A DNA stretch of 64,000 nt from Fredinandcohnia onubensis (GTDB lineage Bacteria; Bacillota; Bacilli; Bacillales; Bacillaceae_L). Positions 1 to 64,000 of the stretch are shown piece after piece. The notes under the pieces were generated by a model. The model ran no database searches and was not told the DNA's origin. It saw only the letters and a list, made by a program, of their open reading frames with translations. A program made the translations under genes and the position numbers. Location: assembly GCF_031181385.1 (NCBI RefSeq), contig NZ_JAPSKV010000010.1, positions 1 through 64,000 of the forward strand. The letters run 5' to 3'. The number at the start of each line of letters is the position of its first letter. Within the stretch, counting starts at the first letter, position 1.

Positions 1-398
1 ACTAAGCCCCGGACACCCATGAAAAGACCCGTTGCAACTAATGCTGGGATGATTGGAACGAACACGTCACCGAATGCTCTTATAGCACGTTGAAAGGCAT
101 TTCCACTTTTCGCTGCCTCTTTTGATTGGTCAGCTTTCGTTGATGTTTCAATTCCAAGTTTCTCGACTTCTTCATAAATACGATTTACTGTTCCTGTACC
201 AAGGATGACTTGAAATTGACCGGAGTTAAAGAATGCCCCTTTAACCTTATCTACATTTTCAATCTTTTCTTGGTTGATTTTTTCTTTATCTTGTACCATA
301 ATTCTTAATCTTGTCGCACAGTGTGCGGCAGAAAGGATGTTTTCTTTACCACCAACTGCTTCAATTATTTCTTCAGCAATTCGACGATTTTCTGACAT
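1..398 (-). CDS. PTS sugar permease EIIBC, N-terminal part (cut by window edge)
   Basis: Only about 132 N-terminal residues are present; the frame runs off the left edge. The ATG at 398 has an AGAGGTGA ribosome site just upstream. The EIIB domain (about residues 1-85) carries the phospho-acceptor cysteine in AAHCATRLR (Cys27) and the GQFQVILGTG motif of glucose-class EIIB; the membrane EIIC domain begins near residue 105. In this family EIIB passes phosphate to the sugar carried through EIIC. The N-terminus most resembles sucrose (ScrA/SacP) and trehalose (TreP) permeases. The LacI-type gene directly upstream looks ScrR-like, which favours sucrose, but the sugar cannot be settled from this fragment. 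Confidence 0.85.
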   Translation of the reverse strand, partial: MSENRRIAEEIIEAVGGKENILSAAHCATRLRIMVQDKEKINQEKIENVDKVKGAFFNSGQFQVILGTGTVNRIYEEVEKLGIETSTKADQSKEAAKSGNAFQRAIRAFGDVFVPIIPALVATGLFMGVRGL

Positions 399-426
399 TA
401 CTTTCACCTCTATTAAATAGTGTTTG

Positions 427-518
427 TGTGTAATCGATTTCATATTCATTATAAAAATTGGTAATCGATTACATATCCCTTAAAAAAATATAATAGCTCA
501 TGTGTAATCGATTACACA
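427..518. promoter_or_regulatory. Cluster of three LacI-type operators
   Basis: Three copies of a TAATCGATTA-centred palindrome lie between the LacI gene and the PTS gene: TGTGTAATCGATTACACA at 501-518 (perfect 18-bp palindrome), GTAATCGATTAC at 461-472 (perfect 12-bp core) and TGTGTAATCGATTTCA at 427-442 (one arm degenerate). Palindromes with a central CG are typical LacI-family operators. The placement implies that the adjacent LacI protein represses the PTS gene; that step is inference. Confidence 0.75.
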
Positions 519-534
519 TTCATTACAAAACCGA

Positions 535-1521
535 TTATATACTATCTCTAATTATTAGTCTATAGTCGATTTGTTTTTTTTCTAAGGAAATCCCTTCCTG
601 CAATATCTGTAGTAATGTCTTAGCTGCTTCTGCTCCCGTATGCTCACTTAATAAGTCAACCGTTGTTAATTTAGGGGTGATATATTTTGCTAAATCGGAC
701 GCACCCATACCTGTTAGAGCAACATCCTTTGGAACATGTAAGCCTTGTTCCTTCAAGTATTCCATGGCACCTATAGCTAAACGATCTGTAACTGCGACAA
801 TTGCAGTTGGTTTCTCAATAGAAGATTCAATGATCTCTTTTGCCATCATATAGCCTGATTCGATTGTAAACTCCCCTTTTTGAATCCACTGGTCTATAAC
901 AGGTAATTGGCTTTCCTCTAACGCATCCAAATATCCCGCTTTACGCTTGTATCCTACCTCATAATCTGACTCGTCTACACCGATAAAGGCAATTTTAGTG
1001 TGACCCTTATTAATCAATAGATTGGTGATGTCTTTTGCAGCACCGTGATTATTGTTAATAACAGACGGTATCCCCTCGAATTCCTGTCCAGTCGATACAA
1101 AAGGAATCCGAAGTTTTTCGATTTCCTTAAGTAAGGCCTCACTTCGGTTTGTCGCAAGAAGAATGATGCCATCAACCTGTTTGCTTTTTAAAAGTTTCAC
1201 ATACTCGATTTCTTTTTTCGGATCAAGATTTGTATTGGTTAATAGAATTTGATATCCGTGTTTGGCCAGTTCTTCGCTGATTCCACTCACAATTCTACTA
1301 GCTGTCTCAGTGCTTAATTTTGGTAAAATGACACCAATGACATTGGATTGCTTTGTCCGTAATGCCTTTGCATGCTCACTGGGAATATAACCTGTTTCAT
1401 CTATAATTTTTATAATTCGTTTGCGAACGTCATCACTCACATATCCTGAGTTGTTCAGCACGCGTGAAACAGTTGCACTAGACACATTTGCCAACTTCGC
1501 AATTTCCTTCATCGTAATCAT
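535..1521 (-). CDS. LacI-family repressor (ScrR-like)
   Basis: A 328-residue LacI/GalR regulator. The N-terminal helix-turn-helix reads MKEIAKLANVSSATVSRVLN, followed by the hinge helix around residues 45-60 and a periplasmic-binding-protein-like sugar domain. The ATG at 1521 is preferred to one 18 bases upstream because GGAGGAA lies 5 bases before it. It is transcribed toward the PTS permease gene, and three near-identical palindromes fill the gap between them. It therefore probably represses that PTS gene until the sugar or its phosphate binds. Its sequence feels closest to sucrose regulators (ScrR); the ligand is not proven. Confidence 0.88.
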   Translation of the reverse strand: MITMKEIAKLANVSSATVSRVLNNSGYVSDDVRKRIIKIIDETGYIPSEHAKALRTKQSNVIGVILPKLSTETASRIVSGISEELAKHGYQILLTNTNLDPKKEIEYVKLLKSKQVDGIILLATNRSEALLKEIEKLRIPFVSTGQEFEGIPSVINNNHGAAKDITNLLINKGHTKIAFIGVDESDYEVGYKRKAGYLDALEESQLPVIDQWIQKGEFTIESGYMMAKEIIESSIEKPTAIVAVTDRLAIGAMEYLKEQGLHVPKDVALTGMGASDLAKYITPKLTTVDLLSEHTGAEAAKTLLQILQEGISLEKKQIDYRLIIRDSI

Positions 1522-1660
1522 GTCATTTCCTCCATACATTTCATCCTCTTTATTTTACACAAAACTTTCAGAGACAAAAGGAAATTTTATTTGATTTGGA
1601 GAATATTTGTTTTAACAGGATCCAAATAGACACCTGAATCGATAAAAGGTCGTGAAGAAA

Positions 1661-2497
1661 ATGATTGTTAAGCTCGATGCTGTTACTTTTAAAAAGGTAA
1701 AACCACTCCTCACTGGACTAGAAAACCACCCCGTCATGAATGGAGTGATTGATGGTAATAATCCTGGTGAGATATACGTAGACAACCAGAGCAATCCTAA
1801 AACTGCCTTTATTTGGGCAAAAAATGAGATGTTCTATCTTTGCGGAAGAGTTGATAATCAGAAGTTTAACTCACAACTTGAAGAATATATCGCAACTGTG
1901 ATCCGCCCTGAGGCACTCCCTGAGGAGGATACTTTAAATCTCGAAATTTATCCAAATCATGATTGGAAGGGATCTGTTGAATCTATTTTTACGAGAGTTC
2001 CCCTTCTGAAAGGTGAGCGTGTGCCGTTTGTTTTCCATAAGGAATGGTTTAATACTAGCGATTCTAGAGGTGTGCCTGAAGGTTATGAGGTAAAACCAAT
2101 TAGTCCGGAGATAATTGAAGGAGATAGAGACCATATCGTTAAAAATGAAATTATAAAATTTGGGGGAGAATCAATTAATTCATTTTTTCAAAAAGGATTT
2201 GGCTATGCCGTTGTTCAAGGCTCAAACGTAATCGGAACTTGTCTCTCTGTTTTTGTATCTGAAAATGAATATGAAATTGGAATTAACACATATGACACAA
2301 ATCACCGGGGCAAAGGACTTGCTACCGCAATGGCAAGGGCTTTTATCGAAGAATGTCTGAGACGGGATGTAACCCCTCACTGGACAACGGAGTCGTTTCG
2401 CAAAGACTCCATAGCAATTGCAAAGAAACTCGGCTTTGAACAGCTAGAACATTACCCCGTTTATTACTTGCCGTTTGAGAAATTTATGATCAAATAA
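1661..2497 (+). CDS. GNAT-family N-acetyltransferase (two-part, ~280 aa)
   Basis: A 278-residue protein with a poorly recognised N-terminal half and a C-terminal GNAT fold. The acetyl-CoA-binding segment is visible as TNHRGKGLATAMARAFIEEC near residue 215, matching the Q/RxxGxG/A rule of GNAT motif A. Substrate unknown. An ATG at 1661 fits the AAAAGG ribosome site better than the in-frame GTG at 1652, which is only 2 bases from it. It is a single-gene unit ending in a terminator shared with the convergent gene. Confidence 0.75.
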   Translation: MIVKLDAVTFKKVKPLLTGLENHPVMNGVIDGNNPGEIYVDNQSNPKTAFIWAKNEMFYLCGRVDNQKFNSQLEEYIATVIRPEALPEEDTLNLEIYPNHDWKGSVESIFTRVPLLKGERVPFVFHKEWFNTSDSRGVPEGYEVKPISPEIIEGDRDHIVKNEIIKFGGESINSFFQKGFGYAVVQGSNVIGTCLSVFVSENEYEIGINTYDTNHRGKGLATAMARAFIEECLRRDVTPHWTTESFRKDSIAIAKKLGFEQLEHYPVYYLPFEKFMIK

Positions 2498-2523
2498 GGA
2501 GTTCACCGTTTGGCGAACTCCTT
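2496..2523. terminator. Bidirectional intrinsic terminator
   Basis: AAGGAGTTC and GAACTCCTT form a 9-bp stem followed by a T-rich run; it lies between two convergent acetyltransferase genes. Confidence 0.8.
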
Positions 2524-3007
2524 ATTTATTTTCATCTATAGTAAACTCCTGAATCGAACAGTTTCTTTCATCAAATCGTTCCTCAAAGTTTCCCTTCGTA
2601 CATTTTGAAATGATATTTCTCCAAAACGCCCGTGCACGCTCATTCTTTTCCGACTGTTGCACATACCACCTTCCAGGAAACATTGAAAAGATTTGCTCGG
2701 CAACATTAGAGCCAATACCTTTTCCCTCATAACCTCTCATGATAAAAAATTCTTCTATTGAATTGGGTTCTTTATCTGATTGACTTTGCAGTAAAACAAA
2801 TCCTACAAGTAAACCATCCACTTTCACAAAATATGCATGATGATTACAGTCGGTCCAATAGACATCCAGATTAAATCTACCAAAACGGCCATTTTCTTTT
2901 ATCGTTATACTACTCATATATTTCGTAAATTCATATATATAAAATTGCATGAGATTATGTAAAACGTCTTCTTCCTCTTTTGAAACGGCTTGTATTTGTA
3001 TGTCCAT
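2522..3007 (-). CDS. GNAT-family N-acetyltransferase (small)
   Basis: A 161-residue GNAT protein. The acetyl-CoA loop reads RGYEGKGIGSNVAEQIF, and the C-terminal half has the usual WYVQQSEKNERARAFW pattern. The longer reading frame would overlap the upstream kynA gene by 25 bases; the ATG at 3007 follows an AAAGGGG site and leaves a 17-base gap, so I prefer it. It is almost certainly cotranscribed with kynA, but no substrate can be assigned and a link to tryptophan breakdown is only suggested by position. Confidence 0.75.
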   Translation of the reverse strand: MDIQIQAVSKEEEDVLHNLMQFYIYEFTKYMSSITIKENGRFGRFNLDVYWTDCNHHAYFVKVDGLLVGFVLLQSQSDKEPNSIEEFFIMRGYEGKGIGSNVAEQIFSMFPGRWYVQQSEKNERARAFWRNIISKCTKGNFEERFDERNCSIQEFTIDENK

Positions 3008-3024
3008 TTTTACGTTAAGCCCCT

Positions 3025-3846
3025 TTATAATTTCGTCCGCATATTCCATAACTCTGGGAAAAATCGATGGTTGATCACCTGCTTTAAGTATTCAACCCCT
3101 GCCGAACCCCCAGTTCCCCTTTTATATCCGATAATCCGTTCAACCGTAATCATGTGATTATAGCGCCATTTCTGTTGGTGGGATTCAATATCAACTAACT
3201 TCTCCGCAAGCTCGTAAAAATCCCAATACTTTTCAACATTTTGATAGACATGCAGCCATGCCTGTTCAACACTTTCGTTCGCTTTATAATCCTCCGTCCA
3301 ATCTCTTTCGAGGCAAGATTTATCAATAGTAAAGCCCCTTTTTGAAAGAGCTAAAATCGCTGCATCATAGATACTTTTCTCTTGAAGAGCGTTTTCAACC
3401 TGTTTGTAAATTTCGGGTTGATGCTTATATACCCCAAGCACATTCGGCTTCTTATGACCAAGTGCAAACTCGATTAACCGATTTTGATAGGATTGGAACC
3501 CCGAGGACTTTCCGAGCTCCCCCCTAAATTCCATATATTCAGAGGGAGTTAATGTTGAGAGAACGTCCCAGGACTGAATCAATTGCTGCTGGATTTTTGA
3601 GACCCTTGATAGCATTTTAAAAGCTGGTTCGAGGTCATTTTTTAAAATAGACGCTTTTGCTCCATTCATTTCATGTAAGATAAGCTTCATCCAAAGCTCA
3701 CTTGTTTGATGGATAATGATAAAAAGCATTTCATCATGATGCTTGGAAAGGCGATGCTGGCTCGAGAGTAATGTATTTAACTGAAGATAGTCACCATATG
3801 TCATGTCCTTCGATAGATCATTATAAATGCCATCGTCTTTGCTCAT
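3025..3846 (-). CDS. kynA: Tryptophan 2,3-dioxygenase
   Basis: A 273-residue haem dioxygenase that opens the indole ring of L-tryptophan to N-formylkynurenine, the first step of the kynurenine pathway. Family hallmarks are the N-terminal [27 protein letters not shown], and the C-terminal [12 protein letters not shown] loop next to the substrate. Length is normal for the family. The usual partners kynB (formamidase) and kynU (kynureninase) are not next to it; the only operon partner is a small acetyltransferase gene downstream. Confidence 0.93.
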
Positions 3847-4008
3847 AGACGTCTCCCTTCGATTTGAGGATGGTGTTTGTATGACCGAAACGATTATACA
3901 CCCTTACTTTCTATGAATATGCCAAAATTCCTTTATATTTCATGAACTTTTGGTCGGGCTAAAGGCACTATCCACTTAAACCAAAAAACAGCCCCCTCCA
4001 AAATAAAA

Positions 4009-4040
4009 AAGCCTCCTGGAATTTAAATTTCCGGAAGCTT
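4009..4040 (-). terminator. Intrinsic terminator of the ThrE-like operon
   Basis: An AAGCTTCCGGAAATTT / AAATTCCAGGAGGCTT stem with one or two mismatches, followed on the minus strand by a TTTTTTATTTT run. Confidence 0.7.
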
Positions 4041-4043
4041 CAA

Positions 4044-4475
4044 CTAAACTCTCTTCTTTCTCCTAATGATCAACTGATTCAGCACCTCGGATAAGACAAG
4101 TCCGAAGGCAATCGCGCCTGAGATCATAAATGCCCTTGCTGCTAGTGGTAGTGCTGTTGAATATTCATTTTCAACAAAATTCCGCATCGCGTTATATGCA
4201 ATGCCACCTGGTACCAACGGGATGATTCCGACGATACTGTAGATAATCACTGGATTTTTATAGACCTTTGCAAAGATATGGCTGATGACAGCAACCAAAA
4301 AAGATGCAGCAAGTGTCGCATACACTGCATCAACCCCTTGTAGATATAAAAAGATATATAACATCCAACCAATCATCCCGACAAACCCACATTTTATAAG
4401 TGACTTTTTCGGAACATTGAAGATGATTCCAAATGTACTTGAAGCAACTAAGCTCGTAATCAAATGGGAAAACAT
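4044..4475 (-). CDS. ThrE-type exporter, small subunit (YjjB-like)
   Basis: A 143-residue, four-helix membrane protein of the ThrE_2/DUF3815 family, equivalent to the C-terminal half of threonine/serine exporter ThrE. The family motif is seen in VGIIPLVPGGIAYNAMR, with helices around residues 5-25, 30-50, 55-75 and 110-130. It follows the large-subunit gene by 17 bases and ends in a terminator. In enterobacteria the YjjP/YjjB pair has been linked to succinate export, and the fused form in corynebacteria exports threonine, so the substrate is open. Confidence 0.85.
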   Translation of the reverse strand: MFSHLITSLVASSTFGIIFNVPKKSLIKCGFVGMIGWMLYIFLYLQGVDAVYATLAASFLVAVISHIFAKVYKNPVIIYSIVGIIPLVPGGIAYNAMRNFVENEYSTALPLAARAFMISGAIAFGLVLSEVLNQLIIRRKKRV

Positions 4476-4492
4476 TTTAAACTCCTTTCATA

Positions 4493-5236
4493 TTAGAGAA
4501 TGGCCAGCACAACAGCTATCCCTGTGCCAATTGCTAAAGCAGTTAAAAAAGCTTCTGCACCTTTTGAAATCCCCGAAACAAGGTGACCTGCAATCAAATC
4601 CCTGATTGCATTTGTAATTAATAAACCAGGTACAAGTGGCATCACGGAACCTATGATTATTTTATCAAGCTCTGCTCCAACCCCAGTAACGATAAAAAGA
4701 TAGGCAACCACTCCAATCACAAACGATGCCATAATCTCAGCAAAAAATTTGATTCGAACCAATCGATGAAGAAATACAAAAATGGAAAAACCGACTCCAC
4801 CTGTAATACATGATGGAATAAAATCTACCCATGTTCCTAGGAACATGATCGTAAAACAGCCGCTAGCTATGGCTGCTGAAAAAATCTGAATCCAAATGGG
4901 ATAAGAAAGATCCTTTTTGGAAAGTTCCTCTAGCTCACGCTTTGCATCTTGAAGCGTTAATTCCCCACTACTTATTTTACGAGAAATGCCATTAACAAGA
5001 GTTACCTTTTCTAAATCCGTAGATCGCTCATTGATTCGTATTAAATTAGAAGGTTCTGTTTCACTCGTCGAAAACATGATTGCAGTTGGTGTTACATAGC
5101 TATGAGACGTTACATTCCCAAACGCTGCGGCCATCCGATTCATCGTGTCCTCTACTCGATACGTTTCTGCCCCACTCTCGAGCATGATTTTTCCCGCTAA
5201 CAGGCAGATCTCCATAATTTCAATCTTATTTTCCAT
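4493..5236 (-). CDS. ThrE-type exporter, large subunit (YjjP-like)
   Basis: A 247-residue protein of the ThrE/DUF1212 family. A soluble N-terminal region of about 115 residues contains the conserved ESGAETYRVEDTMNRM segment; the rest has five hydrophobic helices with SVMPLVPGLLITNAIRD, echoing the same motif in its partner. Together with the downstream small subunit it forms a split version of the ThrE exporter. The ATG at 5236 has a GGAGCGAGG ribosome site. Divergent from glnS. Confidence 0.85.
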   Translation of the reverse strand: MENKIEIMEICLLAGKIMLESGAETYRVEDTMNRMAAAFGNVTSHSYVTPTAIMFSTSETEPSNLIRINERSTDLEKVTLVNGISRKISSGELTLQDAKRELEELSKKDLSYPIWIQIFSAAIASGCFTIMFLGTWVDFIPSCITGGVGFSIFVFLHRLVRIKFFAEIMASFVIGVVAYLFIVTGVGAELDKIIIGSVMPLVPGLLITNAIRDLIAGHLVSGISKGAEAFLTALAIGTGIAVVLAIL

Positions 5237-5327
5237 AAAACCTCGCTCCGATGGTTATAAAATTTGAGATACAGTAAAGCTTATATGAAAGACATCCTAA
5301 TAATCAACTTAAACTTTGGTAAACATG

Positions 5328-5347
5328 AGAATAATGGAAATTATTCT
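5328..5347. promoter_or_regulatory. 20-bp perfect palindrome upstream of glnS
   Basis: AGAATAAT-GGAA-ATTATTCT is a perfect inverted repeat with 8-bp arms. It ends about 10 bases before a TATATT -10-like hexamer (5358-5363), so it would cover the -35 region of glnS. A repressor site is likely from geometry; its protein is unknown. It has a Fur/PerR-like AT-rich look but matches neither consensus exactly. Confidence 0.45.
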
Positions 5348-5458
5348 GGTTTTATGATATATTCATCAATTATAGTACCGTTCAATAAGAAAGGAAGCAA
5401 TTAGTTGTACCAAGACTTTTTGAACGCCCAGTATAGGATTACGAAAGAGGTTATGGCC

Positions 5459-7117
5459 GTGGAAAATAATAACGTTTCAAATTTTATTAGAAATATCATA
5501 ATCGACGATTTAGAAACTGGAAAGCGTGACCATGTCGTGACCCGCTTCCCACCAGAACCAAATGGGTATTTACATATCGGACATGCTAAATCAATCGTTC
5601 TGAATTTTGACCTTGCGGATGAATTTAAAGGTAAAACAAACCTACGATTTGATGATACAAACCCTTTAAAAGAGGATATTGAGTTTGTGAACTCGATTAA
5701 AGAAGATGTAAAATGGCTTGGATATGATTGGGACGGTTTATTTTTTGCATCGGATTACTTTGAGGAAATGTATAGCCGGGCTGTTTTACTTATTAAAAAG
5801 GGCCTTGCGTATGTGGACGATTTAAGCGCAGATGAGATCCGTGAATATCGTGGTACCTTAACAGAGCCTGGAAAAGAAAGTCCTTATCGCGATCGTACAA
5901 TCGAGGAAAACCTTGAACTATTTGAAAACATGCGTGCTGGTAAATACGGAAATGGCGAAAAAGTTTTACGTGCAAAAATTGATATGAAATCTCCAAACAT
6001 CAATTTGCGTGATCCTGTTATTTACCGAATTTCGCATACGACTCACCATAATACAGGTGATAAATGGTGCATCTATCCATTGTATGCTTTTGCACATCCT
6101 GTTGAGGATGCAATTGAAGGTGTAACTCATTCCATATGTACGATTGAATTCGAGGACCAACGCCCTTTTTATAATTGGGTTGTTGAGCATTGTGAAATGG
6201 AGAGTAATCCACAGCAAATCGAGTTCGGACGCATCAATTTAACAAATACCGTGATGAGTAAGCGTAAGCTTAAGCAGCTTGTTGAGGAAAGCTATGTGGA
6301 CGGATGGGACGACCCTCGTATGCCAACCATTTCTGGACTTAGAAGAAAAGGGTATACACCTGAAGCAATCCGTACTTTCTGCCGTGAGTTAGGCGTAGCG
6401 AAAAACAATGGAACCGTTGATACTCAAATGCTAGAGCATTTTGTTCGTGAGGATTTAAAATTAAAAGCACCACGAACAATGGGTATTATCAAACCGCTTA
6501 AAGTAGTCATTACCAACTATCCAGAAGGACAAGTAGAAATGCTGGATGCGGAAATCAACCCTGAAAATCCGGAAATGGGAACAAGACAAATCCCATTCTC
6601 TCGTGAAATCTATATCGAGCAAGAAGATTTCATGGAGAACCCACCGAAAAAGTATTTCCGTCTTTTCCCTGGCAATGAGGTTCGTCTAAAGCACGCGTAT
6701 TTCATTAAATGTGAAGAAGTCATTAAGGATGATGAAGGAAACGTGGTGGAACTTCATTGTACGTATGACCCTGAAACGAAGAGTGGTACTGGCTTTACAG
6801 GTCGTAAGGTAAAAGGTACGATTCACTGGGTCGAGGCGACACAAGCGGTGCCTGCTGAGTTCCGTCTATATGAGCCACTTATTTTAGATTCAGACGAAAA
6901 TGAGGAAGATGCGGACAAAACATTCCTTGATTACGTCAATCCAAATTCACTTGAGATTTTAAATGGATTCGTTGAGCCAAACATGAAAGATGTGAATCCA
7001 CATGACAAGTTCCAATTCTTTAGACATGGCTATTTTAACGTCGATCCTAAACATACAACAGATGACCATCTGGTCTTTAACCGAATTGTCTCATTGAAAA
7101 GTTCATTTAAATTATAG
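5459..7117 (+). CDS. glnS: Glutaminyl-tRNA synthetase
   Basis: A class I aminoacyl-tRNA synthetase that charges tRNA-Gln directly with glutamine. The nucleotide-binding HIGH motif is [14 protein letters not shown], the KMSKS loop is VMSKRKL, and the GlnRS-specific C-terminal beta-barrels end the protein. About 552 residues, matching the E. coli enzyme (554). The frame is open from a TTG at 5405 (with an AAAGGAAG site), but GTG 5459, 8 bases after AGAGG, gives the family's usual N-terminus [11 protein letters not shown]; the start is therefore uncertain. Most bacilli lack GlnRS and make Gln-tRNA through GatCAB, so this gene was probably acquired by transfer. Confidence 0.93.
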
Positions 7118-7121
7118 AAAA

Positions 7122-7147
7122 AAGACTCGTGCCTATGCACGAGTCTT
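7122..7147. terminator. Bidirectional intrinsic terminator
   Basis: AAGACTCGTGC / GCACGAGTCTT, an 11-bp perfect stem with a CTAT loop and T-runs on both sides; it serves glnS and the convergent SpoIID-domain gene. Confidence 0.9.
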
Positions 7148-7152
7148 CTTTA

Positions 7153-8727
7153 TTAGTATCTATCCTCTATGTCGATTCCTTGGTAATAGTGCTTGAGAAT
7201 TTCCTCAAAGGTTGCCCCTTTCTCAGCCATTCCGACTGCACCCGTTTGTGACAAGCCTACACCATGGCCCCAGCCGCCACCGTATACTTTAAAGCCAGTA
7301 ACTTCTTTTGATTTATTGTCTTTAACTGGCTCAATGTGGAACAGCGTGCTTAAAAGTGAAGCTTGGTTACCACTTGCATTAATATATTTTAAAGTTGTTC
7401 GAATACGATCTTTGTACTCATAAAATGTACCATTTTCCGTAACAAACTCAATTTCGAGCACACGACCTGAACTTGAGCGCTCTAAAACGTTAATTTCATA
7501 AACCTTACCAACCTCAGTGTTATAGGATGTACTCAATACATCACTCATTTCCTCTGCAGTCCATTCAAAATTCCAGCGATGGTATTTTGACCAATCTGCT
7601 TCAAAATCTCCTTCCTTTGCTGCACGTAATGAATTAGAGTTGCTACTGTTTTTGAAGACTTCCAGAGATGGTACGTGTTCAAATGCCTTACCTCTTTGTG
7701 CATCTGGAACACCTCTTAAGTATGGAACCGGATCTGAACTCCATACATCCTCATTATTAGCAGAGAAACCGCCACTAGTAGAGTTAAACACAGCCGTAAT
7801 TAATTTCCCTTCATAGGTTGCAACAATCCCACGTGTACCATCAACTGCATCATTTGAGATTGGATGTTCAGCCTCAAAACCGCCATACACTTGGTCAGAC
7901 GTTGTTGGAAGAAGATCATACCCGTCCTTACCTCTTTTACCCATGTTTGATAAGGCATAGGTTCTGGCAGCAATGGCTTGTGATTTTTGTGCCTCTAATT
8001 CACCATATGGTACAGGTGGCAATTCACGTGGAACAACACCATATAAATACTCCTCAATTGGAAGTTCATTGATTCCCGCAAGTGCCCCTGAACTATTAAA
8101 ACCAACCTCGGCGATTCCGCGGTACTGATTCCCGTTAATAGTCACTAAATCCTCTGAAATAACTTGAATCGGATTTGTTGTTGTGATGACAGTTTCTCCT
8201 TTTGAGACTTTGATAGTTGATTCGCCTTCAACAGTAGTGATTAATCTCCAATAGGCATCACTAGCCCCTAATCCTTTTGCCACAATTTCATTCTTAAAAG
8301 CAGTCCTTACCGCAAATGAAGCATCTGACGGAAATTCCCCAATTAATAAACGCCAACCATTATTGTATTCTTCAACATAAGTTGAATAACCATTTGATTC
8401 TGCAAGGTGTAACCAATCCGCAACAGCCGCATTGCTTGTTGTATAGGAAACCTGTAATCGATAGTTTGTTTTTACAACAGATGAGCCGGCAAGCTCGACT
8501 TCAAGCTCCCCGCCATCACTTGATAAAAGAACCTCACCTGTTTCTTTGTCAATAACATCAAACTTACCCCCCGCACCGACCATCAAGGACTCAACAGAAG
8601 GAACAACTCCAATCCGAATATCTGGTTCCTCTCCCTCGTTTGCTTCTGCTGGGTTGCCCCAGATTCCCTGAAGTGAAAAAATACTAACAAAGGTAAAAAC
8701 AAATAATAGCTTTAACACTTTTTTCAC
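7153..8727 (-). CDS. Secreted SpoIID/LytB-domain protein
   Basis: A 524-residue exported protein with an N-terminal signal peptide (cleavage probably near residue 29). Residues about 60-200 contain an SPOR-like/repeat region of uncertain function; the SpoIID/LytB domain follows, shown by LPIEEYLYGVVPRELPP, EAQKSQAIAARTYAL and the C-terminal GGGWGHGVGLSQTGAVGMA. SpoIID is a lytic transglycosylase used in engulfment and LytB enhances amidase activity; this longer relative is probably a wall-remodelling factor rather than SpoIID itself (about 340 aa). GTG start with a GGGGGAA site; monocistronic. Confidence 0.85.
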   Translation of the reverse strand: MKKVLKLLFVFTFVSIFSLQGIWGNPAEANEGEEPDIRIGVVPSVESLMVGAGGKFDVIDKETGEVLLSSDGGELEVELAGSSVVKTNYRLQVSYTTSNAAVADWLHLAESNGYSTYVEEYNNGWRLLIGEFPSDASFAVRTAFKNEIVAKGLGASDAYWRLITTVEGESTIKVSKGETVITTTNPIQVISEDLVTINGNQYRGIAEVGFNSSGALAGINELPIEEYLYGVVPRELPPVPYGELEAQKSQAIAARTYALSNMGKRGKDGYDLLPTTSDQVYGGFEAEHPISNDAVDGTRGIVATYEGKLITAVFNSTSGGFSANNEDVWSSDPVPYLRGVPDAQRGKAFEHVPSLEVFKNSSNSNSLRAAKEGDFEADWSKYHRWNFEWTAEEMSDVLSTSYNTEVGKVYEINVLERSSSGRVLEIEFVTENGTFYEYKDRIRTTLKYINASGNQASLLSTLFHIEPVKDNKSKEVTGFKVYGGGWGHGVGLSQTGAVGMAEKGATFEEILKHYYQGIDIEDRY

Positions 8728-8963
8728 GCACTATTCCCCCTACAATTTTTCGTCATACACTTAAGTTCGTTAAGGAGGATAAAACATCCTTTCATACAAA
8801 TTTACTATTTTTTTAAAATAAAATTTCACTAATGGATTTTACATGTTCCCTACCATCCGATTGAAACTGACAAGATTCATTTTTTTTCTACCCTTTTTCA
8901 TGCTTTTGGCCGCCTAATGACTGAAATTTTTATATGACCTTTGACCCATTTTTAGGCATAAAA

Positions 8964-8986
8964 AATAACCAGGATTCCTGGTTATT
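8964..8986 (-). terminator. Intrinsic terminator overlapping a stop codon
   Basis: AATAACCAGGA / TCCTGGTTATT stem followed on the minus strand by TTTTT; the stop codon of the ABC exporter gene lies inside the first arm. Confidence 0.8.
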
Positions 8987-10703
8987 ATGATTGATATTGA
9001 ACCTGATGAAGATTTGCGAAGATCCCGCCTTTTTCTAACAGTTCATCATGTCCGCCTTGTTCTGCGATACCGTCTTCTGTCACTACGATAATGCGGTCTG
9101 CATTTCGGATTGTAGCCAAACGATGCGCGATAACAAGTGTTGTACGATTTTTAGAAAGCTCTGTTAATGCTTTTTGGATAATCTGCTCTGTTTCTGTGTC
9201 TAAAGCAGAAGTGGCTTCATCCAATATTAAGATTGGTGGATTCTTTAAAAACATCCGGGCAATCGCAATCCGTTGTTTTTGACCACCTGAAAGTTTAAGG
9301 CCACGTTCCCCAACCTGTGTTTCATAGCCGTCTGGTAGTCCAGCAATAAACTCCTCCAGGTGAGCACGCCTTGCTGCATCTTCAATTTGTTCATCCGATG
9401 CCCCAAGCATTCCGTATGCAATATTTTCACGCAGCGTTCCTGTAAAAAGGAATACATCCTGTTGAACAATTCCAATTTGGGAACGCAACGATTCCTTTGT
9501 CATTTTACGAATATCCATTCCGTCAATCGAAATGGAACCTCCATTAACATCGTAGAAACGCGGAATTAATGAACAAATAGTCGTTTTCCCGGCTCCAGAA
9601 GGGCCGACAAACGCCACTGTCTCTCCAGCACGAACCTTTAGATTTATATCTTTTAAGACAGGTCCTTGCTTTTCATCGTAGCCAAAGGTTACTTGATCAA
9701 ACACGATATCTCCACGAAGAGATGGAACAACAACCGCATCCTTCGCATTTTTCACTTCAGGCTCCATATCGAGTAGCTCTGTAAAACGTTTGAAACCAGC
9801 CATCCCTTTTGGATACAGTTCCAACAGGGCACTAATTTTATCAATCGGTTTAAAAAGGACATTTGCATATAAGACGAATCCAACTAATTCTCCGTAAGTT
9901 AGCTCCCCGCTAAAGCTTAACCACGCACCGACTACTAACACGATAAGGACAAACAGACGTGTCATGAGGTAGATGCCAGCAGATGCTGACCCCATTACTT
10001 TATAAGCACTAAGCTTTGAACGACGGAATTTGCCGTTATCGACTTTAAATCTAGAAATTTCAAATTCTTCATTTGTGAAGGATTGGACAACACGTGCCCC
10101 TGCCACACTATCCTCGACCCTAGCATTTACATCCGCAATATTGCTATACATCGCCTTCCATGCACGATTCATACGGACATTTGAAAATGCAATCAACCAT
10201 ACTAAAAAGGGCACAACAACAATCGCAATTAGAGCAAGCTTCACATTGATCGTTAACATAATCCAAAATGCACCAACAAAAGTCATAATGGCAATGAACA
10301 AATCCTCAGGGCCATGATGAGCTAGCTCACCAATATCAAACAAATCATTCGTAATGCGGCTCATGATATGACCTGTTTTTGTATTATCAAAAAAGCGAAA
10401 AGACTGCCGCTGCACATGTTGGAATAACTGCTGCCTCATATCCGTTTCAATGTTGATCCCAAGCTTATGGCCCCAATAACCTACAATAAAGTGAAGACCT
10501 GTGCTAACTGAATATAGTGCTAACAATCCAATGCTCACCCATACGATCGCAGACCAGTTACTAGTTGGCAAAAGTTTATCAATAAACCACTGCACCGCTA
10601 GCGGAAAGGCTAGCTCTAGAATCGCAACAATCACCGCACAACTAAAATCAATTAAAAATAAAGTGCGATGGGGCTTATAATATGTAAAAAAACGTCGAAT
10701 CAT
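8985..10703 (-). CDS. ABC exporter, fused permease-ATPase (MsbA/LmrA class)
   Basis: A 572-residue half-transporter: six transmembrane helices (about residues 15-300) then a nucleotide-binding domain with Walker A GPSGAGKTT, signature LSGGQKQR, Walker B ILILDEAT and the H-loop AHRLATIRNADRI. It works as a homodimer pumping lipids, drugs or peptides outward. Strongest family memory is B. subtilis YgaD. The start at 10703 follows AAGGAGAG; an upstream in-frame start would add 18 residues not typical of the family. Monocistronic; substrate unknown. Confidence 0.88.
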   Translation of the reverse strand: MIRRFFTYYKPHRTLFLIDFSCAVIVAILELAFPLAVQWFIDKLLPTSNWSAIVWVSIGLLALYSVSTGLHFIVGYWGHKLGINIETDMRQQLFQHVQRQSFRFFDNTKTGHIMSRITNDLFDIGELAHHGPEDLFIAIMTFVGAFWIMLTINVKLALIAIVVVPFLVWLIAFSNVRMNRAWKAMYSNIADVNARVEDSVAGARVVQSFTNEEFEISRFKVDNGKFRRSKLSAYKVMGSASAGIYLMTRLFVLIVLVVGAWLSFSGELTYGELVGFVLYANVLFKPIDKISALLELYPKGMAGFKRFTELLDMEPEVKNAKDAVVVPSLRGDIVFDQVTFGYDEKQGPVLKDINLKVRAGETVAFVGPSGAGKTTICSLIPRFYDVNGGSISIDGMDIRKMTKESLRSQIGIVQQDVFLFTGTLRENIAYGMLGASDEQIEDAARRAHLEEFIAGLPDGYETQVGERGLKLSGGQKQRIAIARMFLKNPPILILDEATSALDTETEQIIQKALTELSKNRTTLVIAHRLATIRNADRIIVVTEDGIAEQGGHDELLEKGGIFANLHQVQYQS

Positions 10704-10938
10704 TTTGCTCTCTCCTTGTGATTTCCTACTGCTATAACGAATTATAAGCTGTTTCACCTAAATTTGACAAACTATTTTGTTACTCGAATTTTTTATGTTT
10801 GGCTTACCTCGCTAATGCTCTTTTTTCCAGCCGCGAATTCTTCCACTCTCCCATTCCAACACAACTCTGTTACATACCTTAAATGAACGGCCGCCTAAAT
10901 CCCTGAATAGGATATAAAAAAATGGGATGGTGAACAAA

Positions 10939-13023
10939 ATGGATATACCGACAATTTTATCGGGGCCAATCCTACGACGTGTTGAGCTTTCTCACATTTA
11001 TATTTGGATTGCATTAAGAAAAAGATACAGACTTGGAGCAAAGCTGTATCAAATTGAAAAAATAGATGGTACCAATTTTGCGTACCATGAAATAAATTGT
11101 CATTCTGAAACAACGACTTTTCGTGCTGGGAAACAACTATATATTAGTCTAGTCAAACTGACACCACCAAATCAAACCCAATTCCCTATCAACACACTCT
11201 TAGGCTATAATCTCCTTTTCCAAAAGAATTCTGAATCTCATGACTTACAAGATTTTGGACTTCTAGGAAAAAGGCAACCAAACTCTATCACATATGGAGA
11301 CCTCGATTATCCTAGCTTTTTTATTCCGGACCCAACTCAACAAAAAACGAATCTCCTATATGGATCATGTCGAAAGCTTCATGGAAAAGGTGAGGATACC
11401 CTTAGCCAAGGAGACGAAACAATCGTTATGAACTATCTAGACCCTGAAAAGCGCCCAGACGCTTTATTTTTATTAGGTGACCAAATTTATGCAGATGATG
11501 TACCAGATCCGATATTTCAGATCATGGTGAATGCCGGTAAAAAACTTATTGGAAACGGAGAAAAACTTACTGAAATAGAGCCTCGCCTTAAAGAAAAACC
11601 ATTCAAAAAATCAATAAACCAGGCTCGAGGAAGACAATTTATCATGGAGCATTTTTGCAAATTCACCTCCTCACATGCCCGGAACCATGCGATGACATTT
11701 GGTGAATACGCCACTCTCTATTTACTATCATGGTCACCTGATCTTTGGGATGCTTACACAGATGATGGCAATTTCCCTTCATTTAAAGACAAAATTAAGA
11801 AAGATCAAATTTATTTTATTTCAAAAAAAAACAAGCGAAAAAAGGAAAAGAAAGCATACGAAAAAGAGTACAACGAACAAGTGGCAGATGTGAAGAAAAC
11901 CTACCAAACACTTACAAAGGTAAGAAGATTACTTGCCAACATACCAACCTATATGATCTTTGATGACCATGATATAACAGATGATTGGAACATCAGTCAC
12001 AATTGGAAAAATAACGTCTACTCATCAAAACTTGGAAGACATGTGGTTGCCAATGGACTTATGGCTTATTGGCTCTTTCAAGGATGGGGTAATGACCCAG
12101 ACCGATTTGACCCTGCATTTCTCCGTAAGATGTGGAGATATAGTAAAACCTATGATACTCGTTTACATTCACATGATGCATGGGAAGAAATACTTTGGAA
12201 GTTTGATCAGTGGAATTTTGTTGCACCGACAAATCCAACATCCATTTTCCTTGATACAAGAACACAACGAAAATACGATCACACCCCTCTTCCTGTTTCC
12301 CTTGGACGTACTATCGAAGAAAAGGATCGTCCTCCTCAGCTAATTGGCGAACATGGTTGGCAGACGGCATCAGATTGTTTATACGCAAGTGGATGGAAAA
12401 GCGGTGAACCACTCCTTGTTATTTCACCTGCACCTGTTTATGGAATAGGCTTAATCGAGTCCTTCATCAATCAATATATTTATCCATTAAAAACAATTGG
12501 AGTTCCTGCAACAACAGCATTTGATTTTGAGTCTTGGAAGTATAATGGAGAGGGCTTTAGTGAACTCCTGTACCAACTCAAGGAGTGGAACCCGAGTCAC
12601 TGTTTTATCTTATCAGGAGATGTGCATTACGCTTCTACTGTTACGACCAATATCGAATTTCCCGATGGTGATCATCTATGTATTTACCAATTTACTAGCA
12701 GTCCAATGAACAATATGAGTTTTTCAGGAATTCAAGGCGGATTGATGAAGGCAATCGTTACCTTAAATGCAGCCAAGCGAAGGAACAAAGAAATCAACAG
12801 ATATTGTGATGCGACCTACGATATCGTTAAACAAAAAAGAAATACCCCTTGTCCTACCAATTTTACGTGGAAAGAAAAGATTCGCTACCTTTCTACGAAT
12901 CAAGGTCCCATCATCGAAACCGGAAATAATATTGGATACCTCGTACTTACCTCAAACTCCGCTAACAATGCGTTACTTCAAAACAATAATTCAATCACCT
13001 ATAAACCAATCACATTATCGTAA
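10939..13023 (+). CDS. PhoD-like metallophosphatase, apparently cytoplasmic
   Basis: About 694 residues. The C-terminal two thirds are an alkaline phosphatase D-type metallophosphatase: GDQIYADD near residue 180, FDDHDITDDWN near 340 and SGDVHYAS near 560 supply the metal ligands. The N-terminal 130 residues form the beta-rich domain these proteins often carry. Unlike B. subtilis PhoD there is no Sec or twin-arginine signal peptide, so it probably acts inside the cell on an unknown phosphoester. The ATG at 10939 is preferred because GGTGA lies 5 bases upstream; an ATG at 10927 is also in frame. Confidence 0.82.
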   Translation: MDIPTILSGPILRRVELSHIYIWIALRKRYRLGAKLYQIEKIDGTNFAYHEINCHSETTTFRAGKQLYISLVKLTPPNQTQFPINTLLGYNLLFQKNSESHDLQDFGLLGKRQPNSITYGDLDYPSFFIPDPTQQKTNLLYGSCRKLHGKGEDTLSQGDETIVMNYLDPEKRPDALFLLGDQIYADDVPDPIFQIMVNAGKKLIGNGEKLTEIEPRLKEKPFKKSINQARGRQFIMEHFCKFTSSHARNHAMTFGEYATLYLLSWSPDLWDAYTDDGNFPSFKDKIKKDQIYFISKKNKRKKEKKAYEKEYNEQVADVKKTYQTLTKVRRLLANIPTYMIFDDHDITDDWNISHNWKNNVYSSKLGRHVVANGLMAYWLFQGWGNDPDRFDPAFLRKMWRYSKTYDTRLHSHDAWEEILWKFDQWNFVAPTNPTSIFLDTRTQRKYDHTPLPVSLGRTIEEKDRPPQLIGEHGWQTASDCLYASGWKSGEPLLVISPAPVYGIGLIESFINQYIYPLKTIGVPATTAFDFESWKYNGEGFSELLYQLKEWNPSHCFILSGDVHYASTVTTNIEFPDGDHLCIYQFTSSPMNNMSFSGIQGGLMKAIVTLNAAKRRNKEINRYCDATYDIVKQKRNTPCPTNFTWKEKIRYLSTNQGPIIETGNNIGYLVLTSNSANNALLQNNNSITYKPITLS

Positions 13024-13026
13024 AAA

Positions 13027-13055
13027 ATACCCCGTGCCAAAGTAGCACGGGGTAT
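13027..13055. terminator. Bidirectional intrinsic terminator
   Basis: ATACCCCGTGC / GCACGGGGTAT stem with a 7-base loop between the PhoD-like gene and fruA, which converge here. Confidence 0.9.
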
Positions 13056-13060
13056 ATCCT

Positions 13061-14923
13061 TTATTTTATGGGCTTTTTCAAGAATCCAACTAATAGCGCC
13101 GTTATAATTGTACCGATGATTATCGTAAGTACGTATAACGCCCAACTCCCATTTACAAAAGGAATGACAAAAATTCCTCCATGTGGAGCAGGTAAGCCAA
13201 TACCAAACAACATCGTTAGTGCACCCGTAACTGCAGAACCAATGACCGCAGAAGGAATAACGCGGCCAGGGTCAGCAGCAGCAAATGGGATTGCACCTTC
13301 TGTAATAAACGATGCACCCATGAAGTAAGCTGTTTTTCCAGCTTCGCGTTCTTGCTTTGTAAATTTATTTTTAAAGAGGGTTGTCGCTAAAGCTAGTCCA
13401 AGCGGTGGTGTCATTCCACCCGCCATAATAGCTGCATGTGGTGCATAATTTCCAGCATCAATCATGGCAATTCCAAAGGTAAATGCCGCCTTATTAATTG
13501 GGCCACCCATATCAATTGACATCATTCCACCTAGAATTAAACCAAGTACAATCAAGTTCCCTGTACCTAGTCCTTCAAGCCAACCGGTCAAACCATCCAT
13601 TACAAATTTTAACGGACCAACAAGTACATACATAATGGCACCTGTAGTCAAAATTCCAAAGAACGGATAGATCAACACTGGTTTTAGACCTTCAAATGAT
13701 GATGGTAAACTTGAGAAGACTTTCTTCAGTAATAAGACCACATATCCTGCTAGGAAACCAGCTATTAATCCCCCTAAAAACCCAGCTCCTCCAGTTGTCG
13801 CCATTAGACCACCAATCATTCCTGGTGCTAATCCAGGACGGTCAGCAATACTCATCGCGATAAATCCTGCTAAAACAGGAATCATTAGTTGAAACGCATT
13901 GGCACTTCCGATTGTCATCAACGCGCCTGCAATCGGATTATAAGATGGATCATTCGGGTCAGAAGCATTGATCCCAAAGATAAATGAAATGGCAATTAAT
14001 AACCCGCCCCCAACAACAAACGGAAGCATATTAGAAACACCATTCATTAAATGCTTATAAAAACCACTTCTTTCTCCGCCTTCTGTTCTTTTCTTTTCAG
14101 TTTGTTCAGCATGGTAGATTGGGGCATCCTGATTAACCGCTTTTGTTAATAATTCCTCTGGTATGCGGATACCTTGAGCAACCGGTACCTGAATTACCTT
14201 TTTACCATTAAAACGAGCCATCTCTACTTGCTTGTCTGCAGCTACTATGATTGCTACTGCCTCATCAATATCTTCTTGAGTAAGTTCATTTTTCACACCT
14301 GTTGAACCATTTGTTTCAACCTTTATATCAATGTTCATTTCTTTTGCTTTCGCCTTTAATGAGTCCGCCGCCATATAGGTATGTGCAATTCCGGTTGGAC
14401 ATGCTGTTACTGCAAGAACTTTTTGCTGCCCTTGTTTTTTCTCAACCGGCGCTTCTACTTCCTCTGACTCATTTTCTTTTTCATTAATCACATCGATTAA
14501 CTCGTCTGGAGTTTGAACCTGCATAATCTTTTCACGAAAACCAAAATCCATTAATAAGGATGACAATCTTGATAGTGTTTCAAGATGTGCATTATTTGCC
14601 CCTTCACTTGCAGCAATCATGAAAAATAAATGGCTTGGTTGTCCATCCAATGATTCATAATCTACTCCCTTTATGGAGCGTCCAAATGCAATCGCTGGTG
14701 TTTTCACCGCAGCTGTCTTCGCATGTGGTATAGCTATCCCTTCACCAATTCCTGTTGTACTTTGGCTTTCCCTTGTTAAGATTGCCTGTTTGTATTGTTC
14801 TTTATCCTGTAGACGGCCAGCTTCATCAAGTTTTGAGACCAATTCATCAATGACCTCAAGCTTTGATGAAGAAGCAAGGTCAATAATGACCGTATCTTTC
14901 TTCAACAAATCCGTAATTCTCAT
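13061..14923 (-). CDS. fruA: Fructose PTS permease EIIABC
   Basis: A 620-residue fused fructose permease that imports fructose and phosphorylates it to fructose-1-phosphate. EIIA occupies residues 1-145 with the phospho-His67 in GEGIAIPHAK; EIIB follows a charged linker with phospho-Cys175 in VTACPTGIAHTYMAA; EIIC (about 285-620) has nine or ten hydrophobic segments and the GGPINKAAFTFG motif. Length and domain order equal B. subtilis FruA. Third gene of fruRKA, 15 bases after fruK, ending at a shared terminator. Confidence 0.96.
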   Translation of the reverse strand: MRITDLLKKDTVIIDLASSSKLEVIDELVSKLDEAGRLQDKEQYKQAILTRESQSTTGIGEGIAIPHAKTAAVKTPAIAFGRSIKGVDYESLDGQPSHLFFMIAASEGANNAHLETLSRLSSLLMDFGFREKIMQVQTPDELIDVINEKENESEEVEAPVEKKQGQQKVLAVTACPTGIAHTYMAADSLKAKAKEMNIDIKVETNGSTGVKNELTQEDIDEAVAIIVAADKQVEMARFNGKKVIQVPVAQGIRIPEELLTKAVNQDAPIYHAEQTEKKRTEGGERSGFYKHLMNGVSNMLPFVVGGGLLIAISFIFGINASDPNDPSYNPIAGALMTIGSANAFQLMIPVLAGFIAMSIADRPGLAPGMIGGLMATTGGAGFLGGLIAGFLAGYVVLLLKKVFSSLPSSFEGLKPVLIYPFFGILTTGAIMYVLVGPLKFVMDGLTGWLEGLGTGNLIVLGLILGGMMSIDMGGPINKAAFTFGIAMIDAGNYAPHAAIMAGGMTPPLGLALATTLFKNKFTKQEREAGKTAYFMGASFITEGAIPFAAADPGRVIPSAVIGSAVTGALTMLFGIGLPAPHGGIFVIPFVNGSWALYVLTIIIGTIITALLVGFLKKPIK

Positions 14924-14938
14924 CCTGCATGTTCCTTT

Positions 14939-15850
14939 CTATATCTTTTTCACTTGTACTTGTGAAATCAATTCATTAATTTTCTCTTCCGTTGCTAGTC
15001 CTTCAGAATAGGCTGTGGCACTGCCGGCTGTTGCTCCAAAACGAAATGCATCTGTCGCAACCTGTTCTTTGGAATAAGATGCAATAAAACCTGCCACGAC
15101 TGAGTCCCCAGCACCTACTGAGTTAACTAGTTTCCCTTTAGGAATGTTCGCAAAAAAGACTTCATCATCCACAAATAGCAAACTACCTTTGTCCGCCATC
15201 GAAACAATGACATGTTGCGCTCCCATTTCAATAAGCTTTTTCCCATAAGGAATCGCTTCTTCGGCATTCTTGATTTCAACACTGAAAATTTCACCTAATT
15301 CATGGTGGTTTGGTTTAATTAAAAACGGCTGATATGGAAGCACCTCAACTAATAGGTCTCTTGTAGCATCAACAACCACTTTAACTTCCTTGTCTTGCAA
15401 TTTCGCGGCAACCTGTTGATACAGCGTCGACGGTAACGACGTCGGGATACTCCCTGCAAGTACCACCACATCTCCTTTTTGCATTTGATCAAACTTCTCT
15501 AAAAGCTGTTCAAGCTCCGTAGATGTTATTTGTGGACCGGCCCCATTTATCTCCGTCTCCACATCAGAATGGAGTTTCACATTGATTCTTGTGTCGCCCT
15601 CTACAGTGACAAAGTCTGTCTTGATATTCTTTTCTGTTAAGCTATCAATAAGGAATTTGCCAGTAAAACCTCCTATAAACCCTAAGGCAACACTCTCTAC
15701 CCCAACATTTTGTAAAACAGTAGAAACATTGATTCCTTTTCCACCCGGGCTTTTTCGATCCGTTTTAATACGATTCAGTTCACCCACCAAAAATTTATCC
15801 AACTCGATAAAGTAATCAATGGAGGGATTTAACGTAACTGTGTAAATCAT
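14939..15850 (-). CDS. fruK: 1-phosphofructokinase
   Basis: A 303-residue PfkB-family kinase converting fructose-1-phosphate to fructose-1,6-bisphosphate. The N-terminus MIYTVTLNPSIDYFI, the RKSPGGKGINVS sugar-binding segment and the C-terminal PfkB signature NSVGAGDSVVAGF with its catalytic aspartate are clear. Its ATG overlaps the fruR stop by 4 bases (ATGA), indicating translational coupling. Middle gene of the fructose operon. Confidence 0.96.
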   Translation of the reverse strand: MIYTVTLNPSIDYFIELDKFLVGELNRIKTDRKSPGGKGINVSTVLQNVGVESVALGFIGGFTGKFLIDSLTEKNIKTDFVTVEGDTRINVKLHSDVETEINGAGPQITSTELEQLLEKFDQMQKGDVVVLAGSIPTSLPSTLYQQVAAKLQDKEVKVVVDATRDLLVEVLPYQPFLIKPNHHELGEIFSVEIKNAEEAIPYGKKLIEMGAQHVIVSMADKGSLLFVDDEVFFANIPKGKLVNSVGAGDSVVAGFIASYSKEQVATDAFRFGATAGSATAYSEGLATEEKINELISQVQVKKI

Positions 15851-16605
15851 GTTGTCACGACCTTTATGTTGATATGTTCTTGATAAGATGTAAGCTCACT
15901 CTTTGTTAATCCATTATCCGTTATTAAAGTGGCATCCTCTAAGGAGGAAATTTTCGAAAAAGAAACCTCATTAAATTTCGTGTAATCAGCCAATATATAA
16001 TTTTCCTTCGCTAAGCCCATTGCTGTTTGTTTAATCAGTGCTTCTTCAGGATCTGGAGTTGTAAAGCCATACTTCAAATCAATCCCATTCACTCCTAAAA
16101 AGCACTTATCAAACCGATAAAGGTTCAAGCTTGATAATGCCCGACTCCCGATCAAGGCTTTTGTACTCGGTTTCAAAACACCGCCTATTAGATAGGTAGT
16201 AATACCCTTTTCAAGTAAGGGTTCAATCAAGTTTACTCCATTGGTCACCACAGTAAGTCCCTTGTGGTCAAGAAATGGGATGAGTTCTTGTGTCGTTGTC
16301 CCTGCATCCAAATAAATGGAGTCGCCATTTTGAATAAGCTCTGATGCGTATTTAGCAATCGCTTGTTTCTCTTTTACATTCTTTGCCGTTTTTTCTATAT
16401 AACTCGGTTCCAATTGATTTCCGTGAACGAATGAAGCCCCACCATGGACCCTTCTTAATTTGTTTTCATTTTCAAGCTGTACTAAATCACGACGAATCGT
16501 TGATTCCGACGAATTTGTTCTTTCAATCAGCTCTTGAAGTTTCACTACTCCATGTTCTTTTAGTAACGATAAAATTAGCTGATGTCTTTCTGGAGTTAAC
16601 ATCAT
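15847..16605 (-). CDS. fruR: DeoR-family fructose operon repressor
   Basis: A 252-residue DeoR-type repressor. The winged helix lies at residues 5-57 (SSESTIRRDLVQLE is the recognition region) and the rest is the DeoR sugar-phosphate sensor with LDAGTTTQELIPFL and the C-terminal ITDNG. As first gene of fruRKA it probably represses its own operon until fructose-1-phosphate accumulates, as in B. subtilis. Two adjacent ATG codons follow AAGGATG; the first is used here. Confidence 0.92.
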   Translation of the reverse strand: MMLTPERHQLILSLLKEHGVVKLQELIERTNSSESTIRRDLVQLENENKLRRVHGGASFVHGNQLEPSYIEKTAKNVKEKQAIAKYASELIQNGDSIYLDAGTTTQELIPFLDHKGLTVVTNGVNLIEPLLEKGITTYLIGGVLKPSTKALIGSRALSSLNLYRFDKCFLGVNGIDLKYGFTTPDPEEALIKQTAMGLAKENYILADYTKFNEVSFSKISSLEDATLITDNGLTKSELTSYQEHINIKVVTT

Positions 16606-16632
16606 GTCACATCCTTCATGGATTGTACTCTC

Positions 16633-16661
16633 ATTATATTGAAACCTTTTTTATAAATCAA
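16633..16661 (-). promoter_or_regulatory. Sigma-A promoter of fruRKA
   Basis: On the minus strand TTGATT (16661-16656), a 17-base spacer and a perfect TATAAT (16638-16633) lie about 30 bases before fruR. Confidence 0.75.
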
Positions 16662-16756
16662 TCAAAAACATCCATTTCCATCCAAAACCACCCACAAGTA
16701 ATTTTTCCCTCTTTCTACAAAAAGCTTTCTATTGTATAATGAGAAAAGTTGAATAA

Positions 16757-17046
16757 AAAGGTTTTCTAGGGTTCCGTAGCCATCGCTAGTCTGGTCCGAG
16801 AGAAAACTCATAGCAATAATGGATGTTCAAAAAGTCCGGTGAAAATGACACATCGAATTTCTTTGTTGGTTTGCTTTTGCGTTCCTCGCGTATTAAAGAC
16901 ATACGCTCCGGTACTCGAAGCTACACCGCCTCGAACTTCTTGGTCCTTTTCATCCTCCCTTTTGAACTCTCACTAAAAAGCTATGCCACGGAGGGACAAA
17001 AGCCTGGGAGATTATACATTTGTTATAATCTCTTAGGCTTTTTCTT
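16757..17046 (+). ncRNA. Guanidine-I (ykkC class) riboswitch with terminator expression platform
   Basis: Conserved aptamer blocks are present in order: GTTTTCTAGGGTTCCG (16761-16776), GGTCCGAGAGAAAAC (16793-16807) and, unusually far downstream, CACGGAGGGACAAAAGCC (16987-17004) followed by TGGGAGA. CATAGC (16809-16814) pairs with GCTATG (16980-16985), closing a variable loop that holds a 143-bp dispersed repeat. The last block overlaps a strong terminator (16999-17046), the known switch design: guanidine stabilises the aptamer and prevents termination. The genes downstream are SMR guanidinium exporters, which fits. A TATAAT at 16735-16740 is the probable -10. Confidence 0.9.
16825..16967. repeat. 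Dispersed hairpin repeat R1, full copy, inside the riboswitch loop
   Basis: A 143-bp element bounded by inverted ends GTTCAAAAAG and CTTTTGAAC. It matches a shorter copy at 24591-24673 almost base for base over the outer parts, including GGTGAA.ATGACAC near the left end and TTCTTGGTCCT.TTCATCCTCC near the right. The inner 60 bp is absent from the other copy. It codes for nothing convincing. Confidence 0.85.
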
Positions 17047-17075
17047 TTTAACCGCTACTATAAGGGGGAAGTAAA

Positions 17076-17417
17076 ATGAATTTAGAATGGATAAAAGTCT
17101 TTTTTGCGGCTTTTTTTGAAGTATTTTGGGTGATTGGATTAAAGCATGCAGATAGTTTTTGGACATGGACTGGAACTGTCATTGCAATCTATATCAGCTT
17201 TCATGCGCTTATTGCAGCAGGCAAAAAGTTACCGGTTGGTACGGCATATGCTGTCTTTGTTGGACTCGGTACTGCCGGAACCGTCATATCAGAAATTCTG
17301 TTTTTTAATGAACCAGTCAAACTGGCAAAGCTTCTATTAATAGGAGTGCTTTTAGTTGGAGTTATTGGTCTGAAGCTGGTTACAAAAGAGAAGGACACGG
17401 AAGGAGCTGAAGGTTAA
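17076..17417 (+). CDS. ykkC: SMR guanidinium exporter subunit (YkkC/GdnC type)
   Basis: A 113-residue small multidrug resistance protein with four helices. The helix-1 glutamate of the ion-coupling site is in [13 protein letters not shown], and [15 protein letters not shown] marks the Gdx/SugE branch. In B. subtilis YkkC and YkkD form a heterodimeric guanidinium/proton antiporter. The guanidine riboswitch upstream and the partner gene overlapping its stop support the same job here. AGGGGGAAG ribosome site before the ATG. Confidence 0.93.
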
Positions 17418-17731
17418 TGGCATGGTTCTCACTCATTATTGCAGGTGTTTTTGAAATGTTAGGGGTCGTGCTGATTAATCGACTTCATCAAAAGAAAAAT
17501 TGGCAATCATTAGTCTTACTGCTTGCCTCTTTTGGCGGAAGCTTCCTATTCCTGAGCATAGCGATGGAAACTTTGCCAATGGGCACGGCATATGCTGTAT
17601 GGACAGGAATTGGAGCATCTGGTGGAGCCATTTTAGGAATGATCCTATACGGCGAACCAAAAGACTGGAAACGATTTTTGTTTATTGGGCTCATCATTAG
17701 TGCAGCGGTAGGCTTGAAATTAGTAGGATAA
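17417..17731 (+). CDS. ykkD: SMR guanidinium exporter subunit (YkkD/GdnD type)
   Basis: A 104-residue, four-helix SMR protein, partner of the preceding gene with a one-base overlap (TAATG). The conserved glutamate sits in IIAGVFEMLGVVLINRL and the second signature is GTAYAVWTGIGASGG. Paired subunits of opposite topology are typical of heteromeric SMR exporters. Followed by a terminator, so the riboswitch controls a two-gene unit. Confidence 0.93.
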   Translation: MAWFSLIIAGVFEMLGVVLINRLHQKKNWQSLVLLLASFGGSFLFLSIAMETLPMGTAYAVWTGIGASGGAILGMILYGEPKDWKRFLFIGLIISAAVGLKLVG

Positions 17732-17735
17732 TCTA

Positions 17736-17762
17736 AAGGGGAGCCTTCCAAGAGCTCCCCTT
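17736..17762 (+). terminator. Intrinsic terminator of ykkCD
   Basis: AAGGGGAGC / GAGCTCCCCTT stem directly after ykkD; only a short T-run follows. Confidence 0.7.
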
Positions 17763-17781
17763 ACTTAAATCGACAAAATCC

Positions 17782-17803
17782 GTCTATTTCCACGGAAATA
17801 GAC
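17782..17803 (-). terminator. Hairpin after the LysR gene
   Basis: GTCTATTTCC-GT-GGAAATAGAC, a perfect 10-bp stem six bases past the LysR stop on the minus strand, followed by a weak T-rich stretch. Confidence 0.6.
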
Positions 17804-17809
17804 TAACAC

Positions 17810-18715
17810 TCAGTATTGAAATTTGTCTAAAAATGAGAAATAATCCTTTAAAAAGTCATAAAAGAGCTGTTCAGTAGGGAGCAATTTTCGCTCTTTAGGA
17901 ATAATAACACCTACCGAACGGGTCACCTCAGGTTGTAGAACCGAAACTTTCACAGTAGAACGTGGTATATTTTCAATTAAGGTCACCTCAGGAATAATTG
18001 TTATTCCTAGTCCTGCTGAAACAAGACCTTTTATGGCGTCAATATCTTCTCCTTCAAAGGAAACTGTCGGCTGAAAACCCAACTGATTACATGCTTTTAC
18101 AATGATATCGCGTAAGATAAATCCATTCGGAAATAATACAAACTGCTCCTCTTTTAATTGGCTAAGACTTAATGATTTATTCTCAGCAAGTGGATGCGCG
18201 CGTGGTAAAAGTGCCACCATCTTATCCGTAAATAGAGTCGTGCCAGTAATCTTCTTTTCCTGATTTGGCACGGGTCCTAGCAGAGCCATATCGATTTCGC
18301 CAGTTCTCACTCGTTCAATTAAAGAATAATAATTTCCTTGTGACAATGAAAACTTAACTTGCGGGTGACGTTCACGAAATGCAGATATCATTGTTGGTAA
18401 AGTATAAGCTGCTAAACTACTAGGAAATCCGATTCGAATCGTTCCTCGTTCCGGATCTAAATATTCTTCAATCTCACGTTTTGCATTATCTAATACATTT
18501 AATGCCTGCTCGACATGATCTAAAAAAACTCTTCCAATCGGCGTTAATTTCACATTTCGTCCATCTCGAATAAACAAGTCTACACCTAATTCGGATTCAA
18601 GGTTGAACAACTGCCTGCTTACTGCCGATTGTGCAATATGCATTGAATTCGCCGCTTCCGTAACATGTTCTCGTTTTGCAACTTCAATAAAATAAGTTAA
18701 CTGTCTAAGTTCCAC
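17810..18715 (-). CDS. LysR-family regulator, GltC-like
   Basis: A 301-residue LysR regulator: winged helix at residues 1-60 (MELRQLTYFIEVA; HIAQSAVSRQLFNLE) and a two-lobed effector domain with GEDIDAIKGLVSAGLGITIIPE. It is strikingly similar to B. subtilis GltC, which activates glutamate synthase genes gltAB in response to the 2-oxoglutarate/glutamate balance. Here it is divergent not from gltAB but from an NADP-type glutamate dehydrogenase gene, so it probably controls that gene. The 250-bp divergent region holds AT-rich dyads such as ATATC..GATAT-like arms but no certain operator. Confidence 0.85.
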   Translation of the reverse strand: MELRQLTYFIEVAKREHVTEAANSMHIAQSAVSRQLFNLESELGVDLFIRDGRNVKLTPIGRVFLDHVEQALNVLDNAKREIEEYLDPERGTIRIGFPSSLAAYTLPTMISAFRERHPQVKFSLSQGNYYSLIERVRTGEIDMALLGPVPNQEKKITGTTLFTDKMVALLPRAHPLAENKSLSLSQLKEEQFVLFPNGFILRDIIVKACNQLGFQPTVSFEGEDIDAIKGLVSAGLGITIIPEVTLIENIPRSTVKVSVLQPEVTRSVGVIIPKERKLLPTEQLFYDFLKDYFSFLDKFQY

Positions 18716-18957
18716 AAGGTGTCCTCCTTAATCCATCTCATTACGGCATTGTTTATATCTTTTATTAATATTGTTTAGATTAATTATTCATTATAAAATA
18801 ATAAATATCAAGAATTTACAGATAAAACGTCCGTTTTATTTTTTTTGTATTCAAAATGGAGTTCAAAAAGGAGGATTAAAAGGACCAAGAAATTCGATGT
18901 GTCTTTTTAATAGGACTTATTGACTTCATCAAAAAATATATAGCAAAGAAAGGGTGA

Positions 18958-20352
<1,395 letters not shown>

Positions 20353-20362
20353 TAAGTCATTC

Positions 20363-20394
20363 AAAAGCTGTTTCCTCTTTAGGAAGCAGCTTTT
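20363..20394 (+). terminator. Intrinsic terminator of gdhA
   Basis: AAAAGCTGTTTCCT / AGGAAGCAGCTTTT stem with one G-T pair, then TTTTTT. Confidence 0.85.
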
Positions 20395-20420
20395 TTCATC
20401 ACAAACAAACATAAACAAAA

Positions 20421-20455
20421 AAAGGCACATACTCTCCAAACGGAGCATGTGCCTT
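20421..20455 (-). terminator. Intrinsic terminator of odhAB
   Basis: AAAGGCACATGCTCCG / AGAGTATGTGCCTTT arms with one mismatch; the minus strand continues into TTTTTTT. Confidence 0.85.
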
Positions 20456-20461
20456 TATGAA

Positions 20462-21712
20462 TCAACCTTCTAATAATAGGTCTTCTGGGTCTTCTAATAA
20501 TTCTTTTACTTTCACTAGGAATCCTACAGCGTCTCTACCATCGATGATTCTGTGGTCATAAGATAATGCCACATACATCATTGGACGTACTTCAACCGTA
20601 TCATTTTTATCAATTACTACAGGACGTCTTTGGATCTTGTGCATTCCTAAAATACCAACCTGTGGTGCGTTAATAATAGGTGTTGAGTTTAGAGAACCGA
20701 ATGTTCCACCGTTAGTAATTGTGAAAGTTCCACCTTGAAGGTCGCCTAAACCTAATTGGTTGTTTCTTGCCTTTTCAGCTAAGCGGCCAATTTCAGATTC
20801 AATTCCTGCAAAGCTTAATGTATCTGCATTACGTACAACTGGTACAACTAAGCCTTCATCTGTAGATACAGCAACACCGATGTCATAGAAATTCTTAAGA
20901 AGGATTTCATTTCCTTGAATTTCAGCATTTACATATGGATATGCCTTTAATGCTCCAATAACCGCCTTTGTGAAGAATGACATGAAACCAAGTTTTACGC
21001 CATGCTTTTTGAAGAAAGCGTCTTTACGACGATTTCTTACGTCCATAACAGCAGTCATATCAACTTCATTAAATGTTGTTAGCATCGCTGCTGTGTGTTG
21101 TGCTTCAACAAGACGTTTTGCAATTGTTTGGCGACGTCTAGACATTTTAATGCGTTCTACACGTGGATCGTCATTTACCACTGGTGCTGCTGCAGGTTGT
21201 TTTGCAGCTGGTGCCGGAGTTGCTGGTGCTGTTTGAGCTTGCTTATAAGCCTCAACACCTTCAACACGAACGCGTCCTAGTGGATCTTTAAATGGCACTT
21301 CATTTAAGTCAATGCCAAGTTCTCTTGCTCTTTTTCTCGCTGCAGGTGAGGCAATTGCTGGCTTGCCTTTTTCATCTGTAGATGCTTCTGCAATTGGTTC
21401 TGATTTTGCTTCTTCAGCTTGTGGTGCTGCCTCAGCTTTAGGTTCTTCAGCAGGTGCTGGTGCGCTTGATTCTGAACCATTTTCATCAAGCTTTGCAATA
21501 ACTTGACCAACTTCAACATTATCACCTGGTTGGAATAAGAATTCCTTAATAACGCCTGTATGTTCACTGTTAATTTCAACGTTTACTTTATCTGTTTCAA
21601 GTTCTGCGATTGACTCACCTTTATTCACGAGTTCGCCTTCTTTTTTCAACCATTCAACAATTGTTCCTTCTGTAATGGACTCAGCTAATTCTGGTACTTT
21701 AATTTCGATCAT
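20462..21712 (-). CDS. odhB: 2-Oxoglutarate dehydrogenase E2, dihydrolipoyl succinyltransferase
   Basis: A 416-residue E2 core of the 2-oxoglutarate dehydrogenase complex. The lipoyl domain is at residues 1-77 with the lipoylated lysine in [11 protein letters not shown]; an Ala/Pro/Glu-rich linker follows; the peripheral-subunit-binding domain starts at [15 protein letters not shown]; the catalytic domain ends with the active-site HxxxD in [15 protein letters not shown]. It transfers the succinyl group to CoA in the TCA cycle. Overlaps the end of odhA by 4 bases (ATGA), so the two are coupled. Confidence 0.97.
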
Positions 21713-24549
21713 TGCTGATTCCCTCCTTTATCTGTAAGCAATGCATCTTGCATAATCCATGCTTGTTCTTGTTTGTGAATATCTGGGTCACCCGTAGCAG
21801 GACTTGAACGCTTCGGTCTACCAATATAATCTAGTTTAATTTCATCAGATAGAATATCCATTAATACCGATTGTAGAGCTGGCCATGCTCCCATGTTTTT
21901 CGGTTCTTCTTGAACCCAAACAACCTCTTCTAGGTTAGGATACTGGCTTACTAGTTCTTCTAGCTCTTTCTTAGGGAATGGATACATTTGCTCCACTCTC
22001 GCAATATGCAGAGTATCCGCCTTTTCTGCCGGTAAATTCGCAGCTTCTGTTGCTAAATCAATAGCTACTTTACCTGTACATAAGATTAGGCGAGTTACTT
22101 TATCTTTGTTCGTTCCCATTCCTGGTTGCTCAAGTAGTGGCTTAAAGCTTCCATCCGTTAAATCAGCTAGTGATGATGCTGTTTGTGGGTGACGAAGTAG
22201 ACTCTTAGGAGTCATTACAATCAATGGTCTTGCTTCATCAGTTGAAGTAAGCAATGATTGTCTTCTTAATAAATGGAAGTATTGAGAAGCGCTTGTTACG
22301 TTCGCAACAATCCAGTTGTATTCCCCAGCTGCATTTAAGAAACGTTCCACTCTTCCACTTGAGTGCTCTGGGCCTTGTCCTTCATATCCATGTGGTAAAA
22401 GCATGACAAGACCTGACTTTTGGCCCCATTTTGCGTGACCTGAAGATATGAATTGGTCAATAATTGGCTGTGCCACGTTCACAAAGTCCCCAAACTGTGC
22501 TTCCCAAAGGACAAGTGCATTTTCATCTTGAACACTATAACCATACTCAAATCCTAGAACAGCTGTTTCAGACAATGGACTGTTGTAGATTGAGAATGAT
22601 GCCTTCGCCTCTGGAATATTGTGCAATGGGATATATTTTTCATTCGTTTCATAGTCATTTAAAGCAACATGACGATGAGCGAATGTTCCTCTTTCACTAT
22701 CCTGACCTGTTAAACGAACTGTTTTCCCTTCAGCAAGAACAGATCCGTAAGCGAGTGTTTCAGCTAATGCCCAATCTACTTTGTTTTCTTCATCTAAAGC
22801 CGTTTCACGTCGTTTTAAAATACGTTCAAGCTTCGGATAAACCGTTAGTGTTTGAGGCCACTGTAATAGTCCTCTGTTGATACTTCTTAATAGGTCAGCA
22901 GGTACCGTTGTATCGAATTCTGGAATAGCAGACAATGCTTTTGGCTTCTTCGGCTTCACGCGCTCTTCATTTTCCACAAAATCATCAAAAATAGATTGAA
23001 GACTTTGCATGAATTCCTCACGTTTTTTGGTTAATTCTTCTGTTGTTATTACATTTTCAGCAACAAGCTGATTTCCGTACTTATCTGCAATAACAGGGTG
23101 ATTTGCAACCTTCTTGTACAATAACGGTTGTGTTACGCTCGGGTCATCCATTTCATTGTGACCAAATCGTCTGTATCCAACTAAATCAATTAAGATATCC
23201 TTTTCAAAACGCTTACGATACTGATATGAAAAATGAATAGCTGCAAGACAAGCTTCAGGATCATCTGCATTTACACGTAAGATTGGAATTTCATAGCCCT
23301 TCGCAAGGTCACTCGCAAAACGGGTTGAACGTGAGTCTGTATTATTTGTTGTAAAACCAACCATATTGTTTGCAATAATATGAACGGTTCCCCCAGTATC
23401 GTAGCCTTTTAATCTACTTAAGTTTAGAGTTTCAGCTACTACTCCTTCACCAGGAAATGCTGCGTCGCCATGGATTAGTACACTTATTGCACTTTGCTTA
23501 TCCTGAACTGGGTAACCAGCTTTACTTGTGTTGTCCTGAGCCGCTCTAGTAATCCCTAACACTACAGGATTTACAAACTCCAAGTGACTTGGGTTGTTTG
23601 CAAGATTAATACGAGTTACATGCTCTTTAGGACCTTTAACAGCACGGTCAGCACCTAAGTGATATTTCACATCACCAGACCAACCATAGTTAATCCCTCT
23701 AGAACCTTCTGATGGGATTAAATCTTTGTTTGGTGCATGGTGGAATTCAGAGAAAATGAGTTCATACGGCTTATGCAAAACATGTGCAAGCACATTCAGA
23801 CGGCCACGGTGAGCCATACCGATCATAATATTGTCAGTACCGTCACTATTTCCTTCTTGAATTAAGCGCTCAAGCATTGGAACGAGCATATCTAATCCTT
23901 CGATTGAGAAACGCTTTTGACCAACGAATGTTTTGTGTAAGAATTTTTCAAAGCCATCGACATTCATTAGACGCTCAGCTAATTGTTTCTTTTCATCTGC
24001 TGTTAGCTTTAAGTTAATTCCATTGATTTCGACTTGTTGTCTTAACCATTGTCTTTCATCTTCGGAATCAACATGTCCAAATTCATAAGCAATTGATTGT
24101 GTATAAACAGATTTTAAATGCTCATAGGCATCCCAACCTGTTTGTACTGAAGGAGGTGCTTCCTCCCAAATATATGTCGCTGGGATATCCATTAAATCTT
24201 CTTTTGTAAGATTATAATAACCAGGCTCTAAAAAGCTGGTATCTGGCATTGGTCTAGTGCGAATTGGGTAAATATCTGCCGCTATATGGCCGTACGCACG
24301 AATGCTCTTAATTAATTTAACTCCAGATGTGATAGTCTTGATTGTCTTCGGTGAGATACCCCCACTTACTAGCTCTGCTGTTGCTGCTTGCTCATCTGTT
24401 GGTGGTGGCCCAAGTTCTTCGAAAAGCGCTTTCACGGAAGGGTCTACTGAACTTGGATCATTCTTGTAATTTTCATACATGTCAAAGACATAACCCATAT
24501 TCGGGCCATAGAATGACTCCCACACATTTTTCCTTTGTTGATTATCCAT
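21709..24549 (-). CDS. odhA: 2-Oxoglutarate dehydrogenase E1
   Basis: A 946-residue thiamine-diphosphate E1 that decarboxylates 2-oxoglutarate and loads the succinyl group on E2. Family blocks are [16 protein letters not shown] (about residue 250), [17 protein letters not shown] in the ThDP region, [16 protein letters not shown], and the C-terminal [23 protein letters not shown]. Length equals B. subtilis OdhA. ATG at 24549 follows GGAGG by 10 bases. A copy of dispersed repeat R1 stands 42 bases upstream, inside the presumed leader. Confidence 0.97.
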
Positions 24550-24590
24550 TTGTGATTAGCCTCCATATTACATTACATACTTGTATAGAT

Positions 24591-24673
24591 GTTTAAAAAG
24601 TGCGGTGAATATGACACTTCGAATTCCTGCGTTGGCTTGAACTTCTTGGTCCTCTTCATCCTCCTTTTTAAAC
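24591..24673. repeat. Dispersed hairpin repeat R1, short copy, in the odhA leader
   Basis: An 83-bp element with ends GTTTAAAAAG and CTTTTTAAAC, homologous to 16825-16967 but lacking the inner 60 bp. Compared with that copy the terminal stem changed GTTC/GAAC to GTTT/AAAC, which keeps the pairing. Confidence 0.85.
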
Positions 24674-24889
24674 TTGCACTTGTAATACTTAATAGACAAA
24701 ATTTGTATTTTATAGAACTATGACGTCTACACCTACTATACCTCATTTTCCACTGATTTCTAGTAAAATGCTTACATTGGAAAATTCCTAAAAAAAGCCG
24801 AAAAAATAGGCAAAATAAGTGTCATTATATAGTCATAATTCATAATAAATATGTTATTCTTATCTTATAGTCGAAAACAGAAAGTTTCC

Positions 24890-24903
24890 TTGATGTAAAT
24901 CAA
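24890..24903. promoter_or_regulatory. Perfect FNR-type operator
   Basis: TTGATGTAAATCAA matches the FNR consensus TTGAT-N4-ATCAA exactly. A TAAAAT -10-like hexamer at 24922-24927 puts the site over the -35 region, about 38-41 bases upstream of the expected transcript start, the classic activator position. The gene 213 bases downstream encodes an FNR-like protein with the matching recognition helix. Confidence 0.65.
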
Positions 24904-24960
24904 GTTTTACAAGTAATTTTTTAAAATAAAAAGTTTTGGAATAACATAAAGTGAAACTCT

Positions 24961-25079
24961 ATTGTAGTACATCAATCCTCTTGAAGTAAAGGAACCGAAA
25001 AAAGTAAGTCATACTCTTACACTTTCGAAACGATAAGTCGTTTAGACTTCGGCAAGGTAGGTAAACTATAGTACAACAA
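24961..25079 (+). other. Candidate structured leader RNA before the Crp/Fnr gene
   Basis: TTGTAGTAC (from 24963) can pair with GTACAACAA (to 25078) with one mismatch. Inside it CCGAA (24994-24998) pairs with TTCGG (25048-25052) and encloses two hairpins built on GTAAG/CTTAC and AAGTC/GACTT. This nested multibranch arrangement is what a structured leader would show. It matches no riboswitch class I know. Confidence 0.35.
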
Positions 25080-25115
25080 GAGTCCGCATTTTATGGGCAT
25101 TTGAAAGGAGAAAAA

Positions 25116-25817
25116 GTGTTCTGTATGATTAGCAGTCCACATGATCCAAGCTCTATTCGACAGGTACCTATTTTTCATGGTTTAAATGAGAAGGAAATGA
25201 ACCTTTTACAAAAGGTTACGCAAATTCGCGATTATCAAAAAGGGGAAGTGATTTTTAGAGAAGGTGATCCTTCCGATACCCTATATATTATCAGTGAGGG
25301 GATCATTAAAATTACAAAAGTGGCAGAGGACGGAAAAGAACAAATCGTTCGTCTCCTATTCCCTGATGACTTTTTCGGCCAGTCCGCGATGCTTCAATCA
25401 GAAAATCATTATGCGAATGCAGTAGCAATTAACGATACTGTTATTTATACGATTCAAAAACAGGATTTTTTTAATACGTTAGAGCGAAATCACAAAATGG
25501 CCCTCCGCTTCATGCGGGCATTAAATGAGCGGATTTATCAAGCCGACGAGTGGATGAGCTTACTTAGCCTAATGGAGGTTGAACAGAGATTAGCAAGCGT
25601 GCTCCTCTTGTTCAATGACAGGGTTCGCTCCAAAGATGGCCGCTTTAAGCTCCCTATTACTAAAAAGGTTCTAGCGTCTCTCATCGGCACAACACCTGAA
25701 ACCATTAGCCGGAAGTTTGTTAAATTTATTTCTGAAAACCTAATTGAGGTAAATGGACAAAGGGATATTCATATCCTCGATTTTGAGGGCTTAAAAAAGA
25801 AGGCAAAAACATTATAA
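25116..25817 (+). CDS. Crp/Fnr-family transcription regulator
   Basis: A 233-residue regulator: cyclic-nucleotide-binding-type beta-roll (about residues 20-125), dimer helix, and C-terminal winged helix with recognition segment GTTPETISRKF. The E..SR pattern is that of FNR, which reads TTGAT, rather than CRP (RE..GR). Only one cysteine is present, near the N-terminus, so it cannot hold an FNR-like iron-sulfur cluster, and the CRP cAMP-binding RS motif is missing; the signal is unknown. GTG 25116 sits 5 bases after AAAGGAG; an ATG at 25125 is the alternative. A perfect FNR box upstream suggests autoregulation. Confidence 0.85.
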   Translation: MFCMISSPHDPSSIRQVPIFHGLNEKEMNLLQKVTQIRDYQKGEVIFREGDPSDTLYIISEGIIKITKVAEDGKEQIVRLLFPDDFFGQSAMLQSENHYANAVAINDTVIYTIQKQDFFNTLERNHKMALRFMRALNERIYQADEWMSLLSLMEVEQRLASVLLLFNDRVRSKDGRFKLPITKKVLASLIGTTPETISRKFVKFISENLIEVNGQRDIHILDFEGLKKKAKTL

Positions 25818-25823
25818 GTTGCT

Positions 25824-25846
25824 AAACCCACATGTGATGTGGGTTT
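25824..25846 (+). terminator. Intrinsic terminator of the Crp/Fnr gene
   Basis: AAACCCACAT-GTG-ATGTGGGTTT followed by TTTTATTTT. Confidence 0.9.
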
Positions 25847-25887
25847 TTTATTTTGTTGGAAAACGGTGACGTCTTAATCCCATAACA

Positions 25888-25919
25888 AACGCGCCCGACC
25901 ATGTTTGGTCGGGCGCGTT
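25888..25919 (-). terminator. Very GC-rich terminator hairpin of the M23 peptidase gene
   Basis: AACGCGCCCGACCA / TGGTCGGGCGCGTT, 14 perfect pairs, the strongest hairpin in the window, just past the M23 stop; a clear T-run is lacking on the minus strand. Confidence 0.75.
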
Positions 25920-25924
25920 AATCC

Positions 25925-27262
25925 TTAAAAGGAAATATATTGACGTGGGTTCACTGCGTTTGAGTGTCCTCCACTGTATTGAGTTGGACTATAGGGTCCG
26001 TTATATATTTCAAAATGAAGATGCGGACCAGTCGAGTCACCTGTATTCCCCATGTAGCCAATCAAATCTCCTTGTTCCACTCGGTCGTATTGACCAACGA
26101 AACGTTCCTGTAAGTGCGCATATACGGTGGTCATTTGACGTCCATTGATATAGTGGGTGATCATGATGACATTACCGTAGCTACTTTCAAGGCGTGAGCG
26201 TGTAACCGTACCGCCTGCTGACGCATAAATTGGAATGTTTCCTGGTCGTCCACCTTTTCCGATATCAATCCCGAAATGCATTTTTCCCCAGCGCATTCCA
26301 AATTCAGATGTGACTCGGCCTGTTGTTGGATTAATAAACCCGCTATTGTTCACAGCAGCTGGAGGTGCTGGTGGTAGTGGAGGCAGTGTAGTACCAGCCT
26401 CTTCGGCCTTTTTCCGTTCCTCTTCAGCCTTTTTCCGTTCCTCTTCGGCTTTTCTTCGTTGCTCTTCAAGTTCCTTTTGCCTTTGATTCCACGCATTGAT
26501 TTCCATTTGAATTGCCTTTTCCTGCGCAGCTAATAATTCTCCAACATCCTCTAACACATGGAGCTCTTCATGCATTTTCTGCTCCTGGGCCTCTAATTGC
26601 TTCATCACTTTATTTTGTTCTTGAATTTGTGCTTGGAGCTGAACCTCTAACCGATCAAGTTCTTTTAATTGCTCTTCCTGCTGTGCAAGTAGGGTCTTTA
26701 CCTCTGCTTTATTTTCTTCAAGTAATTTAATATCAGCTTCATGTTCTTTCATAATTTCGCGGTCAGCTTGTACAAATGTAGATACCGCACTAACTCGATT
26801 GATAAAGTCATTAAAACTTTTTGCACCGAGTAACACATCTATATAACTAACCACTCCACCACTCTGCTGAAGACTACGCATTCGCTCCTTGATAAGCTCG
26901 TCCCGTTTTTGAATCCGTTCCTCGAGCACTTTCATTTCCGCCTCAAGACGCGCAATTTCTTCTTTCGTTTCTTGAATCTTTGCTTTTTCACTCTCAATTT
27001 TGCCTCTCGTTTCACTTACAGCAAAATCAAGTCTTTTAATTTCCTGCTCGACACTAACCTGTTGTTGTTTGACCTCATTAAGAGCCCCCTCCTTTTGGGA
27101 GATTTCAGACTCTAACTCTGTCTTTTTTTCCTGAACTTCTTGCTTTTCATTTTCTAGCTCTTCATTCTTTTGAATCGCTAATACAGTATTAGGCATAGAT
27201 GTCAATAAACTTCCAAGTCCTATTGATATACCCATTCCAATCATAAGAAGTTTTCTTTTCAA
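25925..27262 (-). CDS. Secreted coiled-coil M23 peptidoglycan endopeptidase (EnvC/NlpD-like)
   Basis: A 445-residue exported protein. A signal peptide (residues 1-29) is followed by a long coiled coil rich in Glu, Lys and Gln (about 33-290), with a tandem EEERKKA repeat near 270-290 and a Pro-rich hinge. The C-terminal LytM/M23 domain (about 310-445) keeps the zinc ligands in HFGIDIG and HLHFE, so it should be an active endopeptidase. Similar in plan to CwlO/EnvC-type hydrolases that are often switched by FtsEX. TTG start after AAGGAGATG; monocistronic. Confidence 0.9.
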   Translation of the reverse strand: MKRKLLMIGMGISIGLGSLLTSMPNTVLAIQKNEELENEKQEVQEKKTELESEISQKEGALNEVKQQQVSVEQEIKRLDFAVSETRGKIESEKAKIQETKEEIARLEAEMKVLEERIQKRDELIKERMRSLQQSGGVVSYIDVLLGAKSFNDFINRVSAVSTFVQADREIMKEHEADIKLLEENKAEVKTLLAQQEEQLKELDRLEVQLQAQIQEQNKVMKQLEAQEQKMHEELHVLEDVGELLAAQEKAIQMEINAWNQRQKELEEQRRKAEEERKKAEEERKKAEEAGTTLPPLPPAPPAAVNNSGFINPTTGRVTSEFGMRWGKMHFGIDIGKGGRPGNIPIYASAGGTVTRSRLESSYGNVIMITHYINGRQMTTVYAHLQERFVGQYDRVEQGDLIGYMGNTGDSTGPHLHFEIYNGPYSPTQYSGGHSNAVNPRQYISF

Positions 27263-27594
27263 CCGGCCACATCTCCTTCTACCAAACTAGCAACCTATAA
27301 AAAGATGAAAAATATTCTTTTTTCACCAAAAGTATCATATTTTGCTATATATTCTCACGTTTTGTATTATATCATAAAAAATTGTCTTAAAACGTCAAAG
27401 TAATATTACAATTATATTTCATAAACACTTGAAAATACTAGATTTCCTTAAGATTTTTCGACAAGCTCTAGGATCGCTAAATCCCCCAAAAATTCGACAA
27501 GCATCTTGAATTATACTATAAAAAAACTCACCTTATGAAGGTGAGTTTAGTTTCCAGTTCGAATTGGTTCATTTTCATTTATTGGTGTAGGAAT
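27263..27594. other. Intergenic region, 332 bp
   Basis: Very AT-rich. It holds the upstream region of the M23 gene, including GATATAAT as a possible -10 on the minus strand, and the terminator of the next operon at 27522-27550. I see no gene or repeat in it. Confidence 0.6.
27522..27550 (-). terminator. Intrinsic terminator of the five-gene ligase operon
   Basis: AAACTCACCTT / AAGGTGAGTTT stem with a 4-base loop, followed on the minus strand by TTTT; it lies 45 bases past the racemase stop. Confidence 0.85.
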
Positions 27595-28302
27595 TTATTT
27601 TAAACGCTTGCCTGAACGTAAAATTGATTTTTCAACAAGTACATTCATCGCATCAACGCTACTTTTAACAGCCTCATCACTTAATTTAATACAGGACAAT
27701 TCCGTACAAGCCAATATCACGATTTTACAATTCTCTTTTTCAACAAGATGCTTGATTAACTGCTCAAGTTCACTAGAATCAACATCAAGATCACTTTTTA
27801 CATTGTTATAAATAATATCCATGACCTTTTCTTGTAAGCTATCATTTGGGGCCAATAGCTCAAGGTTATATTTTTTACAAACATCTGCATAGATTCCACT
27901 GCGAATTGTACCGTTAGTTGCAAGAATTCCGACCTTTGTACCTTCACCATGCCGATTATGAATTTCTTTAATTGTTTCTTCGACCATGTTGATGATAGGG
28001 ATATTCGTCAGCTTCTGAAGCTCATCGTAAAAATAATGAGATGTGTTACAAGGAATTGCAATATTAGCGACACCCGCTGCTTCTAGCAACTTGAAATCAT
28101 TTTTTACAGCATCTAAGAACGTCTCGCCTGTGTTTGTAAGGATTGCATTTGTCCGGTCTGGAAGGGTAGCATGATTAAGAATTATCATATTTAGATGGTC
28201 TTGGTCCTTATGCGCTTCTGTTTGGTTGACAATTTTATCAAAAAATACGGAAGTAGCCTTTGGACCCATGCCACCGATAACGCCTAAGATTTTTTGTTCC
28301 AT
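27595..28302 (-). CDS. Aspartate/glutamate racemase family protein
   Basis: A 235-residue cofactor-independent racemase. Both catalytic cysteines are in place, in AIPCNTSHYF (about residue 84) and LACTELSCIKL (about 196), and the N-terminus has the GVIGGMGP motif of the aspartate racemase branch rather than MurI. It would interconvert L- and D-aspartate. Last gene of a five-gene operon; upstream partners are a C39 peptidase, an asparagine synthetase, a MurE-like ligase and an ATP-grasp ligase, so a product containing D-aspartate or D-asparagine is a reasonable inference. Confidence 0.88.
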   Translation of the reverse strand: MEQKILGVIGGMGPKATSVFFDKIVNQTEAHKDQDHLNMIILNHATLPDRTNAILTNTGETFLDAVKNDFKLLEAAGVANIAIPCNTSHYFYDELQKLTNIPIINMVEETIKEIHNRHGEGTKVGILATNGTIRSGIYADVCKKYNLELLAPNDSLQEKVMDIIYNNVKSDLDVDSSELEQLIKHLVEKENCKIVILACTELSCIKLSDEAVKSSVDAMNVLVEKSILRSGKRLK

Positions 28303-28346
28303 GTTAACACCTAGTTTCGTTTTAAGAGGTTATTTAAACATATATT

Positions 28347-29132
28347 TTATTTAACGGTCATTGCATGACTCCCTAAGTCAACATAGCTCGCAAAAAACGC
28401 ATCTGCATCGTATGTGACTTGCCCTTGCAATGGGTTCATGACATGCACCTTATCACCTTCATAACCATTTAGAACAACGGCATGCAAGTTAGTAGGAGCA
28501 TTAAACTTTTTTTGTGTGTCATGAATATTCCAAGAATAATTAACCTTTTTCTTACTTAAGTCTAAAGTTACCCAAACCACCACAGGGTTCCCTTCTTCAA
28601 GCTCCATTATGATTTCCTCACGAGTACTTCCACTTAGGTCAACAGGTTCTAATTCAGCCCCTTCTTTCCCTAAATATGCATTCGCTGCTTGTACAATTGG
28701 AGGCGCATAAGAGAAGAATCCGCTCCATTCCCTCGGGTTTCCTGCATATGCCTTATTAGGATCTGGCCCATAGAGGACATTGTTGATCGTTGTAAAGGGC
28801 TGCTTCGGTAAATAATTATCAGCCATATCCACTTTCGAGACTCTATAACCGTAAAAATTTAACACGGAAGTAAGTGACGTAATTTCACAGCCATTTGGAA
28901 GCTCCGGTAATTGTAGAACCTTTTCAACTGGTATGAATACTTCTACTTTACCGTTTGATACCTCTCGATATGGATTCGTTTCCTGGGCATACACAGTTGT
29001 GAGCCCAGAAGTGATTCCGTTTGTCCCTGATATCAGACTTCTAGCAATGCCTTTAACCGTTTCAACATTCAACATTAAATAAACGACACAAACGAAATTC
29101 AAAAATAATAGTCCTCTTACTATTTTTTTCAC
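28347..29132 (-). CDS. Exported C39-family cysteine peptidase
   Basis: A 261-residue protein with an N-terminal signal or anchor helix (residues 4-24) and a C39_2 peptidase domain. The nucleophile cysteine is in LPELPNGCEITSL (near residue 80) and the histidine in NLHAVVLNGYEG near the C-terminus, in the family order. The start is GTG 29132, 8-9 bases after AAAGGGG; the frame upstream is open but lacks a ribosome site. It acts outside the membrane. In this operon it may process, attach or release the product of the two ligases; that is inference. Confidence 0.82.
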   Translation of the reverse strand: MKKIVRGLLFLNFVCVVYLMLNVETVKGIARSLISGTNGITSGLTTVYAQETNPYREVSNGKVEVFIPVEKVLQLPELPNGCEITSLTSVLNFYGYRVSKVDMADNYLPKQPFTTINNVLYGPDPNKAYAGNPREWSGFFSYAPPIVQAANAYLGKEGAELEPVDLSGSTREEIIMELEEGNPVVVWVTLDLSKKKVNYSWNIHDTQKKFNAPTNLHAVVLNGYEGDKVHVMNPLQGQVTYDADAFFASYVDLGSHAMTVK

Positions 29133-29209
29133 TTCTATCTGCCCCTTTACTCTGTAAGACAATCTTTAGACAATTACTAGAAACCATGTATATGTGAAAA
29201 AAACAGACT

Positions 29210-31057
29210 TTATAACTCAATAAAGAATTTCTTGTACCATACAAGGAATACATAGACCGTATAGATGTATCTTGCGTAGTTATGTCTTCCATGGAAATGG
29301 TCATCAAGATATTTAACGAGCTCTTCTGTATGGAAGAATTCTTTCGCAATATCGGATTCAAACATTTCTTTTACAATGTTGTAGTATTTCTCTTCACGGA
29401 GCCAGTGTCTCATTGGAACTGGAAATCCAACCTTTTCTCGATTTGACCATTCCTCTGGTAGCACTTTTTTCGATGCTGCACGAAGAGCATATTTTGTATC
29501 CATTTGATTCACACGTAAATTACTTGGGATGTGTGATGCCATGGACATCACTTCCTTATCTAAGAACGGAACCCGTAATTCAATCGAGTGAGCCATACTC
29601 ATTTTGTCTGCTTTTAGAAGGATATCCCCTGGCAACCAAAGTTTGAGGTCAAGATACTGCATTTTAGTAACATCGTCTTTTCCCTTTACATCATCATACA
29701 CTTTTTTCGTAATACTTTGAATAGAAGGGCCTGTTTGATATTCCTCTTTTAAGACTTTACGAGCATCTTCTTCCTCGAATACTTTTGCCTGACCGATGAA
29801 CTTTTCCTCTACCGGTTGACCACCTTTTACAAGAAAGTTGGTGATTGTATTTTTGGGAAGAGCACCACTTACAGCGGCTATCGCACGACGAATCCCAAAT
29901 GGAATCTTTTCGTATTTTTCTAGCTTCGCAGACTTCTGGTACCAAACATAGCCTCCGAAGATCTCATCTGCCCCTTCACCAGAAAGGACAACTGTTACAT
30001 GCTCACTTGCTAATTTTGATAAAAAGTATAACGGAACAGAGGATAAATTTGATTGCGGTTCATCCATGTGATACTGGATTGTAGGTAGCATTTCAAATGC
30101 CTGATCTGCCGTCATCAGTTCTTTATAGTTCTCTATTTCAAGTATGTCGGATAAATCCTTAGCCAAATTGGTTTCATTGAAAATCCCTTCATAATCCTGG
30201 AATCCAACAGAAAACGTTTTGTTTGGCATTAATAAAGCCGTGATATAACTAGAGTCAACCCCACCGGATAAAAAAGAACCAACTTTTACATCACTGATCT
30301 TGTGATAGTTAACCGATTCTTTTAATGTATTATTAATTTCTTCAATATAGTGGTCAAGTCCTTTATTATCTGCATCAAAATTAACATCCCAATATGGCTT
30401 TATTTCAAGGTTTCCTTTTTTATAAATCATGTAATGACCAGGCTTTAATTTATAGACACCTTTGAAGAAGGTCTCATCAAGCACTGAATATTGGAAAGTT
30501 AAATATGGTTTTATCGCATCTTTATTTAACTCTTTCTTAAATGCTGGCTGCTTTAAAAATGCTTTGATTTCAGAGCCGAAAATAAGTGAGTTGTCTGTTG
30601 TATTTTGTGAATAGTATAAAGGCTTAATTCCAAAGAAGTCACGCGCTAAAAACATGGATTCATCGTTTTTATCCCAAATTGCAAATGCAAACATCCCGCG
30701 TACCTTTTGTAAAAGGTCTACTCCATATTCTTCATAAGCATGGACAACAACTTCGCTGTCTGCATCACTTTTGAAAATATGACCTTTTTGAATGAGGTCA
30801 TCGCGAATTTCTTGATAGTTGTAGATTTCGCCATTGAAGACTAATACACAACTCCCATCTTCATTGAACATTGGCTGACTTCCTTCTTCAGATAAGTCAA
30901 TGATACTTAGGCGACGAAAGCCTAATGTTGCATGCTCGTCCGAATAGTGATTACCACTATCTGGACCTCTATGAATTATTGTATCCATCATTTCATTTAT
31001 TACTTGTACTTTATCTATTTCAAGCTTTGAATCAGCAAAACCAACGAAGCCACACAT
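29210..31057 (-). CDS. asnB: Asparagine synthetase (glutamine-hydrolysing)
   Basis: A 615-residue AsnB-type enzyme. The N-terminal glutaminase domain starts MCGFVGF with Cys2 as nucleophile, so the start is set at 31057, four codons inside the longest frame. The synthetase domain has the pyrophosphate loop FLSGGVDSSYI near residue 257 and VVLSGEGADEIFGGY. Size and sequence are closest to B. subtilis AsnO (YisO). It may make asparagine, but AsnB relatives also amidate peptidoglycan side chains, and its place between a MurE-like ligase and a D-aspartate-type racemase makes a dedicated amidation role plausible. Confidence 0.92.
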   Translation of the reverse strand: MCGFVGFADSKLEIDKVQVINEMMDTIIHRGPDSGNHYSDEHATLGFRRLSIIDLSEEGSQPMFNEDGSCVLVFNGEIYNYQEIRDDLIQKGHIFKSDADSEVVVHAYEEYGVDLLQKVRGMFAFAIWDKNDESMFLARDFFGIKPLYYSQNTTDNSLIFGSEIKAFLKQPAFKKELNKDAIKPYLTFQYSVLDETFFKGVYKLKPGHYMIYKKGNLEIKPYWDVNFDADNKGLDHYIEEINNTLKESVNYHKISDVKVGSFLSGGVDSSYITALLMPNKTFSVGFQDYEGIFNETNLAKDLSDILEIENYKELMTADQAFEMLPTIQYHMDEPQSNLSSVPLYFLSKLASEHVTVVLSGEGADEIFGGYVWYQKSAKLEKYEKIPFGIRRAIAAVSGALPKNTITNFLVKGGQPVEEKFIGQAKVFEEEDARKVLKEEYQTGPSIQSITKKVYDDVKGKDDVTKMQYLDLKLWLPGDILLKADKMSMAHSIELRVPFLDKEVMSMASHIPSNLRVNQMDTKYALRAASKKVLPEEWSNREKVGFPVPMRHWLREEKYYNIVKEMFESDIAKEFFHTEELVKYLDDHFHGRHNYARYIYTVYVFLVWYKKFFIEL

Positions 31058-31112
31058 AGTTTTAATCACCTTTACATCTTAGATTTTTACAGATCACTTT
31101 TGCCTTGTTGTT

Positions 31113-32693
31113 TTATCCATCACTACGGCCTAACATTTGACGTTGTTCTTTTGTTAATCCGGCAACACGGTTGCGTAATGGGAAGAATAATTTTTCACGT
31201 GATACATTAGGTCTCATTTTTGCGATTTGCTGTAGGGCAACACCTGCACCATAGTCCATGCCTTGTGCACCTGCAAGGATTACAACATCCCCCGGCTCTG
31301 CATGGGTTAAGGCTTGTGCAATAGCGTCATCAAGCTCATCATAAAGAGCCACCTGAACTCCCGCCTCTGCCATGACTTCCTTGAACACGGCTGTTTCTTC
31401 ATCAGTTACGTAGTCCTTTGAAGTGACATGGGAGACGCTCTTTGTCGCAATAATTTCGTTGAACCCTAATGTTTTTGCCCACTTGACGATAGCCTCTGCA
31501 TTTTCACGGTTAACCGTCGGACCTCGCTCTCCACGTATCGCATACACTAAATGAAGATCTTTGTACTCCATATATTTCAATGTTTGAAGAGTCACATCAA
31601 TATTCCCTGCATTCGCAAAGTGGTCATCAATGATTTTAATATCATCTTCAAAAATAAACTCAAAGCGACGTTCCACTCCACCAAAGTTTTTTAACCCTTT
31701 TTGAATGGAGGATACCGGCACTCCGCAAAGAAGTCCAATTGTAATAGCCACCATCGCATTATACACAGAGTGCAAACCAGGAACAGATAGTTCGATCTCG
31801 AATTCGCCTGGTTCTATCTTGGTTTCATAGCAAGAAAAAGGCTTTAAAATCTCAATTGTAAACTTCGCTCTACCAGTGGTCAAATCCAAATTTTTGCAGG
31901 CAATATGACCGTCTTTGCTGTCTAATCCAAACGTGACAACCTGTGCCTTTGTTTGGTCAATTAAGGAAGTAGAATACTCATCATCCAGATTTAAAATGGC
32001 AATGCTTTTTTCACTTGCATGGCGAATTAAACCTGATTTCACTTCAAAATATTTTTCAAAAGAACCGTGGGAATCAATGTGCTCACGACTGATATTATTT
32101 AGAGTGACAATATCATAATCTACCGCTTCAACACGATGTGTTTCTAGTGCGTTTGATGAAACCTCCATTGTCACATGAGATACATCTTTTTCTACCATTT
32201 GACCCAAGTAGAACTGTAAATCAAGGGATTCAGGAGTTGTTAGTTCTGAAGGAATCGCAAAATCGTCAATCTTAATGGATACTGTACCAATAAGACCTGT
32301 TCTGTAACCCTCTTCCTCTAGAATGGCATTCGTCATAAACGAAGTTGTGGTTTTCCCGTTCGTTGCTGTAATCCCAATCATATTCATTTTCTCAGATGGC
32401 TTCCCATAAAATTCAGCTGCAAGTCGAGCTAATGAAATACGGCTGTTTTTTACCACGATTTGAGGAATCTCTAATCCTTCTTGCACATCCTCAACAACAC
32501 AAGCCACTGCACCATTGGAAATCGCCTGCGAGAGGTATTTATGGCCATCTGTTTTATAGCCTTTTATACATACGAAAAGATGTCCGTCCTTTACCTTTCC
32601 AGAATGGTATGATAGTCCACTAATTTCAATATCCTTATCATCAATGGTTTTTTGAACCTCAATTGCTGTTAGAAGCTCATGTAATTTAACCAT
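31113..32693 (-). CDS. MurE-like Mur ligase of unknown substrate
   Basis: A 526-residue Mur ligase. ATP loop GITATNGKTTTSF (about residue 110), TTPESLDLQ, EVSSNALETHRV and NNISREHIDSHGS follow the MurE pattern. Key MurE features are altered: the UDP-binding DSR is replaced by YHSGKV, the C-terminal DYAH motif reads DDHFANAGN, and the DNPR motif that selects diaminopimelate is absent. It is therefore unlikely to be the housekeeping MurE and probably joins a different amino acid or acceptor. Sixteen bases follow the ATP-grasp gene; an extra C-terminal tail of about 30 residues is present. Confidence 0.85.
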   Translation of the reverse strand: MVKLHELLTAIEVQKTIDDKDIEISGLSYHSGKVKDGHLFVCIKGYKTDGHKYLSQAISNGAVACVVEDVQEGLEIPQIVVKNSRISLARLAAEFYGKPSEKMNMIGITATNGKTTTSFMTNAILEEEGYRTGLIGTVSIKIDDFAIPSELTTPESLDLQFYLGQMVEKDVSHVTMEVSSNALETHRVEAVDYDIVTLNNISREHIDSHGSFEKYFEVKSGLIRHASEKSIAILNLDDEYSTSLIDQTKAQVVTFGLDSKDGHIACKNLDLTTGRAKFTIEILKPFSCYETKIEPGEFEIELSVPGLHSVYNAMVAITIGLLCGVPVSSIQKGLKNFGGVERRFEFIFEDDIKIIDDHFANAGNIDVTLQTLKYMEYKDLHLVYAIRGERGPTVNRENAEAIVKWAKTLGFNEIIATKSVSHVTSKDYVTDEETAVFKEVMAEAGVQVALYDELDDAIAQALTHAEPGDVVILAGAQGMDYGAGVALQQIAKMRPNVSREKLFFPLRNRVAGLTKEQRQMLGRSDG

Positions 32694-32709
32694 TTTGTTC
32701 CCTCTTTTC

Positions 32710-33885
32710 TTAACGTTTCTTTGATTTTTTCCCAGATATCATTTTTACAAATGAGATAAACGGTTTTGGGTCGTTCCAATCCCAAATTGCGTAGGCCTTT
32801 GGTTTAAAATAAGACCTAATAACTTCACCAAGTGAAAGCTGACCTGTTTTTAGATAGCCCTTCACAGCATAAAAATCCTCATAGGCATACCAAAATACTT
32901 GATTCGTATCATGCTTAAGGCCTTTTGGAGGAAGTGGATTACCCGTAAGTTCTCGATATGTAATGTACGGGAAGTTAAAACCTACCTTATTTAATAACAC
33001 ATTAAAATTGGTAATCCTCACATTTAATTCAATTAAATAATATTGCCCAGTTTCGGCATCCTTTTTAAACTCAATTTCCACAAACCCTTTAAAGCCAATC
33101 GCCTCTAAAAAGCGTGAACCTATTTCATATAACTCAGGAACATAGCGTTGCCCTGTGTACACAGAAGCCCCGAAATTGATCGGATATTGGCGGAATTTTT
33201 GAGCTGTCACCCAATGAGTAACCTTCGCGTCCTGATTCAAATATGCATCAAAGGTATACATATGATCATCAAAACCAGGAATGATTCGCTGAACAATTAC
33301 CTCTTGTTTCGCTTCCTTTGCCTTTTGGAGAGCTTCGTCTAACTCCTCGCGATTATTGACGATAAATAACTTTTTACGGAAAATCGAAACAAAGGTTGGT
33401 GAATCGGTTGGCTTTACAACGCATGGATATTTGATCGCTTCCTCGATTTTTTCATAAAAATTCTCTTCATTTAAACGAACCGTCTCAGGAACAAGCATTC
33501 CATGTTCAGTTGCTAACTGATGAAGGAGTTGTTTATCCATTGTTTTCGTATAAAGACCCTGCTCCGTTTGCGGGATTAAATAGTACTCTTTTAATTCATT
33601 TAAATATTGGTCAATGACCTCCACATAGTTGTCATGACAAGGGATAAGAACAGGCTTTGCTGTTTGCTTTCTGGCATATTCTTTTAAAAAAGCAATAAAG
33701 CCTTCTGTATCTTTTCTGTAATGTGGTGCAATAATATGCTCCGTACAGTATTTTGAATCTGCACCATACGTATTTTCATATGAGTAATCCACTGCAACCG
33801 TATGTATGCCTTCTCTCCCTAAACACCTTATCGTGCTTAACCCTATATAGTAATTGCAACCTAAAATGACTGCTTTATTATTCAT
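32710..33885 (-). CDS. ATP-grasp carboxylate-amine ligase
   Basis: A 391-residue ATP-grasp enzyme. Visible elements are KPVLIPCHDNYVEVI in the N-terminal domain, the ATP-binding lysine of YPCVVKPTDSPTF, EVIVQRIIPGFDDHM, and the metal site GFVEIEFKKD with YYLIELNVRITNFN. It resembles the group of predicted carboxylate-amine ligases that also contains the D-aspartate ligase of enterococci; I rely on memory for this and did not align. First gene of a five-gene operon that ends with an aspartate racemase, the same pairing found around the enterococcal D-aspartate ligase. Confidence 0.8.
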   Translation of the reverse strand: MNNKAVILGCNYYIGLSTIRCLGREGIHTVAVDYSYENTYGADSKYCTEHIIAPHYRKDTEGFIAFLKEYARKQTAKPVLIPCHDNYVEVIDQYLNELKEYYLIPQTEQGLYTKTMDKQLLHQLATEHGMLVPETVRLNEENFYEKIEEAIKYPCVVKPTDSPTFVSIFRKKLFIVNNREELDEALQKAKEAKQEVIVQRIIPGFDDHMYTFDAYLNQDAKVTHWVTAQKFRQYPINFGASVYTGQRYVPELYEIGSRFLEAIGFKGFVEIEFKKDAETGQYYLIELNVRITNFNVLLNKVGFNFPYITYRELTGNPLPPKGLKHDTNQVFWYAYEDFYAVKGYLKTGQLSLGEVIRSYFKPKAYAIWDWNDPKPFISFVKMISGKKSKKR

Positions 33886-34070
33886 TTTTTATCGATCTCC
33901 CTAGTATCTATATCAAAAAATACGCTCTACTGAATAAGTAGACACGAATTGCTATATACGTTTTTTCGACAATTATCACATTCTCCATATTGACACAGAA
34001 TAAAGGGTCTTTCAAGATGAAATACACCTTATTCCCGCTTGTTATCAAGCTGTAACAATTGAAATGTTTA

Positions 34071-34169
34071 AGGCGCCCGTCTATCGGCGACAAGCATAAG
34101 ACGAGCGCTGACAGAAGGTGCTTTTTACCTTCCGAAGCGATTGGCTTATGACTCGAGCCGATGGCGCCT
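34071..34169. repeat. Dispersed hairpin repeat R2, copy 1
   Basis: A 99-bp element starting AGGCGCC and ending GGCGCCT. Nested arms pair: ATCGGC/GCCGAT, CATAAG/CTTATG and AAGGT/ACCTT around a central GCTTTTT. It matches 42417-42516 along its whole length. Any reading frame across it is only a by-product. Confidence 0.88.
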
Positions 34170-34205
34170 GAACTAGACAACACAAATGAAAAAAAGAAAC
34201 AAAAA

Positions 34206-34238
34206 ATAGAGTACAGTATATATACGTTCGTACTCTAT
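34206..34238 (-). terminator. Intrinsic terminator of the NRDE gene
   Basis: ATAGAGTAC / GTACTCTAT stem followed on the minus strand by TTTTTTG. Confidence 0.75.
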
Positions 34239-34320
34239 ACCCTATTTTCGACTCATTTCCCCATTCATCTTTTTAGTAGATTTATCATCTTTGTTCTATT
34301 ATATACCATTGGCGATCCGT

Positions 34321-35082
34321 TCACTGTAACGACTTAATCGGAAAACGAAACTCTCGATTGCTCTGTCCCGTACTATCATGTACCCGCTCAACATATTGAA
34401 TTTCTGTTTCCGACATTAATAATACGGTCGAACTTCTTGTCCCATACCCATTTGTTTGAATAAATAATGAAGAAAGAATTCGTTCCCATTCAAGGGACAC
34501 GCCAGTTCTAGGTAGAAGGTTGTCGTTCGGACGATCTGTGTTCTGGAGTAGCTCGAATAGGTTTTCTACTAAATCTTCTCCCTTTATGATCTTTGAAAGG
34601 CCCTCTTTTCCTTTTTGAACTTTCGGCCAGCCTGTATCAAGCAAATGGTTACTTAGCCCGTGGATACCTGGTTGTACCTTTTCCAAACTTTTTCCGACAT
34701 TTGAGTAATAAAAGAGATGTTCTGGGTCACCTACTAAGAGATTGTAGCCAGGATACTGGGAGTTCGTCCCTTCTAGCTGCTTCATATACTCAGCAATATC
34801 ATCCTTATAGATGAGAGCTTCTTTTACAAGTGCTCCTCTAGATTGTTTTCCTACTGAGACTTCACTTGGATCTCGATAATTCGTTATGGCTGCAAAGCGC
34901 CCGGCTTTGGTGACTCCCATCCAGGTTCCCATTTTTTCAAGATCTCTTCCAGCCAACAGAGTAGGCTCATCCTCCCAAAAGTGAATCGGAGCTGTTGGCC
35001 GCTGGAGAAACTCATCCCGGTTGGCAGCAACAATTAATTTATAAACCGGATGTGCCTGATAGGCGAACAATATTAAACACAA
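34321..35082 (-). CDS. NRDE (TANGO2-like) family protein
   Basis: A 253-residue member of the NRDE family, named for the ANRDEFLQRP motif near residue 22. The family starts Met-Cys, and the TTG at 35082 gives MCLILFAYQAHP; GGTGG lies 5 bases upstream. The GTG three codons earlier would hide the cysteine. TRSSTVLL near the C-terminus is also typical. The animal homologue TANGO2 is linked to lipid and haem metabolism; the bacterial function is not established. Monocistronic. Confidence 0.85.
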   Translation of the reverse strand: MCLILFAYQAHPVYKLIVAANRDEFLQRPTAPIHFWEDEPTLLAGRDLEKMGTWMGVTKAGRFAAITNYRDPSEVSVGKQSRGALVKEALIYKDDIAEYMKQLEGTNSQYPGYNLLVGDPEHLFYYSNVGKSLEKVQPGIHGLSNHLLDTGWPKVQKGKEGLSKIIKGEDLVENLFELLQNTDRPNDNLLPRTGVSLEWERILSSLFIQTNGYGTRSSTVLLMSETEIQYVERVHDSTGQSNREFRFPIKSLQ

Positions 35083-35281
35083 TCTACCCACCGCCCTTTT
35101 TCATAAATTATAACATTTATATGTTCCTCTTGTGAGTTCTTAGACTTTAATCACAAAAAAGGTGTCTAACTTTGTTTGACTGTTATTATATAGGAAATCG
35201 TAAGTAAACTGGCTTGTCTTTGACATTCTATTATTAAGATAAAATGCGATTTTGACTTAAAGCCTTATTAATACACTCAGT

Positions 35282-35570
35282 GTTTTGAATGAAAGGGTGA
35301 TTCGGACTCAGTTGGAAGCAACGAGTGGCATACTGTCGTAATCAATTGGGTATTTGGACTCGGATGACTGCTTCAACCTGTCGCGTGTCGCAATCAACTG
35401 GGGTTTCGGACTCGGATGACCGATGCAACCTGTCGGTGTGTCGCAATCAACTGGGGTTTCGGACTCGGATGATCGATGCAACCTGTCGTGTGTCGCAATC
35501 AACTAGGGTTTCTGACTCGGATGACTGCAACAAAAGACAGTGTATCCGAATCATTCGAGCATCAGAGTCA
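35282..35570. repeat. Tandem array A of 52-bp modules
   Basis: About six units; the phase marker GTCG/GTTT/GTAT occurs at 35282, 35335, 35387, 35440, 35492 and 35542, i.e. every 50-53 bases. The middle three units are close copies (GTCGCAATCAACTGGGGTTT then CGGACTCGGATGA and GATGCAACCTGTCG); the outer ones are degenerate. The 27-base core from GTCG to GACTC recurs in the array at 62.6 kb. Confidence 0.88.
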
Positions 35571-35687
35571 AATGATCGCTAGAGCATAAGGACGCCCAGT
35601 TGTGAGGAAAATCAAGATCTAACCATCCAGAAATGGATTATCTTTTTTCATTACTTTTGAACAATTTCATAGTAAGTTCCTTTGTTA

Positions 35688-35722
35688 AAAAAACAGCGCA
35701 AGTCCATACTCGCGCTGTTTTT
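35688..35722 (-). terminator. Intrinsic terminator of the SAM-riboswitch operon
   Basis: AAAACAGCGC / GCGCTGTTTT stem with an 11-14-base loop, then TTTTT on the minus strand. Confidence 0.85.
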
Positions 35723-35750
35723 ACACATATATTAATCAAGCAGACTCGGC

Positions 35751-37460
35751 TTATTGAACGACTTCACTTGCTATTTCTCGTGCTTTTAGCTCTCTTCTTA
35801 AAATTTTTCCGCTGATCTTTGTTTTCGGCAATTCATCCAATACTTCAATTTCCCTTGGAGCGGAATGTGCCGCAAGATGTTGTTTTACAAATACGCGGAT
35901 ATCCTCTAGTAAATCTTTCGTTGGACTGTAACCATTCTTTAGAACGATAAAGGCTTTTACGATCTCCCCTCTTATTGGGTCTGGCTTTCCGATGACACCA
36001 GCTTCAGCAACCGCTTGATGTTCAATTAGCTTACTTTCGACCTCAAATGGACCTATTCGCTCACCAGAAGAATTAATCATATCATCGCTCCGCCCTTGGA
36101 AAAACACATAGCCATCCTCATCTAAAATAGCCAGGTCACCTGATACATACCAACCATTTACAAAATATGATTGATATTTCTCTTCATTTTTCCAAACTTC
36201 TCTCATGATTGATGGCCAAGATGCCTTAATGCCAAGATGACCAACCTGACCATTCGGAAGCGGAATTCCGTCATCGTCGATTATTGCAACTTCAATACCT
36301 GGAAAAGGTCTCCCCATTGAGCCCGGTTTAATGATCTCTGATGGAAGATTGACAATCAATTGTCCGCCTGTTTCTGTCATCCACCATGTATCATGGATTC
36401 TTTTCCCTAAAGTTTCAATCCCCCAGGTAATAACCTCAGGGTTTAACGGCTCTCCCACACTTAAAATATGCCGTAAAGAACGTAAATCGTATTTGTTTAA
36501 TACTTCATTCCCCTCTGCCTTCAGCATCCTGAACGCTGTAGGTGCACTATACCAAACCGTTACCCCTGTTTTTTCAATTGTTGAATACCAGGAATCTGCG
36601 TTAAATCTCCCACCGTTAACGACAATTGTGGCGCGATTTAACCAAGGAGCAAAGATTCCATACACCGTTCCTGTTACCCAGCCGGGATGTGCTGTACACC
36701 AATAAATATCATCCTCTTTTAAATCAAGGACCCATTTTCCCGTTTGGTACTGCTGAATCATCGCGCGATGTGCGTGCACAATTCCCTTTGGCTTCCCGGT
36801 TGATCCACTTGTATAGTGAATATTAAGGCGGTCCTCAAGCTCCAACCATTCAATGATACTGTTCTCACTTTTCGTTTCCGCTAATACCTCTACAAGTGAG
36901 ATTTCATTATCCTGACACTTTTCTAGTCCCTCCGTAATAAATACTGTTTCGAGTGAAGGCAATTCTTGTTTTGGGACTCTTTTTACTAACTCCGAATCGG
37001 TGATTAGAAAACGACCCTCACAATCTGAAATACGATCTCTTACTGCATCCTCCATAAATGCTTCAAAAAGCGGTCCTGCAACGGCCCCTAATTTAAACGC
37101 CGCAATCATTGCAATATACATTTCCGGATTTTTCGGTAAAAAGATAAACACAATATCTCCCTTTTTAACCCCATACTTTCTTAATACCGTCGCTAAATGG
37201 TCCGACTTATCTTTGATATCTTTAAAGGTGAAAATTTGTTCCTCATCTTCATTTATGTAGTGAAGGGCGACTTTGTCTCCATACCCATCTTTTACATGCC
37301 GGTCAATACATTCATAGGCCATATTGACTTGCCCTGTTTGATACCAACTAAACTCCTTTTCAACTTCCTCCCATGAAAAGTCCTTATACACCTGATCATA
37401 GTCTTTTAGATTATAGGCATCATCAAAAGGTCTTATCGCACCTAATTGTGTCGTTGTCAA
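35751..37460 (-). CDS. Acyl-CoA synthetase, AcsA-like (AMP-forming)
   Basis: A 569-residue ANL-superfamily enzyme. P-loop HYTSGSTGKPKGIVH, DTWWMTETGG, YVSGDLAILDEDGY and the C-terminal catalytic lysine in LPKTKISGKILRREL are intact. It resembles the acetyl-CoA synthetase AcsA of bacilli (572 aa) but is the last gene of an operon that starts with a SAM riboswitch and a sulfonate/taurine-type ABC transporter. An organic acid brought in by that transporter is therefore a better guess for its substrate than plain acetate; sulfur-containing carboxylates are candidates. The gap to the ATPase gene is 18 bases. Confidence 0.87.
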   Translation of the reverse strand: MTTTQLGAIRPFDDAYNLKDYDQVYKDFSWEEVEKEFSWYQTGQVNMAYECIDRHVKDGYGDKVALHYINEDEEQIFTFKDIKDKSDHLATVLRKYGVKKGDIVFIFLPKNPEMYIAMIAAFKLGAVAGPLFEAFMEDAVRDRISDCEGRFLITDSELVKRVPKQELPSLETVFITEGLEKCQDNEISLVEVLAETKSENSIIEWLELEDRLNIHYTSGSTGKPKGIVHAHRAMIQQYQTGKWVLDLKEDDIYWCTAHPGWVTGTVYGIFAPWLNRATIVVNGGRFNADSWYSTIEKTGVTVWYSAPTAFRMLKAEGNEVLNKYDLRSLRHILSVGEPLNPEVITWGIETLGKRIHDTWWMTETGGQLIVNLPSEIIKPGSMGRPFPGIEVAIIDDDGIPLPNGQVGHLGIKASWPSIMREVWKNEEKYQSYFVNGWYVSGDLAILDEDGYVFFQGRSDDMINSSGERIGPFEVESKLIEHQAVAEAGVIGKPDPIRGEIVKAFIVLKNGYSPTKDLLEDIRVFVKQHLAAHSAPREIEVLDELPKTKISGKILRRELKAREIASEVVQ

Positions 37461-37478
37461 TTCAACTCTCCCCTTTCT

Positions 37479-38192
37479 TTAGCTTAATAGAGATAATATT
37501 TCTGCCTTCAATTGTGCCAACTTTATATCCCCACGGGACCTAGGCTTTGGATCATCAATTTGCATCGTTTGATAGACTTCACCCGGTTGCCCTTTTAAAA
37601 TAACAATTCGGTCACATAAATAAAGTGCCTCATCGATATCATGCGTAACGACAATCATCGTTGATTTGTATTTCTCCCAAATTGTCAGCAGTAAATCCTG
37701 CAACTGCATTTTTGTAAAGGCATCAAGTGCACTAAACGGCTCATCTAATAGTAAAACTTCTGGCGCTGTGATAAGTGCACGAGCTATCGATACTCTTTGT
37801 GCCATCCCACCGGAGATATCCTTTGGATAATGATTTTCAAATCCTTGCAATCCTACTAGCTTTACATATTCCTGGGCTTTTTCACTTTTTTTACTATCAC
37901 CCTTTAAACCAAATGAGATATTTTCTAATACCGTCAACCAAGGCATTAAACGTGATTCTTGAAAAATAACGCCAACTTTTTCGTGAACGGACTTAATGAT
38001 ATCACCGCTTATTTTCACCGTACCTGTATAATCAGAATCTAATCCAGCTAGGACACGCAATAAGGTGCTTTTTCCACACCCACTCGTACCTAGCACACCC
38101 ACAATTTCACCTTGTTTTGTTTCAAGGTTTATATTTTTAAACCCTGTCGTACCGTTCGAAAAGGTTCTAGAGACATTTTGAACTGCCAGCAT
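37479..38192 (-). CDS. ABC transporter ATPase (SsuB/TauB type)
   Basis: A 237-residue nucleotide-binding subunit with Walker A GTSGCGKST, Q-loop VIFQESRLMPWLTVLENI, signature ISGGMAQRVSIARAL, Walker B VLLLDEPFSALD and H-loop VTHDIDEAL. The ESRLMPWLTVLENI wording is typical of nitrate/sulfonate/taurine importers. It drives the permease encoded 20 bases upstream. Part of the SAM-riboswitch operon. Confidence 0.9.
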   Translation of the reverse strand: MLAVQNVSRTFSNGTTGFKNINLETKQGEIVGVLGTSGCGKSTLLRVLAGLDSDYTGTVKISGDIIKSVHEKVGVIFQESRLMPWLTVLENISFGLKGDSKKSEKAQEYVKLVGLQGFENHYPKDISGGMAQRVSIARALITAPEVLLLDEPFSALDAFTKMQLQDLLLTIWEKYKSTMIVVTHDIDEALYLCDRIVILKGQPGEVYQTMQIDDPKPRSRGDIKLAQLKAEILSLLS

Positions 38193-38212
38193 CTTTATTC
38201 ATCCTTTCAGGT

Positions 38213-39043
38213 CTACTTCACAAAGCTGTCCTGCCAGTGAAGTGTTTTTTCCTCTGTTTTCTTTAAAATGGAGTCCGTTATCTTTCCTAAAATCGCAAAT
38301 AGTACGATGCTTGCGATGACGGTCTCAGGAGAATAAGAGTTTTGGCCAACAACAAGCAAATATCCAATCCCCTGACTAGCGCCCATTAATTCTGCCGCAA
38401 CAACAAACATCCACCCTAGCCCTAATCCGCTTCGGATTCCAACCAGAAAAGAAGGAAGGGATGCAGGCAATATAACTTTTCTAATCAACTCAAACGTTGA
38501 AAAATTATAGATTTTCCCTACCTCGATCAACTTTCGGTCAACACCTTGAATGCCTGACACGATGTTTAAATAAACCGGAAAGAATACTCCAACTGCGATT
38601 AGTGTAATTTTTGACGGTTCTGCTATCCCCATCCACAGGATAAAAAGAGGTACCCAAGCAAGGGACGGAATCGAACGGAAAGCCTGAATCATTGGGTCTA
38701 GTAACTGTTCAGCAATTCGAAAATAACCTACCAATGAACCAAATATAACAGCAGCAACAACCCCGATTAGAAAACCAAAAAAGATTCGATATAAAGTAAT
38801 GCCGATATGACCCCAAAGACTTCCATCTCCAGCAAATTCAATGATTTTTGCTAGGATAACCGTTGGTGCTGGCATAAGATGCCCTTCAAGCACACCAATA
38901 TGACTTAAATATTGCCAAACCACGATTAAAATAGCTGGGATGATACTCCCAAGTAGAATTACTTTTACACTTCCCGATAATACAAACTCACGCTTCGGTT
39001 TCACCTTAATTTGCCTAGTCAACGCCCCGCCTTTTGTGCTCAT
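38213..39043 (-). CDS. ABC transporter permease (SsuC/TauC type)
   Basis: A 276-residue inner-membrane permease with about six helices and the binding-protein-dependent transport loop near residues 180-215 (LPASLPSFLVGIRSGLGLGW). Family: nitrate/sulfonate/taurine importers. Second gene of the operon. Confidence 0.9.
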   Translation of the reverse strand: MSTKGGALTRQIKVKPKREFVLSGSVKVILLGSIIPAILIVVWQYLSHIGVLEGHLMPAPTVILAKIIEFAGDGSLWGHIGITLYRIFFGFLIGVVAAVIFGSLVGYFRIAEQLLDPMIQAFRSIPSLAWVPLFILWMGIAEPSKITLIAVGVFFPVYLNIVSGIQGVDRKLIEVGKIYNFSTFELIRKVILPASLPSFLVGIRSGLGLGWMFVVAAELMGASQGIGYLLVVGQNSYSPETVIASIVLFAILGKITDSILKKTEEKTLHWQDSFVK

Positions 39044-39095
39044 TTTTACCCTCTCCTATCACAAAGGAGTGCCGTTTTGAAAGAGGCACTCACCT

Positions 39096-40091
39096 CTATT
39101 GTTTAATTACGTTTTCCGCAAACGTAGGATTAATCAATTCTTCAACTAGTTGATCCAATTCAACATCTTTTCCGATGATGTCCTGTGCTTGAAGGACCTT
39201 ACCTGCTTCTGATAATGCCTCAATTTGTATTTCACCAGGAACTGGATTAGAAAAATCATTTCGTTCATTTAATTGTTTATTTGCAACTTCAATATCAATA
39301 TTTGCGGACTTTGCTAAAATTTCCGCTGTTTCTTCTGGATTTTCTAGGACCCATTTACGAGCCTTTTCGTAGACCTCAATGACTTTTTCAACGTACTTAG
39401 GGTATTTTTCCGCAAACTCAGAACGCACATTTAAGGTTCCATACGTATTAAAATCTGCATTGCGGTAAAAAAGGTTCGCATCTGTCTCTAATTCAACCCT
39501 TGCCATATGAGGATCTAACCCTGACCATGCATCTACCTGACCAGAAGATAACGCCGCCGCTCCATCTCCATGCTGTAGATTAACAATCTCAACATCTGAA
39601 GGACTTAATCCTTCCTCATTTAAGGCACGTAATAGGAAAATATAAGGATCTGTTCCGATGGTTGCAGCAACCTTTTTCCCTTTTAAATCACTTATACTTT
39701 GAATCTTTGAATCTTTATTTGCCACCAATGCTGTCCACTCTGGCTTTGAGTAAATATACACGGATTCAATTGGAGCTCCCTTTGCTTTAGCCATTAGAGC
39801 CGCTGCCCCTGCAGATGAACTGAAATCCGCACTTCCACTATTTAAAAATTCTAATGCCTTATTACTTCCTTGACTTAGAACAAATTCAACCTTAATTCCC
39901 TCTTCTTTGAATGCTTCTTCAGCCCACCCAAACTCTTTTAAAACAAGACTTGTAGGCGAATAAAAGGCATAATCTAATGTGATTTTTTCTGGTTTTTCAC
40001 TTCCTTGGCTAGCTTTACTTGAACTATTCGAGCAACCTACTATTCCGATCAACAGTAATACAGCAGTTAAGATAACACTTATTTTTTTCAT
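39096..40091 (-). CDS. ABC transporter substrate-binding lipoprotein (SsuA type)
   Basis: A 331-residue solute-binding protein. Lipobox LIGIVGCS gives a lipidated Cys20 that anchors it outside the membrane. The body is an NMT1/SsuA-like fold: LDYAFYSPTSLVLKEFGWA, NSGSADFSSSAGAAALMAKA, LKGKKVAATIGTDPYIFLLR. Relatives bind aliphatic sulfonates, taurine, nitrate or thiamine precursors. First gene after a SAM riboswitch, which points to a sulfur compound that can feed methionine synthesis. Confidence 0.9.
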   Translation of the reverse strand: MKKISVILTAVLLLIGIVGCSNSSSKASQGSEKPEKITLDYAFYSPTSLVLKEFGWAEEAFKEEGIKVEFVLSQGSNKALEFLNSGSADFSSSAGAAALMAKAKGAPIESVYIYSKPEWTALVANKDSKIQSISDLKGKKVAATIGTDPYIFLLRALNEEGLSPSDVEIVNLQHGDGAAALSSGQVDAWSGLDPHMARVELETDANLFYRNADFNTYGTLNVRSEFAEKYPKYVEKVIEVYEKARKWVLENPEETAEILAKSANIDIEVANKQLNERNDFSNPVPGEIQIEALSEAGKVLQAQDIIGKDVELDQLVEELINPTFAENVIKQ

Positions 40092-40170
40092 GTATATACC
40101 TCCAGTATTTTTATAGGAAAACTAGGAATAGTACTAATACAACATCTAACTTTCATACCCTAACGATGAA

Positions 40171-40202
40171 AAAAGCCCTCTTCAGTAAGAAGAGGGCTTT
40201 TT
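40171..40202 (-). terminator. Riboswitch expression-platform terminator
   Basis: AAAAGCCCTCTTC / GAAGAGGGCTTTT stem and TTTTTT on the minus strand, between the SAM aptamer and the transporter genes. When SAM is bound this terminator is expected to form. Confidence 0.9.
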
Positions 40203-40206
40203 CCTC

Positions 40207-40316
40207 CTCTTATCTTTCAGGTAATTGTACCTGATGGAATTAGCACCTTTTCAAGAATAATCTTGAAGGTTGCCGGGTTTCGTAGGGCCATGTCCCTCCA
40301 CCGCTCTGGATAAGAG
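40207..40316 (-). ncRNA. SAM-I riboswitch (S box)
   Basis: On the minus strand the classic order is present: CTCTTATCCAGAGCGGTGGA, GGGACATGGCCC, ACGAAACCCGGCAACC, AAGGTGCTAATTCC and the closing GATAAGAG, whose ends pair as P1. Followed by a terminator before the SsuA-type gene. It should switch the operon off when S-adenosylmethionine is plentiful. Confidence 0.96.
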
Positions 40317-40510
40317 TCCTTTATTAAATTAATACGTTCTAGTTTTACTTTATAAATGGATTATAGAATGTAAAATACCCAAAGTCAAACACTTTTTGAA
40401 AAATTTTCCCTTATTGAAATTTTCTTATATATCTTACTTCCCTATATAAAACTATAAAATTAACCCTAAAAATCCAACCAAAAAACATTGTGTCATATTT
40501 GTGAAGCCTA

Positions 40511-40539
40511 TTGCTTTAATTGCAAATCCGCTGTATATT
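40511..40539 (+). promoter_or_regulatory. Promoter of the DoxX gene
   Basis: TTGCTT, exactly 17 bases, then TATATT with a TG immediately before the -10. The transcript should start near 40546, upstream of two Rex-type operators. Confidence 0.65.
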
Positions 40540-40553
40540 AAGAGTGTAGAAGT

Positions 40554-40643
40554 TAGTGAAAAACTTCACAAACTAACTAACTACACAAGCTGGCAGCTAA
40601 AGCAATCATATTTTTTTAAAACACCTTGTGAATAATTTCACAA
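40554..40643 (+). promoter_or_regulatory. Two Rex-type operators in the DoxX leader
   Basis: TTGTGAATAATTTCACAA at 40626-40643 matches the Rex consensus TTGTGAA-W4-TTCACAA at every position. TAGTGAAAAACTTCACAA at 40554-40571 is a second site with two deviations. A lone half site, TTTGTGAA, lies at 40499-40505. Both full sites are downstream of the likely start, where a bound repressor would block transcription; Rex would release at high NADH. Confidence 0.75.
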
Positions 40644-40667
40644 TATAAAATAAAAGGGGAGATTAAG

Positions 40668-41171
40668 ATGAGAACATTCTTAAAAGGACCTAAAATGGCA
40701 GTTATTTGGACAGTATTACGTGTATGGTTAGGTATTCAATGGCTAGAAGCTGGTTTTCATAAATTGACTGGAGGATTCGACGCAGGAGGATTCCTACAAG
40801 GAGCACTTGCAAAGGCTGGTGGCGAACACCCTGCAGTAGCAGGCTGGTACGCAACATTCCTAGAAGGCTTTGCCGTTCCAAACGTTGAAATTATTAACGT
40901 ACTCATTCCATGGGGCGAAGTTCTAGTTGGCCTTGGATTAATCCTAGGTGCTGCAACAATCCCAGCATTAATTGCAGGTGCATTCATGAACTTGAACTTC
41001 TTACTTGCCGGAACAGTTAGCACAAACCCAGTACTTTACACATTAGCAGTTATTCTCTTATTCGCAGGCGCCGCAACATACTACTACGGTGTAGATAGAT
41101 TTGCAATACCATTCCTAACAAAACGAATCAACGAGAAAAAAGATACTAAAACAGCAACAACAACTGCATAA
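40668..41171 (+). CDS. DoxX-family membrane protein
   Basis: A 167-residue protein with four hydrophobic helices of the DoxX/DoxD group (IQWLEAGFHKLTGG is typical of the first half; IPWGEVLVGLGLILGAATIPA of the second). DoxD in archaea is a subunit of thiosulfate:quinone oxidoreductase; the bacterial proteins are mostly uncharacterised, often linked to redox stress. Two Rex-type sites in the leader suggest induction when NADH rises. AAAGGGGAG ribosome site; monocistronic with a terminator. Confidence 0.85.
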   Translation: MRTFLKGPKMAVIWTVLRVWLGIQWLEAGFHKLTGGFDAGGFLQGALAKAGGEHPAVAGWYATFLEGFAVPNVEIINVLIPWGEVLVGLGLILGAATIPALIAGAFMNLNFLLAGTVSTNPVLYTLAVILLFAGAATYYYGVDRFAIPFLTKRINEKKDTKTATTTA

Positions 41172-41174
41172 CTA

Positions 41175-41213
41175 AAAAAGGAGTTCCACCCAGTTAGGGG
41201 TGAACTCCTTTTT
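41175..41213. terminator. Intrinsic terminator between DoxX and the small lipoprotein gene
   Basis: AAAAAGGAGTTC / GAACTCCTTTTT with CACCC/GGGGT extending the stem; T-runs on both strands. Confidence 0.88.
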
Positions 41214-41218
41214 ACATT

Positions 41219-41377
41219 CTATTCATCATCTATCTCGCCGTCACCGATTTCATCTTCCTCTTCGATCTCCTCGATGTCCTCGCCTTCCTCTGGTCTTTCG
41301 TCATCCCCACAACCCATTAAGAAAAACATTGGAAATGCTAATAATAACAGCATGAATAAACGTTTCATTCGTTTCAT
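41219..41377 (-). CDS. Small acidic lipoprotein (52 aa)
   Basis: A short gene with a strong GGAGG site 7 bases before its ATG. Residues 1-22 (start MKRMKRLFMLLLLAFPMFFL) form a lipoprotein signal peptide ending in lipobox LMGC. The mature peptide from Cys23 has 30 residues of which 19 are Asp or Glu and only one is basic. It would be anchored to the outer face of the membrane as a highly negative tail. No homologue is recognised; metal or cationic peptide binding is only a guess. It converges on DoxX and shares its terminator. Confidence 0.75.
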   Translation of the reverse strand: MKRMKRLFMLLLLAFPMFFLMGCGDDERPEEGEDIEEIEEEDEIGDGEIDDE

Positions 41378-41484
41378 CACAAAACCTCCTTTTTTCTATA
41401 CTTTCCAATCAAGAGCGAAATATGTAGACTAGAAATGGGCAACAGTAATAACAATCCTATATTATAACTTGGAGGTTTAACACA

Positions 41485-42402
41485 ATGCGAAAAATAAAAC
41501 TAGGCACCAGTTCACTAGAGGTTCCTGTTGTTGCAGTAGGGTGTATGAGAATCAACTCATTAGAGAAGCCTGAGGCGGAAGCGTTTGTGCAAACGGCATT
41601 AGAAAACGGAGCAAACTTTTTTGACCATGCCGATATTTACGGTAGTGGCACTTGTGAAGAAATCTTTGCAGATGCAATACATATGAACGATGATGTGAGG
41701 GAGAAAATTATTCTTCAATCTAAATGTGGCATCCGAAAAGGAATGTTTGATTTTTCAAAAGAACATATCCTTAATTCCGTTGATGGAATCTTAAAACGAC
41801 TTAAAACGGACTATCTTGATGTTCTACTTTTACATCGTCCGGATGCCCTCGTTGAGCCTGAAGAGGTTGCAGAAGCATTCGATGTGTTGGAATCCTCAGG
41901 GAAGGTTCGTCATTTTGGAGTATCTAACCAAAAGCCGATGCAAATACAGTTATTAAAAAAATATGTGAAGCAGCCAATTGTTGCAAATCAGCTGCAATTA
42001 AGCATCCCAAATGCCCACATGATTGCAAGTGGCGTTACAGCTAATATGCAAATTGATCAATCCATTAACCGTGATGGAGATGTCCTTGATTTTTGCCGTT
42101 TGAATGACATTACCATTCAACCATGGTCACCTTTTCAATATGGTTATTTTGAAGGACCTTTTCTTGGTAATGAAAAATGCCCAGAATTAAATCAAAAAAT
42201 TGATGAAATTGCAGAAAAATACGGTGTATCTAATACGACCATTGCAATTGCTTGGCTGTTGCGTCATCCAGCTAACATGCAGCCGGTTATTGGAACCATG
42301 AATATAGAGCGATTAAAGGATTCTGTGAAAGCAAGTGAAGTTCAGTTATCCCGTGAAGATTGGTACAGTATTTTTCTAGCTGCTGGTTATCTACTTCCGT
42401 AA
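41485..42402 (+). CDS. Aldo/keto reductase (YdhF type)
   Basis: A 305-residue NADPH-dependent oxidoreductase with the AKR barrel: GANFFDHADIYGSGTCEE carries the catalytic Asp and Tyr, QSKCGI the Lys, DVLLLHRPDALV the His, and IGTMNIERLKDS the cofactor region. It resembles YdhF-like family members whose substrates are unknown. Good GGAGG site; monocistronic. Confidence 0.88.
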   Translation: MRKIKLGTSSLEVPVVAVGCMRINSLEKPEAEAFVQTALENGANFFDHADIYGSGTCEEIFADAIHMNDDVREKIILQSKCGIRKGMFDFSKEHILNSVDGILKRLKTDYLDVLLLHRPDALVEPEEVAEAFDVLESSGKVRHFGVSNQKPMQIQLLKKYVKQPIVANQLQLSIPNAHMIASGVTANMQIDQSINRDGDVLDFCRLNDITIQPWSPFQYGYFEGPFLGNEKCPELNQKIDEIAEKYGVSNTTIAIAWLLRHPANMQPVIGTMNIERLKDSVKASEVQLSREDWYSIFLAAGYLLP

Positions 42403-42416
42403 ATAAGAAAAGCACA

Positions 42417-42516
42417 AGGTGCCTGCATATCGGCGACAAGCACAAGACTAGCGCTGACAGAAGGCGCTTTTTGCCTTCAGAAGCGATTGGCTTGTGACCT
42501 CGAGCCGATGGCGCCT
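42417..42516. repeat. Dispersed hairpin repeat R2, copy 2
   Basis: A 100-bp element AGGTGCCT to GGCGCCT, homologous to 34071-34169 and in the same orientation. Stems are ATCGGC/GCCGAT, CACAAG/CTTGTG and AAGGC/GCCTT; two of these differ from the other copy by paired, compensating changes. It lies between convergent genes, where it could act in 3' ends of transcripts. Confidence 0.88.
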
Positions 42517-42540
42517 GGAGCTAGACATCACATACGCAAA

Positions 42541-42565
42541 GAGGCACCTACAAAAGGGGTGTCTC
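42541..42565 (-). terminator. Probable terminator of the FtsZ-like gene
   Basis: GAGACACC / GGTGCCTC stem with one wobble, 6 bases past the stop; only TTT follows, so efficiency is uncertain. Confidence 0.5.
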
Positions 42566-42571
42566 TTCTCT

Positions 42572-43528
42572 TTAATTTTCAGTAAATCCTGTCGCAATTA
42601 CCGTCACAATAATTTCATCTTTCAAATTGTCATTAATGACCGATCCAAAGATCATGTTTAAATCTTCATGTGTTGCTGATGAAATCACGTCGGCAGCTTC
42701 TTGTATTTCAAATAGACTTAAGTTTCTTCCGCCTGTAATATTTAAAATGACACCGCGTGCTCCGCTTATAGAAGTTTCAAGAAGTGGACTATTGATTGCT
42801 TTATTAGCGGCTTCAACTGCACGCCCGTCCCCTTTTGCCATACCGATTCCCATCAAAGCTGTTCCTCTGTGTGACATGACTGTTTTTACATCTGCAAAAT
42901 CCAGATTAATTAATCCTGGTACCGCAATTAAATCAGAAATCCCTTGTACCCCTCGAAGTAGAACATTGTCTGCTTCGCGGAAGGCTTCAATCATCGGTGT
43001 ACGCTTATCAACAATCTCCAATAATTTCTCATTTGGAATGATAATTAAGGTGTCAACCGCTTCCTTCATTGCATCAATTCCTGCATCTGCATTAACAGCA
43101 CGCTTACGGCCTTCAAATCGGAATGGTCTTGTTACGACACCTATTGTTAATGAGCCTAGCTTCTTAGCGATTCTTGCAATTTCCGGAGCAGCCCCAGTAC
43201 CAGTACCACCGCCCATTCCAGCGGTGACAAAGACCATGTCCGCTCCTCTTAAAGCATCCTCAATCTCTTTCTTGCTTTCTTCAACGGCTCTCATCCCTAT
43301 TTCGGGATTGGCACCTGCACCAAGTCCCCGCGTTAATGATGCTCCAATTTGAATGGTGATTTCTGCTTTTGATTGATTAAGTGCTTGTCCATCTGTATTT
43401 ACTGCTATGAATTCAACGCCTTCTACCCCTGCTTCAATCATTCGGTTCACGGCATTATTTCCACCACCGCCAACACCTATTACTTTTATTCTTGCGAATT
43501 GATCTATGTATGGTTCAAACTCTAGCAT
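42572..43528 (-). CDS. FtsZ paralogue lacking the C-terminal tail
   Basis: A 318-residue FtsZ-family GTPase very close to Bacillus FtsZ (MLEFE..I start, [19 protein letters not shown]). The GTP signature [13 protein letters not shown] and the T7-loop [11 protein letters not shown] are intact, so it should bind GTP and polymerise. The chain stops at [11 protein letters not shown], just where normal FtsZ goes on with a 60-70-residue flexible linker and the conserved C-terminal peptide that binds FtsA, SepF and ZapA/EzrA partners. The stop is followed by a hairpin and the gene is alone, not in a dcw cluster, so this is a second ftsZ and not the main one. Confidence 0.92.
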
Positions 43529-43724
43529 GACTTTTTCCTCCTTGCCGCCCGTTGCCTTCTTCCTAAGTGAAGACGGATTTACACTATATACTTCGTAGTA
43601 CTACTTCGCTTTCTGTCACTAATTTCCTCTAAAAATAGAAAAGAACCTACACTAAATACCTAAAAAGCATAATATTAGATTTCTTTTACAAACTAATACT
43701 AACATGTTATGAAAGGAACGAGCC

Positions 43725-44717
43725 ATGATAAAAAGGATATCATTTGTAATTGGAGTTTTTTTCTTTACCTTTATCGCTTTCCTCCCTACGGATGTAGGAG
43801 CAAATAGCACTGAAAATATGTATGTCGTCCAAGCAGGTGATACATTACCTGGGATTGCAAAAAAATTTGAAACCTCTGTGGAGGAATTAAAAATCACCAA
43901 TGGGATTCAATCAAATTTATTAGTTGTCGGGCAGAAACTATGGGTTCCTATTTCTTATGAGGTTGTAGTTGGAGATACCTTGCAGAAGATTTCTTCCAAT
44001 TTTCATACATCCCCTGAGCAGATTAAAACGACAAACAAGCTTACATCTGAAAAAGTCGTTCCAGGACAGATTCTCAAAATTGCCCCGAGAAGGCTGAATA
44101 TGCAAGGGGAACACATTTTAATGACAAAAGAAGAATTTAAAGATTGGCTCTTCAATCAGAAGATTAAACGAAAAATAAACCTCATCCAACAGCATCACAC
44201 ATGGGTCCCAGACTATAGCCGGTTTAACGGCTCCAACCATTTCGTGCTGTTAACAGGTATGGAAAATTACCATAAAAATCATATGGGCTGGAAGCATATT
44301 GCCCAAAATATTACGACTTTTCCGGATGGGATGGTCGCTGTCTCAAGGCCATTACATATTGTCCCAGAAGGCACAATTGGTAGTAAGGCTAACTCTGTCG
44401 GTATTGCAATTGAACACCTTGGAAATTTTGATATTGGTCATGATGTGATGACGAAAGAACAAAGCGACACAATCATCTATATCAATGCCGCTCTCAGCCT
44501 TAAATTCGGATTAACTCCTTCCATTGACAGTATTACCTACCATCATTGGTGGGATTTGCGAAACGGCGAAAGAGTGCTGGATAAAGGGCCTGACTATAAT
44601 GTGAAAACCTGTCCGGGAACTGGATTTTTCGGCGGCAACTCCACAACAAGCGCCACGAAATTTTTTTATCCCTTGATTATCCGTAAAATGGAAGAACTTC
44701 GAAAGGAAATCGATTAA
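43725..44717 (+). CDS. LysM-containing N-acetylmuramoyl-L-alanine amidase
   Basis: A 330-residue secreted hydrolase. A signal peptide (residues 1-26) is followed by two LysM wall-binding repeats (YVVQAGDTLPGIAKKF and YEVVVGDTLQKISSNF) and a C-terminal amidase_2/PGRP-like domain with HHTW, AIEHLGNFD, ITYHHWWD and NVKTCPGTGFF, supplying zinc ligands. It should cleave the bond between MurNAc and L-alanine. Divergent from the FtsZ-like gene; own terminator. Confidence 0.88.
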   Translation: MIKRISFVIGVFFFTFIAFLPTDVGANSTENMYVVQAGDTLPGIAKKFETSVEELKITNGIQSNLLVVGQKLWVPISYEVVVGDTLQKISSNFHTSPEQIKTTNKLTSEKVVPGQILKIAPRRLNMQGEHILMTKEEFKDWLFNQKIKRKINLIQQHHTWVPDYSRFNGSNHFVLLTGMENYHKNHMGWKHIAQNITTFPDGMVAVSRPLHIVPEGTIGSKANSVGIAIEHLGNFDIGHDVMTKEQSDTIIYINAALSLKFGLTPSIDSITYHHWWDLRNGERVLDKGPDYNVKTCPGTGFFGGNSTTSATKFFYPLIIRKMEELRKEID

Positions 44718-44720
44718 GAC

Positions 44721-44753
44721 AAACCCACTCTACCTTAGGGATGAGTGGGTTTT
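44721..44753 (+). terminator. Intrinsic terminator of the LysM amidase gene
   Basis: AAACCCACTC / GAGTGGGTTT stem with an 11-13-base loop and TTT. Confidence 0.8.
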
Positions 44754-44813
44754 TAGCTAAATCATTCTATTTTTGCTTATTTAATCCCCTTCCAAAATCA
44801 CGAGGAAGTGGAA

Positions 44814-45521
44814 TTAAATCAAAATACTTTCTTTCTTAAAATATTCAGGTTGTTCCTTCTTAAATTCATACAAATGTGCAATACCTTTTGTAATATGCTC
44901 ATTCACAACCTCCTCTGCCGCAACAACATCCTTACATTTAAGTGCATGAAAAATAGCTCTATGTTCATCCAAAACAGTCTCCCAATCCGCAGCCTTGGTT
45001 GTGATAAGTCGAAGCATTCGAACCCTCTTATACTGCCCGTTCATTTGGTCGATTCCTTTCCAAATACGGTCCATCCCTAACCCTTTATAAATGAGTTCAT
45101 GAAATTCATCATCATAAGCTAAAAAATCCTTTTCATTTTCTTCCCGTAAGGTAATTTCCTGCATTGTTAAGCATTTTTCTAATTTATATAATGAGTCAGG
45201 AGTAAGTTTTTCCGTTGCTTCTCGAATCACAGCAAGCTCCACAGCTTTCCTCATAAATCGGGATTCCTCAATATGTTTCGGATCGATTAAAGATACAAAT
45301 GTCCCAATCTGTGGCTTTATATCTATTAATCCTTCCTTTGCAAGCTGCATTAGAGCTTCTCTTATCGGTGTTCTGCTAACACTTAGCTGAGTCCCAATCT
45401 CACTTTCTGAAATCGGAGAACCCGGACATAAAGAAAAATCTATAATTTTTTCATTTAGATAGGAGTAGACATATTCTCTTCTTGTACCGCCATCACTTCG
45501 TCTAACTTGATTATATTTCAT
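44814..45521 (-). CDS. GntR-family regulator (FadR/FCD branch)
   Basis: A 235-residue GntR regulator: winged helix (about residues 14-80) with SESEIGTQLSVSRTPIREAL, then an all-helical FCD effector domain whose metal-binding residues appear in DDEFHELIY and LDEHRAIFHAL. FCD regulators usually sense organic acids of sugar-acid pathways. It follows a lactonase gene after a terminator, so regulation of sugar-acid use is plausible. Two imperfect cre-like sites lie in its upstream region. Confidence 0.88.
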   Translation of the reverse strand: MKYNQVRRSDGGTRREYVYSYLNEKIIDFSLCPGSPISESEIGTQLSVSRTPIREALMQLAKEGLIDIKPQIGTFVSLIDPKHIEESRFMRKAVELAVIREATEKLTPDSLYKLEKCLTMQEITLREENEKDFLAYDDEFHELIYKGLGMDRIWKGIDQMNGQYKRVRMLRLITTKAADWETVLDEHRAIFHALKCKDVVAAEEVVNEHITKGIAHLYEFKKEQPEYFKKESILI

Positions 45522-45551
45522 AGCCCAAAACTCCCTTTAACAAATATCACC

Positions 45552-45625
45552 CATAAGCGTTTACTTTTACCTGGATGATACAAACTATTATACTATTATA
45601 ATCATTTTATACTAAAACGCTTACA
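45552..45625. promoter_or_regulatory. Two imperfect cre-like sites before the GntR gene
   Basis: CTAAAACGCTTACA (45612-45625) fits 12 of 14 positions of TGWAANCGNTNWCA, and CATAAGCGTTTACT (45552-45565) fits 11. They could be CcpA sites or the GntR protein's own operators. Confidence 0.4.
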
Positions 45626-45655
45626 TAGAATAGACCCGAATTACAAAAAAAAGGA

Positions 45656-45683
45656 ACCTGGTATTTTTTCCAGGCCCTCCCCT
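45656..45683 (-). terminator. Intrinsic terminator of the lactonase gene
   Basis: CCTGG / CCAGG stem with an 8-base loop followed by TTCCTTTTTTTT on the minus strand. Confidence 0.7.
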
Positions 45684-45689
45684 ATATTA

Positions 45690-46739
45690 TTAAGTATGTA
45701 AAAACTTCACGCAGACTGGGTATGGTACAGTGATATCTGAATCAATTAGTGTTAATTTTCCCGTTTGTTCGTCCCTCGCATATAACACAAGGTTACTTGA
45801 TTCCTGGTTGGAGCCCACGATGAATTTTTCTGTTGGATCAAATACAAAGTCACGTGGCCAATCCCCTTTTGACGAAGCCCTTTCGACTAATGTTAACTCC
45901 CCTGTTTCCTCATTCACTTGGAAGACAGCAATACTGTTATGTCCACGGTTAGCCGCATATACGAACTTCCCATCTTTTGAAATATGAATAGCGCTACCTT
46001 GACTGTTTTCACTAAAGTCCTCAGGAATGGTTGAAATATATTGAAGTTCCGTAAAGCTTCCATCGCTACTGTCATAGGCTAAAGCAACCACTTCGTTGCT
46101 TATCTCTGTCATCAGATATGCATGTTTCCCATTAGGATGGAAAGCAATATGCCTTGGCCCGCTTCCTGGTCGAACTGATAAACTACTTACTTCTCGTAAA
46201 TACCCATTTTCTACTGCATAAGTGATGAGCTTATCAATGCCTAAATCAACTGCCACCACATATCTTTCATCTGGAGTAAATCCTGAAAAATGGGTATGAG
46301 GCTTTTCTTGTCTCTCATGTGGTCCCTTACCTTGATGTGCAACAACCGATTGGGAAGATTCAATTCGTCCCGTTTGACTGTTAACTGAATACAGTTCAAT
46401 TGTGCCTTTATGATAGTTAGCCGTTAAAACTTGGTTATTTGCCTGATTTATACTGACATGACAAGGTGATGCCCCTTCTGAAACATAATTGTTTACTAGC
46501 TTTAAATCACCTGTTTGTCTATCGATTTCATAGGCGGCAACTCCACCCGATTCTCCTTCTTTTATAACCGAGTACAGAAAACGATTATCCTGGCTCACTG
46601 TTACAAATGTAGGATTTCCTAATGTTGCTGCTAGTTTTACGTCCTCTATTTTTTGTTCGTCTGTATCTAAAGTAAATGTATAGACTCCTTTACTGTCCCC
46701 TTTTGTATAAGTACCAACATATCCGGTAAATTTGCCCAT
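45690..46739 (-). CDS. pgl: Beta-propeller lactonase (6-phosphogluconolactonase family)
   Basis: A 349-residue seven-bladed lactonase of the YbhE/Pgl family (MGKFTGYVGTYTKGDSKG, HTHFSGFTPDERYVVAVDLG, GSGPRHIAFHPNGKHAY, WPRDFVFDPTEKFIVGSNQ). It hydrolyses 6-phosphogluconolactone in the oxidative pentose phosphate pathway, although related proteins act on other sugar lactones. The ATG at 46739 sits 7 bases after AAAGGGG; the longer frame is not supported. Confidence 0.85.
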   Translation of the reverse strand: MGKFTGYVGTYTKGDSKGVYTFTLDTDEQKIEDVKLAATLGNPTFVTVSQDNRFLYSVIKEGESGGVAAYEIDRQTGDLKLVNNYVSEGASPCHVSINQANNQVLTANYHKGTIELYSVNSQTGRIESSQSVVAHQGKGPHERQEKPHTHFSGFTPDERYVVAVDLGIDKLITYAVENGYLREVSSLSVRPGSGPRHIAFHPNGKHAYLMTEISNEVVALAYDSSDGSFTELQYISTIPEDFSENSQGSAIHISKDGKFVYAANRGHNSIAVFQVNEETGELTLVERASSKGDWPRDFVFDPTEKFIVGSNQESSNLVLYARDEQTGKLTLIDSDITVPYPVCVKFLHT

Positions 46740-46808
46740 TGTTGAACCCCTTTCATAATTTATTAATTTGCGTTTCATGCGGTAGCAATTCTCTCACAAC
46801 CTATATGA

Positions 46809-47657
46809 TCATTGATTTTTATGTCGATTTGTGACTCGATGAATATGTATGGTCAAATAAACTTCTTCTTCCTTGGAAATCTTCCAACCAAACTCTGTCT
46901 TTAAAAACTTCGAAACCTTCTTTGTACATTTATAAGCTTCTGAATATTTAAGTTTGATCTGCTTATGGAAAAAATCTTCAATGGAATCAGATAATCTTTC
47001 CTTGCGCATATACCTCATTCCAAAGAAGCGAAGATGGGTTACAAATCGTTCATAATTCACAGAAGTCTCATCAAGCTCCATATCAAAGTGGTCTTTCACT
47101 ATGTTTAGTATATCATTTACCATCTGTGCAATCTGAACGGCCGCTCCCATATTATCTCCTTCGAGCTGCCCATTTACCAAATGTAGAGCAATTGACGCAG
47201 CCTCGTCTTCATCAAGCCTGATACCAGTCTCTTTCTCAATAATATCCAATGCTATTAATGCAATCTGGAATTCTGGTCTATAATATTTTCGAATTTCCCA
47301 TAGTAGGGCATTCTTCAATTGAATACCTTGTTTATGCCTACTAATGGCAAAACTAAGGTGATCTGTTAAAGCAACATACAGGTAATCATCTAGTTTATGA
47401 GGTAACTGAGTTTTAGCATATTCTAAAATTTTGGAGGAAATGCTTAAATACAGCTCTGATGTATCTTCGAGTAACTTGGCAAGCTTTTCGGTAATCCCAT
47501 GCTTTTGTAAGATAAATGTTTTCTCAATTTTCGAGGCATCAATATTATCTCCAGACTTTCGTTGAAAAGCTAAGCCTTTGCCCATGACCACTATTTCTTG
47601 ATCGAGTTCATTTCTACACATCACAACATTGTTATTTAAAACCTTTTCGATTTTCAT
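46809..47657 (-). CDS. BglG/LicT-family transcription antiterminator
   Basis: A 282-residue antiterminator: RNA-binding CAT domain (residues 1-55, MKIEKVLNNNVVM) and two PTS regulation domains with phosphorylatable histidines (LTDHLSFAISRH, ASIALHLVNGQ, VTHLRFFGMRYM, VYLTIHIHRVTNR). Members bind a RAT hairpin to stop premature termination when the PTS sugar is present. A near-perfect RAT lies upstream of the HAD gene with which it forms an operon (50-base gap), so it probably regulates itself. No beta-glucoside PTS or hydrolase gene is adjacent, which is unusual. Confidence 0.92.
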   Translation of the reverse strand: MKIEKVLNNNVVMCRNELDQEIVVMGKGLAFQRKSGDNIDASKIEKTFILQKHGITEKLAKLLEDTSELYLSISSKILEYAKTQLPHKLDDYLYVALTDHLSFAISRHKQGIQLKNALLWEIRKYYRPEFQIALIALDIIEKETGIRLDEDEAASIALHLVNGQLEGDNMGAAVQIAQMVNDILNIVKDHFDMELDETSVNYERFVTHLRFFGMRYMRKERLSDSIEDFFHKQIKLKYSEAYKCTKKVSKFLKTEFGWKISKEEEVYLTIHIHRVTNRHKNQ

Positions 47658-47707
47658 GCATCCACCCCGTCCCTATATAGATTCCCTACATATGCTTGTA
47701 AAGTTTA

Positions 47708-48571
47708 TTAATAATACTCTTTTAGCATCTCTTCTATTGCGAAAGCTACCCCATCTTCTTCATTTGTTTTTGTATGAAAATTACAGATGTCTACTATTTC
47801 TTTATCAGCATTCCCCATGGCAACACCACGACCAGCCATTTCGAGCATACTTTTGTCGTTTAGGTTATCTCCCATCGACATGACATCTTTCATTTCAATC
47901 CCCATGCTTTTTGCTAATTCTGCAAGGGCTAATCCCTTGATAGCCTCTGGGTGGTTAAACTCCAGATTTAAGTAACCAGAAGAAGTGATTACCACTCCAG
48001 TCTCTTCTTTTAGCTCATTATACACCTGCTGATGTCTTTTCTCATCGTCCGCAAAGCTTAATAGTTTATATATTTTTAAATCATCAATGGCCTCTAATTG
48101 TTCATAATCCTCGATAAACTGAACACTTTCATTTTGGAAACGCAGTTCAATTTTTTGATTAATTTCTTCATCTGTAAAATTTGGATTGACTGTTTTCCAC
48201 CATCTAGTCATCCGTTCAATAAACCTGTCTCTTCCAAAAGAAAACAAGCCCTTATTGGTAAAGAACTCCGTATACATTCCACCATTATGGCACGCTGTGT
48301 ATACCTTTTTACAAACCAATTTATCCATTGGAATATCACGTAAAACATTCCCGTTTATATCAAAAGAACTAGCGCCGTTCAAAGTTATAATTGGACAAGT
48401 AATTCCTACTTCTTCTAGAGGCATGTTTGCAGCATCATAAGATCTTCCTGTTACAACAACAAACTTTACCCCTTTATCCATTGCTTTTTGAATTGCTCGT
48501 ACATTCGCCTCACTTACTTTATGATTATCGTTTAGTAGAGTCCCATCTAAATCTGAAGCAATCAGTTTCAT
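47708..48571 (-). CDS. HAD-superfamily phosphatase (Cof type)
   Basis: A 287-residue Cof-type HAD phosphatase: nucleophile motif DLDGTLLNDNHKVS, VVTGRSYDAA, and MSMGDNLNDKSMLEMAG with the metal aspartates. Relatives dephosphorylate sugar phosphates or pyridoxal phosphate. It is the first gene of a two-gene operon with a LicT-like antiterminator and is preceded by a promoter, a RAT element and an overlapping terminator, so its expression should depend on a PTS sugar. A sugar-phosphate substrate is the natural guess. Confidence 0.88.
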   Translation of the reverse strand: MKLIASDLDGTLLNDNHKVSEANVRAIQKAMDKGVKFVVVTGRSYDAANMPLEEVGITCPIITLNGASSFDINGNVLRDIPMDKLVCKKVYTACHNGGMYTEFFTNKGLFSFGRDRFIERMTRWWKTVNPNFTDEEINQKIELRFQNESVQFIEDYEQLEAIDDLKIYKLLSFADDEKRHQQVYNELKEETGVVITSSGYLNLEFNHPEAIKGLALAELAKSMGIEMKDVMSMGDNLNDKSMLEMAGRGVAMGNADKEIVDICNFHTKTNEEDGVAFAIEEMLKEYY

Positions 48572-48595
48572 CCCAAATCCCTCTTTCGTATAATA

Positions 48596-48672
48596 TCAAA
48601 AAACCTAAATAAACTGTCTCCTAAAACAGAAACACCTTACTTAGGTTTTGCCTGCTTTACCAGTAACAATCC
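48596..48672 (-). promoter_or_regulatory. RAT antiterminator element overlapping an intrinsic terminator
   Basis: On the minus strand, 48672-48643 reads GGATTGTTACTGGTAAAGCA followed by GGCAAAACCT, nearly identical to the LicT/SacT-type RAT hairpins known from bgl genes. Its last bases form the first arm (AACCTAAGT) of a terminator whose second arm ATTTAGGTT, then TTTT, ends near 48596. The overlap makes the two structures exclusive. Confidence 0.9.
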
Positions 48673-48680
48673 TACTTTCT

Positions 48681-48709
48681 ATTATAACAAGATATATATT
48701 TAACACAAA
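48681..48709 (-). promoter_or_regulatory. Promoter of the HAD/antiterminator operon
   Basis: TTTGTG, 17 bases, then a perfect TATAAT on the minus strand, ending 9 bases before the RAT. Confidence 0.65.
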
Positions 48710-48728
48710 GCTAAGCTACTCACATAAA

Positions 48729-48763
48729 AAGGCTACTTACAACTTTATGTTATAAGTAGCCTT
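48729..48763 (-). terminator. Intrinsic terminator of brnQ
   Basis: AAGGCTACTTA / TAAGTAGCCTT, 11 perfect pairs, then TTTTT on the minus strand. Confidence 0.9.
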
Positions 48764-48767
48764 CCTC

Positions 48768-50111
48768 TTATTCTTTAATTGGCTCTGGGTTAAGAGCACC
48801 ATGTTTAATGATACTAATTAAATAGCCAATTACACCACCGACTATTGCTGGTACAATCCAGCCTAATCCTACTGAGTATAATGGAAGAACTGATGCTAAA
48901 AAGTCATTTAAAGCAGCAATTTTTACACCTGCTGCATTTAATCCATCATTAACACTTAGGATCAATGTAACTAAAATACTAACTCGGTATACTTCCTTAC
49001 GTCCCTTGAACAGTGGGTGTAAGAATGTTAATGCCATTAAGCAAATCGCTAATGGATATAGAGCTACTAATACTGGTATAGAAAAACTGATAATTGTATT
49101 TAAACCGAAGTTTGAAATCACTGCACTAAATACTGTAAAGACAACAGCCCATTTCTTATAAGAAAGAGCAGGAATTAATTTTGTGAAATAAGACGCACAA
49201 GATGTAATAAGTCCAATACTTGTTGTTAAACATGCTGCGATAACAATCACTGCAAGAATAACTTTACCATACCAACCAAAGAAGTGTTGAGAAGCAGCAG
49301 ATAGGATTGATCCACCATTATCTAAGAATCCAAGACCTTCTACACTTGTTGCACCTAAGAATGCTAGTGAAGAATAGATTACTGCTAGTAAAACCCCTGC
49401 TACTAATGCAACTTTACCTGTTGAAATCATGATTTCTTTTTTAGAAGTTGCTCCACGTTGTTTCATGATGTTAATAATGATAATTCCGAATACAAACGCT
49501 GCAAGTGCATCCATTGTATTATAACCTTCTTGGAAACCTTTAAAGAAGCTATTTGACATATAAGTTTCTGTAGGCTCTTGAATTGCACCAATCGGATTTA
49601 CGAATGCCGCTATAATAAGAATAGCAATTACGATTAATAGTATCGGTGTTAACATTTTCCCAACAATATCAACAATCTTACTTGACTTTAAAGAAAAGAA
49701 TAATGTTACCCCAAAGAACACAATTGTAAATAGGAATAACGGAAGATAGCTTGTTTGATTTTCTAGGAATGGAACGATCCCAATTTCATAAGCAACTGTA
49801 TTCGTTCTTGGAATTGCAAAAAAAGGACCGATTGTTAAATATAATGCAACAGTAAAGAAAATACCATAAATAGGATTAACTCGTCCCGCTAAAGACTCCA
49901 AATCACTTTTACCTGAGAATGCTAATGCTAGTATACAAAGAACAGGTAACCCTACTCCTGTAATAATGAAACCCAGATTCGCTGTAAAAACATTGTCTCC
50001 AGCTAACTGACCTAATTGTACCGGGAAGATTAAATTCCCTGCTCCAAAGAATAATGCAAACAACATAAAACCGACTGCAACAACATTGCTAAATGAATCT
50101 CTTGATGACAT
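48768..50111 (-). CDS. brnQ: Branched-chain amino acid:cation symporter
   Basis: A 447-residue, twelve-helix BrnQ/LIV-II transporter for leucine, isoleucine and valine (FALFFGAGNLIFPVQLGQLAG near residue 18 is the family signature; DALAAFVFGIIIINIMKQRGA near 205). Length is normal. A CodY-box-like sequence lies about 140 bases upstream beside a TATAAT, which fits repression when branched-chain amino acids and GTP are high. Confidence 0.95.
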   Translation of the reverse strand: MSSRDSFSNVVAVGFMLFALFFGAGNLIFPVQLGQLAGDNVFTANLGFIITGVGLPVLCILALAFSGKSDLESLAGRVNPIYGIFFTVALYLTIGPFFAIPRTNTVAYEIGIVPFLENQTSYLPLFLFTIVFFGVTLFFSLKSSKIVDIVGKMLTPILLIVIAILIIAAFVNPIGAIQEPTETYMSNSFFKGFQEGYNTMDALAAFVFGIIIINIMKQRGATSKKEIMISTGKVALVAGVLLAVIYSSLAFLGATSVEGLGFLDNGGSILSAASQHFFGWYGKVILAVIVIAACLTTSIGLITSCASYFTKLIPALSYKKWAVVFTVFSAVISNFGLNTIISFSIPVLVALYPLAICLMALTFLHPLFKGRKEVYRVSILVTLILSVNDGLNAAGVKIAALNDFLASVLPLYSVGLGWIVPAIVGGVIGYLISIIKHGALNPEPIKE

Positions 50112-50251
50112 ATCTATTCCTCCTAAAACACTCTAGACACCTTATTCTCCGATAACATCTAGAGCATAAAAAATTATACTAGTAAACTCACTTGCTTACA
50201 AACATCAACTTGATAGGAACTAATATATCACATAAAATATCCAAAAGCAAC

Positions 50252-50266
50252 ACTTTTCAGAAAATA
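50252..50266 (-). promoter_or_regulatory. CodY box upstream of brnQ
   Basis: TATTTTCTGAAAAGT on the minus strand matches the CodY consensus AATTTTCWGAAAATT at 13 of 15 positions, just downstream of a TATAAT -10-like hexamer. Confidence 0.6.
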
Positions 50267-50514
50267 GAATTATATCAAAATACTTTAAATAATAAATGTA
50301 AGTTCTGGTATTTAGTTCCATCGCACTAGTTTAATCTGTCTATTGGTCCGTATAAACTATTTTAATATCATTTGACTTGGACAAGAACCACAAAAGATAT
50401 TGATAAAACTATTATTTGTAAATATGGCTCATTTCATAACGATGCAGGTCCTTGTTTATCGGATAAGAACCTTGTACATATTAGTGAGGCTGACTTGATT
50501 TGTTAACCCAACGC

Positions 50515-50662
50515 AAAAAAGGGACCATTTAATTCGCATCCTGAATTAAATGGTCCCTTTTTAACAATACTTTTTAAAATAAAGCATTTTAACGTGTTAC
50601 TCCACTACAGTATCGGCCCCACCTTCGCCAAATACCACGATGACCACACATGTCATCCACCT
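50515..50662 (-). ncRNA. Candidate CcpA-controlled small RNA or small-peptide transcript
   Basis: A complete transcription unit with no recognisable gene: a strong promoter at 50697-50669, a predicted start near 50662, and a 15-bp perfect terminator stem GGGACCATTTAATTC / GAATTAAATGGTCCC (50521-50557) with a TTTTTT tail, giving about 148 nt. After an AGGTGG sequence two tiny frames open, MCGHRGIWRRWGRYCSGVTR from 50651 and MTCVVIVVFGEGGADTVVE from 50656; the first has better spacing. It is either a non-coding RNA or a peptide mRNA. Confidence 0.5.
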
Positions 50663-50668
50663 GACTTT

Positions 50669-50697
50669 ATTATAATTGATAGCGCTTTCATTTTCAA
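50669..50697 (-). promoter_or_regulatory. Sigma-A promoter with a perfect cre site in the spacer
   Basis: TTGAAA-N17-TATAAT on the minus strand; the spacer contains TGAAAGCGCTATCA (50690-50677), which fits all 14 positions of the CcpA cre consensus. CcpA bound there would block RNA polymerase, so glucose repression is expected. Confidence 0.75.
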
Positions 50698-50766
50698 TTA
50701 AAACCTTTCCCTAAGATTCGACAATTGAAAAATGTAGGGAAACGTTACAATCATCATCCACCTATT

Positions 50767-51432
50767 TCAACTCGTTTTTAGCCTCGTGTGCTTGAGGGCT
50801 TGTCTATCTTTGAACCACTGAAAAGTCCATATTGAAAATCCAAGCCATGTAGCACTTGCAAAATATCCAGCTATTATATCAGTTGGATAATGAACCCCTA
50901 AATATATTCTGCTGAACCCAATCCCTACTATCATAATTCCACTAAATATGAGAAGGACTGTTCTCCCCCACACTACTGGTATATGGCGCCATAACAAGAA
51001 TGTGAAGATACCGTAAAATGTGAAAGCATTCATCGCATGACCACTCGGAAAGCTATAACCTGAGATTTCAACTAATCTGTGGAATTCTGGTCTTGCCCTT
51101 TCAAATAGTCCTTTTAGTAAGATGTTCAATATTGGCGAACCGACCATCACTCCTATTAACAAAACCAACTCATGACGATGCTTTAATACTTTATAGAGGA
51201 AATACAAAATAATAAGAGATAAAACAATGACGACTGGTGCAGATCCGATAAACGAAAGGAACTTCATCAGCAAAGTAAGTCCTACTGATTCCATCCCCTG
51301 AACCAAACCTATCACATGATTATCAAAATAAAGCACATCATGGATATGAACAAAATTGGCAAGAATCCCAAACACAATAATTGATGAAAGACAAAAAATA
51401 ACTGCAACTGATAACGGTTTTCTTATATTCAT
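50767..51432 (-). CDS. PAP2-family membrane phosphatase
   Basis: A 221-residue, six-helix lipid phosphatase. The three PAP2 motifs are KGLFERARP, SFPSGHAMNAF and SRIYLGVHYPTDI, so the catalytic histidines are intact. Relatives hydrolyse undecaprenyl pyrophosphate or phosphatidylglycerophosphate at the outer membrane face. The ATG at 51432 is chosen over an upstream GTG that abuts the ribosome site. Monocistronic as far as can be seen. Confidence 0.88.
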   Translation of the reverse strand: MNIRKPLSVAVIFCLSSIIVFGILANFVHIHDVLYFDNHVIGLVQGMESVGLTLLMKFLSFIGSAPVVIVLSLIILYFLYKVLKHRHELVLLIGVMVGSPILNILLKGLFERARPEFHRLVEISGYSFPSGHAMNAFTFYGIFTFLLWRHIPVVWGRTVLLIFSGIMIVGIGFSRIYLGVHYPTDIIAGYFASATWLGFSIWTFQWFKDRQALKHTRLKTS

Positions 51433-51571
51433 TAACGACACACTCTTTCTAGTTTGATCGCTCTTAGTATTTTTTCACCTTGAAAAATTTATACGAAATG
51501 GGTATTCCTCACTATGACGTAGGGTGTGCTAAAATAGAAGAACCTATTATTGTAAAAAGGTTGTGTGTTGA

Positions 51572-52272
51572 GTGAGACGAATGCTTGCGATAAGTGATAT
51601 TCATGGTGATTTAGATAAATTTGAACGGCTGTTAGAACTAGTAAACTACAATGATCAGGAAGACCAGCTTTTGTTGTTGGGAGACTATGTTGATCGAGGT
51701 CCACATTCAAGGGCTGTTTTAGATAGAGTGATTGAATTGCGAAATAAAGGCGCGATTGCGTTGATAGGCAATCATGAAAAGATGATGTTGGAAGCCTTTC
51801 GCGCTGATTCTATGAGTGTCAACGCTGGTTTTACAATGGCGGGATTAAAACCTTACAAAACTATGGCTATCACATTGAAAAAGATGATGCAAAATATTGG
51901 TACACAACGGAGGAAATGCCTAACCTCCTTCAAATGAACAAAGAAATCCGACCACACATAGAAGCTCTAAAGGATTTTCCATATTACTATAAAACAGATA
52001 CTCATATTTTTGTTCATGCAGGGGTTCATCCTGAAACACCTTTGGAATCAACTGACCCCCATTTATTAGTCTGGATCCGTGAGGAATTTCACAATGGCTA
52101 CACCGGTCATAAGACCGTAGTTTTTGGTCATACACCAACCAAATATCTACATAAGAGCAATGAAGTTTATTTCGGAAAAAATAACATCATTGGTATTGAT
52201 GGTGGCTGTGCATACGGAGGAAGGCTTTACTGCCTTGATGCTACCAATTCGCAGATTTATTATGTTGACTAG
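51572..52272 (+). pseudogene. Serine/threonine-phosphatase-like metallophosphoesterase, frameshifted
   Basis: The first reading frame (51572-51937) carries the metal motifs ISDIHGD, GDYVDRG and IGNHEKM, then goes out of frame. The matching continuation lies in another frame: from about 51826 it reads WFYNGGIKTLQNYGYHIE and runs to 52272 with FVHAGVHPE and FGHTPTK. One base appears to be missing between 51808 and 51825. Restored, the protein would be about 233 residues of the PrpE/ApaH-like family. It is a recent pseudogene, a programmed frameshift or a sequencing error. A good terminator follows, so the unit was functional not long ago. Confidence 0.85.
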
Positions 52273-52313
52273 GAAGAGTAGGGATGGTTCTTTGGGAATC
52301 ATCCCTACTCTTC
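52273..52313. terminator. Bidirectional intrinsic terminator
   Basis: GAAGAGTAGGGATGGTTC / GGAATCATCCCTACTCTTC, about 17 pairs with a 4-base loop, between the phosphoesterase and the convergent LysR gene, whose stop it touches. Confidence 0.8.
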
Positions 52314-53199
52314 ACCCGTCCTTTTTAATAATCTCAACAAATTTTGTTGATGCTGGTGATAATGGAACATTTTTAACGTAACAGATTCCAATGCTCCGTT
52401 TTGGAATCTGCTCTGTAAGCTTTACTTCATGTAAGATGCCTTGGTTCAAATATTCTTGTGAAAATTCTCTCGTGACACATGCAATACCAAGATTTATTTT
52501 AGCAAACTCCAATAATAAATCATGGGAACCCAGTTCAAACTCGGGCGAAATCCTTAATCCCTTTGACAATAAATATTCCTCAACATATTTTCGCGAAATG
52601 GATTTTGGTTCCAAAAATATTAACGGATACTCTACTAAGTCGGATACATTTACGGTTTTATGTAGAAGTTTTTTAAAATTTTTTCCGCACACAAAAATAT
52701 CATGAATATCCATACATGGTATTTGTGCTAGGGTAGGGTCATTAACCGGAAAGTTACAAATCGCGAGGTCAACCTCACCCAACTTCAATAAGGAAATAAG
52801 CTCCTGGGTTGTCCCATTTTCAATTTTAAACTTTATTTTGGGATATTCCGTATGAAATGTTTCTAAAAATGCGAGCAAAAAATACTTCGATATTGTATCA
52901 CCCACACCTATTCTTAATTCCCCTTTTGTAAGATTCTTAAATTCCAAAATCATTTCCTCACCAACATTGATGAGATTCATTGCTGAATGAACGTATTCAT
53001 ATAAAAGATTTCCCTCTTCAGTCAAAGAAACCCCTTTAGGCGTACGGTTAAACAGTCGTATATCCAATTCCCTTTCTAGCTGCATCATCGCTTGGCTAAC
53101 TGCAGGCTGTGTCATAAATAGGTCCTTGGCAGCCTTAGAAAAGCTTCCATTCTTAGCAACCAAACTAAAAACCTTATATAAATCTAATTTACCTACCAT
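52312..53199 (-). CDS. LysR-family regulator
   Basis: A 295-residue LysR regulator with helix-turn-helix MTQPAVSQAMMQLERELDI (about residues 30-50) and a CysB-type effector domain (ELRIGVGDTISKYFLLAFLE). ATG 53199 lies 7 bases after AAGGAG, better than the longer frame. Divergent from the F420-ligase-like gene with a short shared promoter region, so that gene is its likely target. Confidence 0.87.
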   Translation of the reverse strand: MVGKLDLYKVFSLVAKNGSFSKAAKDLFMTQPAVSQAMMQLERELDIRLFNRTPKGVSLTEEGNLLYEYVHSAMNLINVGEEMILEFKNLTKGELRIGVGDTISKYFLLAFLETFHTEYPKIKFKIENGTTQELISLLKLGEVDLAICNFPVNDPTLAQIPCMDIHDIFVCGKNFKKLLHKTVNVSDLVEYPLIFLEPKSISRKYVEEYLLSKGLRISPEFELGSHDLLLEFAKINLGIACVTREFSQEYLNQGILHEVKLTEQIPKRSIGICYVKNVPLSPASTKFVEIIKKDG

Positions 53200-53318
53200 A
53201 TTAATACTCCTTATACCCATTATTAGATATATTAATTTTACTTATATCACATAATAGATGTATAGTACTAGTAGATAATATTTACATAAAAACTTATCAG
53301 CATGTAGGAGTGATTGTT

Positions 53319-54509
53319 TTGGAAAGAGTAGTTGGAACAGTTGTAAGGGGTTTACGTGGCCCAATTATCAACACAGGGGACAGCATCGAGCAAATCGTTG
53401 TTGATACAGTATTAACCGCTTCTGAGGTGGAAGGCTTTACGATTCAAGATAAAGATATCATAACTATTACAGAATCTATCGTTGCTCGTGCTCAAGGTAA
53501 CTATGCGACAATCGACCATATTGCAAAGGATGTACAATCAAAATTTGGTGATGACACAATCGGTGTTATTTTTCCAATCCTAAGCCGTAACCGTTTTGCA
53601 ATCAATCTTCGTGGAATTGCAAAGGGCGCGAAGAAAATCGTCCTTATGCTAAGCTATCCATCTGATGAAGTAGGTAATCACCTAGTGGATCTTGATTTAC
53701 TTGATGAAAAAGGCGTAAATCCTTGGACGGACGTGTTAACAGAGCAACAGTTCCGTGAACTATTCGGACATAATAAACACACTTTTACAGGTGTAGATTA
53801 CATTGATTATTATAAATCGTTGGTTGAGGAATATGGCGTTGAATGTGAAGTCATCTTCTCAAATAACCCAAGAACGATTCTAGACTATACAAAGAGCGTG
53901 CTAACTTGTGACATTCACACAAGATTCCGTACAAAGAAAATTTTAAAGGCAAACGGTGGAGAAAAAATTTATAGCCTTGATAATATTCTTTCAGAATCAA
54001 TCGACGGCAGTGGCTATAATGAAAACTATGGTTTGCTTGGTTCTAACAAAGCAACTGAGGAAAGTGTGAAGCTCTTCCCTCGTAATTGCCAACCAGTTGT
54101 AGATCAAATCCAGGAAATCATCAAAGAGAAAACTGGTAAAATGGTAGAGGTTATGATTTACGGTGACGGTGCATTTAAAGACCCTGTAGGACAAATTTGG
54201 GAACTTGCTGACCCAGTTGTTTCACCTGCCTACACAGCTGGCCTTGAAGGTACACCAAATGAGGTTAAATTAAAATATCTTGCTGATAATAATTTTGCTG
54301 ACTTAAAAGGTGAAGAACTTAAAAAGGCAATCTCTGAGTTTATTAAAAATAAAGAAGGCGACCTTGTCGGACAAATGGAAGCACAAGGTACAACACCTAG
54401 AAGACTAACTGACCTGATTGGCTCTCTATCTGATTTAACATCAGGAAGCGGAGATAAAGGTACCCCGTTCATCTACATCCAAGGTTACTTTGATAACTAT
54501 ACAAAATAA
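53319..54509 (+). CDS. Coenzyme F420-0:L-glutamate ligase-like protein
   Basis: A 396-residue protein with the CofE/FbiB gamma-glutamyl ligase fold: ERVVGTVVRGLRGPIINTGD at the N-terminus, TESIVARAQGNYATIDHIA, and YGDGAFKDPVGQIWELADPV in the middle. CofE adds glutamates to coenzyme F420, which bacilli are not known to make, and no other F420 gene is seen here. It may ligate glutamate to another acceptor. TTG 53319 is 5 bases after GGAGTGA and is preferred to the GTG at 53310 that overlaps the ribosome site. Probably controlled by the divergent LysR. Confidence 0.8.
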   Translation: MERVVGTVVRGLRGPIINTGDSIEQIVVDTVLTASEVEGFTIQDKDIITITESIVARAQGNYATIDHIAKDVQSKFGDDTIGVIFPILSRNRFAINLRGIAKGAKKIVLMLSYPSDEVGNHLVDLDLLDEKGVNPWTDVLTEQQFRELFGHNKHTFTGVDYIDYYKSLVEEYGVECEVIFSNNPRTILDYTKSVLTCDIHTRFRTKKILKANGGEKIYSLDNILSESIDGSGYNENYGLLGSNKATEESVKLFPRNCQPVVDQIQEIIKEKTGKMVEVMIYGDGAFKDPVGQIWELADPVVSPAYTAGLEGTPNEVKLKYLADNNFADLKGEELKKAISEFIKNKEGDLVGQMEAQGTTPRRLTDLIGSLSDLTSGSGDKGTPFIYIQGYFDNYTK

Positions 54510-54518
54510 AGAATACCA

Positions 54519-54546
54519 AATCCCCTGTGAGCACACAGGGGATTTT
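54519..54546 (+). terminator. Intrinsic terminator of the F420-ligase-like gene
   Basis: AATCCCCTGTG / CACAGGGGATT stem then TTTT. Confidence 0.9.
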
Positions 54547-54612
54547 TTCTTCGGAAACATGTTTCCTTTTTGCGAATTGTGGTATTCTCTTACTAAATAA
54601 GTACCATGGGAA

Positions 54613-54672
54613 CCATGGGGACGGTTCTCCTGGTTCGTAAACCCATGAGAGCCAAGAGAACCGTCCCTGTGG
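54613..54672. repeat. GGGACGGTTCTC inverted repeat
   Basis: Arms CCATGGGGACGGTTCTCCTG and CCAAGAGAACCGTCCCTGTG pair over about 20 bases with three mismatches around an 18-base loop. The GGGACGGTTC/GAACCGTCCC core recurs in the terminator at 59999-60022. Lies in the leader of the MscS gene, 40 bases before it. Confidence 0.7.
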
Positions 54673-54714
54673 CTCAAAACAAAAATGATTTAGATACAAG
54701 GAAGGATGATATTT

Positions 54715-55575
54715 TTGCTTGATTTTCTCGATATCAATTGGGAGGCTCTACTCCTGAATACCGGAATCATCATTTTAAAACTAATCGGGATCTTTATTGC
54801 ATTTTTCATTGTAAAAAAGATCGGAAACAAAGTGATTGACCGAACCTTTACGAAATTACAGGATAAACAAAACATTACACTAGGGCGAGCTCATACGCTT
54901 CAAAGACTAATGGAAAATATCCTTTCATATGCTTTAATCTTTATGTTAGTTGCGTCCATTTTTGGCATTTTTAATATTCCTGTTGCAAGCCTGATCGCCG
55001 GTGCTGGGATTGTTGGACTAGCTGTTGGTTTTGGTGCACAAGGACTGGTAAGTGACGTTGTGACAGGCTTTTTCCTATTATTGGAAAAGCAAATTGATGT
55101 TAACGATTATGTCACCATCGGAGCTATTGATGGCGTTGTAGAGGCAGTCGGTTTACGAACCACACAAATTCGCGGTTTTGATGGAACCTTACATTATATT
55201 CCGAATCGCGACATTACAAGTGTAAGTAACCATTCCCGCGGAAATATGCGCGCACTTGTAGATATTGGGATTGCCTATGGGGAGGACATTGATAAAGCGA
55301 TAACCGTGATGCAAGAAGTATGTGACCAGGTGGCTGCCGAGAATCCAGTGATTGTTGAAGGACCAAATGTCATTGGGGTTCAAGCACTTGGGGCATCAGA
55401 TGTCGTTCTACGTGTTATTGCCAAAACAGAAAACGGCGAACATTGGGGCGTTGAGCGCCAACTTCGAAAAGCGATTAAAGAAGCCTTTGATAAAAACGGA
55501 ATTGAAATCCCATTCCCTCATCAAGTCACCATTCATAAAAATGACGAAAGTCCGCAAAGAATGGGACAATCATAA
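54715..55575 (+). CDS. MscS-family mechanosensitive channel (YkuT-like)
   Basis: About 286 residues. Two or three N-terminal helices, then the pore helix VASLIAGAGIVGLAVGFGAQ and the beta domain (DYVTIGAIDGVVEAVGLRTT, IPNRDI). It opens under membrane tension to release solutes after osmotic downshift. The start is uncertain: ATG 54706 abuts the GGAAGG ribosome site, whereas TTG 54715 is 9 bases after it. Own terminator follows. Confidence 0.88.
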   Translation: MLDFLDINWEALLLNTGIIILKLIGIFIAFFIVKKIGNKVIDRTFTKLQDKQNITLGRAHTLQRLMENILSYALIFMLVASIFGIFNIPVASLIAGAGIVGLAVGFGAQGLVSDVVTGFFLLLEKQIDVNDYVTIGAIDGVVEAVGLRTTQIRGFDGTLHYIPNRDITSVSNHSRGNMRALVDIGIAYGEDIDKAITVMQEVCDQVAAENPVIVEGPNVIGVQALGASDVVLRVIAKTENGEHWGVERQLRKAIKEAFDKNGIEIPFPHQVTIHKNDESPQRMGQS

Positions 55576-55582
55576 TGTAATA

Positions 55583-55608
55583 AAGGGCATCCTGCTGAGG
55601 ATGCCCTT
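55583..55608. terminator. Bidirectional intrinsic terminator
   Basis: AAGGGCATCCT / AGGATGCCCTT with a GCTG loop, between mscS-like and codA, which converge. Confidence 0.85.
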
Positions 55609-55614
55609 CTCTAT

Positions 55615-56883
55615 TCATCGATTAAAATTAACTGCTTCTGTTTGATCCAATGTAATCATTGTTTCACTTGGCTTTGTTTCTGCAATGATTTTACCATTTC
55701 TAAATGAATAGCGAACTTTCGCTTGTTTACGGACTGTTTCATATTCATTTTCTGCTGACATGACAATGAAGTTCGCCGGCTTTCCTTCTTCAATTCCGTA
55801 GCGATCTTCAATGTGCAGTGTCTTAGCACTGTTTGTCGTAATTAAATCAATGGAATTCACAATTTGCTCATAGCCCATCAACTGTGAAACGTGGATTCCC
55901 ATATGAAGAACCTGCAGCATATTGCCCGTCCCTAGTGGATACCATGGGTCAAAAATATCATCATGGCCAAAGCTTACGTTAAGTCCCGCTTCTAGCAGTT
56001 CTTTAACACGAGTAAGACCTCTACGTTTTGGATACGTATCAAATCGACCTTGTAGATGAATATTCACAAGTGGATTTGACACAAAATTAATATTAGAAAG
56101 CTTTAGTAATCGGAAAAGCTTGTACGTATACGCATCATTGTATGACCCCATCGCAGTAGTGTGGCTTGCTGTTGTACGGGTACCAAGTCCGCGCTCATAC
56201 GCTTCCTTTGCCACAACCTCAACAAATCTTGATTGTTCATCATCAATTTCATCACAATGGATATCAACTAATCGATCATATTTTTCGGCTAAATCAAAAG
56301 CAATCTTCATTGAATCGACACCAAATTCACGGGTAAATTCAAAATGAGGAATACCACCAACGACATCAGCACCCATTTTCACTGCTTCCTCAAGCAATTC
56401 TACTCCATTCGGATAAGATAAAATTCCTTCCTGAGGAAAAGCTACCAGTTGAATATCTACGTAATCCTTTAATTCCTCTTTTACCTCAAGCATAGCTTTT
56501 AATGCTGTTAGACTTGGGTCTGTAACGTCAACATGCGTACGAACATGCCCAATCCCTTGAGCAATTTGCCACTTTAGTGCAGTCTTCGAGCGTGTTTTTA
56601 CATCCTCAAGGGTTAAGGATTCTTTACGCTGTGACCAGCGCTGAATCCCCTCAAATAAGGTTCCGCTTTGATTCCACTCAGGTTCACCAGCAGTCAAAGT
56701 CGTATCCAAATGAATGTGCGGCTCAATGAATGGTGGCAAAACAAGGGATCCATCTACATCGATTACTTCCTCATTTGCCTCTATTTCGCCTAGTTCTTGA
56801 GTAATTTCTTCAAACTGACCTTCTTTGATAACGAGATGCCAGAGACCTTCTTTTCCTCGTAAGGTTGCATTTTTAATAATCAA
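55615..56883 (-). CDS. codA: Cytosine deaminase
   Basis: A 422-residue amidohydrolase that deaminates cytosine to uracil. Metal ligands are in [30 protein letters not shown] and [10 protein letters not shown], and the catalytic Asp in [14 protein letters not shown], as in E. coli CodA. Its start overlaps codB by 11 bases. Uracil made here feeds pyrimidine salvage, which fits the PyrR attenuator in front of the operon. Confidence 0.95.
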
Positions 56884-58132
56884 CAGAAATCACCTTTGCT
56901 TTTTTAATTTTTTTAGCTTCCGCTAGTTTCATGAATACCAAGTAAATTACCGCTGTTCCTAGTAGTGCATTTAGTGGTGTGATCCCAGGTGCTACTTGCG
57001 CAAATGCTACACCTACGCCCCACGCCGCAATTGAAACCCAGTTTACTGATTTAAACGTCATTTCCTCAAAAGCTTTATATTCTCTACGCTTTACAAAGAA
57101 GTAGTCTGTAATGATGATGGCACCAATAGAAGGGATCGCAGCACCAAGAAGTGTTAGGAATCCTACAAAGTTGTTGTACATCCACATTGCTAGTATGGTT
57201 CCAACTAGTCCATTTACGACTACAAATACTTTTTTAGGAATCTTCGTGATGTTTGCAAATCCTAAGCCTGAAGCATACAGTGCGTTGTCATTTGTAGTCC
57301 AAATATTTAACCCGAGTACAATAATAGCTGGAATCATTAATCCCTGTAGAAACATTACTTCAGAAATATCCGCTAAGCCATATGACATCGATCCGATTGC
57401 TCCGAAAAAGAACATTAAAGAGTTTCCTAAGAAAAAGGCAATCACTGTTGCTATTACTGCTGAGCGTGATGTTTTTGCAAAACGTGCAAAGTCTGGTGTT
57501 AACGTTCCTGCGCTAATGAATGACCCAATGCAAATCGTAAGTGCTGCTGAAAGTGTGATGGATACGGTTGGTTTGTACTCCATTAGAGCCGCTATTCCAC
57601 CTAAGGACTCAGTTGCCTCCACCGCTGAGTAGCTACCAAGAATCGCAATTGCTGGCACCGCTACGAATCCTAAAACAACCAGTGCTTTCATTCCAAAAAT
57701 TGAAGTTGCTGTCATTGCAAGCCCAAAGATGAATATTAAGGCGTACACATTCCAGTCCATTGCATTTGCAACTGGAACTGCGAACATCGCTACACCTACT
57801 CCGAACCAACCAACTTGAGTAAATCCTAGTAAAAAGGATGGTAGATACGATCCCTTATCACCAAATGCATACTTTGCCAAAAGGTGTGTCGATAATCCTG
57901 TCTTCGCTGCGATATAAGCGAGGGTTCCTGTAAAGATTCCTAGAGCTAGATTCCCTGCTAACACAATTATGATAAACTCTGAAAAAGTTAAGCCCATTCC
58001 AATTTCCCCACCAGCTAGCATACTTGCTGAGAAAAACGTAAGGCCTAACATTACGGATAATGTCTTCCAAAAACCGTTTCGATTTGATTGTGGAACTGCT
58101 TGCCATGAGAACTCTGAATCCATTTTTTTCAT
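56873..58132 (-). CDS. codB: Cytosine permease
   Basis: A 419-residue NCS1-family permease with about twelve helices ([39 protein letters not shown]). It imports cytosine for the deaminase encoded by the overlapping downstream gene. ATG 58132 follows AGGAGGAA; upstream in-frame ATGs lack a site. Expression passes through a PyrR-dependent attenuator. Confidence 0.93.
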
Positions 58133-58180
58133 AAATGATTCCTCCTGTATGATCATTTCTGATACCAGAAGCAAGCAGAA

Positions 58181-58322
58181 AAAAAGAGGCTAATTACCAG
58201 GTATCCTGACAATTAGCCTCTTCATCTATCAAAAGAGCACAGGGAAAGTTTATACACGTATCCCCACGTCTTTTAATAAAATCCCGCCGTCCTTGTCAGC
58301 CTCTCTGGACTGAATTAAAGGT
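58181..58322 (-). ncRNA. PyrR-binding transcription attenuator of codBA
   Basis: On the minus strand AGTCCAGAGAGGCT (58311-58298) fits the PyrR binding-loop consensus ARUCCNGNGAGGYU at every position. About 75 bases later a terminator stem AGAGGCTAATT / AATTAGCCTCT (58221-58185) is followed by TTTTTTT. As in the pyr operon, PyrR with UMP would hold the binding loop and let the terminator form, so codBA would be shut off when pyrimidines are plentiful. Confidence 0.92.
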
Positions 58323-58416
58323 ACCAGTTATTAAATTAATGTTATTATTGCAGAAAATCTCCATATCGTCAACAACTATATTTAAAATATTAGACTAGAA
58401 TACTATTTCCCCGAAA

Positions 58417-58452
58417 ATATAAAAGCCCACCACCATAAGGTGATGAGCAGTT
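58417..58452 (-). terminator. Intrinsic terminator of the SDR gene
   Basis: GCTCATCACC / GGTGGTGGGC stem with two wobbles and a TTAT loop, then TTTTATATTT. Confidence 0.75.
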
Positions 58453-58455
58453 TTA

Positions 58456-59193
58456 TTATTGAGCTGTATAGCCACCGTCAACAATTAAGCTGTTTCCTGT
58501 CATGAATGTAGAATCATCACTAGCAAGGAATAATACAGCTTTAGCCATTTCTTCAGCTTGTCCAAGGCGTTTCATTGGAGTCATACCACGTAATACTTCT
58601 TTGCTTTCTTCAGGAATAATTGGAGTATCAATGAAACCTGGGCAAAGAGCATTTACACGAATATTTTGTTCTGCATACTCAAGTGCTAATGAGCGAGTTA
58701 AGTTCACTACTCCACCTTTTGCTGCGTTGTAGGCTGCTGAACCTGGTGATCCCACCCAACCATACATAGATGCAGTGTTCACGATTACTCCTCCGTCCGC
58801 TTTTAAGAATTCACGGATCGCTTCACGTGCTACTAAGAAAACACCATCTAAGTCAACATTAACCGTATTTCTCCACTCAGAATATTCTAATTCATGTGAT
58901 GGTTGAACTCGTCCAATACCAGCATTATTGAAAACAATATCCACTTTACCGAATGCTTCAACTGTTTGTTTATAGATATTTGCTACTTCTTCTTCACTTG
59001 TAATGTTTGCTTTTACAAATAAAGCTTCCGCGTTTAGCGCTTTCAATTCTTCCTCAAAAGCTTTTCCCTTTTCTTCATTTAAATCAACAAGAACAACCTT
59101 TGCCCCTTCTTCAACAAATAAACGAGCTGTTGCTGCTCCAATTCCTGAAGCTCCTCCAGTTATAATAGCCACTTTATCTTGTAGTTTTCCCAT
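58456..59193 (-). CDS. Short-chain dehydrogenase/reductase
   Basis: A 245-residue classical SDR: cofactor motif TGGASGIGAATA, NNAG, and catalytic Ser-Tyr-Lys in NTASMYGW and AAYNAAKGG. The GLSTHx-like cofactor choice cannot be decided, though Asp after beta-2 (VVLVDLNEEKG) favours NAD. ATG 59193 follows AAGGGGG. Divergent from a TetR regulator, which most likely controls it; substrate unknown. Confidence 0.9.
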   Translation of the reverse strand: MGKLQDKVAIITGGASGIGAATARLFVEEGAKVVLVDLNEEKGKAFEEELKALNAEALFVKANITSEEEVANIYKQTVEAFGKVDIVFNNAGIGRVQPSHELEYSEWRNTVNVDLDGVFLVAREAIREFLKADGGVIVNTASMYGWVGSPGSAAYNAAKGGVVNLTRSLALEYAEQNIRVNALCPGFIDTPIIPEESKEVLRGMTPMKRLGQAEEMAKAVLFLASDDSTFMTGNSLIVDGGYTAQ

Positions 59194-59240
59194 TATATAG
59201 TCCCCCTTATTGTATAATATGGATAGCATTACCCTATAGT

Positions 59241-59374
59241 AGAGTAATATTTACTCTAATAGGCTTTGTCACCATTTGGTCACAATTCTATTTTACTATC
59301 TTGACTAGACTTAACAATCATCAAAGAAATTCAAAATGTCTAAATAATAGACATTTCCAATAAAACTGTCTATT
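59241..59374. promoter_or_regulatory. Operator-like palindromes between the SDR and TetR genes
   Basis: AGAGTAA-TAT-TTACTCT (59241-59257) is a perfect 17-bp palindrome on the SDR side. AATAGACA-N13-TGTCTATT (59346-59374) is a perfect inverted repeat beside the TetR ribosome site. Either could be the TetR operator; two different sequences may mean two regulators. Confidence 0.55.
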
Positions 59375-59391
59375 TTGCGGAGGTTTTTTTT

Positions 59392-59994
59392 ATGAATGAT
59401 GAATTGGATCTCATATCTAAACGACGAAATCGAACCCAAGAACACTTAAAGCATGCCCTTATTGACCTTATCAAAGAAAAAGGATATCATACCGTTTCTG
59501 TAAAAGACATTGTAGATAAGGCTTCCTATAATCGCAGCACCTTCTATGTTCACTACCACGACAAAATTGATTTAGCTGAAGACTTGCTAGATTCCATGAT
59601 GGTAGGTTTATGGAATTCGGTTGGAAAACACCACCCTCCTGGACAAAAAGTGTATACATCTAAGATAGGCAAGCCTTCTTTTAATATCGTGTCCTATATT
59701 GATGAGCATCGTAACTTTTTTGAACTCATTAAATATGACGACACCTTACCAGGGTTACATACAAGTCTACCTCAAACCATTTTAAAAATTTATCAAGAAA
59801 AATTTATATTTGAAACGATCAACAATATTCCGGTCAATATGGACTATTTTAAACGCTATACAGCCTATGGCTTTTACGGGCTTATTCAAAATTGGATTAC
59901 AAGCGATTTCAAGGAATCTCAAGAGGAGTTTATTGAAGAAGTCATTGAATTAACAAAAACGCATATCTATTCGTTTAAATACACAGGTCATTAA
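59392..59994 (+). CDS. TetR-family regulator
   Basis: A 200-residue TetR regulator: helix-turn-helix at residues 15-60 (TVSVKDIVDKASYNRSTFYVHY) and a C-terminal ligand domain of the DhaS-like type with a WITSDFKESQEEF segment. Divergent from the SDR gene, with palindromes between. GGAGG ribosome site. Confidence 0.9.
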   Translation: MNDELDLISKRRNRTQEHLKHALIDLIKEKGYHTVSVKDIVDKASYNRSTFYVHYHDKIDLAEDLLDSMMVGLWNSVGKHHPPGQKVYTSKIGKPSFNIVSYIDEHRNFFELIKYDDTLPGLHTSLPQTILKIYQEKFIFETINNIPVNMDYFKRYTAYGFYGLIQNWITSDFKESQEEFIEEVIELTKTHIYSFKYTGH

Positions 59995-59998
59995 AGAG

Positions 59999-60027
59999 GA
60001 CAGGTTCAGGGAACCGTCCCCTTTTTT
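59999..60027. terminator. Terminator with GGGACGGTTC core
   Basis: GGACAGGTTC / GAACCGTCC with one bulged A, then CCTTTTTTT. Serves the TetR gene; the same core motif appears at 54613-54672. Confidence 0.8.
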
Positions 60028-60602
60028 TAGATATGCTTCCGAAGTTCCGATTCTACAAACTTCATATCCTCCAAAAGAAGGGGATACAAATTGGGCCTTC
60101 TTCGGGCTGCGAGTGGATGATAGGCAACCGTCGTTTGATAGCCGTTCGTCTGATAGAAATTGCCCCTAAGTCCTTTGACCTCAAGCTCTGGATTCTGAAA
60201 AAAGGATTGCACTGCTACGTTGCCTAAACAAACAATAAGTTTAGGTTTTAGTTCCTCCAGTTGAGAATACAGATGGTTTATACAAATTTCGCGTGTCTTT
60301 TCCTTATCATAGGCGCGTTTCGGTTGTCTTTTTAAAATATATGTAACGTATATTTGCTCTTTATCTAATCCCGCTTCATAGGTTGCCTTTTGCAAGGTTT
60401 GCCTCGTTCCACAAACCATTGGATTACCTTCACGATCTTCACGAGCACCTGGATTATCCAAAATAATCATGATCGGTGCTTTCGGGTTACCCTCACCCCA
60501 AATCATTCGCGCCCCTTGCTGATACAACCCACAATCCTCACAATTCTTCACATCTTCGGGTACTGGATCCTCATCCCACATCACCGGACAAAATGAATTC
60601 AC
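60027..60602 (-). CDS. Uracil-DNA glycosylase family protein
   Basis: A 191-residue protein of the UDG superfamily: IMIILDNPGAREDREGNPMV for the catalytic water loop, LIVCLGNVA and the C-terminal VAYHPLAARRRPN. Cysteines in FCPVMW and NCEDCGL plus later ones suggest the iron-sulfur class (family 4/5-like). It would remove uracil or similar lesions from DNA. GTG 60602, 10 bases after AAGGAG, is preferred to GTG 60611 that abuts it. Confidence 0.82.
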   Translation of the reverse strand: MNSFCPVMWDEDPVPEDVKNCEDCGLYQQGARMIWGEGNPKAPIMIILDNPGAREDREGNPMVCGTRQTLQKATYEAGLDKEQIYVTYILKRQPKRAYDKEKTREICINHLYSQLEELKPKLIVCLGNVAVQSFFQNPELEVKGLRGNFYQTNGYQTTVAYHPLAARRRPNLYPLLLEDMKFVESELRKHI

Positions 60603-60656
60603 CTTATTCACACTCCTTGAGATTAGGATTACCAGATGAAATGAAAATCAACTAAA

Positions 60657-60688
60657 AAAATCTGGACTATTGAGTAAGTCCAGATTTT
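60657..60688 (-). terminator. Intrinsic terminator of the TauE gene
   Basis: AAATCTGGACT / AGTCCAGATTT stem then TTTT on the minus strand. Confidence 0.88.
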
Positions 60689-60691
60689 CAT

Positions 60692-61426
60692 TTAAAGAAC
60701 ATTCTCGGTTACAATTTGAAAAATAAGAAGTACCGTTACAACTCTTAAAATCGGCTTTACATATTGGGGCTTTAATTTCTGCGCAATACGCACCCCAATT
60801 TGTGCTCCTGTAAAAGAACCCAGTAACAAGGCAATGGCAACCGGCCAAATCATCTTACCCGTCGCAATATAGGTCATCGCAGCCCCAAAACAACTAGAAA
60901 ATGTAGCAAGGCGGACCAATCCGACCGCACGAATGTATGCAATATTGAGATGATTATATAGATAAAGCATTAAGGTCCCCTGACCAGGCCCAAATAACCC
61001 GTCATAAATGCCAATACTGTATAGCCCGGGTGCACTGATTTTATTGATCTTCAATGGTTCATTTCCGGTAAAATCTCCTTTTCCCACAAAAGAAACAATG
61101 AAAGCGAATAGTAGCAGGACAATTGCCACAATATACATGTTTTCAGGTGAAATCCGTGAAGCGATAAGGCCCCCGCTTATCCCTCCAGAAAGACTAACTG
61201 GTATAATCCAAAATGATTCTTTTAAAGACAGCTCCTTCTTACGTAACAAGTAGAAGAAACTCGAGAACGAACTAATTGTATTTGAAACCTTATTCGCTCC
61301 AATTGCCGAATGAACAGGAACACCTAAAAGCAACATCGACGGCAAACTGATTAATCCCCCACCACCAGCCAGCGTCCCCAAAGTCGTCGCACAAATCCCA
61401 ATGAAAAACAGAATAACATACTCCAT
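60692..61426 (-). CDS. TauE/SafE-family anion exporter
   Basis: A 244-residue membrane protein with seven or eight helices. The two half-repeats of the family are seen in TLAGGGGLISLPSMLLLGVP and YDGLFGPGQGTLMLYLY. Relatives move sulfite, sulfoacetate or other organosulfur anions. No sulfur gene is adjacent. Monocistronic. Confidence 0.88.
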   Translation of the reverse strand: MEYVILFFIGICATTLGTLAGGGGLISLPSMLLLGVPVHSAIGANKVSNTISSFSSFFYLLRKKELSLKESFWIIPVSLSGGISGGLIASRISPENMYIVAIVLLLFAFIVSFVGKGDFTGNEPLKINKISAPGLYSIGIYDGLFGPGQGTLMLYLYNHLNIAYIRAVGLVRLATFSSCFGAAMTYIATGKMIWPVAIALLLGSFTGAQIGVRIAQKLKPQYVKPILRVVTVLLIFQIVTENVL

Positions 61427-61611
61427 TTATTACCACCCCTTGTACCTTAAGTATAGTAGCAAAAGAGTGATTAAGAAATTTAATCTTTATTATAGAAATG
61501 GATAAGTATTTCCTATGGAGTACCAGACACAAAATGTTAACGGAATTTCCACACTTAATGGATTGATTTTCTATTAAAATAGGGATGAATAAATAGAAAG
61601 GAAGTGGAAGT

Positions 61612-62520
61612 TTGTTACTTAAAGTGCGAACTGAATCAGAGGAATTGTTAGCTCTACGCTCATTAGATACTCGAATGGAGTTAACGGTAAAGGAAAAATT
61701 TCACTATCAAAATCTTGAAAAAGGCTATGAAGGAGAGATGAAATTTGATTCCATGTTACAGAATCTCCGTGAAGAACGATATATAATCAATGACCTATTA
61801 CTAGAAGTGAACAACTCCTTTTTTCAAATTGATACGTTGCTTATTTTACAGGGCATAATTCATGTTCTAGATATAAAAAACTTTCAAGGAGATTGTTACC
61901 TTAAATCAGACAATCTTTATTCAGTTACAACTGGCCGTGAATATAAAAACCCCATAAATCAAATAAATAGAAGCGCCTCTTTATTCCGCCAATTACTCCA
62001 AAATCTCAATCAACATTACCTAGTGGATGCCTCCATTATTTTTATCAATCCCGAGTTTACATTATATCAAGCACCTCTTGAACAGCCATTTATTTTACCA
62101 ACTCAAGTAAATCGATTTTTGAGAGATTTAAATAAGGGATCCTCTCAGTTAAATGACGGACATAAAAAAATTGCCCAAAAACTATTGGAGTTGCATCAGC
62201 CAAAGAACCCCTTCACAAAGTTGCCATCCTATACTTATGAAAAAGTTAAGAAAGGGATATTTTGCAAGTACTGCAAGTCCTTTCAGATTACAATAAAGCA
62301 CCATAACCTTGTCTGTAATAACTGTGCAGAGGTGGAAAAAATAGACCAAGCTATTTTGCGAAATGTGAAGGAATTTAGTTTGCTTTTTCCTAATCAAAAA
62401 ATTACAGCTCAAGCCATTTATGACTGGTGCAAACTTGACTTATGCAAACGCACATATTCGAGAGTCCTAAAGGCAAACTTTAATACTATTGGTAACACAA
62501 AAAATACTTATTATGAATAA
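61612..62520 (+). CDS. NERD-domain nuclease-like protein with zinc ribbon
   Basis: A 302-residue protein. The NERD domain (about residues 40-150) shows KGYEGEMKFDSML and the nuclease-like core FQIDTLLILQG with VLDIKNFQGD, i.e. the D...(D/E)xK-type arrangement. A four-cysteine zinc ribbon FCKYCKSF ... LVCNNCAEV lies near residues 218-240. NERD proteins are thought to be DNA-processing nucleases, sometimes linked to plasmids or defence, but no function is proven and no defence genes are adjacent. TTG start after AAAGGAAG. Confidence 0.85.
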   Translation: MLLKVRTESEELLALRSLDTRMELTVKEKFHYQNLEKGYEGEMKFDSMLQNLREERYIINDLLLEVNNSFFQIDTLLILQGIIHVLDIKNFQGDCYLKSDNLYSVTTGREYKNPINQINRSASLFRQLLQNLNQHYLVDASIIFINPEFTLYQAPLEQPFILPTQVNRFLRDLNKGSSQLNDGHKKIAQKLLELHQPKNPFTKLPSYTYEKVKKGIFCKYCKSFQITIKHHNLVCNNCAEVEKIDQAILRNVKEFSLLFPNQKITAQAIYDWCKLDLCKRTYSRVLKANFNTIGNTKNTYYE

Positions 62521-62543
62521 GGAGTAAGAGTACTATATATACT

Positions 62544-62575
62544 ACCCCATCCAGCTAATCGGTTGGGGTTTTTTG
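62544..62575 (+). terminator. Intrinsic terminator of the NERD gene
   Basis: ACCCCATCC / GGTTGGGGT stem with one mismatch and TTTTTT. Confidence 0.85.
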
Positions 62576-62605
62576 GTCATATTTTTGCTTGTTTTCCTGA
62601 CCTCA

Positions 62606-63195
62606 GTTCAAATCACGTTGGATTTCTGACTCAATTCTGCTCTTTCCGACTCCCACTGTCCAAATCATGCAGGATTTCCGACTCTAGCACTCTCTCTTTT
62701 CCTTTCTGTGTCGTAATCACACCTGCATTCTGACTCTATTCAGCTTTTTTCGACTCCCACTGTCCAAATCATGCCGGATTTCCGACTCTAGCACTCTCTT
62801 TTTTCCTTTCTGTGTCGTAATCACACCTGCATTCTGACTCTATTCAGCTTTTTCCGACTCCCACTGTCCAAATCATGCCGGATTTCCGACTCTAGCACTC
62901 TCTTTTTTCCTTTCTGTGTCGTAATCACACCTGCATTCTGACTTTATTCAGCTTTTTCCGACTCCCACTGTTCGAATCATGCCGGATTTCCGACTCTAGC
63001 ACTCTCTTTTTTCCTCTTCCTTGTCCAAAAATCTCACCTTACGTTGTCAACTATTTAGACTAACCTTAAATATTAATCTGATTCGAACTCTACCACCTCT
63101 TTTGCCTCATTCCTTGTCCGATTGACACCAGTTTCCGACTCACTCATGTTTCTTTACCAACCACTCGTCCGAATATGAGCTCACTTTCTGAATTA
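62606..63195. repeat. Tandem array B of 52-bp modules with 104-bp higher-order repeat
   Basis: The phase marker GTCC/GTTC or GTCG occurs at 62606, 62658, 62710, 62762, 62814, 62866, 62918, 62970 and 63023, every 52 bases, with degenerate units at 63116 and 63167. In the middle, two unit types alternate (GTCCAAATCATGCCGGATTT and GTCGTAATCACACCTGCATT), so near-identical copies recur every 104 bases. Each core ends in GACTC 27-28 bases from its start, as in array A. Confidence 0.9.
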
Positions 63196-63464
63196 ACATA
63201 AAAAAGCAGACTACCTAGTTCGCTTGGCTTATTAATTATCAAATCATCATATAACACGCACATTTGCAAGCATTCCGGATGTATAATTCGGTATTTGGGG
63301 CTAATTCTAAGATAGACCCGGATTATGTAACCTAGACATGTTGTAGATAGGTTTTATCACGAAATATGCTGTTTTATCGCATTTGCAACCTTGTATACAT
63401 CATTGTTACAATTATTATTGGTTAAGCAGACTGTACGTCCTTATTTATTTACCAAGAAACATAA

Positions 63465-63482
63465 ATGTGAAAACATTCACAT
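63465..63482 (+). promoter_or_regulatory. Rex/Crp-Fnr-type palindrome before the permease
   Basis: ATGTGAAAACATTCACAT is an 18-bp palindrome with TGTGA-N6-TCACA, the Bacillus Crp/Fnr consensus, which is also contained in the Rex consensus. It ends 5 bases before the AAAGGGAG ribosome site. Confidence 0.5.
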
Positions 63483-63500
63483 AAAAAGGGAGTTGATAAG

Positions 63501-64000
63501 ATGGGATCTAATATCCAACCGGAGCAAAATCGCAACGAAGCGTTGAGTGATGACTATTCCTTGGATAGAGTACCTCTTAACAAAAGAAACATGAGTTGGT
63601 TAAGTATAACGAATATTACATTCGGAATTGCAACGGCTATATTTTATTTTCAAATGGGAAGTGTAATGGCACTTCAATTTGGTGCTATTAACGCCATCAT
63701 TTCCGCTATATATGCGATTATCGTTGCCGGTATTCTTGGAACATTCATTGCGTACCTATCTGCAAAGTCAGGTATGAACGTAAATTTATTATCAAGGGGT
63801 GGCGGGTTCGGATATATTGGCGCATCATTAACCTCCATTATTTATGCCACAAATTTCATCATGTATTGTGCACTTGAAGGTTTAATCTTAGTTTCCGCAG
63901 TCCATGAATTCTTACCTATTATTCCAGAATGGGCTTTAATTCTTTTCTTCGGCACCATTGTCATTCCATTAAACTGGTTTGGAATTAAGCAGTTGGATAA
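63501..64000 (+). CDS. NCS1-family purine/cytosine permease, N-terminal part (cut by window edge)
   Basis: The first 166 residues of a nucleobase permease. After a hydrophilic N-terminus (DDYSLDRVPLNKRNMSW) come helices with TNITFGIATAIFYFQMGSV, TFIAYLSAKSGMNVNLLSRG and GFGYIGASLTSIIY, in the order typical of the family. It differs from CodB in this window. AAAGGGAG site before ATG 63501. Substrate not determinable. Confidence 0.85.
   Translation, partial: MGSNIQPEQNRNEALSDDYSLDRVPLNKRNMSWLSITNITFGIATAIFYFQMGSVMALQFGAINAIISAIYAIIVAGILGTFIAYLSAKSGMNVNLLSRGGGFGYIGASLTSIIYATNFIMYCALEGLILVSAVHEFLPIIPEWALILFFGTIVIPLNWFGIKQLD

Follow-up and report, generated by a model that had tools for sequence, protein, structure and literature searches.

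In Lactococcus lactis, racD and aslA are described as sharing one operon, with AsnH amidating D-Asp (PMC4155827). Among the relatives of the present host, Ornithinibacillus is described as having a wall of type A4-beta and is separated from Oceanobacillus by peptidoglycan type (PMC4062624); Oceanobacillus is described as A1-gamma with meso-DAP. Our literature search returned no paper that links the A4-beta (L-Orn-D-Asp) wall of Bacillaceae to named genes, no wall analysis of the host studied here, and no wall type for Fredinandcohnia. Here, we describe a cassette that offers candidate genes for this wall, encoded within a 64,000-nucleotide stretch of the Fredinandcohnia onubensis genome (contig NZ_JAPSKV010000010.1; hereafter, the window).

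Five intact genes, encoding an ATP-grasp ligase, a MurE-like ligase, an AsnB homologue, a C39 peptidase, and an aspartate racemase, lie on the minus strand of the window as one operon (Table 1), with intergenic gaps of 16, 55, 77, and 44 bp from first to last gene. This agrees with an earlier note, made from the sequence alone, that had read the region as a single transcription unit with short gaps and one terminator. Following the start sites of relatives, AsnB was taken to begin at ATG 31057 (MCGFVGF) and C39 at GTG 29132. Relative to B. timonensis, dN/dS of the five genes is 0.027-0.086, indicating strong purifying selection.

Table 1. Features of the operon and its flanks, in positions of the window.
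Feature	Position	Strand	Basis
Proposed D-aspartate ligase of the ATP-grasp type (391 aa), encoded by the operon's first gene	32710..33885	-	Pfam ATP-grasp models; orthologues in 80 named loci; hhalign match to AslA-like clade
Type A MurE-like ligase (526 aa) lacking DNPR; proposed addition of a non-DAP diamino acid (L-ornithine?)	31113..32693	-	TIGR01085; motif table; own clade; AlphaFold model
Homologue of glutamine-hydrolysing asparagine synthetase (615 aa); proposed amidation of D-Asp to D-Asn	29210..31057	-	TIGR01536; identity to L. crispatus asnB
C39-like peptidase, 261 aa, N-terminal hydrophobic segment; likely extra-membrane action	28347..29132	-	PF13529; 3erv; conserved Cys/His
Aspartate racemase family protein, 235 aa, two catalytic cysteines	27595..28302	-	TIGR00035, PF01177; 1jfl; conserved Cys
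Terminator-like hairpin (intrinsic terminator) 3' of the racemase gene	27524..27548	-	Sequence scan
Candidate sigma-A-like promoter, TTGAAA-17-CAATAT	33987..34015	-	By eye, consensus match only; absent from scan list
Inverted repeat TTGTTA-N8-TAACAA, possible operator, just upstream of the candidate promoter	34039..34058	.	Sequence inspection

We consider it probable that this cassette adds a non-DAP diamino acid and D-Asp to peptidoglycan precursors in a cytoplasmic side pathway, with D-Asp amidated where AsnB is present. The racemase would make D-Asp; the MurE-like ligase would extend UDP-MurNAc-L-Ala-D-Glu by a diamino acid that is not meso-DAP; the ATP-grasp ligase would couple D-Asp to the side amine of the residue so added; the AsnB homologue would convert D-Asp to D-Asn; and the C39 enzyme would work on the D-Asp/D-Asn-bearing wall outside the membrane. 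We infer all substrates, the order of the steps, and the C39 role from sequence; the observed basis comprises the gene association, the motif loss, the exchange in the Mur slot, the D-Asp parallel in lactic acid bacteria, and the presence of the cassette in an A4-beta genus.

The gene association is strongest for three members. ATP-grasp, MurE-like, and racemase genes occur together in 74/80 named loci, a co-occurrence that exceeds chance, and this core is found in Bacillaceae, Paenibacillaceae (Bacilli), and Clostridia with differing flanking genes. The racemase lies within 7 kb downstream of the ATP-grasp gene in 75/80 loci (in the window, four genes on in the same operon). Four loci pair ATP-grasp and Mur genes with no racemase in view (L079, which is truncated, L099, L103, and L112), one (L120) has no Mur gene in the same orientation, and one (L116) has the ATP-grasp gene alone; L079, L094, and L139, with less than 5 kb downstream of the ATP-grasp gene, are still counted among the 80. 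AsnB is present in 27/80 loci and the C39 peptidase in 24/80, never without AsnB. These two genes are optional add-ons, and the five-gene set is one version (24/80) of the three-gene core. The neighborhood search proposed in the earlier note did not refute the core, and of the five-gene unit that the note envisaged, the trio is conserved while AsnB and C39 are optional. A small sixth gene frequently follows the cassette. Across the order, the window-type ATP-grasp occurs in 24/396 genomes and the C39 protein (E<=1e-40) in 13/396, 11 of which also carry the window-type ATP-grasp. In G162 and G317 the AsnB-C39 pair occurs without that ATP-grasp; G162 has an AslA-like gene and G317 a Mur(B)-racemase pair. 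C39 homologues can also be solitary, as are second copies in G011 and G276 with no cassette gene nearby. No viral contig encoded an ATP-grasp relative; one viral stretch matched a pattern.

The MurE-like ligase scores 290 bits against the MurE subfamily model TIGR01085 (cut-off 257.3). At the DNPR site it reads TSKDYV (KD instead), DDHFANAGN stands where DYAH is expected, AGAQGMD where AGKGHE is expected, and the N-terminal DSR is replaced by HSGK, as anticipated by the earlier description of a ligase lacking DNPR, DSR, and DYAH. Such type A enzymes form a separate clade in the MurE tree (support 100/99) and fill the Mur slot in 46 loci; another MurE clade, type B, about 30% identical to type A, fills it in 33, one of these loci having both. 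Exchange between the types is seen even inside the window's genus. DNPR occurs in 0/45 type A and 0/34 type B sequences: type A reads KD in 42/45 and ND in one, with one mis-hit and one sequence unmatched by the pattern, and three type B sequences carry DNPK besides DNPT. The spoVD-adjacent MurE carries DNPR in 27 of the 29 host genomes examined (32 genome handles, with duplicates G215/G416, G021/G417, and G257/G407), and the window's host also has such a copy. K219, S179-S180, R187, and TTPE, which belong to the nucleotide-dipeptide half of MurE, are invariant (23/23), and the AlphaFold model of the type A ligase has a mean pLDDT of 89.7. At the specificity motif, type A resembles neither Lys- nor DAP-type MurE, so the case for ornithine comes from the wall type described for a single genus; L-ornithine is our best guess for the residue that type A may add. 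Bacillus kwashiorkori, whose sole MurE is type B, was considered as a natural experiment and is uninformative because canonical mraY is also missing from its 80% complete assembly.

The ATP-grasp ligase matches Pfam Dala_Dala_lig_C (39 bits, cut-off 24) and CPSase_L_D2 (24 bits, cut-off 20). No NCBIfam model matched it above cut-off, and a search of NCBIfam for a model naming D-aspartate ligase found none. By hhalign, a 25-sequence window-type alignment matched a 14-sequence AslA-like alignment with probability 99.9, E 2e-32, and 24% identity over 262 columns, the 14 sequences representing AslA by genus and gene context, none of them characterized. In a 59-row tree, from which L265 (start cut) was excluded beforehand, the window clade W splits from clade D with branch support 100/100 and a long-branch warning, and the window ligase falls outside the lactobacillar (AslA-like) clade. 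That more distant clade, found in lactobacilli and further Bacilli, frequently has homologues of the racemase, AsnB, or C39 gene as neighbors, in keeping with the published racD-aslA-asnH pathway for D-Asp cross-bridges. The gene order is aspS-racemase-ATP-grasp in Latilactobacillus curvatus, and Lactobacillus crispatus has asnB adjoining its AslA-like ATP-grasp gene, this asnB being 46% identical to that of the window. Among 20 distant-clade loci, picked from 69 matching genomes and with L267 and L268 (no match) scored as misses, a racemase is near in 12, AsnB in 4, and C39 in 2; eight lack a nearby racemase, and seven of these lack any partner. Three Paenibacillus loci combine a distant-type ATP-grasp with the AsnB (66%) and C39 (60-61%) of the cassette. 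We propose the window enzyme as a D-aspartate ligase.

The other three enzymes keep their catalytic residues, in counts where a few rows represent the same genome fetched twice. AsnB matches TIGR01536 (538 bits), PF00733, and PF13537; its catalytic Cys is conserved in 34/34 aligned rows, with MCG inside the first eight residues in 32/34. The C39 protein matches Peptidase_C39_2 (PF13529), has a solved homologue in 3erv, and conserves Cys and His in 31/31 rows each; with a hydrophobic N-terminal segment, recognized by eye, it likely acts outside the membrane. The racemase matches TIGR00035 and PF01177 (Asp/Glu racemase) and has both C85 and C199 in 74/74 rows, with Halobacillus racemases just 35-40% identical. 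The intact Cys2 of AsnB and the two-cysteine racemase that the earlier note had described are both borne out by these alignments. The racemase also exceeds the cut-off of the cysteate-racemase model CuyB (201 bits versus 190), and Orn-D-Glu and Lys-D-Glu walls exist in Bacillales (PMC9781867), so that D-Glu or D-cysteate may take the place of D-Asp as the substrate of racemase and ATP-grasp. We judge this unlikely, as the racemase's best solved matches are aspartate racemases (1jfl, E 5.9e-41) and the AsnB-type amidation in the published parallel (PMC4155827) targets D-Asp.

The distribution of the cassette bears on wall type. The core is present in Ornithinibacillus, where O. bavariensis encodes just two MurEs (E<=1e-60), the spoVD-adjacent DNPR copy and the cassette type A, and three further genomes of its group likewise have only a DNPR MurE and type A. 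As alternative ornithine ligases we considered the orphan MurEs found in Halobacillus, Paucisalibacillus, and part of Ornithinibacillus; those fetched had no racemase or ATP-grasp neighbors, they stay candidates in those genomes, and O. bavariensis has none. The cassette is present in Oceanobacillus too (L120 and L124), described as an A1-gamma genus, and therefore cannot be read directly as the main wall type of vegetative cells.

One might then suppose that only spore peptidoglycan (cortex or germ-cell wall) is modified and the growing cell is not, since the named genera of the 80 loci are presumably all spore-forming lineages and Lysinibacillus sphaericus has a Lys-D-Asp wall when growing and DAP in its cortex. 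This appears improbable: by eye, both hexamers of the sigma-A-like promoter are identical in 7/7 congeneric sequences (the window counted among them), a -10-box-like TAAAAT stretch is conserved upstream in 7/7 Halobacillus sequences, and no sporulation-type promoter was recognized, while the peptidoglycan type dividing Ornithinibacillus from Oceanobacillus (PMC4062624) is taken as that of the ordinary cell wall. As for other control elements, the TTGTTA-N8-TAACAA-type repeat is not significant alone (at least one match with up to one mismatch in 45/100 shuffles). Riboswitch control was set aside: Rfam, run on 7 of the 80 loci, found no T-box or lysine riboswitch, and its nearest match was in L082, an upstream SAM riboswitch encoded on the other strand.

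A free, soluble or secreted D-Asp peptide or polymer (cyanophycin-like or a natural product) processed by the C39 peptidase would suit the pairing of ATP-grasp and Mur ligase, the domain pair of cyanophycin synthetase, and the racemase and AsnB families, which also occur in peptide natural-product clusters, but is hard to credit given cyanophycin synthetase matches of 94 and 29 bits, far under the cut-off of 850, a ligase that scores as MurE and retains its nucleotide-dipeptide-half residues, the lack of any recurrent exporter or tailoring family among the cassette genes, and AsnB and racemase partners that fit the wall pathway of lactic acid bacteria. The earlier note had left the D-Asp or D-Asn product open between precursor and polymer; context gives good support to the peptidoglycan half (the core, the racD-aslA-asnH parallel, and the Ornithinibacillus wall), and the polymer half is disfavored, with no fused CphA-like gene recurring either.

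Returning to the side pathway on peptidoglycan precursors, spore-forming soil and salt bacteria most likely use a small gene set to attach D-aspartate to a spare cell-wall building block, which may give bacteria described as having a single wall chemistry a second one. We tentatively extend this to a broader scheme: many spore-formers with DAP-type MurE may possess a full, exchangeable cassette for building another peptidoglycan, in which D-Asp or D-Asn bridges a non-DAP diamino acid; Ornithinibacillus, and probably Halobacillus, may owe their main Orn-D-Asp wall to the same cassette; and a wall chemotype that taxonomy relies on may be a conditional, swappable module and not a fixed trait, with the Mur ligase that determines the third residue replaceable at its locus inside a single genus. 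The prediction is that bacteria filed as DAP-type may build a second, D-Asp-bridged peptidoglycan, which, if true, bears on wall taxonomy and on resistance to wall-cutting enzymes. The requirements for MurE specificity are also at stake because two such divergent MurE clades occupy one slot, and peptidoglycan bearing D-Asp or D-Asn gains a candidate hydrolase in the C39 enzyme.

Finally, the cassette can be set against four known systems. Cyanophycin synthetase similarly combines ATP-grasp with Mur ligase; however, its domains are fused in one chain rather than encoded by separate genes, its partners differ, and the scores are sub-cut-off. Relative to MurE, the window ligase matches at full length and keeps the P-loop, TTPE, SS.A...R, and the carbamate-position lysine, but DNPR, DYAH, and AGKGHE are replaced and it belongs to a separate clade. 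A Lysinibacillus-like family, f49, whose likeness is inferred, has two MurEs (DDPR and DNPR; DNAR in G476) in 5/6 genomes and an AslA-like ATP-grasp near a racemase, AsnB, or C39 in several; its DDPR MurE and ATP-grasp come from other clades than those of the cassette, and no MurE was seen near the ligase within the 14-kb stretches fetched around it. The racD-aslA and asnH genes of L. lactis (AslA/Aslfm) are a published parallel, with an aspartate racemase, an ATP-grasp ligase, and an Asn-synthase homologue acting jointly and the corresponding genes adjacent in lactobacilli. The window differs in that its ATP-grasp belongs to a separate clade, its operon has its own MurE-like ligase (such cassettes often also encode a small protein and a peptidase of the C39 type), and its host retains a spoVD-linked DNPR MurE.

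With each species represented by a single genome, a scan gave 197 stretches encoding relatives of the ATP-grasp ligase, and the best 80 of these (65-99% identity) were scored for partners, counted as same-strand genes no more than 7 kb downstream. Of the 80, 78 have a Mur ligase, 75 an aspartate racemase, and 74 both; AsnB is present in 27 and the C39 peptidase in 24, in each case (24/24) between AsnB and the racemase. The hosts belong to Bacillaceae, Paenibacillaceae and Clostridia, and the flanking genes vary by lineage. The conserved unit is therefore a three-gene core of ATP-grasp ligase, MurE-like ligase and racemase with an optional AsnB-C39 insert. The exceptions are L116, where a second ATP-grasp copy stands alone and the same strain has a complete locus at L108; L120, with the racemase present and the Mur gene on the opposite strand; and four loci, including one incomplete stretch, in which ATP-grasp and Mur genes are seen with no racemase. 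The ATP-grasp protein was also looked for in a distinct set, 396 genomes from the order: 24 have it at 65% identity or more, one of them with a second copy at 58%, and a clear gap separates these from the next group at 23-32%. The C39 protein (E ≤ 1e-40) occurs in 13 of the same genomes, 11 of which also have the ATP-grasp ligase; second C39 copies in two genomes (G011 and G276) have no cassette genes nearby.

The Mur position of the core is filled by either of two clades. Among the best 80 of 197 stretches, type A (the window's) occurs in 46 loci, type B in 33, and one locus has both; the types share about 30% identity and each forms a separate clade (support 100/99 and 100/100). All five genes are found in seven of nine genomes of the window's genus, with type A in four and type B in three, and in the type B genomes the other four proteins are still 83-93% identical to the window's. 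Of the remaining two, G007 carries just the three-gene core and G008 is without the ligase.

Neither type has the motif of a canonical MurE, in which DNPR reads DAP. DNPR is found in 0/45 type A and 0/34 type B cassette sequences (called ORFs, so off by one from the locus counts): type B has DNPK in 34/34, and type A has KD at this position in 42/45, DDHFANxGN for DYAH in 45/45 and G(C/A)QGMD for AGKGHE in 45/45. In 23/23 type A sequences the P-loop is retained, as are TTPE, SS.A...R and the carbamate-position lysine, which we take to preserve the UDP-MurNAc-dipeptide site; the type A AlphaFold model has a mean pLDDT of 89.7. The best-scoring MurE adjoins a spoVD homologue in 28 of 29 distinct genomes and has DNPR in 27 of 29, the exceptions to a spoVD-linked DNPR enzyme being Anaeromonas (DNSR) and B. 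kwashiorkori, where the cassette copy alone was found. The window's own genome, G009 and G007 have two MurEs each, and no more, at E ≤ 1e-60. The B. kwashiorkori assembly (L219/G416) is 80% complete; it has no canonical mraY (one match, below the cut-off) and no second MurE, its sole MurE found being cassette type B. Lone MurE paralogues also occur in Halobacillus, Ornithinibacillus and Paucisalibacillus (L210, L211, L213, L217) with no racemase or ligase partners; a gene named by eye as a heavy-metal ATPase lies beside each of them, joined in three cases by its ArsR-type regulator, also named by eye.

In the 4.26-Mb host genome, the ATP-grasp protein is 99% identical to that of Fredinandcohnia onubensis and 95% to that of Bacillus timonensis. 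All five genes are strongly constrained, since dN/dS against B. timonensis is 0.027-0.086 (dS 0.8-1.2). Both promoter hexamers are unchanged in 7/7 congeneric upstream sequences, and directly upstream lies an inverted repeat (TTGTTA-N8-TAACAA) that is not, by itself, significant within the window. An insert farther upstream, shared with L072 and L074 and missing from four other congeneric sequences, resembles a small mobile or palindromic element; the window contains no further copy of a 23-base stretch close to the insert's start. Downstream of the core in nine Halobacillus loci come an FtsX-like gene (named by eye) and a homologue of the window's M23/EnvC-like hydrolase.

Features of the operon, its surroundings and the small protein found in related loci
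Feature	Position	Strand	Remarks
Five intact genes	33885-27595	minus	gaps 16, 55, 77, 44 bp
Single terminator	27548-27524	minus	after the operon
Sigma-A-like promoter	34015-33987	minus	TTGAAA-17-CAATAT; read by eye, not listed by simple scan
Insert of ~120 bp	about 34065-34182		upstream of promoter; GGCGCC close to both ends
Coiled-coil M23/EnvC-like wall hydrolase gene	25925-27262	minus	directly downstream of operon; named by eye
Small protein, loci of relatives	L082:16424-16747; L072:16442-16699; L075:15536-16504; and others
Small-protein relative, window's genome	G000:C16:136826-137104 (L328:7812-8111)		on another contig

Absent from the window is a small gene (70-110 aa) found 3' of the racemase in 44 of the best 80 of 197 loci. 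Its product follows the pattern FLxxSFxDGxxxRELRLSxEE ... WYEVxL, with a leucine-rich tail in longer copies; two loci have a second, more distant copy, and in Bacillus sp. V3B it forms an in-frame fusion with the racemase. The copies scanned had no Pfam or NCBIfam match above cut-off. Around the relative in the window's genome there are no cassette genes in 16 kb, and the same holds for G005 in 15 kb.

Halobacillus is an Orn-D-Asp genus, and A4-beta here denotes Orn-D-Asp. Peptidoglycan type (A4-beta versus A1-gamma), plus a fatty-acid ratio, separates Ornithinibacillus from Oceanobacillus according to a genome paper (PMC4062624). The core with type A is present at every one of the five named Ornithinibacillus loci (L119, L129, L130, L131, L135); their upstream AsnB homologue is 36-39% identical and, in the two displayed (L119, L131), is separated by an opposite-strand gene. 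In O. bavariensis, two MurEs reach E ≤ 1e-60: one lies in the spoVD-murF-mraY cluster and has DNPR, and the other is the cassette type A enzyme. If its growing wall has ornithine and no DAP, type A is the best candidate for adding ornithine, and the spoVD-cluster enzyme would in that case serve the spore. Because O. californiensis and O. contaminans have additional orphan MurEs, this argument is clean just for the genomes with two MurEs each, namely O. bavariensis, O. halotolerans, O. halophilus and Paucisalibacillus EB02. Oceanobacillus, called A1-gamma, also has ligase and racemase in two loci (L120, and L124 with type B), and the window's host has a DNPR-type MurE; we therefore read the cassette as a candidate alternative or additional precursor route rather than a simple equation with wall type.

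The comparisons establish genetic association alone, and we infer every substrate of the cassette enzymes. The racemase would convert L-Asp to D-Asp, the MurE-like ligase would add a non-DAP diamino acid to UDP-MurNAc-L-Ala-D-Glu, and the ATP-grasp ligase would join D-Asp to the free amine of that diamino acid. AsnB, where present, would amidate the D-Asp, and the C39 enzyme may act extracellularly on the D-Asp/D-Asn-bearing wall, perhaps as a bridge-specific hydrolase. Literature covered by title and abstract opening, with most subscription journals outside that coverage, describes neither this gene set, nor a MurE-bearing D-Asp operon, nor genes for Orn-D-Asp walls in Bacillaceae; the accessible part of PMC3533761 does not mention MurE.

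The nearest known system, as a review (PMC4155827) describes it, is that of L. lactis, in which the ATP-grasp ligase AslA and the racemase RacD of the same operon make D-Asp cross-bridges, AsnH subsequently amidates D-Asp, and amidation lowers lysozyme and nisin sensitivity. A similar benefit is plausible for the cassette. Class-wide, ATP-grasp matches (E ≤ 1e-12) occur in 69 of 398 genomes, mostly at 23-32% identity. Among 20 loci of the more distant, AslA-like kind, a racemase homologue is nearby in 12, AsnB in 4, C39 in 2 (48-49% identical to the window's) and none in 7; for other relatives (25-32%), 15 loci show no racemase, AsnB or C39 within 1.5 kb. Named members of the distant clade came from a plasmid search: in Latilactobacillus curvatus, aspS, racemase (36% identical to the window's over 201 residues) and ligase are consecutive; in Lactobacillus crispatus, the ligase adjoins asnB (product 46% identical to the window's); and in Limosilactobacillus fermentum, it has no adjacent racemase or AsnB-type partner.

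Three Paenibacillus loci pair window-type AsnB and C39 with an opposite-strand distant-clade ligase, beside a window-type core. Two genomes have the AsnB-C39 pair without the window-type ligase: G317, with type B Mur, racemase and small protein together, and G162, with an AslA-like gene elsewhere. From these arrangements, both the ATP-grasp and Mur positions look replaceable with their partners staying, which would be expected of parts with equivalent functions. Cassettes of type B Mur, racemase and small protein without window-type ATP-grasp were seen at L330 (G047) and L331 (G317). Because the tree sets the window ligase outside the lactobacillar clade, we do not file it as AslA; we propose that it may work like AslA.
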